Assembly (NCBI GenBank): GCA_037893245.1
Contig: JBAIAA010000603.1
Span: 1,488,001 to 1,552,000 of the forward strand
Reading direction: 5' to 3'
From: Crossaster papposus
Lineage: Eukaryota; Echinodermata; Asteroidea; Velatida; Solasteridae
DNA: 64,000 nt
Part shown: positions 1 to 64,000 of the stretch, piece after piece
Position numbering within the stretch: position 1 is the stretch's first letter
How the letters are laid out: each line of letters starts with the position of its first letter
The notes under the pieces: model-generated
What the model saw: only the letters and a program-made list of their open reading frames with translations
Told to the model about the DNA's origin: nothing
Database searches by the model: none
Position numbers and translations under genes: made by a program

Positions 1-378
1 TCGACGACCTCTGTACGCATATATCGACGACCTCTGTACGCATATATCGACGACCTCTGTACGCATATATCGACGACCTCTGTACGCATATATCGACAAC
101 CTCTGTACGCATATATCGACAACCTCTGTACGCATAATATCGACAACCTCTGTACGCATATATCGACAACCTCTGTACGCATATATCGACAACCTCTGTA
201 CGCATATATCGACAACCTCTGTACGCATATATCGACAACCTCTGTACGCATATATCGACAACCTCTGTACGCATATATCGACGACCTCTGTACGTATATA
301 TCGACGACCTCTGTACGTATATTGATGAGCTCTATACGTATATCGATGAGCTCTATACGTATATCGATGACCTCTGTA
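1..378. repeat. Minisatellite, about 23-bp unit (array 1)
   Basis: About 16 tandem copies of a 23-bp unit containing CTCTGTACGCATATATCGAC, grading into shorter variants (CTCTATACGTATATCGATG) at the right end. The array runs off the left edge, so its full length is unknown. A related 21-bp array lies at 12675-12893, and both are followed by the same unique tail. Confidence 0.95.
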
Positions 379-835
379 CGATTCATCACAACCTGCTACA
401 GTCTATTACGTCTAATAGCGTCAGTACTAGTCAGAACTACTCTATGATTACAGCTGATTTCGGTCGATTACAGCTGATTACAGACGACTGCGCTAATAGG
501 AACATCCTAGAACATCGTAGATATTCAAAGTGATTTGTGACAAAAATAAACCACAATTGGCTGGGAAGGCCACAAATAACTACAAGATGGCGCCACAACT
601 GTGCGCAATTAAGTTACGATCGCATCGCAACTGCCCTACGGTTTAAAAACAATTTGCAGCACTGCAATGAGTTTTGAACAGTTCAAAACTTTCAGGGGAG
701 TTTGCTGACCAGCCAAGATTCATCAGGATTCATCAGGATTCACCAAGTATGTCCACGAATGCACCTGATCTGAATTGTGTAAATTGTGGGCTGTTGTGGT
801 TAAAATCATTATAGTGCGACCTAGGGATTTATGAT
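379..835 (+). repeat. Unique tail of a minisatellite-bearing repeat, copy 1
   Basis: This stretch matches 12894-13310 with moderate divergence. Shared blocks include GATTACAGCTGATTACAGACG-like sequence, AAAATAAACCACRATTGGC, GAGTTACGATCG and GTGCGACCTAGG. Array plus tail therefore make one dispersed element. No coding frame or clear terminal inverted repeat is visible. Confidence 0.75.
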
Positions 836-1058
836 GAGTTTGATTAAATTGGGTGCAGGGTTTGTTATTCTAATCATTCATATCACATAGGAACAAGGAC
901 CATTCCACAGTGAGGGCTTTACTAGTTTGCATACCAAAGTATGGCAGAGGAAGTGGAGGAGTTTTTAACTGTCTCTGAATGATCAAGATAGAAGCATTTG
1001 AAAACATAAATAAAAGCTATCCAATTCAAAATACAGACAAACTTGGCCGAGGACTTAC

Positions 1059-17680
<16,622 letters not shown>

Positions 17681-17699
17681 CTTGAAAATGACCAATCTC

Positions 17700-19050
17700 A
17701 GCTGTGTACAGAGCGTATGGTACAGAGGGACCAGACTAGTGTAATGTATTTGACGACTATGGGCGTTTACAAAACGGAGGCTAGAAGTAGGCTTGGGCTA
17801 GATTTTTGCGGCGCCAGTTTGAAGCCTCATGCCAAACGTTAACGACGGGCTAGGCTACGCGAAGTAGCCCGGGGCTAGATTAACCAAGCCCGAGCCTAGC
17901 CCTAGTCTCAAGCCCCATTTGGTAAACGCCAGCCTCATATCTACTCTAGTTCCTGAACTTCTCATATCCTCAACATTTCCTAAAATCAAAATGTAAACAA
18001 ATTGCGCCATACTGTGAAATTATTTTCCTGACCCTGTCGCCGGCGATGTTGATTTGTTTTGCAATCTATTTCTACACCTTTTGCACCTGTTCCAATCCTA
18101 CTCGACTGAATTTCAATGATCTTCTTGTTATTTTGTGCGTTTCTGCTGGTTGTGCAAAGTTGTAGAACTCACTGAACTGAAAGTTTTGTACTCCAGTGCC
18201 CCATAATAATCAGTATATTAAGTATCAGTATCAATATCACTCACTCATCAGTCACGTCACCAGCGCTTAGCATCACAGGTGAACAGAATAAGACAAGGTA
18301 AGAAAATCTTTGACAACAACCAGAATAAGGCCACGTTCATAACTTTTGCCTAAGTATTACTAGGCCTAAATCTACAGTAAAGTGTAGCGCCAGTAAAGAA
18401 ATAAAGCACCAGCAGTAATTGGCGGATACATGCGCTTTATAAACATTCATTATTATTATTATTTATTATTCATAAATACCTGGGACAGTTTAGGCATTCC
18501 TATTGGTCGAGAGCCCGTCACGTGGCCGGTTTTAAACGGACGATAAAGACATGGCTAGAAGTGTTTAAAACCAGTTGGCAACAAAAGTAGCCCCTGCACA
18601 TGGACAACTCAATGGACATCCTTCTCCGGGCACTTCACTGCTGCGCAGACCATTGTTCTTATCTATTTTGAACCATTCGGGTGCAAAATCCTGTTTTCCT
18701 CCAAATATGACGAATTTAAGAAAAAAAGTCTTCCACTTTTTAAAAAAATTCCATAAGTCGTGCACAAACGCGGTCGCGTCACGTTCGTTCTTTTCCCTTT
18801 GAAAAAAACACGCGCGCGTACGCCATTTAGACGCGGAGGCCTATCCAGTCTATATAATGGAGATCAATGGTAAATACGCTTTATTGCATGTATTGTGACG
18901 TAGAGCGACAGAGGCGGAAACATGTCATTTGACAGTGGCCCGTGAACATGGATAGGGGAAAACACACAGAATGGCGAAACACCGAAATTTACTTGCGACA
19001 ATTTGCCGTGATTTTCGGGGCTTTTTTGGCTGAATTTTACAAAAAAGGTA
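17700..19050. other. Intergenic DNA between DHX40 and the RWD gene, first part
   Basis: No gene is recognised. 18395-18470 reads like a SINE tail (GCGCTTTATAAACATTCATT followed by ATT repeats). Confidence 0.45.
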
Positions 19051-19055
19051 TTTAT

Positions 19056-19212
19056 GAATGGGAATAAATGTGTGTTCGGTCGGTATTAATCACTCTGTTT
19101 AATACCGCTTGGAGTCTGGGTGCTGATAATTACCCTCGCCTTCGGCTCGGGTAATTATCAGCACCCAGACTCCAAGCGGTATTAAACAGAGTGGTTAAAA
19201 CCTCCCGAACAC
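19056..19212. repeat. Large inverted repeat hairpin
   Basis: Arms of about 70 bp run outward to GGGAATAAATGTGTGTTCGG and its complement. The inner 49 bp are almost perfect (AATACCGCTTGGAGTCTGGG on one side), around the loop TCGCCTTCGGCTCG. Probably a foldback MITE. Confidence 0.88.
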
Positions 19213-19815
19213 ACATTTATTCCCTTATTTAAAAAAACAAAAATCTACACTCAGTTTCATTTTCAACAATAGTATGACGTCACAGAAATAGTTTCAACAA
19301 AACTTATTAACGGCAGTACTCGGGTAAAACCCGGACCTCCCGGACCTTGTCGGACATTCCCGGATCCTGCATAAAAAACGTTATTCCTTCAATCATGGAG
19401 GATTCCGCCATGCTTCAATGAAATTTCACTTTATGTAAAAACATAATAAAATACCCAATGTGAATAAATAATAATGGTCAGTACTACTGTTTGTAGTTTC
19501 ACTGTAATATTGCTTATTTTTTATCATTGGCAAACATTAATTTTAAACTATATAGTTTATTTTACTTAAAATCATTTTTTTAAATGCAATTTCATCGATT
19601 TCACAGAAGCTATTCTATGAAGGATCCGGGATAGTCCGACTAGGTCCGGATCCGGTGGGTCTGACTTTCACCCAGACCCAAACTTAACCCGCCTAAATGC
19701 GAAAGTCATTTTTGGCTAGTTGTTCAACAGCACGAACATGGTAAATAATGCACACACTGTCATTCTTGCAGTCGGACATCTGGGAACCTCGTTTATCTTT
19801 CGATTGTTTATGCCA

Positions 19816-21021
19816 TGTGTGTGTGATGTGTGTGTTCTTGACTTCTCCAAGGCGTTCAATAAGGTCGGGCATCGCAGACTTTTGGAAAAACTCAACTGGT
19901 ATGGCATCACTGGTTCAACACATAATTGGATAGCAAACTTCCTGAACAACAGATCACAGGCAATGCTTGTGATGGTTTCACCTCTGGAACTATACCTGTC
20001 ATCTCTGGGGTACCACAAGGGTCAGTTCGTGGGCCGTGCCTCTTCCTTTTTTACATTAATGATATTGCTAGTTGTCTCACTTCAAGAACACGTCTGTTTG
20101 CTGACGACACGATGCTGTCACTTGCAGTAAAGAAGGAAAGTGATACAAATCTTCTTCAGGCTGATCTCAATTTGTTAACTACCTGGGAGAAGACTTGGCA
20201 AATGGAATTTAATCCAGAAAAGTGTGAGGTAATTAGTATCACGCGCAAGAAAAATCCCATCATCTACAAGTACAAATGTACACTCTTCACGGTCACGAAA
20301 TCAAACGCGTGCAATCTTGTAAATGTCTGGGTGTCACCATTACACACGATTTGAAATGGAAGAAGCATATCAATAATATTGCATCTAAAGCCACAACCTC
20401 TTTAAACTTCCTGAGACGTAACCTCAAAGTTTGCAACTCACACATCAAGCAATTAGGGTATAAATCTCTTGTTAGTCCTCTCATGGAAAATAGTTTAGTA
20501 GTCTTGGATCCATACACAAAAAACCTAATAGTAGTCAACTGGAAATGGTGCAAAGGCGGGCAGCAAGATTTGTTCTGAAGCGTCATCATCACACTTCAAG
20601 TGTTGGAGCAATGCTGAAATCTCTTCAGTGGCAAACTCTTGAAGATAGGCGAAGAATTGCAAGACTCGCGATGTTTTCCAAAATTCATTGCGTTTTGGCT
20701 GCTGTCAACATGTCAACTGAGTCCAAGAATCTAGATGCTCCTACCCGAACAGAAAATTCACAAGCCTAACAAAATCCCATCTTGCTCCAGAGAATATTAT
20801 CAGATGTCTTTTTTTCCTCGCACGACAACTCAATGGAACAAGCTCCCCGAGTCTACGATCAAGGCTTGCAACCCTCCAAAGCTTAAACAATTATTAGTTA
20901 ATGGGTCTCCAATGTCAAATCAGTAGGCTATCCACTCCATCCACAAGCAGAGCTCCCAATAATGTGCCTCAGTCTTCAATTATATGAAGTTGTTGCATAA
21001 CTTGGAAGAAGAAGAAGAAGG
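19816..21021 (+). pseudogene. 5'-truncated, frameshifted LINE (CR1/Jockey-type reverse transcriptase)
   Basis: Reverse-transcriptase blocks appear in order across several frames: LDFSKAFNKVGHRRLLEKL (near 19840), SGVPQGSVRGPCLFLFYIND (near 20000), FADD catalytic box (near 20100), MEFNPEKCEV, CKCLGVTITHDLKWKKHI, and QRRAARFVL (20548). The C-terminal SFFPRTTTQWNKLPES lies at about 20808. The DFSKAF/FADD/QRRAARF wording suits the CR1-Jockey group. The frame changes at least three times (about 19950, 20280, 20520). The endonuclease domain is absent. A GAA-repeat tail at 21011-21021 marks the 3' end. It is a dead copy. Confidence 0.88.
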
Positions 21022-21219
21022 GGCCCTTAGCGCGAAGGGAACATTTTGAGATTTAACGCATGTTTCTATGGACGACTCGCCCCTTCGTGACGTCATGCCG
21101 ATCGTGAGAATGACTGTGTTTTATGTGCATAAAGTTTGTGCATTGAACTTGTTGGGATATTTGTGCCGTCAAACTGTAGGCAACACAAGAATATAGACTA
21201 CCGGTAGCATATGGAACTA

Positions 21220-21721
21220 TAGTCTTGGTGCAAGACGTCCCTGCTATCACTCCACCAACTGCTATCACCCACGAACCGCTATCACAGGAACGTCTTGGGA
21301 ATCTTGTGGTGAAAGAGGGCGTGGTCTTACTGAACAAGAAATGCATAATTCAACAAACGGCAATAAAATATTAGCGCACGCGCACTAACAGCAATAAGTG
21401 CATTGGTAATAAGCTGTACAGAATGGTACCGTTCCGCTGAAGTCTTCGCATACAACGTGAACTAAATCATGCAGACGTGCAGGTACTAGACTCATGACTT
21501 GAATGATTCATCGCACGCGCTCATCGGTTATACAAGCTACGTCATAATGTATGCATATGCACACTGAATTCTGCTCGGAATTTCCCGAGCAGAATTCACA
21601 AGATTCCCAAGACGTTCCTGTGATAGCGGTTCGTGGGTGATAGCGGTTGGTGGAGTGATAGCGCCCTCTATTAGCGGAAATTTGTGGAAATACAAAACAG
21701 GGACGTCTTGCACCAAGACTA
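21220..21721. mobile_element. 502-bp foldback MITE with 9-bp target duplication
   Basis: Ends TAGTCTTGGTGCAAGACG and its complement. Flanks 21211-21219 and 21722-21730 are both ATGGAACTA. Long sub-terminal arms (CCACGAACCGCTATCAC near 21270, inverted near 21630) carry GCTATCAC repeats; the right arm has about 40 extra bases. Ends resemble 10179-10502. Confidence 0.92.
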
Positions 21722-21903
21722 ATGGAACTACCATTCAAACACCATTTAGTGCTGAGTCAGTCAACCGTGTCAACAGATGTACCGGTACCATTACAAGTAT
21801 CCGACAACTAAAGAGGATAGTCCAGGCAGATGGTCAAACTCAAACAGATCTAGACAAATACAGTTGTTTTCCTACACATTACCTTTAGTTCTGGATTTGT
21901 TTC

Positions 21904-21942
21904 TACATGTACATGTACATGTACCGGTACATGTACATGTAG
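21904..21942. repeat. TACATG microsatellite with ACCGGT centre
   Basis: ACATGT repeats on both sides of CCGG make a 32-bp perfect palindrome. TACATG runs are common throughout this window. Confidence 0.85.
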
Positions 21943-21994
21943 TTCCAGATCGCTTTAAATAAATACCACCTCTTATTATGGCTTGGTCTCAAAT

Positions 21995-22290
21995 ATATAC
22001 TCATCACAAAAAGTATCAAGACACTTAAAAATGAGCCTATAATTAACGGCCCGAAAGGGTATAGATTATTCGAAGCAAATAACCCAGTGGAGTGCGTAAT
22101 TTGACTACCGGATTATTGATATACGATGTTGTGGAGCGAAGTTATTGTCATTTCAATGGTCGTAGGCCCAGTTTCCAAAGTGACAAACATCCCTATAGAA
22201 GCAGAAACAGAAGCAGAAGCAGAACCTGATCATTCAAACCTGCTTCTATAGAGATGATTATCACTTTTGCAAAGAAACATGCAAGCTTTT
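21995..22290 (-). repeat. Short copy of element E interior
   Basis: Contains CTCATCACAAAAAGTATC, GACACTTAAAAATGAGCC, GATGTTGTGGAGCGAAG and TATTGTCATTTCAATGG, matching in reverse about 47420-47630 and directly 62460-62560 in part. Confidence 0.65.
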
Positions 22291-22299
22291 TGACACACG

Positions 22300-22725
22300 T
22301 ATCTTTTCAATAAAATTTCCAGAAAAAGAATTTTGCCTGGATTTCCGACTTGTACATGACATGTTTAGACGGTTTGTAGAAAATTACGGGAGCCGCAAAA
22401 CCACGATAATATTTTTTCTGCGATTTGTCACTTAATAACGTTTGATTTTGATTATGCCTTTTTGTAATCTACACTTGTATTAACTCATGCATCAATTATT
22501 TGTTGAGTAAAAATAAATCGAAAAGTCTCCAGTATTAACAAATCTGACAAAGACTGATGCACATATATATTTTGTCCTAGTTCCGGATTGCGTGTAAAAT
22601 ACATGCATCAACTACACACGTGCAAGCGATTTCATGTGACGTGTTCTGCGATGGGTCAAAGTCATAGAGTTACATGTTTATTATAGAAACTAGAGAGCGC
22701 ACTTATCACGTGACTCCGTTCCGAC
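22300..22725. other. Intergenic DNA upstream of the RWD gene
   Basis: No repeat or coding frame recognised. The right part (from about 22600) has TCACGTGAC at 22705-22713 and may belong to the promoter of the plus-strand gene. Confidence 0.35.
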
Positions 22726-22729
22726 AAGG

Positions 22730-22747
22730 ATGCATGGATGCCATTTT
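22730..22747 (+). other. Candidate 5' exon end of the RWD-MJ1316-2H gene
   Basis: GGATGCATGGATGCCATTTT is followed by a strong donor GTAAGTG at 22748. Splicing to the acceptor before 23490 would place ATG 22730 in frame with MAEASADQ, adding eight codons. GCCATTTT and TCACGTGAC just upstream are promoter-like. This is inference; without it the ATG at 23493 is used. Confidence 0.3.
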
Positions 22748-23489
22748 GTAAGTGGGCAAAAAGTATGTACCGTAGCTGACATAGCTGACACATCTCTTTC
22801 CCGCGCTGCAAAGAGATGCCGGGATGAGATGCCTAAGACTTTTTCATGCTTTTTTTGCACGTCAACGAGACCAGAATTATCTCTTTTCACAATTAAATAA
22901 TTTCTGAGATAGGGGTGCTGGCAGTTGAACATTAAGCAGTTGAACATATAGCTATACCGAACAGCATCTTTGTTCCCTGAATTTGTCTACAAAAATACAT
23001 TGTTGTTAAAAAAATGTTAACGGATTAACAAAATCCACCATCCTTAGCTTTTGATTTTTTGTTTAAACAATGTTGTTGAAAATGTGTCAACAGGTTTTCT
23101 AAAAATCCACTTGGTACACGTATATCAAACGCGAACGTCAAACAGCCGGTGCTTTACGTAAAAGAGGGACACCATCTTAAAAAATGTGCACCTGATGGAC
23201 CGGCAGCTGAAAATCGCTATACCGAACAATATACCAAACAAAATCTGTGGATCCCGTAATGTTTGTTATAGCGGCTTTTCACTGTACTGAGTCCTCTTAA
23301 TATTTTAGCCTCATGAAACATTTGAAGATTTTTATGAGCTAAATAGTGAGTAAAGTTGGCCTGAATTTTTTCTACATGTTTTTCAGCACTCCTGGTCTCT
23401 GTCTGGGCGACCTCCAAACAAAAATGGGGTTGAGCCCCTAAATGTTTTTGTTTTTTTACTTCACCTTTTTATATTTGATTTTTCCTCAG

Positions 23490-23685
23490 ATTATGGCAGA
23501 GGCATCAGCAGATCAACTTTCTCATTTCTCGGAAGATCTAGCCAGTGAGCTGGAGGCACTACGTGCAATCTTTGGCAGTGAGGGAGAAATTAAAGTCGAG
23601 GAGTTGCCTTTGGGCAGTGAATACTGTTGTGTGGTGCTTGTGAAACCTGAGACTCTGGCTGTGAGCCTGAAGTTCTCCCTACCGG
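23490..23685 (+). CDS. RWD-MJ1316-2H gene, coding exon 1
   Basis: Acceptor TTTCCTCAG before 23490 shows an upstream exon exists. ATG at 23493. Encodes residues 1-65, the first half of the RWD domain (ELEALRAIFG is the typical RWD first helix). Donor CCGG|GTAAGT. Confidence 0.9.
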
Positions 23686-26600
23686 GTAAGTTGACAGTCC
23701 CAGTGGTCATCCCGTGTCAATCACACAAAATCAGAGTATCTCCCATATGACTTGACTCTCATTTACCTGGAAAAATTTCAAGAAACATCGTGGTATACCA
23801 AACTAAAAAAAATTATGTTTCAGCTTGATACCTCTAATGGTTTTTCTGTTCCAGCCTATGAAAGTATGGGTTAAAATTAGCAAGGCGGGACTCTAACCGG
23901 TGAACAGCGCTCTGCCAACTGAGCTATCTTGCCCTATGTTGGCGGTCTCCCAAATTGTCAGTATCTTTGTTCAAGAAATCATAAACACCAGAATGCCGAG
24001 TGGCCAGGGATCATACCAAAGTTTATGATACAACCCAGGAAGCGACATTGTGGGGATCACTCAATGAAGTTTCGACTTTTTATCTTTTAATACACTAAAA
24101 TAAACAACAAGGGTAACTGACTAGGTAAATTTGCATAAATATCAAAGTAAAAATAAAATTCGGCAAGGCGGGATTCGAACCTGCGACCTCCGGGAATACC
24201 AGGTGTGACGACATCTGCACATTGCGAGTTAGTCTTAGCAGCATCTTGTAAGGCCTATACATGTATATTCCCATCCAATGAAGATAAAAAAATTTGGAAA
24301 GCTGATAATTTGAGGCTAGGCTAATTCATGGCCATATTTTCAGATTCTGTGAACAGAAATTAATTACCTTTTTAAATTCTAATGTAATCGACCCCCAAAC
24401 TCCTCATTTTGTGTGTCGTTTAAAAGTAGGATATAAACCTCCACATAGCCATCCTTTAAAAACTGGGCATTTTTGTGTTATTCTTGTGCAAAACGAGTTT
24501 CTAGGGTCACTTTTCTGACCATTTGGGTGTAGTGGCGATTCCATGACAACGTAAATGTATATAGCTGCGGCGATGCTGCTATATATCTTGCAGACATTTT
24601 ATTAGAGTGGCATGGAACCTCGATTCCCAGTGTGATATCAGTTGTGTTTTTAATTATCTGTTTGCGGCACCATGCAGTCTGATGCCGTCACCACGCTAAA
24701 TATACAAGATACAGCCCAGAATATCATGACGGCTGGAAATGCATGAATACCTCAAAATATTTGCCAGGTCAAATGTAAACAATTACGTGCTTTTTCTTCT
24801 TCTCGGGATTGGTTGGCTTTCTTTTCAAAATATGTTTGAAATAGGATAAAAACATTCAGGGCATTCAGGTGATTTCAGGACATACATGTAGTGCCCTTTT
24901 AAGGCAAAGCAACTGTCTATGATGACTTTATTATTATGACTTATTTAGGAGAAAAAATATCTTGCCGCTGTGTGATATCGGTCTTGAATTCAATGCACTA
25001 TTTGTGGCACCAGTCTGACGCTTTTACCCGCGTCTATTATACGAGACACAGCCCATAATTCCATGATGGCTGTAAATTCGTATACGGATAACCCAACATT
25101 TTCGCCGCGTCAAATGTAAACATGTTTTTTTTTTATCATTTCTCAGGAACGGTAAGACATTAGGTTGTTTTCTTTAAACCAGATGTTTAAAAAGTAAATA
25201 ATCCAAAACATATAAAAAAATTAGGATTTCAGGACTTACGCCCTTTAAGATAGATCTACAATTGTTTTAAGGATTACTTCTCTACTCGCCAACACTACAT
25301 GTGGGTGAACAATCACCTTAGCTTTGGGTAACCATATATATTTTTGTTTTAGAAAGCCTCAATCGTAAATAAAAATGCCATCCCAAGTACCATACATTTA
25401 TGATTTGTGGTTTTTTTTTAAAACAGACACTTACCCCGACAAAAGTCCAAAGATTGAGATTCTATCAAACGAGAAGAACGTCAAACTACCGAGTGGCGAC
25501 CCACTCTTAACTGAGCTTCTGCATCTGCTGTATCAGTCAGCGCAGAAGTCCGGTGGAGTACCAGTGATGTTTGCGCTGATTGACATTGCCATGGAATGGC
25601 TAGATGGGCAGAGTTTAGGAGAAGAGGTGGCGGATAAAGATGATGATGAACAAGAGGAATCAGGTACTTATGTGTGTTCATCTTTCACGAAATGCTAAGA
25701 CGCGTCTTAGGAAGAGCAACTCGTCCTAACTCGCGACTCGTCCTAGGATTGATTTTATCAAAGTTAAGACGCGTTCAACACTTCCTAACTTTCATAGCAA
25801 CGTGGCTGAACTCATCTTAACTTTAGATCGGTCGGAGTGTCATCCTATATCATGAATACCTGCATCAATTTGTATATCGTCTGTAAATCATTGCATTATT
25901 TCTTGTTAAAGATGAATGTTCGGCCTAGAGTTTTTGATAATGTATTTAGTTTTAGAAACATGAATTATTTATACACCAACAACTAGTCGACTCTGTACGT
26001 GACTGTATTATGCAGAGTAGTTGTAGTTCGTGTTCTATGCACGCGCGCGCACGCTGGAGATTTGCGTGTTTCTTTTCAACGACTGTTTCCTCTAGCGGTA
26101 AAAACAAACATGAAACAGCCATAAAATTGGTAGTTGATGCATTTTTCCTAAGATGGGTTTAGTGAAATCTAGCTTAGGATACGTCTTAGCCAAGATTGAG
26201 CTTAAAGCTGGGGCTCGTCCTAAAGTCTTAAGATATTTAAAGGTAATGTAGGATACACCATTGGTAATTGCTTTAATTATGAGAAATGGGTGGATTTGGG
26301 GGGTTGTATACATAGTAAATATCGTTTAACTGACCTGTCGGAAGTTTTACAATCATAGATGCTGAGAAAAGCAAGAAATACATGTAGGTTGTTTGTTTGC
26401 AACCGGCGTCAGGCAGTGGTTCTTATGTTGTTCTTGTTTGAATTTTGTTTTAGAAAAAAAGTTTTTGGAACAATTTCAGGATATCTGGCGCAATCCTTTT
26501 GCTGGATGCCTACAATCATTATTTACTTTAAAAAAAGTTATTTGGTTTGGTTTGGGGGCACCCAACAGTGGAGTGTTCAGAAAAAAAAATCGACCTTAAA

Positions 26601-29254
26601 AAAATGAAATGCATGGTGAGGCCACTAAAGGAAGAAACGATTGCTTTACATGTATACATGTACGGGTATGCTGGCCGCAGATCGGACTAAATTTCACCAT
26701 GGAGCTCTTTGATTGTACCGTTGCCATGTAAAGGACTTCCCAGGGAGCCCAGAATAATTCATTCCACTGACAGACATTGACAGACTACTGATAACAAGAT
26801 GGCTATAGATAAGTACAAACAGCGTTGGCTGGCCACAATATTGATACGTTTCATTCAATGCATTTTGGTTGAGGCGTTTTTTGAAGAAAAAAACCACGAT
26901 GTACGGTTCATATCTTTCGGGACGGATCAAATTGAATCAAATTGACTGTTGACATTATTTATTAATACATTTATTTTGGTCTTCAATGTAACTTTGAAGT
27001 TGCGTGTACCTGAACCGGAAAAATGGAACCGGATATTTGGGGTATTCGGGTGCACGGATAGCCGTATACCTGAAACAGGCCTACATCCATCATTATAATA
27101 CAAAAATGCAACTTTACGATTTAAAAGGTATCACAGTTGGTGTGCACCTACATGTAGTTTTTCTCTTCGAATATTTAAACTTGTAAAAAGCTCTTCGATT
27201 TTCGGTTTATGATCAAATATTCAAATATTTGGGACAGCCACCGGAGATGGACCTACACATGGTAATGCATTTGCCCCAACTTTAAAGGTACCGGTAGTAT
27301 ACACCATTGGTAATTGCTTGAATTATCATGAATGGGTAGATTTGGGGGGTTGTATTTTATAGTAAATATCGTTTAACTAACCTGTCCGAAGTTTTACAAT
27401 CATGAATGCCGAGAAAAGCACGAAAAACAGCGGTTTTTTTCAACCGGCGTCGAGCAGTTATTCTTATGTTAATTTTATAATGAAAAATTCGCGATCGCCA
27501 GACGGCGATCGCGAATTTTTCATTATAAAATTCAATTTTTCGGAATAATTACAGGATATCTAGCGCAATAATTTTGCTGGATGCCTAGAATCATTATTTA
27601 CTTTCAAATGAGTAAGACATTTCCTAATAATTCGGTAGTAAATATTTTCGATATCTGCAAATGGTGTATACTACCTTTAAATGCAATTCATTGCACAGTC
27701 AGCACTTATCAAGCTTATCAGGGTTAGGGCTGTTTATTTTCTAATAATTTTTGATTACTCGAAAATGCATTTGACTGCATGCTGTACTGGTAAAAGGTTG
27801 CATGTAGAGCACATACATGTAAGTTACAATTGTACAAACTATCAGTGTGAGCAGTTTCAACTCTCAAGGTGATTGCACAATGAAATGCAGAAAGACAGGG
27901 CTTCATTCATTTGTGTAGACTTGCACAAACCCATCATCGTTGTTTGAGTGCCAGGAGTACAGATGTACTCATTCCAGAATTTTCTTTACTCGAATGAAAC
28001 TCTAATATTGCACTTTTTGATGCTCCGTCATATTTTTAACCTTCAGTCCAGGATGAAGAGATGGCCCAGCCACTAACCCACAAACACAACAAAAAAACAA
28101 CAAAGATTGACAACGATGAGGAGGAAAACTACAAGAAAAGGGAGAAAAAGAAAAAGACGAAAAAACCCATCGAAGATAATCAAGGTCCCGGAAAGAAACC
28201 TCGGATGAAGACGGCCTCAGAGGTGATCTCCCGCATCCAGTGGGACAAGCAGTTTAACAAGGAGGACTTCGTCATTGGCTACTTGGATCGCTTCAGGGGT
28301 GTCATCGAAAAGCCTTTTACCGCGTTCACCTGGGAGGATATTGCCACCGTTGATGATTACGTCTCGTTTGCGATACCGCAACACCGCATCCAGTACTTCA
28401 AGTACAAGGACCGGGTCGTTTGGGATAAGAAGGAACGGTTGGATGACATCTTTGGATCAACGAGCGCGAGCGGCAAGAAGACAATCCTGGACACCATAGA
28501 GATGTTTTCTAAGGAAAACCAGAGTGTGGAAGAGAAGGAGACAAGTGATGCAGTCGGAGAAGACTTTGCAATCGTTGATAAGGGGGTGGCTGAAGATTCA
28601 GTTCCCGCGCAGGATGCAGCATTGAGAAAAACAAAGTGCAGACCTCCACGATGCCCCAATTACTTCGTGGCCATCCGTGTGACCGACCCTGTCATCCGTA
28701 GGTGCGTCAGACGCATCCAGGACGCGATCTGCGATGATGATCCCCGTCTCGACGGCTCGTGCGCCGACCTGGACCGTCTCCACCTCACAGTGTGCACAAT
28801 GCAGCTGAACAGCCAGGATGACAAGTCCAAAGCTATCGACGTCCTGAAGTCACTTCAGCGCGACATCTCAGACCTCCTCTCACCAGTCACCATGCTCCGA
28901 TTCCAAGGACTCGACCAGTTTCACGGCCGGGTCCTGTTTTCACCCCCGGAGAAATGCCCAGCCCTCTTGAAACTCTCCCAGATGCTCCAGACTGCATTGG
29001 GCGAAGCGGGCATCAATTTGGCGGGTAACTTTCGGGAATTTAACCCACACATGACTATTTTGAAGATGACACGAAACTACGCTGATAGGTTTGGCGCCAC
29101 ACCAATATGCTCCTATCTTTATGGGCGATTCTCGCAGGCATTTATTGGGGTGCAACCCATAGACACCATTCACTTGTGCTCGATGGACGATTCCCCAAGG
29201 GCTGATGGGTTCTATTATTGCCTTGCTAGTATGGACATTCAATCTGAGCATTGA
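23490..29254 (+). CDS. RWD-MJ1316-2H phosphoesterase protein (LENG9-like)
   Basis: Coding exons 23493-23685, 25427-25663 and 28047-29254 join with GT-AG sites and matching phases into 545 residues. Domains: RWD, about 10-130, with the family YPDKSP (67-72); a lysine-rich nuclear-localisation-like linker (157-197); MJ1316/DUF504, about 199-281 (VISRIQWD, FVIGYLDRFRG, AIPQHRIQYFKY, RVVWD); an acidic linker; a 2H phosphoesterase domain of AKAP7/LigT type, about 347-540, with both catalytic H-x-T motifs, HLT (389-391) and HMT (478-480). MJ1316 domains are proposed to bind RNA cyclic-phosphate ends and 2H enzymes act on 2',3'- or 2',5'-linked nucleotides, so an RNA-end role is inferred. Human LENG9 has MJ1316 plus 2H but a CCCH finger instead of RWD; no CCCH exon was seen here. 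No break was seen. Confidence 0.9.
23870..24075 (-). mobile_element. tRNA-derived SINE
   Basis: On the minus strand: AGTGATCCCCACAATGTCGC, TATGATCCCTGGCCACTCGG, GAGACCGCCAACATAGGGC, A box TAGCTCAGTTGGCAGAGCGC and B-box-like GGTTAGAGTCCCGCC. This is the best-preserved copy of the family seen at 3095, 4690 and 5215. Confidence 0.75.
24160..24240 (-). mobile_element. tRNA-like SINE head
   Basis: Minus strand has B box GGTTCGAATCCCGCCTTGCC at about 24163-24182; the A box region is degenerate. Confidence 0.5.
24590..25130 (+). repeat. Diverged direct duplication in intron
   Basis: 24640-24785 and 24970-25120 share order: GTGATATC, GGCACCA, CAGTCTGA, ACAGCCCA, ATGACGGCTG or ATGATGGCTG, and GTCAAATGTAAACA. 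The spacing is about 330 bp, so this is an old tandem duplication. Confidence 0.65.
25427..25663 (+). CDS. RWD-MJ1316-2H gene, coding exon 2
   Basis: Encodes residues 65-144: DTYPDKSPKIEIL, the helical second half of RWD (ELLHLLYQSAQ, MFALIDIAMEWL) and an acidic tail. Acceptor AAACAG, donor TCAG|GTACTT. Confidence 0.92.
26241..26530 (+). mobile_element. AGGTAGGATACACC-family MITE, truncated
   Basis: TTAA at 26237-26240 then AGGTAATGTAGGATACACC. The body runs through AACCGGCGTCAGGCAG and GGATATCTGGCGCAATCC, and stops near 26530. Confidence 0.75.
27286..27676 (+). mobile_element. TTAA-MITE, AGGTAGGATACACC family, best copy
   Basis: TTAA at 27282-27285 and 27677-27680. Ends AGGTACCGGTAGTATACACC and GGTGTATACTACCT are inverted. 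The centre (27471-27532) is a perfect hairpin. It lies in the last intron of the RWD gene. Confidence 0.88.
27471..27532. repeat. Perfect 29-bp-arm hairpin in the MITE centre
   Basis: Arm 27471-27499 and arm 27504-27532 are exact complements around the loop AGAC. Each arm contains GCGATCGC. Confidence 0.97.
28047..29254 (+). CDS. RWD-MJ1316-2H gene, last coding exon
   Basis: Acceptor CCTTCAG before 28047 keeps the frame as V-Q-D-E-E-M. Encodes residues 144-545 with the basic linker, MJ1316 domain and the whole 2H domain; stop TGA at 29252-29254. GC-rich coding DNA contrasts with the AT-rich flanks. Confidence 0.95.
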
Positions 29255-29685
29255 GCCTTAACTGTGCACTTTAAAGGGACAAATGTACTGTGCCGGTTGT
29301 GCATTTTTATCGTTTGAAGAAGCAAAAGTGCTTGACAAACAACATGATCAAGATTTCAGCTCTGTAAATGCTGCATATTCCGAAAAAACAATATTCTAAG
29401 AATTCGAGTTCAATTCAAAATTTGCAGAGTCACAAGTTGAATTGTGACCACAATCTGTGTTGCAGTTGCAATCAACGGACAGCTACTCTTGTGTCACACA
29501 CTGAGCAGACCAATAGTAGCACCAACGCATGCACAACGCATGCACTTGCACACACTATTTTGTGGAAATTTTCAAAGGCGAGTCTCTGACACACATATTT
29601 TGAAATATTCCAAAGAAAAAAAGCACACACAAAACCTACGGCACCATAATATTTGTAATGTTTCTAAAAAAGTTACTTTACCTAA

Positions 29686-29691
29686 AATAAA
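29686..29691 (+). terminator. Candidate poly(A) signal, RWD-MJ1316-2H gene
   Basis: AATAAA 432 bases after the stop, followed at 29740-29775 by GT-rich sequence (CTGTGTGTTTACATTGTG). Other AATAAA hexamers occur further on, so the choice is tentative. Confidence 0.35.
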
Positions 29692-29699
29692 GTTGAAGA

Positions 29700-31830
29700 A
29701 GCCCACACATTTTATATCAACCAATTCTAAAAACGGTACCCTGTGTGTTTACATTGTGTACATTCTTGTGTGCTACTTCGCTCATAACTTAAAGCGCAAT
29801 TTGAGCAATGGCAGAAACCACCATTTCAAACCATAGTCACTGCCAATACAAAAAAGCTAATTTATTCTGTAGAGTACATTACAAATGTATATTTTTTCAA
29901 TATTCGTTCAATTTTTGTTTAAAGCACAGACACACCAACGTTAAGAAGTAGCTTTTTTAATTGGTTTATAAATAATTTGTTATCTTTCACATCTGTACAT
30001 TTGTGTATTTTTGGTATAAAGTATAAAGTAAATTTCAGAAATTTACGTCTTTTACATTTTTATCAGTGCATTGCATTTGCATATGACTATTTTTCAGCAT
30101 TATTTAATATTTTAAATGATTTATTTACCATTTTTAAATACCTGAAATATATTTATATTAGATGTAATGCATTCTGCCTTTCTAGCACTAAATATTTAAT
30201 GTACAGTATACATGTAATTTGAATACTATTAAAATCTATAAACAAACGTGCAGTTAATTTTAAAAAAAAGTATTTTTAAATTTGGTACAATTAATACACA
30301 CCCTTAAATATATTGACGTATTTTAAAGTGAACTTGTAGATTTGTTTATTTTTAAGAAACTTTTTGGCTCCAGAAATGTGAATATCTGTATAAATCACAA
30401 GTAATATGAATAATAACAATTTAGTTATCTAAAAAAAAATAGTTTAATGTTCCTAATGACATCTTGAATAAACGTAAATATTTGCATAGAAATATTGTAA
30501 TTATCAAAACAAAACCCTCAGAACCTACAAAAATGTACTTTTATATATAATAAATTGAACACTATAATACAGATACAGTAAAGTAGTCCAGTAAATTTAC
30601 GTTAAGACCTAGAACTAATTGCAATATAAATCATTCAAGCGTTAAAGAACTTCAAATAAACAAGCAACATGTGAAAATCTTTTCCAAGCACTTTTTGAAG
30701 ATTAATATTCAGGACTTTTTGTCTTCGAAAATTTCAACGCCTGGTGACGTCGACATGCCTGTCTACTTATGTATTATTTTGCAAAAAGAATCTAGACAAT
30801 TCAAGTTTGATCCTCTATATTTAAAACAAGTGGACAATTATATTCACTGAAATGTTCAGTGAAAGATTTTAACCCGGCCCGTTTTTTCTTAATAAAGGCT
30901 TTTGGCGTATACATTTTTTACAATTATAAGGATATGCTAAGAACGTTAATTTCTCAGGAAACAAACACACGAATTTCGGATTTGGGATATATCCCAGAAT
31001 TGGGCTCAAGCTTATGCATGGATAATGAGTCACTTCGTGCACATCATTGTCCGCCCCTGTTTTAATTTGACCTATTTATGCCAAAACAAATGGGTTATTG
31101 AACATGAGGTGATTTATTTAAACTATTAATAATTCTGACTGTTTTCAAGAAAATACAAAATATTATTGTGTGGCAAGGTAGATTCCCATAATACTATATA
31201 AATTGATAGGCATAGGAAAGCCGTCTGCAAAGTCTAGTTTTGCGGTGTCGCATGCGTGATGTGACCGAATTTTCTGACGGTTAACCGATTTAAAAGATAA
31301 ACGACACTTCCTGTGTACCGGCCGTTGTTGTATAATAAAAAAAATGTTAGCGAAAAAGTGAATACAAATTACTTTTCACTCGTTGGGGAACATTAGGTTT
31401 TAAGTATGTCAAAGAATGATACTTTCCCCGCGTGACATTGTTTTGTATTGCAATTACTTTTACGTCAGGTCGTATTTTGATGTAAATTGACCGGACTAAA
31501 GGTCTTACAAGTTATGACAGAAATGCCCACCATTTAAACTTATCGAGAAAACAGCTCGCTGAAATTTTATACAAGGAAAAGACATTTTAAACATTTGTCA
31601 AATGAACATCTACATTTACCCTTTTTTTCTCTAAAATACCTAAATTGTTAAACTATGATGTTCCATCAGTTATTATTGTATGTAATTCTGACTTTTTAGC
31701 AATTATATCAATTTACTGTATAATGTAAGCAGTTAACCTAAACAAAGTGCAATTATTGTAAAAATGTAAGTAGGTTGTATTTTATACATTTCAATCATAT
31801 TTGTTGTGAATAAAACTGTCTTTAGTTGCA
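29700..31830. other. AT-rich intergenic DNA
   Basis: Very AT-rich sequence with only short random frames. No repeat family or gene is recognised. Confidence 0.5.
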
Positions 31831-31837
31831 GTACTAG

Positions 31838-32150
31838 TTATAAAGATAGGATACATACACCATTGGTAATTGCTTGATTTATCACGAATGCGTGGATTTC
31901 GGGAGTTTACTATTTTATAGTAAATATCGTGTAACGGACCTGTTTAAAGTTTAACAATCATGGATGCTAAGAAAAGCAAGAAAAGCGGCGATCGTTTTCA
32001 ACTGGCTTCTGGCAGTAGTTTTTATGGGTTTTTTGTGTGCTTTTTTTTTCGCAATCGCCGTCCGGCGATCTTTATTTTTTTATAGATTTTAATTTCCATT
32101 TTTCTTTTGCAATTACATGATATTTAGCGCAATCCTTTTGCTATCTGCAC
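31838..32150 (+). mobile_element. AGGTAGGATACACC-family MITE, decayed
   Basis: GATAGGATACATACACCATTGG start, GTAAATATCGTGTAACGG, and the CGCAATCGCCGTCCGGCGAT centre match the family. The right half is lost. Confidence 0.7.
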
Positions 32151-32159
32151 TTGGATTAA

Positions 32160-33226
32160 ACGGCTCGCGTAAAGTACTAGGCCAGAGTGACATGTCCTCT
32201 CATAATCGAATGGGGGCGCCCTACGCCTGACCTCCGACACCGGATGTGGTTTTGTAAAAAGCGCGCGCTAAATTTACACGAATAGCAGAAAACGGCAGAA
32301 ATTCGGTCAAGTCACATGGTGCAGTGATGCGCATCATATCATTAGCCTCTGTCATGAATTGACAAAAATCAACCGAAGAGGGCGTTTTGTGGAAATTTGT
32401 CAATATGGCTTCCGAGCTCTCGCGTAAGACTAACGTTAGCTATACCATTGGGAAGGAAAACAGATAGTTAGTTGAATTGCGGGGAAATACTTAATAAAAA
32501 AATGGCCAATCATAAAACTAGATTTGCTTTCCTGCACTTGAAAAGACCCGCCGTGTATTTATGCTCCTTAGTAAACCGGTTATGCCTAACATTTTAACTT
32601 ATTTGAATGCCATATATTTGAATTCCATACAGTAAAACAATTATGGGGCCAATTCATACAAGCAATATTCTTTTTGCATTTAGTATTTTTTTGTGGACAC
32701 ACTTTTTGCTTTACACACAAGCACTTTGCTCACATACTATATAGACGTTAAACCTCAACATTCCTGAATCCTGCAATGTTAAACCTCACATGGGTCATAA
32801 ATGACATTTACTATTATAAGAATTCGAAGTTCATAAATATTAAACTTGAATTTTTCAAAAATTAATCAATTGCGCCACGACTTGGGGAACATTCGGTCGA
32901 TTGTGTGCCAAATTTCTAGACGCAACCGTTTTTGTTTTTTTCGGGCTAAATTTACACCTAAATTGTTAACAGGGTAAATTAACACGGTAAAGGTATACAA
33001 TGAATTTGCAGTTTGTCAACAAAGAAGTTTGGCAACATTGCACGAGGAAAGTCGGCCCAACATTAACTGTTTATAAACAATGTAAACGTCGAAGTACATG
33101 TACAGCTAGCTACGCACGTACGTTTAGCGCAGCACACTTTCACCAACTGACCATTTTTTCAGTCACTGTTTCTTTCTCTTTCGTAATTTTACGGTTTTGG
33201 ATGACATTCAGTCTTATGCCTACGGT
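32160..33226. other. Intergenic DNA
   Basis: No gene or repeat recognised apart from TTTGTCAACAAAGAAGTTTG near 33009, which also occurs near 10980. Confidence 0.4.
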
Positions 33227-33325
33227 TTATTTTTCCGAAATAGCCACAGCCTTTAGAGCTCCGTCGTAAGCCATAACGTTCTGACATCGACGACACACGT
33301 GGTTGCTGTTGTTAAGCGCCGCCAT
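33227..33325 (-). CDS. Short frame behind an AAAATGGCGGC motif, possible first exon
   Basis: ATG at 33325 in AAAATGGCGGCG opens a 32-residue frame (MAALNNSNHVCRRCQNVM and on) to TAA at 33227. It contains one CxxC pair. The start context is that of a housekeeping gene, as in DHX40. No following exon was identified and no clear donor, so it may be a relic or chance. Confidence 0.15.
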   Translation of the reverse strand: MAALNNSNHVCRRCQNVMAYDGALKAVAISEK

Positions 33326-33777
33326 TTTGACAATTTTCCGCGCGTCGACCTTTCAGAAAGGTCATTACAGAGGCTAATGTACACAAGTACAAGTACTGCA
33401 AGTAATAAGCGCGCGAAACCACAGAGGTCATGCATTGGTGTGACTTCAAGACGGAAATTACGTAACCAAAAGGTAGGTTTTACATTACGTGGCTGTCCGC
33501 ACTGGACTTTTCAGCGACGTAAAATATATACTACGTAACTCCTCCGTTAGAAGCTTGGGCCCGTAGATCTACTGTTGCGAAAGGTAAAATGGACAAGTTG
33601 ACAATGTTACCGCCTGTCCGCTTTGGATTTAATTTGGTTAATTTGACAACAGTCTCTATAGATTTTACCCAAAAAAGTTCAATGCGGACACGGCTTTTGG
33701 GTTACAGAAAATAAATAGGAAATTCGTGCTTTTCGACTAAGTTGAACATCATGTACGAACTGTCTACGTGCGTGCGC

Positions 33778-34180
33778 GCTAACTCTTCATTCTTACGCGC
33801 AGAGATACTTTGAATCCATTCTGCGCGCAGACATTCTAAATTCATGTGTGTGCTTGTATGAACATAAAAATAGATGGATGGAGTTTTGAAAGTGTACTCT
33901 AAATGCAACGCGCGTGCAAGTAGAACAGACCAAACAACTTACGCGCGTCATGCGAGTAAAACAAAAGTCAAGGCAAAATCGTCTGCAGCGCGCGGATACG
34001 CACGCGCATTTGCGCTCATTTGCTAATCATTCGTTTCGGTTTTGGGCGTATCGGCTTCGGTAACGCACTGTGTATAGAATACAAACGCAGATATGCAAAT
34101 AGCCGTACAAAGGCTTTACAAAATGTTGAGTTTTCCATAGGTTTGTGCATAGCTCTATTTTGATAGCTATATGGTTGGGA
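33778..34180 (+). repeat. Repeat F, copy 1
   Basis: Matches 41351-41770: CTAACTCTTCATTCTTACGC, CCATTCTGCGCGCAGACATT, TTTTGAAAGTGTACTCTAAA, GCAAAATCGTCTGCAGCG and AATCATTCGTTTYGGTTTTG. Non-coding. Confidence 0.85.
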
Positions 34181-34222
34181 CTCATGGCCACATCCCACAA
34201 TAAAACTTGCTCGGGTGAATGC

Positions 34223-35360
34223 TCATAACAGACTATGAAACTTATCAAAGCATGGTAGTACACACATTGGTTTGTCACACTGTTTACAAATCATGCGAGT
34301 TTGTTTCCGGTTGGCTCTTGTACTGCAAACAACACAGTTGCGCTTTTTGCCGGCAGAAATTCTTCCAGGATAGTAATGAGTCGGAAAGCGGCTGGAACCA
34401 CGTGACACTTGACTCGCATGCTGAGCTGGGTTGTGCTTTAAAGTGGAAATAAGCTCTTCTATGACCTTCAATCTGAAATCCAAAGTGGCCAAGTGCTGAT
34501 TTGTAGGGATGCTGTTGTATACAATGGTAGCATTCACCAAGCAGATGTCAAGAATGGCCACGAAAACTCGTTTTTTAAGGGTGCGAGTAGTACTGACACA
34601 TTTGTGCTGCGAGATCACTTCCTCCCATGTATTTATTATAATCATTAACGACAGAAGGTTTTTTGATCGTACGAAGTCCACTCAAACTGTTTTTGCTCCG
34701 AATGTCTTTCGTGTCGATATTGCAGTTTCCAACATTTGTGAGAAGAGTAACGCTTGGCATCCTGCCAAACGACGCACAGTTGGCCGGCTTTGGTGTTAAA
34801 CTGGGGGTCATGTGTAGCTTTTTTGGGTTGGCACAATCTGGAATCCCCAGTGTTGTGTAGCGTGCAGTTCCACAGGCTCCAAACTTTAACTGTGATAACT
34901 TGCAGATGAGAGCTGGGCTTGTGTACCAATTGTCCATGAAAATGAAATGTCCCTTATTTTCGAGTCCTGTAATTAGGTCGAGGACTACAAGCCCAGCAGC
35001 CTGTAACATTAGGTTGGTGGTGTGTTGAAACATAACCAATGGAGGGTCGACTGGATTCCTTTGATGTGGGCTGGGAGCCGGTGAACACCTTCCAAACACA
35101 GGTATAACCAGTTTCTGACTCGTTAAATGAAAAAAACATTTTAATCCCCATTTGGCGGACTTTCGTGGCATGTACTGTTTGAAACCAAGTCGACCTTTGA
35201 ACTTGATTATTGTCTCATCAGGTGAGGGATTTTGGCCTGGCTTGTAAATGCGAAGAAAGGATGGCAGTACAATGTCAAGCAGCGGGCGGACCTTGGACAG
35301 TTTGTCAGGGGGAGCATCTCGTGGTTCAGCTGTCACGACGTTGTTGGCAAGGTGGAACAA
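34223..35360 (-). pseudogene. piggyBac transposase, decayed
   Basis: Two overlapping minus-strand frames (35360-34575 and 34681-34223) cover the C-terminal two thirds of a piggyBac transposase. Seen: LSKVRPLLD, DETIIKFKGR (first catalytic Asp region), FMDNWYTSPAL (second), VNDYNKYMGGSDLAAQ (third), then, in the other frame, RVFVAILDICLVNATIVYN and a cysteine-rich end with CxxC, CxxC and CVLPCF. The reading frame shifts around 34.58-34.68 kb and the N-terminal part is missing, so it is not functional. Its own TTAA ends were not located. Confidence 0.9.
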
Positions 35361-35535
35361 TTTTAGATTTTCGCACGCGCGCGTCCTGGCTTTTTAAGCC
35401 AGTTTGAAACCAATAATAAACCACACAAAAAGTGAGGGCGCTGTTCACATTTCAGTTTATGGGGACATAATCTCTTTGGTTGCCAACGTCTATGCAAATT
35501 TGAGCCCAGGTGGCGCGTGCGGTACCCATATGGTT

Positions 35536-35627
35536 ATGTATGACTAGCAGACTCTCCTCTTGTGATGGCCATTGTGTTGCGGAATGTTGTAGTTTCTCAG
35601 GAATGCTTTTTAGGTATTTATGGTGGT

Positions 35628-35659
<32 letters not shown>

Positions 35660-35692
35660 GCATTAGGTAATAATAGTCTAAAGTGTGTCTAG
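35536..35692 (+). repeat. Repeat R, copy 1, left part
   Basis: From ACTAGCAGACTCTCC through GCGGAATGTTGTAGTTTCTC, a 30-base G run (35628-35657) and GTAATAATAGTCTAAAGTG. The copy is interrupted here by the 35700-37550 element and resumes at 37558. Confidence 0.85.
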
Positions 35693-35699
35693 GTATGAG

Positions 35700-37550
35700 C
35701 ATAGAGAAAGGACCACAGAAGGAGTTACAACTACCGGGCTTCAAAGCGCCTCGCGTTCGTCGCCGCACTGATAAAGATCTGCGGTTTTACGACCGCAATT
35801 AGGCTATTGTAAACATTGTCGGTCACTCAGCGAGTGCTGCACTCAAAGTTGCTTTGTATACATATACAGGAATGGTCATGCTGATTTGTATGGGCGGCCA
35901 AAAGGGCCAAAATCTAAAATATGTTCACAAAGGACAAAAAAATAGACAAAGAACAAAATGGCAAGAGGACAAATTTACAGAAGGAAAAAATTCAAATCAA
36001 ACAAAGGACAAAGATGCAAGAGGACAAATTTGCAAAAATACAAACTCCAAATCAAACAAAGGACAAAACGGGAAAAGGACAACATTACAGAAATACTTGA
36101 ATAACAAGCAAACAAAAGACAAATCGACAAAAGGAAAAATTTCGACAAAAGTCAAAATCAAACAAAGAACAAACGGCCAAAAGACATTCAAACATGTCAA
36201 AAGGACGTTTTCACGAAAGGACGTCCATACACACGCAAAGGACGTTTTCACGAAAGGACGTCCATACACACACGCAAAGGACGTTTTCACAAAAGGACGT
36301 TTTCACAAAAGGACAAACTTGTCTTTACTTAACTATTGTCGAACGCTGGGGGCGCTTCCTCAGACGTCCGCTGTGCGCTGGATCGGATAGTTACGCAACC
36401 ACACTGCTGGCATACCAGCACACAATAAATCATGCAGATTTATCTCTGTAGACCAGCCACTACCTAAAATCCAATGATACCTTACGCAGCAGAACTGCTT
36501 CAGCATCTCCAAAAAAAATAACGAAAACGATGAGAAAAAGTTCTGACTTGTGAAAACTCCCATAAAACACCCTCTCCTTCCCACATAAAATGAGTTCTGA
36601 TTCACTGCAGCTAACTCTGGAATTGATTTAAAAAAAATAAAAAAAAATAACTGATCATTCCTTGAAGTATGCCTGCATAAACCGGTTTCTGTGCTATACC
36701 TTCTTGCAAAAGCACTCCATTAGAATTTAAAAACCTAATAGCCTCACAGAAAAAGAAAGAAAATTCCACAAAACCCAGTATTACACGTCCTTCACGTTAA
36801 TGTCCTTCCCAGGTGACCGAGAATCGCTCTAAAAATTAAAAAACCTTGAGTGACATATGATTACGCTGCTTCCCAATAAACACGATTTTGGCCCTTTTGG
36901 CCGCCCATATATTTGTGCTTTTTTACAAAAAAAATCGTTAAAACTTAAAATATTCTCGATTTTCAAGTTTTTTGTTTACAGTTGGGTAACACTGGGGAAC
37001 GTAATGGCATACATCACAAGAAAGCCCATTTCATGACAAACAACATGCACTATTTCGTTAGCATGCAGGGTCATGCATTTTCATAAAAATATCATATTTA
37101 ATAACCTATCCCCTAGGATAGATTTTTTTTCATAAATGGACCATTATTTACTGAAAACTTGGCCGATTTTCGCCGAACAAACGTTGAAATATACTGCTTC
37201 GAATATAGAAACTGCACATCGGTACTTCACGTGGTATGAGTCACCAATAAACACTGTGCCTGCGTTAAAGCTTCGCTTGTTCACATTTTTTTCTCTCCAG
37301 AAAGTGGGAAATAGCTGCAGTGAAGTGACGTCAGCGTTGATTTTTTCACCGTACAACGCATAGGAGGTTACCGATTACCAGCTAAAATTTCGGCGACGAA
37401 CGTATCGCGTCAAAGGAGGCTTGCGGTCAGTGGTCCAGCTTGCGGTCGTAGTGCTTTAGCAATGGGCATACCAGGGGATCTGATAACAGTAATTGGCTTA
37501 GATTTTATCGCCCGGGAAGTTGTAACTCCTTCTGTGGTCCTTTCTCTATG
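35700..37550. mobile_element. 1851-bp TIR element with 7-bp target duplication
   Basis: Ends CATAGAGAAAGGACCACAG and its complement form TIRs of about 33 bp without mismatch. GTATGAG flanks both sides (35693-35699, 37551-37557). It interrupts repeat R. It holds a second TIR element at 35891-36907 and no recognisable transposase. The 7-8 bp duplication would suit a hAT-like mover, but the family is not proven. Confidence 0.88.
35891..36907. mobile_element. Element Z, copy 1 (1017 bp, TA target)
   Basis: TIRs TGGGCGGCCAAAAGGGCC at both ends, flanked by TA. The left half is a minisatellite of ACAAAGGACAAA-type units (35920-36320), followed by CACGAAAGGACGTCCATACA repeats. Nested in the 35700-37550 element. 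Basic low-complexity frames here are repeat artefacts. Confidence 0.9.
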
Positions 37551-37557
37551 GTATGAG

Positions 37558-38850
37558 GGAGTCCCTCGGTCTCATATCGCACTGGGTATCAAAGCTAAAC
37601 TAGGACCAGTTCCTAAAAATTTCCATGGCAACCAACACAGAGTGTATAGTGCCCAAACCGTTTGTTATTCTTCTGGGAGTCGGTTACGTACACACAAAAA
37701 ATAGATTGCCACAGAAATGTTTCAAATATTTATTCCATCATAAAAGAGACGTCAAATCTGTTATAATTCATCGTCTAGTCTACATTTCTGAGACCATTGG
37801 AAGTATGTGCCAGTTATGAGACATTGTTATGAGACATTGTAAAATACAACTCCCGTTGTATTGCATTTAACATTTTAAACCAATAAGCTAATTTACGGAC
37901 CCGTTGCCTCGCAACTATGTACGTGTACATACCAACACGGCCACAATGAAGACCCCTGATACATGTACTTGTTCGTTGTCTTTAACAACAACAAGAGACA
38001 TCCTTTTCACCGAGATGGTGGCCGGGAAACGAGGCCCATAGCTTTGGTAAATTTCCGCAACGTAATGGACACAATGGCAGTCCTTGTAACTGTTTCCGTT
38101 TAATTAAACAACACACAGCGAGAACCACCAGAAACGGTGAATAAAAGTATCGATTTACAATGTACAGATAGTCATTTGGTATATAGCCTACACTCACAGA
38201 TTGCGAACAGAAAACGAATTATTATCATACTGAAACGAACGCTTCTTTTTATGTATCTCCAAACATTATACTGTATTCGCTTTCTTATCAAAACTGAAAA
38301 AAATTCGGATTATGTTAACATCGGAAGTCTACCGAAATGTTTTGATTTTTTTGTCATGGATTCTAAGGAAATTAAAATACATTTACCTTTCCCCGTTTCT
38401 TTCCGACGAGCGCAATGAGGCTCCAATTTGATACAAATGCAGCAATATGTACACAAATTAAATGAATATCACATTTAATTTTTGAGTATAAATTATAAAG
38501 AAACCCTATATTTGTATTGGTAAATAAACAATAACTTAAAAATTAATACAAGAAATACAAGAGTAATTTTTAGGGGGGAAATCTATATTTATGAAAAATT
38601 AAACATTTTAAGGGGTTGACTTTTGCATTCGTATCAAAATTTGGCAAAAAATTATAACCCTGATAAATAGTGAAAATAAATGTGTGCAGTTATTATTAAA
38701 TAGCTTTTAATTTCTAAAAGTCCCCTCTCACAGGCCAAAATAGGCTAGAAAAAACAACAAAGGCATTGGATACGCCGTGTATGCGCTGTTCATAAAAACA
38801 AATATAGCGCCACCTACGTTAAAAAATAAAAAGTTTTGAAACAAAATTCA
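37558..38850 (+). repeat. Repeat R, copy 1, right part
   Basis: Runs from GAGTCCCTCGGTCTCATATC through GAGACATTGTTATGAGACAT, AACGTAATGGACACAATGGC, GCGCAATGAGGCTCC to GCTGTTCATAAAAAC. Same order as 44825-46052 and the other R copies. No protein-coding capacity recognised. Confidence 0.9.
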
Positions 38851-39600
38851 AAAAAAAAATTCCCGATTTTTGAAATACGCATAATTTTTTTAATTTTGAC
38901 ACCAGATTCGTGTTCAGCGTGCAATTTCCTCTGCAAAAAGTATCATTGTGTGGGTTAAAATGCTTCATAAGTGCTGCATTTCGGGATTTTCTGCTTTAAA
39001 AATCACCATTCAGAGAAACTCAAGTGTGGAAAAATATAGCGGCGTTTAATCCTTTTCCATCAATGAAAACATTTTATTGTTAACGCGGGATACATCAAAG
39101 GGTCTGAACAAAGAAAACAGATCTCTTTCCATTCGTCGACACTGCTATCTCGTTTATAGCCTATTACGCTACACGCGCACCACATAATTTAATTCTAAAA
39201 CGATTGTAGAAAAGACTAGTCTTGTACACGCAGATGCAAGGGCGTTTTTTAAGCCTCGGCCTTGTTATGTACCAGTTTGTTCAAATTAAGTTGAATAAAT
39301 ACCGCCCTCTTGTTAGGCGAATCTAGTCAAGCCTGAACAAAGATCGAGTCGTCTCAGAATCCGAAACCCGAAATGGATAAATGAGTGTTAACGCAGGACT
39401 GGACAATGAAAATTAACAATTTTTGGTTGATCTTCAAGATTTCCGAGTATTACAATAGTTTCCCTTCCCAGATAAATTATAATTACCTCAACCAGCTTTT
39501 TATGGTGTTCTATATGTGCCAACGATTGAAGGAAAACAAACGGGCGTTTCATTTTTTTTTGGCGTTTGATTTTGTTTTTTTGGGGGGGTGGTTAAAAATC
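38851..39600. other. Unassigned DNA after R copy 1
   Basis: Mostly unique AT-rich sequence; nothing recognised. Confidence 0.4.
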
Positions 39601-39604
39601 AAAT

Positions 39605-40031
39605 TGGCGTCGCGCAGGGGGGAGGGGAAGGGGGGGGGGGGGGGGGGTCAAAAATGGCTAGACATCGTGATCAGTAAACATAGATTTTCATGAAGGGTTC
39701 TCGGGAAATCACAAATTATGTCGTGTGCAAGAGGTAATTATGTCGTGCGCACGAGATAATGTTTGTTTTTTAATGTCCCTTTAGGGGTTCCGTACTTTAT
39801 AGGCTTCGTTAAAAAGAAAAGAAAAAAAGCGACGCCCCCTTAAAAAAATTGGCCCCCCCCCCCCCCCCAAAAAAAAATCCTTTCCCCAAAAAAATAAAAT
39901 GCGACGCAAACAAAAAAATGCGACGCCCCCCCCCCCCCCCCAACAAAATCCGACACCAACCCCAAAAATGCGGGGGAAAAAAGGAAAATGCGATGCCCCC
40001 AAAATATTCGACCAAGAAAAAAAAAAAAATA
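39605..40031. repeat. Simple-sequence block with G and C homopolymers
   Basis: A G-rich run (39614-39648) and, 200 bases on, C runs alternating with A runs and AAATGCGACGCCCC-type units (39835-40010). Confidence 0.8.
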
Positions 40032-40259
40032 TCCCTTCAACAACAAAGGTAATAAGAGTCGCATGGCGCGACCTAATTTATGTGATAATTGTTCGTGTGC
40101 TAGAACGATGGTCGAGCCCAACGAGCAAATCGTGGCGTCAATGCGTAGTCCAATATTGAGAATTATTGCGAGTGATATTGATGTGCATCGTGTTTGCCGT
40201 GCAAATGCCCGTCAGTATAAGCAGCCTATCACGTGCAGACATAACGCACACTTGTTAAA

Positions 40260-41213
40260 ATGCACGGGAACGAGACTGCATCGACCTTACCGGGCGGTAA
40301 TGAGCCAATAAGCCCGGAGATAATCGCTCTTCGCACCGCCTACATCGCCTTGAACAGCCTGGCGATCATCCTAGCCAACGCCCTGACGCTGGCCGTGATG
40401 TGGCGAGCCCGCGGGGAGTTCCCTCCGGGTTCCACTAAGCTCGTCATGACCTCCTTGGCGCTCGCAGACCTAGCTGTCGGGGTGTTGACCATTCTTTGCG
40501 TCCCCCTCTCTGCGATCGACCACTGGCCCTTCGGAGATACTGTCTGTACCCTAATGTGCTCCATCTTCTCCCTATTTGGTGGTATCTCCATCAGTAATTT
40601 GTTGATGCTCACCCTAGATCGCCTTGTAGCCATCACAAGACCATTCTCTTACCCAACTCTCATGTCCAAGAATCGAGTCCTCTGCATGACTTTGTTCCAG
40701 TGGATCACTTGCAGCATTGTGATGGCGATCGTCATGGCCATCGTGCGACCGCCAGTGCGGTACAACCACGCCGCCGCAGTGTGTTTGGTCCAACAAAGTG
40801 AAGAAACCCTCGCACTCGATGTAAACTATCTCTGTTTGACGTTCATTATCCCCATAGCCACCATGCTCGGTATCTACATGAAGCTCATCCACACGACCAA
40901 CCAACAAGCCAACAAGATTAACACCGTCAACGCACCGGGCGCCGGTAGTTCCCAGTCCAAGGCGAGCAGCGGTAAGGCCGTTCGAATCTTCTTGGTGGTA
41001 GTCTTAGCGTACACGATCTGCTATCTCCCGTTCTCCGTGGTCCGCGTTCACGGCGATCTGCACCCGCAGGCGACGCTGCCGCCCGTGGTGGATTTTGTGG
41101 GCTTCTGGCTCATGGTCAGCAACAGTTTCTGGAATTTTGTCATTTACGTTGCCATGAACGGTACATTCCGAAAACTGGCCAAACAAATATTACTGGAAAT
41201 ATTCAAGAGGTGA
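40260..41213 (+). CDS. Rhodopsin-like (class A) GPCR, intronless orphan
   Basis: A 317-residue seven-pass membrane receptor in one exon; ATG in TTAAAATGC. A glycosylation site (NET, residue 4) lies in the short extracellular N-terminus. Helices: about 25-48, 60-85, 95-120, 140-162, 188-210, 240-262, 277-298. Family marks: LALAD in TM2 (Asp70), Cys96 and Cys175 for the extracellular disulfide, DRL at 120-122 (DRY variant), CYLP at 254-257 (CWLP variant), and N288-S-x-x-N292-FVIY (NPxxY with Phe for Pro). Phe103 occupies the position where aminergic receptors carry Asp, so a classical amine receptor is unlikely. Ligand unknown. GC-rich coding DNA in AT-rich surroundings. Single-exon GPCRs often occur as expanded families in marine invertebrates. 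Confidence 0.9.
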   Translation: MHGNETASTLPGGNEPISPEIIALRTAYIALNSLAIILANALTLAVMWRARGEFPPGSTKLVMTSLALADLAVGVLTILCVPLSAIDHWPFGDTVCTLMCSIFSLFGGISISNLLMLTLDRLVAITRPFSYPTLMSKNRVLCMTLFQWITCSIVMAIVMAIVRPPVRYNHAAAVCLVQQSEETLALDVNYLCLTFIIPIATMLGIYMKLIHTTNQQANKINTVNAPGAGSSQSKASSGKAVRIFLVVVLAYTICYLPFSVVRVHGDLHPQATLPPVVDFVGFWLMVSNSFWNFVIYVAMNGTFRKLAKQILLEIFKR

Positions 41214-41274
41214 AGGTTATAGCATAACAATAATTTATATACGTACAAGCTTTGATTTTGTGATTTGGTTTTGC

Positions 41275-41280
41275 AATAAA
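41275..41280 (+). terminator. Candidate poly(A) signal of the GPCR gene
   Basis: AATAAA lies 61 bases after the stop codon, the first such hexamer downstream. Confidence 0.45.
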
Positions 41281-41329
41281 ACATGGAGAGCAAGTAAGGA
41301 CAAAATACAGCCTTCTTCGGTTTGGACCA

Positions 41330-41800
41330 TAGAGCTATATTAAATTACTAGAGCGCTAACTCTTCATTCTTACGCGCAGAGAATCCATTCTGCGCGCAGA
41401 CATTCTGAATTCATGTGTGTGCTTAATTGTAGAACATAATAAAAATAGATAGATTGAATTTTGAAAGTGTACTTTAAATGCAACGCGCGTGCAAGTGGAA
41501 CAGACGCAAACAACTTACGCGCGTCATGTAAGTAAAACAAAAAGTCAAGGCAAAATCGTCTGCAGCGAGCGGATACGCACGCGCATTTGCGCTCATTTAC
41601 TAATCATTCGTTTTGGTTTTGGTCGCTTCGGCTTCGGTAACGCTCTGTATAGAATACAAACGCAGATATGCAAATAGCCGTACAAAAGCTGCTGTACACA
41701 ATGTTGAGTTTTCTATAGGTTTGTGCACAAACATAGATGCACCCAGCTCGCATCACTTTGTACATCGAGCCGGTGCTCTAGTAATTTGATATAGCTCTAT
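41330..41800 (+). mobile_element. Repeat F, copy 2, with inverted ends
   Basis: CATAGAGCTATATTAAATTA at the left and its near-complement TTTGATATAGCTCTATGG at the right define a 471-bp MITE. The interior matches 33778-34180, so repeat F is a MITE family. Confidence 0.8.
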
Positions 41801-42262
41801 GGTTGTGACTCATCCCACGACTTTCTACCAAAGACAACAGAGCGTCGCGCATCAGCGCTATACGATATTTGCTTTTGACTTCACAGGTGCATACCTCTTT
41901 GTGTATTTTCTTTGTTTAAAGCAAGTTGCCAATCCTATGAAGGCTGTATGCAATTACCGTAGCGGTTTCAACTCAGTGGATATGCTGTATATTTATAACA
42001 GAGAAAACGTATGCAGAATGTTTGGGGTCTTGCAACTAGATTCATTGCTTTATTTTTTGAAACGCATGTAATTTATAAGAACAAATGTTCCCGCAAACAC
42101 ACTTTTTAAAATCATCTTTAATTATTATTTTGTTTCGAATGATACCAAGGCAATTCTTACCAGATATTGGTGCCAGTTCTGTCTTCACTTTGAGCAAAGA
42201 TGTTTTCGTTTTAATTGGTAATATTCCTATCTCAACCGTTAACTTCGTTGGCGCCCGTTATG
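41801..42262. other. Unassigned DNA before element Z copy 2
   Basis: No gene or known repeat recognised. The last bases (CCCGTTATG) correspond to the R flank at the Z insertion site. Confidence 0.4.
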
Positions 42263-42264
42263 TA

Positions 42265-44301
42265 TGGGCGGCCAAAAGGGCCAAAATCAAAAATATGTTC
42301 ACAAAGGACAAAACAATAGCAAAAGAACAAAATGGCAAGAGGACAAATTTACAGAAGGACAAAATTCAAATCAAACGAAGGACAAAGCTGCAAGAGGACA
42401 AATTTACAAAAATACAAAGGACAAATCAAACAAAGGACAAAACGGCAAGAGGACAACATTACAGAAATACATAGTAAAAATCAAACAAAAGACAAATCGA
42501 CAAAAGGACAAACTTACAGAAAGACAAAGTCAAAATCAAACAAATGACAAAACGGCCCAAAGACAGTCAAACATTTCAAAAGGACGTTTTCACGAAAGGA
42601 CGTCCATACACACGCAAAAGAAACTTTCACGAAAGGACGTTCATACACACGCAAAGGACGTTTTCACGAAAGAACGTCCATACACACGCAAAGGACGTTT
42701 TCACAAAAGGACAAACTTGTTTTTACTCTAATGTCGAACGCTGGGGGCGTTTCTTCAGACGTCGTGTTTATTGTGAAGGAGCCTATTCATACATGTGGCT
42801 CACGTTTTTTTAATTATTAGAACGATTCTCGGTCACATGGGAAGGACATTAAATTGAAGGACGTGTAACGCTGGGTTATGTGGATTTGTTTTCTTTTTTC
42901 TGTGAGACTATTTGCGAGACTATTTGCGAGATTGCAGTCAGTTGGAATGGCGGGGGGGGGGGGGGGGGGGGGGTTCGTTTAAGGCAATTTGAACGGGTGT
43001 GAGCTTATGGGTCTGACTCTCCCTGCCATTCTTAACCGTAATCTCATCTTTCTGAAGAAGGATCGGGAATGGCGAAGGATGGTCGACCTTTTTGGTGTTT
43101 TTTTGGGGGGGTCGGGATGAAGTTAAGACCCATGCCCAATGCTACCAGTTCAATGTTGGAGAGTTGAGCGTCTGATAGATTTTTCACATAAGGCCTTCAT
43201 TTTCAGAGTGATCGTTCTCGTCCGTTTGTTTTGCTTTTTACTTATTTTGCGAGACTCGAACGATCTTTCTCTTGCTTTTTGTTGTTGTGTGATCGTTTTG
43301 GCTTTTGTTGACTCTCCTTGCCATTCTCAAGCTCTCTTAATGTTTCATCGCGGTCGTTTTTTGTTTGTTCAGTGAGGTGTGCAGGAGAACGGGAGATTTG
43401 TTTTGAGTAGCACGTGTGCGCTATTTATGCCGAGATGCATGCCTGTTGTTTTATTACAAAGCGCATGCGCATACGGTCACGGACTCCACTCAGAGAGATA
43501 GTCGGAATGGCGGGGGGTACATGTATGTGGTGGCTGGTGTTCGCTGATTGATAAGTGCAAAAACACTTCATCTTTAAAGGGATCGTACACGTTTGGTAAT
43601 TGGAAGCCACTGTTTGCCACCTAATAGTCTCACAGAAAAAGAAAAAAATCCACATCACCCAGCGTTACACGTCCTTTAATTTAATGTCCTTCCCATGTGA
43701 CCGAGAATCGTTCTAATAATTAAAAAAAGTGAGCCACATGTATGAATAGGCTCCTTCACAATAAACACGACGTCTGAAGAAACGCCCCCAGCGTTCGACA
43801 TTAGAGTAAAAACAAGTATGTCCTTTTGTGAAAACGTCCTTTGCGTGTGTATGGACGTCCTTTCGTGAAAACGTCCTTTGCGTGTGTATGGACGTTCTTT
43901 CGTGAAAACGTCCTTTGCGTGTGTATGAACGTCCTTTCGTGAAAGTTTCTTTTGCGTGTGTATGGACGTCCTTTCGGGAAAACGTCCTTTTGAAATGTTT
44001 GACTGTCTTTTTGCCGTTTTGTCCTTTGTTTGATTTTGACTTTGTCTTTCTGTAAGTTTGTCCTTTTGTCGATTTGTCCTTTTGATTTTTACTATGTATT
44101 TCTGTAATGTTGTCCTCTTGCCGTTTTGTCCTTTGTTTGATTTGTCCTTTGTATTTTTGTAAATTTGTCCTCTTGCAGCTTTGTCCTTCGTTTGATTTGA
44201 ATTTTGTCCTTCTGTAAATTTGTCCTCTTGCCATTTTGTTCTTTTGCTATTGTTTTGTCCTTTGTGGACATATTTTTGGTTTTGGCCCTTTTGGCCGCCC
44301 A
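42265..44301. mobile_element. Element Z, copy 2 (2037-bp foldback, minisatellite arms)
   Basis: Arms 42265-42910 and 43624-44301 are inverted copies starting TGGGCGGCCAAAAGGGCC, flanked by TA. Each arm holds the ACAAAGGACAAA minisatellite and the CACGAAAGGACGTCCATACA repeats. The loop (42911-43623) has a 22-base G run and a 39-bp scrap of the AGGGATCG MITE. Long lysine- and glutamine-rich frames in both arms are artefacts of the repeat. Confidence 0.9.
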
Positions 44302-46052
44302 TAGACTAGCAGACCCTCCTTTTGTGGTGGCCATTGTGCTTGCGGAATGTTGTACATGTAGTTTCAAAGGAATGCTTTTTAGGTTTTTAGGGGATGGGGG
44401 TGGGGGGGGGGGGGGGGGAGGGGTGGGGGTGCGTTAGGTAATAATAGTCTAAAGTGTGTCTTGGTGAAGGGGACTTAAGCCATGTTCCCATTGGACTTAA
44501 TTTTGTTAGAGTACCGCGACTTTTCTTTAGAATGACAAAATTAAATCCAATGGGGACGCACGGTAAACTGACCTCCCTGTCAATTTACCGCGACCGTGAT
44601 GTAAAATGAACAGGCCGAAAGAGGTCGCGGAAGACTTCCGCGCAGCCACGGTAAATTATCAGGGCCGCAATGTGTGACATTCTGCCAGTCTCGAAAGGCG
44701 AATGAACCGTTCCGTCGCGGAATATAAGTCCAGGTGGGAACGCGTGGTAGATTCACGCTAAGGAATGCCGTGGTAAGTTTCCGCGTGGCCGCGGAAGAAA
44801 AAGTCCAATGGGAACACGGCTTAAGGGGGAGTCCCTCGGTCTCATATCGCGCTGGGTATCAAAGCTAAACTGGGACCAGTTCCTATAAATTTCCATGGCA
44901 ACCAACACAGACTGTATATTGCCCAAACCGTTTGTTATTCTTCTAGAAGTGGGTTACGCGCACACAAAAAATAGCAGATTGCCACAGAAATGTTTCAAAA
45001 TTTTAAATCCATCATAAAAGAGACGTCAAATCTGTCTAGTCTACATTTCCCAGACCATTGGAAGTATGTGCCAGTTATGAGACATTGTTATGAGACATTG
45101 TAAAATACAACTGCCGTTGTATTGCATTTAACATTCTAACCAATAAGCTAATTTACGGACCCGTTGCCTCGCAACTATGTACGTGTACATACCAACACGG
45201 CCACAATGAAGACCCCTGATACATGTACTTGTTCGTTGTCTTTAATCATGACAACAAGAGACATCCTTTTCACCGAGATGGTGACCGGGAAACGAGGCCC
45301 ATAGCGTTGGTAAATTTCTGCAACGTAATGGACACAATGGCAGTCCTTGTAACTGTTTCCGTTTAATTAAACGACACACAAAACCATCAGAAACGGTGAA
45401 TAAAAGTATCGATTTACATTGTACAGATAGTCATTTGCTATTTAGCCCACACTCACAGATTGCGAACAGAAAACTAATTATTATAATACTAAAACGAACG
45501 CTTCTTTTTATGTATCTCCTCTGTAACATTATACTGTATTCGCTTTGTTATCAAAACTAAATAAAATGTACTGTTTATCGGAAGTCTACCGAAATGTTTT
45601 GATTTTTTTGTCATGGATTCTAAGGAAATTAAAATACATTTACCTTTCCCCGTTTCTTTCCGACAAGCGCAATGAGGCTCCAATTTGATACAATTGCAGC
45701 AATATTTACAAAAATTCAATGAATATTACATTTAATTTTTGAGTATAAATTATAAAGAAACCCTATATTTGTATTGGTAAATAAACAATACCTTTAAAAT
45801 TAATACAAGAAATACAAGAGTAATTTTTAGGGGGAAATCTATATTTAAGAAAAATTAAACATTTTGAGGGGTTGACTTTGCATTCGTATCAAAATTTGGC
45901 AAGAAATTATAATCATGATAAATAGTGAAAATAAATGTGTGCAGTTATTTTTAAATAGCTTTTAATTTCTAAAAGTCCCCTCTCACAGGCCAAAATCGGC
46001 AAAAACAAAAAACCAACCAGAGGCACTGTATACGCCGTGTATGTGCTGTTCA
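44302..46052 (+). repeat. Repeat R, copy 2 (interrupted by a MITE)
   Basis: Begins GACTAGCAGACCCTCC right after element Z, has the G-rich tract at 44396-44431 and GTAATAATAGTCTAAAGTG, is interrupted by 44479-44820, then continues through GGTCTCATATCGCGCTGG to GTGCTGTTCAT. Confidence 0.9.
44479..44820. mobile_element. 342-bp TTAA-MITE, GCCRTGTTCCCATTGG family
   Basis: TIR GCCATGTTCCCATTGGACTT and its complement (one mismatch), flanked by TTAA (44475-44478, 44821-44824). Repeat R at 51905 shows the empty site as GGGGACTAAGGGGG, one T short of the expected TTAA. Confidence 0.88.
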
Positions 46053-46725
46053 TGATTGCCACAGAAATGTTTCAAAATTTTAAATCCATCATAAAAGAGA
46101 CGTCAAATCTGTCTAGTCTACATTTCCCAGATCATTGGAAGTATGTGCCAGTTATGAGACATTGTTATGAGACATTGTAAAATACAACTGCCGTTGTATT
46201 GCATTTAACATTCTAACCAATAAGCTAACTTACGGACCCGTTGCCTCGCAACTATGTACGTGTACATATCAACACGGCCACAATGAAGATGCCTGATACC
46301 TGTACTTGTTCGTTGTCTTTAATAACAACAAGAGACATCATTTTCACCGAGATGGTGACCGGGAAACGAGGCCCATAGCGTTGGTAAATTTCCGCAACGT
46401 AATGGACACAATGGCAGTCCTTGTAACTGTTTCCGTTTAATTAAACGACACACAAAACCATCAGAAACGGTGAATAAAAGTATCGATTTACATTGTACAG
46501 ATAGTCATTTGGTATATAGCCTACACTCACAGATTGCGAACAGAAAACGAATTATTATCATACTAAAACGAACGCTTCTTTTTATGTATCTCCTCTGTAA
46601 CATTATACTGTATTCGCTTTGTTATCAAAACTGAATAAAATGTACTGTTTATCGGAAGTCTATACCGAAATGTTTTGATTTTTTTGTCATGGATTCTAAG
46701 GAAATTAAAATACATTTACCTTCCT
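46053..46725 (+). repeat. Repeat R, copy 3, left portion
   Basis: Starts inside the unit (GATTGCCACAGAAATG) directly joined to the end of copy 2 and runs to ACATTTACCTT, where a 4.6-kb block begins. The missing right part matches 51364-51780. Confidence 0.85.
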
Positions 46726-47640
46726 TACCAGCACGTTGTCGTGAAAGTTGGTACCTTAATATTTCTACACAAAACCCCCGACACCGGGGCTTTTGTGTAC
46801 AAACCTTACCAGCTTGATCAGACGGTTATTTACGACCCCCATGACAGCGGCCAAGCCGCAAGCCTGGGAGATGACCTTTTCGGGCTTGGACTGCTGACCG
46901 CAGTCTAATATAAGTGCATATACTTATGGTGTACAATTCTATGTACACTGTACATGTACAATTTACATGCGGCTGTAGAAACTATGCACACATGCAAGAT
47001 TTTACTTTGTCAAGCTTCAGGCATTGAGACTTCTTCCACCCGTGAAGTATATTGTTCATACAAGCATAATGCATTGTTTGTGTATACACTTTTAATCATC
47101 AATCGATAAATGATGATTCGTGCAAACCTAACAAACTGAGACAAGGTGAAACGTACAGTTTGAAATGTTCAAGAAACACATTTTGCTTTTTAAAATCCTT
47201 GTTAGAATTAATATAATATTATATAACAACTGTTTTTAGAGAGTAACCCTTTCTTGCTATCAGTTTGTAAACAAGTTTAGAAGATATACGGTGCTCGTCT
47301 GTTTGTTGCCACTTCCTGACGAGGATACGCCGATGGTCATCTCGATCGATCCAACATGCAACAAACAAGCGATTTAAATTCAAATGAAAAGGCGGGCATA
47401 TCTATTTCTATAGGGATGCATGATTGTCACTTTTGAAACTAGACCTAGTACGACTATTTAAATGACAATAACTCCGCTCCCCAACATCGTATCCAACAAT
47501 CGAGGTGTGAGAATACGCAAAACAAAATTATGCATTGTGTTTTTGCTTCGATTAATCCATACCATTTCGAACCGTTAATTATTGGCTAATTTTTAAGTGT
47601 CTCGGTACTTTTTGTGATGAGTTTAGTGTACATGCACATG
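46726..47640 (+). repeat. Element E, copy 1
   Basis: About 0.9 kb shared in reverse with 62426-63495: CCAGCACGTTG end, a 14-bp-arm hairpin at 46767-46798, GGCCAAGCCGCAAGCCTGGG, GACGAGGATACGCCGATGG, ending CTTTTTGTGATGAGTTTAG. No coding frame recognised. Confidence 0.85.
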
Positions 47641-48585
47641 CATGGATTAATGCAAAATAAATTGACTAAACATTAATTAAATGAGGTATACACATGTAAT
47701 TCAAAATGAATAATAAACAAATGGTTACATATCGGATGCGTGTAGCTAAACCCATACAAACACTTTAATTTCAAAATGAAATCTGTCTATTAATTCAGGT
47801 CAAAAAATAGGGTAGGCCATATAGTCAATCTTTTTTTCAAAACAACAGGTGGCTCAACTCGTACGTAGTTGCTTCGTAATCGAAACAAAAACGAAACGTA
47901 ATTTTTGTCTGGACTATAAAGGCGTAATTGTGTTCTCAAAAGAATTTAAACTTTACTTCATGTGTAGGTTAACTGCACTAGTTGGTGTCTAATACTTGTA
48001 AAAGGCGTCCCCTGACATAAATAGTTTTTTTTTCAAACTGTTGCAAAGCATTGACGTCTCCAATATAAGCTTGGAGAAGTCCACCACTTTGTTTCTTCTG
48101 TTTGTTGAAATCATTTGTCTTAATCTTTTATATTTACATTTATTCAGTGGCAATAAATATGAAGACGGATACAAATAAGATTGAATATGAATGGTTTAAT
48201 TGTCCCCAACATGCACATAAGGCCAACATTATGTACAGCACTAAGTTTTGCGGTGTAAATATAAGTATATTGACCGATAAAGATACAGTTGCCATGACTT
48301 CCGTCCGCATTATTCTAGTGTTTGTTTAGGTGTTTGCTCTTGTTCTGCCGTTTTGTCTTTACTTATTGTACATGTGCAATAATGAATGTCACGTGGTGTT
48401 AGTTCCACCAATCAATAACAAGGATCTTATGTCAGTTATATAATTTTTGATGATACAACGGACTCGACTCGGTCCCAACTTTAATCGTTTTAGTTTCCTT
48501 TGAAATCTTCCTAAGAACCTTATCATGTCACGTAAACAAACAAAGATTTGTAGAAAAGAGATGCGAGTTTTAATTGCATATTCAT
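47641..48585. other. Unassigned DNA
   Basis: AT-rich; 48420-48540 (GATACAACGGACTCGACTCG) is repeated at 49590-49680, flanking the VNTR. No gene seen. Confidence 0.5.
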
Positions 48586-48589
48586 TGTA

Positions 48590-49450
48590 TATAGAGGCAC
48601 AGTAGAGCCCAGCAGGACCAGGTAGAAAAAGGGATGCGAGATTTGTATATTAGGGATGCGAGTTTAAGTGCATTACATTGTATATAGAGGCACGATAGAG
48701 CCCAGTATAGGACCAGTTAAAAAATGGGATGCGAGATTTGTATTTGGGATGCAGAGGCACGATAGAGCCCGGTATAGGACCAGGTAAAAAAGGGATGCGA
48801 GGTTTAAGTGCATGTACATGTATATTGTATATATAGAGGCACGGTAGAGCCTGGTAGGACTAGGTCAAAAAAGGGATGCGAGATTTTTAGAAAAGGGATG
48901 CGAGTTTTAGGTGCATATACATTGTATATAGGCACGGTAAAGCCCGGTAGGACTAGGTAAAAAAAGGGATGCAAGATTTATAGAAAAAGGGTGGGAGTTT
49001 TCAGTGCATGTACATTGTATATATAGGCACGGTAGGGCCAGGTAAAAAGAGATGCGAGATTTGTAGAAAATGGTTTTAGTGTTTATAAACATGTACATGT
49101 ATATTGTATGAGGCACGGTAGAGCCCGGTAGGACTAGGTCAAAAAAGGGATGCGAGATTTTTAGAAAAGGGATGCGAGTTTTAGGTGCATATACATTGTA
49201 TAGGCACGGTAGAGCCCGGTAGGACTAGGTCAAAAAAGGGATGCGAGATTTTTAGAAAAGGGATGCGAGTTTTAGGTGCATATACATTGTATATAGGCAC
49301 GGTAAAGCCCGGTAGGACTAGGTAAAAAAAGGATGCAAGATTTATAGAAAAGGGGTGGGAGTTTTTAGTGCATGTACATTGTATATATAGGCACGGTAGG
49401 GCCAGGTAAAAAGAGATGCGAGATTTGTAGAAAATGGTTTTAGTGTTTAT
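48590..49450. repeat. VNTR with compound unit of roughly 100 bp
   Basis: About eight imperfect units built from GGGATGCGAG, TTTTAGGTGCATATACATTG, AGGCACGGTAGAGCCCGG and AGGACTAGGTCAAAAAAGGG. Some units are compound and nearly identical (48880-49070 and 49235-49440), pointing to recent block duplication. Confidence 0.9.
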
Positions 49451-49960
49451 AAACAAATGTATGATTATTCATCTTACCTCATCTTATTAAAATTTAGTCC
49501 ATTTATTATTCCACGCATGCACACACTATAGACCCACTAGTTTGTCCACCAATTAATAACAAGGATCTGTATGTCATTTTTATAATTGTTGATGATACAA
49601 CGGACTCGACTCGATCCCAACTTCAATCGTTTTAGTTTCCTTTGAAATCATCCTAAGAACTTTCTCATGTCACGTTTTCGAGAAGTTTTCCTTTTTTTAT
49701 TTACAATTTCCTCACCATATAATGTGAGCAGACATACTTCACCGCAAATCGAGATTGGCGAGGGTTTGGAAACACTAGGATTTTGTAGCTGCTAAGTATT
49801 GACTTTTTCGTTATACATGTACCTTCACAAAAAAACATTGCCCCATATTATGAGAACAAACGGGCCACAATATTGCGAAATTAATCTACTGACTACAATT
49901 ATGCAATTGCATCCAAACACTATTTTACAGAACTGATCAATATAACCTTGCTCTATTTAA

Positions 49961-50350
49961 AGGGATCGTATACGTTTGGTAATTACTCCAAAAAATTATG
50001 GCAATAAAAACTTACTTGGTAAGAAGTACAGCAGCTTTGGATATTATAATGCATTTTTAGAAACTTTTCACTTCGAAGTACTGCGGTTATGGAAAAAGAT
50101 ATCACTTTTTATCCCCAAAAATTTGAATCTGAGATGCGTTACTGCAGTGACGTTTCTCAGAGCGTATTCCAATGGAGATTATTCCAGTTTTCGCGTGGAC
50201 ATAACCGCTCCAGATTTTCGGCAATATCTCAAAATCGGTACCACCTTTTGAAATGAAATTTTTACAGGTTAGTTTTATGGTATATATATCTATAACTATA
50301 TAGGATTGAAACAAACAATGGGTTCCAATTACCAAACGTGTACGATCCCT
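49961..50350 (+). mobile_element. TTAA-MITE, AGGGATCGTATACG family, copy 2
   Basis: TTAA at 49957-49960 and 50351-50354. TIR AGGGATCGTATACGTTTGG and near-complement at the right. Non-coding 390 bp. Confidence 0.92.
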
Positions 50351-50476
50351 TTAATATTAGAAGTTGCACGTTAGCTTCCCAAGTTACTTGGTTTCGGTAT
50401 AAAATGCAAGTTTGTTCATTCATCACTGACGCGTTAATCTATTTAGCCTCTGCAGAGTTATGGCCCGTGTACTTAA

Positions 50477-50839
50477 AGAAATCGTATACGTTTGGTAATT
50501 GGAACACAATGTTTGTTTCAATCCTATATAGTTATAGATATATACCATAAAACTAACCTGTACAAATTTCATTTCAGGTGGTAGCGATTTTGAGATATTA
50601 CCAAAAATCTAGAGCGGTTTTATGTCCACGCAGGAAGAATAATCTGCATTGGAATACACAATCTGAGAAACGTCAATGCACGGTAACGCTTCTCAGATTC
50701 ACTTTGTTGGGGATAAAATGTGATATCTTTTTCAATAACCGACCGCGGTACTTCAAAGTGAAAAGTTTCTAAAAATACATTATAATATCCAAAGCTGCTG
50801 TATACTTTTTGGAGTAATTACCAAACGTTTACGATCCCT
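50477..50839 (-). mobile_element. TTAA-MITE, AGGGATCGTATACG family, copy 3
   Basis: TTAA at 50473-50476 and 50840-50843. Same family in the opposite orientation 126 bp from copy 2, so the two can pair as a large hairpin. Confidence 0.9.
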
Positions 50840-51363
50840 TTAATGACTTTTCATTATCAGCTAGATTTCTCATTTTGACAAACTTAATTGGAGAATTAAG
50901 ATTGATTTTCTTAATTTGAGTATGCAAATGTATTATACAAAAGTTAAATTTAATAATTGGACTTAGCTGGGGTCTTTGATAGTTTTTCGATCCATATTTT
51001 ATTGTAATATTATTTCTCTGGTATTACCACTTCTTGGTTCATATTATTAGATTCTTTCTTTCAGTATAAAATCCTATAGTTCAGTCATTATTTTGTTCTG
51101 TGCCAAAGTCCATAGTGTGTGTGAGTGTACATGTGGTTGTACCTGTACAGTTCCCTATGCTAGCTATAATGAGGTTGACCTGGTCTTTTCTCCAGTGGGT
51201 TGACCATGAAGTTGACCCTCCACTCACCCAGCCACTGTTGAAAGACTGAAATTCCCTGACCGCACATAAAACTGCCAGTGTGTAAACCACAAGCCCCAAT
51301 ATGAAGAATAAGTTAAGACAGGATTAAGGTACCAACTTTTACGAGAGTGTGTTGGTAATGCTG

Positions 51364-51780
51364 AGTTTCCCCGTTTCTTTCCGACAAGCGCAATGAGGCT
51401 CCAATTTGATACAATTGCAGCAATATTTACAAAAATTCAATGAATATTACATTTAATTTTTGAGTATAAATTATAAAGAAACCCTATATTTGTATTGGTA
51501 AATAAACAATACCTTTAAAATTAATACAAGAAATACAAGAGTAATTTTTAGGGAGAAATCTATATTTAAGAAAAATTAAACATTTTGAGGGGTTGACTTT
51601 GCATTCGTATCAAAATTTGGCAAGAAATTATAATCATGATAAATAGTGAAAATAAATGTGTACAGTTATTTTTAAATAGCTTTTAATTTCTAAAAGTCCC
51701 CTCTCACAGGCCAAAATCGGCAAAAACAAAAAACCAACCAGAGGCACTGGATACGCCGTGTATGTGCTGTTCATAAAAAA
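51364..51780 (+). repeat. Repeat R, copy 3, right portion
   Basis: Resumes at TTTCCCCGTTTCTTTCC and runs to GTGCTGTTCATAAAAA, the complement of what is missing at 46725. Confidence 0.88.
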
Positions 51781-51786
51781 AAACCA

Positions 51787-52511
51787 GCCTGCGGAATGTT
51801 GTAGTTTCTCATGAATGCTTTTTAGGTTTTTAGGGGGGGGGGGGGGGGGGGTGGGGTGGGGGTGCGTTAGGTAATAATAGTCTAAAGTGTGTCTTGGTGT
51901 AGGGGACTAAGGGGGAGTCCCTCGGTCTCATATCGCGCTGGGTATCAAAGCTAAACTGGGACCAGTTCCTATAAATTTCCATGGCAATTACCAACACAGA
52001 CTGTATATTGCCCAAACCGTTTGTTATTCTTCTAGAAGTGGGTTACGCGCACACAAAAAATAGCAGATTGCCACAGAAATGTTTCAAAATTTTAAATCCA
52101 TCATAAAAGAGACGTCAAATCTGTCTAGTCTACATTTCCCAGACCATTGGAAGTATGTGCCAGTTATGAGACATTGTTATGAGACATTGTAAAATACAAC
52201 TGCCGTTGTATTGCATTTAACATTCTAACCAATAAGCTAACTTACGGACCCGTTGCCTCGCAACTATGTACGTGTACATATCAACACGGCCACAATGAAG
52301 ATGCCTGATACCTGTACTTGTTCGTTGTCTTTAATAACAACAAGAGACATCATTTTCACCGAGATGGTGACCGGGAAACGAGGCCCATAGCTTTGGTAAA
52401 TTTCCGCAACGTAATGGACACAATGGCAGTCCTTGTAACTGTTTCCGTTTAATTAAACGACACACAAAACCACCAGAAACGGTGAATAAAAGTATCGATT
52501 CACGATATACA
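51787..52511 (+). repeat. Repeat R, copy 4, left portion
   Basis: Begins GCGGAATGTTGTAG six bases after the previous copy ends, with a G tract at 51833-51863, and runs to AAAAGTATCGATTCAC, where the LTR element starts. It shows the unit without the insertions found in copies 1 and 2. Confidence 0.9.
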
Positions 52512-53906
52512 TGTGACCCGGCAAAGTGTTCTTTATACAAGTTTATTTAATCAGCAAAAAAAGGTTGATGGGTAAGTCTATAAGGAAACAGAAGCAATAA
52601 TAATAGGTAAATATCGAACTACATGTGTAATAAGTATAGGAAATAGGAAAGATAACTCAAGTTAAGTCAACATTAAATCAAATAAAACCTTAAACACCTT
52701 AAATTCTTTAGGTAAAAGTAGAGAACATAATTATACCCTTTAGTCAAAGATAAAGTTGTTTCTTAATCCACCTAATTAGATATTCATGACAACTCTAGAG
52801 TCCAGCCAAGAACACTAAAAAACTCCTGGTCAGTGCTATACACAATAGGCAGTTGCCCAAAGGACAAATACATACTAATAAGCTAGGGGTAGCCCTACTG
52901 TACTAACAAACTTGGCTATAACATAAACCATCCACACAGGGGGCTCTCTTGTGCACGTTGATGTGCACTGATCACATAACGATTAGCTGTACACATACCC
53001 AAGCAGCACAGTACATGTATCGATATACACAGAGTTGTGTGATGTAGCTATGCCCATTATCGATATGCAACTTTAACTACTTGTCTTACACTCAGCTATG
53101 ACCCTGGAGGTTCCTAACAAATTCTACCTGCTGGTATACTCATTAACTCAATAGTGCTTCCAAGCTAAACCACAAAATACAATCTATGCATGTACAAAAG
53201 TGCACATGTTCTAAGGAGTAGTTTCCAAAGTTGGTAAAACACTAAGCGAAGGATTCTATGTGAGTAATCTATATCCCGTAAATAACAGAATGAAATATAT
53301 CTCGACCACCTCTGAATACGTGAACAAATAAAGAATAGGAAGCATGGTAAAAGTAATTATAAACTTATAAACTTAACCTAGCAAGTTAAGAACTTTGCCT
53401 GAAGCAAAGTGAATCAAGTAAAACGAGTAGAAGAGAATACCAAAACACAATTAACTTGAACCTCAAATGAAACTTATACGGGCATAAACCCTAGTGGGCT
53501 GGCCCAACAGTTTCAGGTATCTAATACCAAAAGTGGTCAACATATCTGAACAATTAAAATGCAATACATCATCTTTCTAAATAGTAATAACACAATATAA
53601 ATTGTAGACTAGTAATAATGAGAGGAAAGGAACTATTTAGTACTTACAGAACAAGGATAGGAAAGGATCACTGAGTTCTGCTTTATAGGAGTGGAGCTTG
53701 CAAATATCTTCTGTATCACACAGTGGTAGTTGATAATGGAATGAGCTGATAGCTCAGGCTGACCACACTGTGGGGCCTAAGACCCTTGGTGGGTGGTTGT
53801 TGCTAGGGCAACCAGTGGGCAACCAGTGGGTCTACCTTGTACTATGCTTGTACCACTGATCTGATATCGTCTTAAAGGGGCAGTACACTGAAAGTGCCTG
53901 GTCACA
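52512..53906 (-). repeat. LTR, left copy
   Basis: 1395 bp, bounded by TGTGACC and GGTCACA. A purine-rich stretch (minus strand AGCAGAGGAGAT) sits directly beside it at 53907-53918, as expected for a polypurine tract. Confidence 0.92.
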
Positions 53907-54067
53907 ATCTCCTCTGCTAGCCTATTGGGTTCCACACCAATACTGGTACTGTGAGCAACTAAAATTAATCAAGAACTAAAACAAAATGGATATAGCTACG
54001 CTTGATAAAGAAAATTATAATATACTTCGACTATCTGGATACTGTACTACAGTTCTTGATTGTTCGT

Positions 54068-57000
54068 TTATAACTGCGGTGTCTCGAGGGGTGTAGTCAA
54101 CACAACTGCTTGCTGTAGGAAACCCTCAAGCCATATTTCTAGTCTGTCGCTCAGAAGGGCACTGTTCTCTGGTGTGAATGTGGTTGACGTCTCCGTGTGA
54201 ACTCGCTTGTTGGACGCCTTAGGGAGGTGGAAGGGATTGTGGTGTTTCCCGGCATTCACACGGGTTGATCGTCTCGCCGACTCACTTATGGGCTCCCTGG
54301 AGGTTGTTCCAGTAGCTTTTGCGGTCTTGACAACTGGAGTTGGGGAGGGCTGTTGAGTGTCATCTGTACACTCGGGTGCAACAGGGACTTCGCAGTCTAT
54401 AGTTTCATGAAGGAGACTAGTGTGGTGGGTACCTAGAACTGGAGACACAATATTGGAGGCTTCAGGTACTGTAGCCTCCTCTACTACGTTCAAGCTCTGG
54501 GGTTCATCTGGTGTTTGCAGGACATCTGTAGTGTTAGACATCATCGGATCAGGGAAGACTGCAGCCACACTAGGCTCCGCTGCTATGTGTGTGGCATCGG
54601 GTTGGATGATAGCACTTGCCATCTTAGATCCTTCTGAAAAAGAACTCGCCGCAGGTTTTGCAACTGAACTGAACTGTACCACAAGAGTCGCTTTGTCCAG
54701 GTTGTCCTGGTCCTTCCTCTCGGGACCCGCTGGAACGACCTCTGATGACACTCTATACTTCTCTGTCTGCCGGGGAAGTGTCGAGTTGGCAGGCTCCTCT
54801 GCTGTTTCAGAGGACTGGGGTGTCACTTCCTCCTGATCATCATCACTAAGGTCCGGGACAATTTCCTTGGTGTCTAGAATCTCGGTTCTGGTGACTCGCT
54901 TCAGTGGTCCAGTGCCATCTGCCAGCTGAATCTCGTACACATTGTCTTGGGGTTGTGATATGACACGATAGGGGGTTGCTTTCCAGTGATCTGAGATCTT
55001 GTTTCTTCCAAGGGGGTGACTTCGAAGGAGAACTCTGGTACCGATGGTGATGCCTTTGTCATTTTCCCTAGCATCGTTGCGCTTGCACCGGTTGGCAATC
55101 TTCACCTCCATCCTTTCCTTAGCTGATGCAGCCGCGCTTCTCAATCTCTGCTGATGTTGCTTCACCCACGCATCTAGATCTGGTGTTGGTGTGGTCTTTG
55201 GCTCTGCTAACCCAAACATCAGGTCGATTTGTAGGGTTGGCTCTCTTCCCATATATATGAAGAAAGGTGACATGCCGGTCGATGCGTGCGGCGTGCAGTT
55301 GTATATGAAGACCAGTTCCTGCAGATGTTCCGGCCAGCGCCGCTTCTGTTCCGAGGGTAGGGTGCGAAGTAGATTGTGAAGGGTGCGATTAAAGCGTTCG
55401 CACTGCCCATTACCCTGCGGGTGATAGGCAGTCGTCCGGCTTTTGACTATACCGTAGACAGAGCACAGGTCCTTTACGAGTTGGGATTCAAAGTTTCTCC
55501 CCTGGTCACTATGGATGCGCCTGGGAACACCATACTTCTGAAACCACTCCTTGACCAGTACCTTTGCGACAGTTGATGCCTTTTGGTCACGGCACGGTAC
55601 TGCCAAGGAAAACTTACTGAAAACATCGGTCATGACCAGTATATTTTCCCGACCATCAGAAGATTTTTCCATTGCGGTGAAGTCGATAGCGAGGACATCT
55701 AGGGGATGCTCGGCCAGGAGTGTTCCCATGGTGGGTCTGATATTAGGAGTTGGTGCCTTGGCAACTGTGCATCGTTCACACTTCTTGCACCACTTCTCTA
55801 CATCTGCAGCCATCCCAGGCCAGAAGAACCTTCGTTTGACCAGCGCTAGGGTGCGCTCCTGTCCCTGGTGTCCCGCTTGATTGTGAAGTGCTGTTAGTGC
55901 CCTCGGCTGTAGTTTGGCAGGCAAGAGCATTTGGGTTCGATCACCTTCAACAGGATCACATGAATGAAGATAGAGGACACCATCCTTCTCCTGAATCCTA
56001 TCCCACTTCCGCAGGAGGTTTTTTGCCGCTCTGGTCTCGTGTCTCATGTGATTTGCAGCTGGTCTCGTGCCATGTTTCCAGAACACACGGAACCTGGAGA
56101 TTACTGGGTCTGCATTCTGCAGTTGAGCCAATTCTTCAGGAGGGTATTCTGGCAGGGTAGTCATCGCTGGTGGGGCCTCTACCGCAATGGCTGAACGAAC
56201 ACTGCCGCAGGTTGCACTCATGGTTGCCTCTGCAATCTCTCGTAGTGATGTTGAGTTGGTCGCGTCTGCTAGGGTCTGTTCCGCGTGAGCAGTCTGGCGA
56301 CTCAGAGCATCAGCATTGGTGTTTAATCGGCCGGAACGATACTTGATCGTGAAGTTAAATTGGGCAAGCTGGCTCACCCACCTCATCTCCACTGCAGCAA
56401 GCTTGGACGATTTAAGATACGACAATGGGTTGTTATCAGTGAAGACCGTGAATTCCGCCCCGAGGAGATAATCACGGAACTTCTCTGTAACAGCCCATTT
56501 AAGAGCCAGTAGCTCAAGCTTCATCGAGCTGTAGTTGGACATGTTCCTCTCTGGTGGTCGAAGACTGCGACTAGCATAGCTTAGGACTACCTTGCCGTGT
56601 TCCTGCTCTTGGGATAGGACAGCGCCCAATCCATCCAGGGAGGCATCCGTTTCCACGATAAATGGTAGTCTGAAGTTGGGGTAACCCAGGATGGGTGGGG
56701 ATGTCAGTCGTAGCTTTAGCTCGTTGAAGGCCTTGGTGCAGTCTAGGGTCCACTGTCGCTGAAATTCCTGCTGTTGGCTTGATGATGGACGCCTCCAGGC
56801 GGCCCCCTTCTTGCACCCTTGCTTTGTGAGGAGTGCATGAAGCGGTGCTGCTATCTGACTAAAGCGCTTCACAAATTTCCGGTAGTAGCCATCTATTCCA
56901 AGGAATGCTCGCAACTCCTTCTCAGTTTGGGGTTGTTTCCAGCCACCAATGGCCTCCGTCTTGGCAGGGTCAGTAGCGATACCTCTTGCAGAGACAACAT

Positions 57001-58735
57001 GGCCTAAGTACTTACATTCCCCCTGGAAAAAATGGCACTTCTTGGGTTTTAGTTTTAAGCCATGTTGTCTTAGTCTCTGGAACACCACTTCCAGCCTCTC
57101 AAGGTGTTCCTCGAAGGAGCTGGAAAACACGAGAATGTCGTCAAGATACAGAAGGAGACTCCCGTAGTTGAGGTCACCGAGGATGACCTCCATCAGCCGC
57201 TGGAAGGTTGCCGGGCTGTTGCTGAGTCCGAATGGCATACGGACGTATTCGTAAAGGCCACCAGTGCCTGCACGGAAAGCTGTCTTCGGGATGTCCTCCT
57301 CAGCGACCGCTACCTGGTGGTACCCCTGTACCAAGTCCAATGAGGAAAACCTTCTTGCACCTCCTAGGGAATCTAGGGCCTCGTCGATCCTTGGGATGGG
57401 GTAGGCATCCTTCCTCGTCTGTTCATTCAAGGCCCGATAGTCAACGCAGAGGCGTATACTACCGTCCTTCTTGCGAACGATAACCACTGGGGCAGCATAT
57501 GGGCTGGTGGAAGGTCGGATGATTTTCTGCTCCAGCAGTTGTTGCAGATGGGCCTTGACGTCTGCCATTTGGTGTGGGGGAATTCTACGGTGGGGCACCC
57601 GGACTGGGTGTTCATTGGTGGTAGGGATCTTATGGGTTACAGTGGTTGTGAAGCCCAAGTCATTCTCTCCATGGGAAAACACATCCCTGTATTTCCCCAA
57701 GATTTCCATAAGTTTCAGCCGTTCATCGTGGTCTAATTCTGTCTCTTCGAGATTGACATCGAAGGGCAGAGGTTCGAAGGGCAGAGGCTCGGTGTCTGGT
57801 TGCCCTTTCGTATAGAGATGGTTGGACTTCACCTCCCTGACATCTTCCGTATCAAGGTGGATGCCGTCGCCTGTCTCATGGATAGTACCAGAGCTTGATT
57901 GGAGGACTTGAATGGGGGATACGATGCCGATCCGGCTCTTCGGCTGCAACCACACGTCCTCCTCACTTACGTTGACCAATTGGGCAGACACTGTACCATT
58001 CTTTGAGAGGGAACACGTGTCGATCAGAGCTATGTTCTTGGGGAGGTTGCCAGTACCACCACTGACAGCCTGGGTGAGCACTTCTTGGGGGCCACTCCTC
58101 CGTTGTCTCGTGGAGCAGCTCACCACCTTGACACTATGGGCAGGGACACAGATTGGCGTTTCTCCTTTCAGTCGGGCGAATCCGGACTTTGCTCCATCCC
58201 GTTCGGCAATCTCATACGCCAGTAGCGCTTCTGCCCATCGAGGATTTTCCTCTGTTCGTGTCGCTTTTAGGTAGTTGCCGCCATATTTTTCCTTCAAGGC
58301 TTCCCTCACTTCACTTATGACGTTACATCCGAGCAGGCCAGTAGGTTGGGAATCTGCCCGAGACGTCTTGGAGACTAGGACTCCTACTTGACTGAGTTTA
58401 AAACCTAGGATTTCCATCTCCAGCTCTGTGTACCCAGTGTACGGCAGTTCCATTCCGTTTGCCGCATACACCTTCAGCCATTTGGTGACATCTTGCACAG
58501 CAGGCTGTAGGGGTGACAACTTGCTGAACACCATCTCTGGTAAGATGGTTACCTCACTCCCAGTGTCGAGGACGAAGCGGACTTCCTGCCCCAACACTGT
58601 TATGGTCACTTCCGGGCTCTTTGAAACTGCTCTATTAAAGATGTCGCTTCTGCTCCAATTCGTTGAGCCAGTTAATCTTCCCTCCAATGCCTGGCTCGTT
58701 ACTGTGGAGGGTTGGCGTTTGGGGAATCCTGGCAT
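54068..58735 (-). mobile_element. LTR element pol region (protease, RT, RNase H, integrase)
   Basis: A single frame of about 1555 codons. Seen in order: retropepsin-like FVLDTGSEVTILPE, reverse transcriptase with YLDDILVFS, RNase H with ETDASLDGLG, chromodomain-free integrase with an HHCC zinc region (CKKCERC) and the core beginning LAIDFTAME. Domain order RT-RNase H-integrase places it in Ty3/Gypsy. It looks whole. Confidence 0.95.
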
Positions 58736-59703
58736 ACTCGTTGAGATGGGTTGAACGGCGTGGCCTCGGGCCAGTTTGGGCGGGAAGCATGGGCTTGTCT
58801 AGGGAATTCCCTTCGGGGTCTTGGGGGTTGCGGGCAGTATCGAGCGATGTGACCAACCTCGTTGCAGTTGTAGCAGGTTGGCGGGCCTCTGCTTACCCTA
58901 GTGGGGCCAGGGGTCTTCTGGTGTGACAGGAGTAGGGAAACCTGTCCACAAAGCTGATTCAAGGCGTCCTGGGTGGCTTTTAACTGGGTGGCCTGCTGAT
59001 CCAGCTGATTTTGGAGACTAATTTCCGTGTCTTCTATCTTTACCTTCGCTGCACGAGCCTCTGCAATGGTGGGTGGCGGGGGGCTTTCCCAGGACATGAC
59101 CTTGTTCCTGAGGTCAGCGAACTCAATTCCTGCGTGTTCTTGGGTGTATCGCCTGACCTCTCTGCGTAGGGATGCGTCAGCCAGGCCCGACGAGAACCTC
59201 TCGTTTAAGATGCCGTCTTTATTATCAAGTAGGGGACTGCCCTCGGGTGAGGCGATCTCCACCTTCCTTAGCAACTTCAGCAGGTTCAGGGAGAACTCCT
59301 GAATGGACTCGCCCCCTCTCTGTCTTCGGCCGTAGAAGTCTTCCCAGCGGGCAGACGGTGTTTCATGACATGTGTATGTCTGGAGAATATGTTCGATTAT
59401 TCTGTCTGCAGTGCTTCTCTCCGAAGGGGGGCAAAGTCGGATCTCCGCTCGTGCACCACCAGTGAGGTGGTCGAGCACCATCTGTGCACCCTCGTCGTCC
59501 GACATATCCTTAGTCAGCCGGCGCATATCTTCCGCCCACTCGCGAACTTCGGGATCTTTGTCGCTGGTTGGCCTTCCCGCCAGTTTCGTACCCCGGTCTC
59601 GAGGCACGACGACTATTTTTGACATGCTGGCTTTCCCTTTGTCGCTCTTCATCTCCTCCAGCTGTGCTGCCAACAACCTGACCTGCTCCTGTAGTGCCTC
59701 CAT
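58699..59703 (-). mobile_element. LTR element gag region
   Basis: About 334 codons with a retrotransposon-gag-like helical core and one zinc knuckle (CYNCNEVGHIARYC). It overlaps the start of pol by a few dozen bases in another frame, as is common in this family. It looks whole. Confidence 0.93.
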
Positions 59704-59767
59704 CCTCGTTGTTGGTCACGCCACCAACCCTTTTTTTTGCTTTACTTGTAATCCTGTCTACGACGCA

Positions 59768-61164
59768 TGTGACCCGGCAAAGTGTTCTTTATACAAGTTT
59801 ATTTAATCAGCAAAAAAAGGTTGATGGGTAAGTCTATAAGGAAACAGAAGCAATAATAATAGGTAAATATCGAACTACATGTGTAATAAGTATAGGAAAT
59901 AGGAAAGATAACTCAAGTTAAGTCAACATTAAATCAAATAAAACCTTAAACACCTTAAATTCTTTAGGTAAAAGTAGAGAACATAATTATACCCTTTAGT
60001 CAAAGATAAAGTTGTTTCTTAATCCACCTAATTAGATATTCATGACAACTCTAGAGTCCAGCCAAGAACACTAAAAAACTCCTGGTCAGTGCTATACACA
60101 ATAGGCAGTTGCCCAAAGGACAAATACATACTAATAAGCTAGGGGTAGCCCTACTGTACTAACAAACTTGGCTATAACATAAACCATCCACACAGGGGGC
60201 TCTCTTGTGCACGTTGATGTGCACTGATCACATAACGATTAGCTGTACACATACCCAAGCAGCACAGTACATGTATCGATATACACAGAGTTGTGTGATG
60301 TAGCTATGCCCATTATCGATATGCAACTTTAACTACTTGTCTTACACTCAGCTATGACCCTGGAGGTTCCTAACAAATTCTACCTGCTGGTATACTCATT
60401 AACTCAATAGTGCTTCCAAGCTAAACCACAAAATACAATCTATGCATGTACAAAAGTGCACATGTTCTAAGGAGTAGTTTCCAAAGTTGGTAAAACACTA
60501 TAAGCGAAGGATTCTATGTGAGTAATCTATATCCCGTAAATAACAGAATGAAATATATCTCGACCACCTCTGAATACGTGAACAAATAAAGAATAGGAAG
60601 CATGGTAAAAGTAATTATAAACTTATAAACTTAACCTAGCAAGTTAAGAACTTTGCCTGAAGCAAAGTGAATCAAGTAAAACGAGTAGAAGAGAATACCA
60701 AAACACAATTAACTTGAACCTCAAATGAAACTTATACGGGCATAAACCCTAGTGGGCTGGCCCAACAGTTTCAGGTATCTAATACCAAAAGTGGTCAACA
60801 TATCTGAACAATTAAAATGCAATACATCATCTTTCTAAATAGTAATAACACAATATAAATTGTAGACTAGTAATAATGAGAGGAAAGGAACTATTTAGTA
60901 CTTACAGAACAAGGATAGGAAAGGATCACTGAGTTCTGCTTTATAGGAGTGGAGCTTGCAAATATCTTCTGTATCACACAGTGGTAGTTGATAATGGAAT
61001 GAGCTGATAGCTCAGGCTGACCACACTGTGGGGCCTAAGACCCTTGGTGGGTGGTTGTTGCTAGGGCAACCAGTGGGCAACCAGTGGGTCTACCTTGTAC
61101 TATGCTTGTACCACTGATCTGATATCGTCTTAAAGGGGCAGTACACTGAAAGTGCCTGGTCACA
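59768..61164 (-). repeat. LTR, middle copy
   Basis: 1397 bp, near-identical to 52512-53906, with the same TGTGACC and GGTCACA ends. It serves as 5' LTR of the left unit and 3' LTR of the partial right unit. Confidence 0.92.
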
Positions 61165-62424
61165 ATCTCCTCTGCTAGCCTATTGGGTTCCACACCAATA
61201 CTGGTACTGTGAGCAACTAAAATTAATCAAGAACTAAAACAAAATGGATATAGCTACGCTTGATAAAGAAAATTATAATATACTTCGACTATCTGGATAC
61301 TGTACTACAGTTCTTGATTGTTCGTTTATAACTGCGGTGTCTCGAGGGGTGTAGTCAACACAACTGCTTGCTGTAGGAAACCCTCAAGCCATATTTCTAG
61401 TCTGTCGCTCAGAAGGGCACTGTTCTCTGGTGTGAATGTGGTTGACGTCTCCGTGTGAACTCGCTTGTTGGACGCCTTAGGGAGGTGGAAGGGATTGTGG
61501 TGTTTCCCGGCATTCACACGGGTTGATCGTCTCGCCGACTCACTTATGGGCTCCCTGGAGGTTGTTCCAGTAGCTTTTGCGGTCTTGACAACTGGAGTTG
61601 GGGAGGGCTGTTGAGTGTCATCTGTACACTCGGGTGCAACAGGGACTTCGCAGTCTATAGTTTCATGAAGGAGACTAGTGTGGTGGGTACCTAGAACTGG
61701 AGACACAATATTGGAGGCTTCAGGTACTGTAGCCTCCTCTACTACGTTCAAGCTCTGGGGTTCATCTGGTGTTTGCAGGACATCTGTAGTGTTAGACATC
61801 ATCGGATCAGGGAAGACTGCAGCCACACTAGGCTCCGCTGCTATGTGTGTGGCATCGGGTTGGATGATAGCACTTGCCATCTTAGATCCTTCTGAAAAAG
61901 AACTCGCCGCAGGTTTTGCAACTGAACTGAACTGTACCACAAGAGTCGCTTTGTCCAGGTTGTCCTGGTCCTTCCTCTCGGGACCCGCTGGAACGACCTC
62001 TGATGACACTCTATACTTCTCTGTCTGCCGGGGAAGTGTCGAGTTGGCAGGCTCCTCTGCTGTTTCAGAGGACTGGGGTGTCACTTCCTCCTCATCATCA
62101 CTAAGGTCCGGGACAATTTCCTTGGTGTCTAGAATCTCGGTTCTGGTGACTCGCTTCAGTGGTCCAGTGCCATCTGCCAGCTGAATCTCGTACACATTGT
62201 CTTGGGGTTGTGATATGACACGATAGGGGGTTGCTTTCCAGTGATCTGAGATCTTGTTTCTTCCAAGGGGGTGACTTCGAAGGAGAACTCTGGTACCGAT
62301 GGTGATGCCTTTGTCATTTGCCCTAGCATCGTTGCGCTTGCACCGGTTGGCAATCTTCACCTCCATCCTTTCCTTAGCTGATGCAGCCGCGCTTCTCAAT
62401 CTCTGCTGATGTTGCTTCACCCAG
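61165..62424 (-). mobile_element. Partial second internal region of the LTR element
   Basis: The 3' part of pol, nearly identical to 53907-55168, ending abruptly at element E sequence. Fossil fragment. Confidence 0.92.
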
Positions 62425-62425
62425 G

Positions 62426-63495
62426 TATACTAATTTTGTTCTGCGTATTCTGACACCTCGATTGTTGGATACGATGTTGGGGAGCGGAGTTATTGTCATT
62501 TAAATAGTCGTACTAGGTCTAGTTTCAAAAGTGACAATCATCCCTATAGAAACAGATCAGACAATAAGATATAATCTCTATATGCCCGCCTTTTCTTTTA
62601 AATTTAAATCGCTGTTTGTCGCATGTTGGATCATATCGATCGAGATGACCATCGGCGTATCCTCGTCAGGAAGTGGCAACAAACAGACGAGCGCCGTACC
62701 TTCTAAACATGTTTACAAACTGAAAAGTGATGTTTACTCGCTAAAAACAGTTGTTATATATTATATTAATTATAACAAGGATTTTACAAAGCAAAATGTG
62801 TTTCTTGAACATTTGAAGCTTCACTGTTCACCTTGTCTCAGTTTTAATTTGTTGTTTGCACGAATCATCATTTATCGATGGATGATTAAAAGTGTATACA
62901 CAAACAATGCATTATGCTTGTATGAACAATATACTTCACGGGTGGGAGAAGTCTCAATGCCTGAAGCTTGACAAAGTAAAATCTTGCATGTGTGCATAGT
63001 TTCTACAGCCGCATGTAAATTGTACATATGTACTGTACATGTACATAGAAATTGTACACCATAAGTATATGCACTTATAAGACTGCGGTCAGCAGTCCAA
63101 GCCCAAAAAGGTCATCTCCCAGGCTTGCGGCTTGGCCGCTGTCATGGGGGTCGTAAATAACCGTCTGATCCAGCTGTTAAGGTTTGTACACAAAACCCCC
63201 GGTGTCGGGGGTTTTGTGTAGAAGTATTAACCAGTTCGCGCCGGATGACGTATATAAACGCAAAAATTTCCCCAAATTCAAAACGGATGACGAATAAATA
63301 CGCCAAGTTCAAGTTCGGAAATGTATGTCAGCAGCGCGCAAGGCCGGAAATGCGTGGGTGCGCTACCCAGCACTATCGGCCTGAACACGCTTCGGATCGA
63401 GTTTCGTTAAAAATAATCCCGCCCGTCGGCTCGGCGATGTAAAAATAATCCCGGCGCGAACTGGTTAAGGTACCAACTTTCACGACAACGTGCTG
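62426..63495 (-). repeat. Element E, copy 2 (inverted, MITE-filled)
   Basis: Reverse counterpart of 46726-47540, with the same hairpin (63188-63219, perfect here) and the CACGACAACGTGCTGG end at the right. It carries the 234-bp MITE at 63231-63464. Confidence 0.88.
63231..63464. mobile_element. 234-bp TTAA-MITE, CCAGTTCGCGCCGG family, intact
   Basis: Perfect 14-bp TIRs CCAGTTCGCGCCGG / CCGGCGCGAACTGG, flanked by TTAA (63227-63230 and 63465-63468). Element E copy 1 has a single TTAA at the same place (46756-46759). Confidence 0.96.
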
Positions 63496-64000
63496 GTGGT
63501 CATTTGGTATAGCCTACACTCACAGATTGCGAACAGAAAACGAATTATTATCATATTGAAACGAACGCTTTATTTTATGTATTTCCCCTGTAACATTATA
63601 CTGTATTCGCTTTGTTATCACATTTACCTTTCCCCGTTTCTTTCCGACGAGCGCAATGAGGCTCCAATTTGATACAAATGCAGCAATATTTACAAAAATT
63701 CAATGAATATCACATTTAATTTTTGTTATAAAGTAAATAAACATTAACTTAAAAATAATACAAGAAATACTAGAGTAATTTTTAGGGGGAAACCTATATT
63801 TATGAAAAAATTAAAGGGGTTGGCTTTGCATTCGTATCAAAAATCGGCAAAAGTTGATAATCATGATAAATATTGAACGAAAATGTGTGCAGTTCTTTTT
63901 AACTCTAATGTCTAAAAGTCCCCTCTCACATGCCAAAGTCGGCTATGCGCTGTTCATGGAAAAAACGTTAACAAATAACAAGTTTTAAAACAAAATTTAA
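63496..64000 (+). repeat. Repeat R, copy 4, right portion
   Basis: Begins GGTCATTTGGTATAGCC at the element E end, continues with GATTGCGAACAGAAAACG, GCGCAATGAGGCTCC and GCTGTTCATGG, and runs off the right edge. It looks like the continuation of 51787-52511 on the other side of the inserted block. Confidence 0.85.

Follow-up and report, generated by a model that had tools for sequence, protein, structure and literature searches.

Structure of the gene

The locus at positions 23490-29254 of the window (the whole 64-kb stretch of DNA analysed) is best explained, as far as its sequence goes, as a single protein-coding gene. Three exons join in phase into 1638 nt, encoding 545 residues followed by a stop codon, which reproduces the exons put forward in the original prediction. 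The gene comprises the following features:

23493..23685, + strand: coding part of exon 1, from the ATG at 23493 to the donor CGG/GTAAGT (residues 1-64)
25427..25663, + strand: exon 2, the C-terminal half of the RWD domain including YPDKSP, then an acidic tract; donor CAG/GTACTT
25664..28046, + strand: intron 2, 2383 bp, free of AATAAA and ATTAAA
28047..29254, + strand: exon 3, with the remaining acidic tract, lysine-rich linker, MJ1316 domain, second linker, 2H phosphoesterase domain and stop codon
28121..28204, + strand: lysine-rich linker (residues 169-196), with the acidic tract just before it
28205..28429, + strand: MJ1316 domain (PF04457; residues 197-271; Pfam E 5.1e-29)
28655..29239, + strand: AKAP7-type 2H phosphoesterase domain (PF10469, AKAP7_NLS; residues 347-541; Pfam E 2.1e-32)
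28781..28789, + strand: first HxT catalytic motif, HLT (residues 389-391), aligning with HIT of AKAP7
29048..29056, + strand: second HxT catalytic motif, HMT (residues 478-480), aligning with HLT of AKAP7
29686..29691, + strand: possible polyadenylation signal, the first AATAAA past the stop codon

The GT and AG consensus bases are found at the expected intron ends. Exon 1 alone aligned with positions 1-58 of the RWD profile (E 0.022, below the cut-off), and exon 2 alone with positions 60-112 (E 1.6e-4; 22.3 bits, just under the cut-off of 22.8). The two exons thus cover complementary halves of the domain, which argues that the join across intron 1 is sound, and the model of this intron is well supported by the sequence. 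When the 349 GT sites of the region were ranked with an ad hoc weight matrix, the donor of exon 1 came second and that of exon 2 came 25th. Intron position adds no support for the gene model, since in those of the other RWD genes of the genome that were read the intron within the domain lies near, and never at, the same residue. The ATG is preceded by an acceptor-like CAG whose last base is 23489, so that another exon probably lies 5' of exon 1.

The join between exons 2 and 3 appears less certain. Exons 1 and 2 might instead form a gene for a small RWD protein, with exon 3 as an intronless LENG9-like gene that has an ATG of its own, the fusion being an artefact of reading phase. In the exon-by-exon Pfam search exon 3 by itself carries both the MJ1316 and the 2H domains, it is open over 404 codons, and it has an early in-frame ATG. 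Exon 2 read past its donor reaches a stop after 11 more residues, the chance of an in-phase join is 1 in 3, and the 25th rank of the exon 2 donor likewise fits two genes. On the other side, an acidic run lies on both sides of the junction, the GT and AG consensus is well placed, and the 2383-bp gap holds no AATAAA or ATTAAA where 2000 first-order simulations averaged 4.4 and 1.4% of them were free of both, although none of these points is decisive. The absence of polyadenylation signals is a weak sign, because 32 of the 617 stretches of 2383 bp across the window lack them as well and intron 1 holds three AATAAA. The division into two genes is considered quite unlikely.

The 1.02-Gb assembly contains MJ1316 at two places, this locus and a copy on another contig (C267), the two sharing 99.7% identity along 9.9 kb. 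The copy keeps the three frames and has no differences at the intron GT and AG bases; the 30 differing alignment columns, four of them in exon 3, include one P-to-L change and a 3-base insertion that directly follows the GT of the first donor. The copy most likely represents the other haplotype (a haplotig), and so lends no independent support to the gene model. Apart from this probable haplotypic copy, the assembly yielded no MJ1316 gene other than that of the 545-residue protein.

RWD domain and its possible partners

Pfam places an RWD domain (PF05773) at residues 14-123 of the joined protein (E 2.1e-12; 47.7 bits against a cut-off of 22.8), with YPDKSP, an instance of the YPxxxP motif, at residues 67-72. 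The RWD assignment, which had been made from the letters of the sequence together with YPDKSP, is therefore borne out by a profile match above the cut-off. The nearest solved structure is RWDD1/DFRP2 (3.8e-7), followed by GCN2 (0.012). The RWD profile matched the genome 15 times at E <=1, with nine of the matches over the cut-off; the gene and its copy account for two of the 15, and among the others RWDD1-like and IMPACT-like genes were named by eye.

Binding to GCN1, which sits on collided ribosomes, is reported for the RWD domains of GCN2, RWDD1/Gir2, IMPACT and RNF14 (PMC10931611 and PMC8040806). In an alignment with the yeast Gcn2 chain 2yz0, Tyr67 of YPDKSP falls on residue 74, which is Y74 of Gcn2 if chain and protein numbering agree; a Y74A change in Gcn2 is described as disrupting Gcn1 binding (PMC8040806). 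This tyrosine is part of the general YPxxxP motif and so does not discriminate GCN1 binders. The partners of RWD domains differ, that of RWDD3 being UBC9 (PMC10931611). Recruitment of the 545-residue protein to stalled ribosomes through its RWD domain is plausible.

Putative RNA-end module

The lysine-rich linker between the RWD and MJ1316 domains is present as had been described, at residues 169-196, and judged by eye it looks like a nuclear localisation signal. A nuclear signal would argue against an action on cytosolic ribosomes. The MJ1316 domain that follows, also named in the original prediction, was matched on the joined protein with the E value given above; like the RWD and 2H matches, it lies well over the curated cut-off. 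According to PMC6514570, MJ1316 recognises RNA 2'-3' cyclic ends and occurs in eukaryotes in fusions with RNA-repair domains and also with C12orf65-like proteins.

A 2H domain with both HxT motifs had likewise been proposed, and the Pfam match together with HLT and HMT confirms it. Its closest solved structure is that of AKAP7 (5jj2, E 1e-22). The family 2_5_RNA_ligase2 also scored above its cut-off over part of this domain, and three further Pfam families matched the joined protein, all below their cut-offs. The domain, with its intact HxT motifs and its closeness to AKAP7, is probably an active phosphoesterase. According to PMC8406329, metal-independent cleavage of 2'-5' links that leaves 2',3'-cyclic phosphates is an activity of the AKAP7 class, seen in AKAP7 itself, in its viral relatives and in a 2H enzyme from oyster. 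An AlphaFold2 model of exon 3 by itself, built with no relatives, had a mean pLDDT of 35.9, and no relatives of the exon 3 protein were found in collections of viral and genome contigs that hold no metazoan genomes.

MJ1316 in archaea

A degenerate MJ1316 pattern recovered 25 stretches, many of them archaeal. In one archaeal phylum, 43 of the 101 genomes searched had MJ1316 matches, 38 of them above the cut-off, and the open frames that contain the 43 matches are short, at 78-156 codons. An alignment was made of 31 sequences from 32 loci; one (L079) was dropped as it has no [IVLA]P.HR motif. Since the rows were picked by this motif, the constancy of its P, H and R follows from the selection itself. 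The equivalent of R225 was not part of the pick; it is invariant in the 31 sequences and kept in the 545-residue protein, as is Trp209, whose equivalent is W in 26 of the 31.

Neither RtcB nor LigT was found within 5 kb of MJ1316 in any of 30 archaeal genomes, the best-scoring of the 43 with a match, even though RtcB is present in 29 and LigT in all 30. The archaeal context thus gives no support for a role in RNA repair. In one genome (G004) a LigT gene lies about 10 kb from MJ1316.

A frame for a NOG1-type ribosome-binding GTPase lies downstream on the same strand in 12 of the 32 archaeal MJ1316 loci, as scored with a profile built from six of the 12 loci that it then matched. Of ten neighbour frames tried, only six were NOG1-like. 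The NOG1-type frame overlaps MJ1316 in ten loci, these being stop-to-stop frames with start codons not mapped, and is 3 bases off in one and 178 bases off in another. The 12 loci probably represent related lineages rather than independent events. This adjacency ties MJ1316 loosely to ribosomes; archaeal translation genes often cluster together.

The same adjacency bears on a different place of action, in which the linker would serve as a nuclear or nucleolar signal and the MJ1316-2H module would act on a processed RNA end, as a factor of nuclear RNA processing or large-subunit maturation. The lysine-rich linker and the NOG1-type neighbours agree with this, and PMC8406329 describes AKAP7 as a nuclear protein and counts USB1, which acts on U6, among the 2H enzymes. 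However, the linker may bind RNA instead and the NOG1 link may be incidental, and a nuclear factor of this kind seems distinctly improbable.

Related genes and a possible 2-5A system in the genome

AKAP7_NLS also occurs elsewhere in the genome, in an AKAP7-like gene (contig C120), named by eye, and in an ASCC1-like gene with KH and 2H domains (C571), the KH being recognised by eye. Exons of RtcB are present on two contigs (C51 and C90). Mitochondrial COX1 reads sensibly with AAA as Asn and AGA as Ser (10 AAA and 8 AGA codons), and under table 5 lysines appear at positions where conserved asparagines are expected. The code with AAA as Asn and AGA as Ser is that of echinoderms and is common to flatworms.

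The genome yields at least 23 exon matches to OAS1_C, ten of them on one contig (C596) and five on a second (C364). Two of these loci were inspected and keep GGS...DVD, which we take to be the nucleotidyltransferase motif. The abundance of OAS genes makes control of 2-5A a serious rival reading. The protein would then degrade the 2'-5' oligoadenylates made by the many OAS enzymes, as a brake on innate immunity rather than in RNA repair; the MJ1316 domain would bind the 2',3'-cyclic product or the substrate end, and the RWD domain would merely position the enzyme. In favour are also the cleavage of 2'-5' links by AKAP7-class enzymes, the oyster one included (PMC8406329), and the rise of mouse Leng9 on macrophage activation, where it follows activation markers (PMC2478707). 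For the enzyme domain, the alternative of 2'-5' oligoadenylate as substrate, absent from the original prediction as is the NLS-like look of the linker, is at least as well grounded as that prediction (PMC8406329).

The exon-by-exon genome search gave a single partial match to Ribonuc_2-5A (72-127 of 127), presumably IRE1, so that no known 2-5A effector is visible, although such a search could miss others. A separate gene, the AKAP7-like one, could moreover do the same job, and we know of no place for RWD domains in 2-5A signalling. Control of 2-5A is kept as a tentative reading, on the doubtful side.

Proposed function

We infer the activity of the 545-residue protein, as well as its substrate, its partner and the place where it acts, and favour, at about even odds (roughly 0.5), a LENG9-like RNA-end or 2'-5' phosphoesterase in which MJ1316 is the end reader and the RWD domain is docked to a partner in translation or ribosome stress. 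The RWD domain would tether the enzyme to another protein, most likely of the translation or ribosome-stress machinery, for example GCN1, MJ1316 would hold a 2',3'-cyclic phosphate end, and the 2H domain would cut 2'-5' linkages or process RNA termini via 2',3'-cyclic phosphates. Among the candidate substrates, cleaved RNA at ribosomes would rank before 2-5A, and 2-5A before nuclear RNA, the three being close together.

A more specific form, in which GCN1 on stalled ribosomes is the docking site of the RWD domain, MJ1316 takes up the 2',3'-cyclic phosphate end of a cut mRNA or tRNA and the 2H domain resolves it, is regarded as unlikely. If it were true, the sensing of ribosome collisions would be coupled to the healing of RNA ends in animals with a LENG9 devoid of the CCCH finger, which in such animals would have been lost or never present.

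As a natural variant with RWD in the place of CCCH, the protein shows a conserved core of an end reader and a 2H enzyme, and the partner of the RWD domain is a handle for locating where this core works. Should the partner be GCN1, ribosome collisions would be connected with RNA-end processing; should the substrate be 2-5A, an invertebrate OAS system would gain a degrading enzyme.

Comparison with known systems

The stand-alone MJ1316 proteins of archaea have R225, P254-x-H256-R257, W209 and W269 in common with the 545-residue protein, which is identical to them in 11 of 29 majority columns, while their frames are too short for its RWD and 2H domains. AKAP7/AKAP18 and the oyster 2'-5' oligoadenylate-degrading enzyme have the same kind of 2H domain, including the two HxT motifs; MJ1316 and RWD, both present here, are not mentioned for them in the available passages of PMC8406329.

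With RWDD1/DFRP2 (yeast Gir2) and GCN2 the protein shares the RWD domain, RWDD1 being the closest. Those proteins have a DFRP region or a kinase, whereas the present one carries an RNA-end module instead, and the seven Pfam families that matched it include neither DFRP nor a kinase. ASCC1 consists of a KH domain and an AKAP7-type 2H domain; AKAP7_NLS is common to both proteins, while the KH domain belongs to ASCC1 only and has no Pfam match among the same seven families. In the open-licence PMC literature no report was found of RWD combined with MJ1316, LENG9, AKAP7_NLS or a 2H phosphoesterase.

The closest overall likeness is to LENG9, for which, to our knowledge, no biochemistry has been assigned. 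LENG9 has an AKAP7-type 2H domain after MJ1316. The same order, MJ1316 and then AKAP7-type 2H, is seen in the 545-residue protein. The pairing of CCCH with MJ1316 in LENG9, invoked in the original prediction, is stated in PMC9635633, and the CCCH finger is N-terminal (PMC9635633 and PMC2478707). At this end the two differ, the CCCH finger being LENG9's own and RWD standing there in the present protein. Pfam gave no match to zf-CCCH in the 545-residue protein, and a single-exon CCCH pattern run over the six frames of the window had no match on the strand of the gene. The sole CCCH-like pattern in those frames is antisense, at 30828; a finger divided over two exons, or one beyond the window, would escape this pattern. 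As two of the three features of LENG9 are found and the CCCH finger is not, the protein is best called LENG9-like, and from its domain order the gene looks like a counterpart of vertebrate LENG9 in which RWD replaces the CCCH finger.

Sequence context of the RWD-MJ1316-2H gene

Intron 2 of the three-exon gene contains two copies of an interspersed repeat that is found elsewhere in the window, and an inverted repeat was seen around 27480-27530 of the same intron.
26236-26429 and 27281-27470, interspersed repeat, copies within intron 2
15342-15704 and 31855-32026, further copies of the same repeat

Mobile elements and one further coding frame were identified by domain matches:
34578-35393 (-), transposase fragment (DDE_Tnp_1_7, E 2.6e-33), presumably of the piggyBac type
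40245-41210 (+), uninterrupted frame of a rhodopsin-type GPCR (Pfam 7tm_1, E 5.2e-36)
54071-59715 (-), frame of a Ty3-like LTR retrotransposon, matched by protease, RT, RNase H and integrase profiles

The Ty3-like element also carries a zinc-knuckle frame and, judging by repeated ORF text, may have a partial second copy near 61329-62429. By motifs read by eye, exons at 11081-17797 (-) resemble those of a DEAH-box RNA helicase; the three pieces of this region tried against Pfam gave no helicase match.

OAS-like genes and RNase L

In the C. papposus genome a profile search revealed numerous OAS-like genes, with at least 23 OAS1_C exon matches, whereas Ribonuc_2-5A gave a single, partial match. 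The genome displays an OAS expansion without a visible RNase L. Two contigs carry groups of these genes:
C596, 635-875 kb, 10 OAS1_C exon matches
C364, 2.385-2.533 Mb, 5 OAS1_C exon matches

Another contig of the assembly, C8 (over 5 Mb), encodes COX1 and RtcB in long, uninterrupted frames, which suggests that it is bacterial, derived from a symbiont or a contaminant.

Archaeal MJ1316 loci

At 12 of the 32 archaeal loci (L063, L064, L066, L067, L068, L070, L074, L075, L078, L084, L085 and L088), the MJ1316 gene is followed on the same strand by a NOG1-type GTPase frame, and at most of these the two, measured as stop-to-stop frames, overlap.
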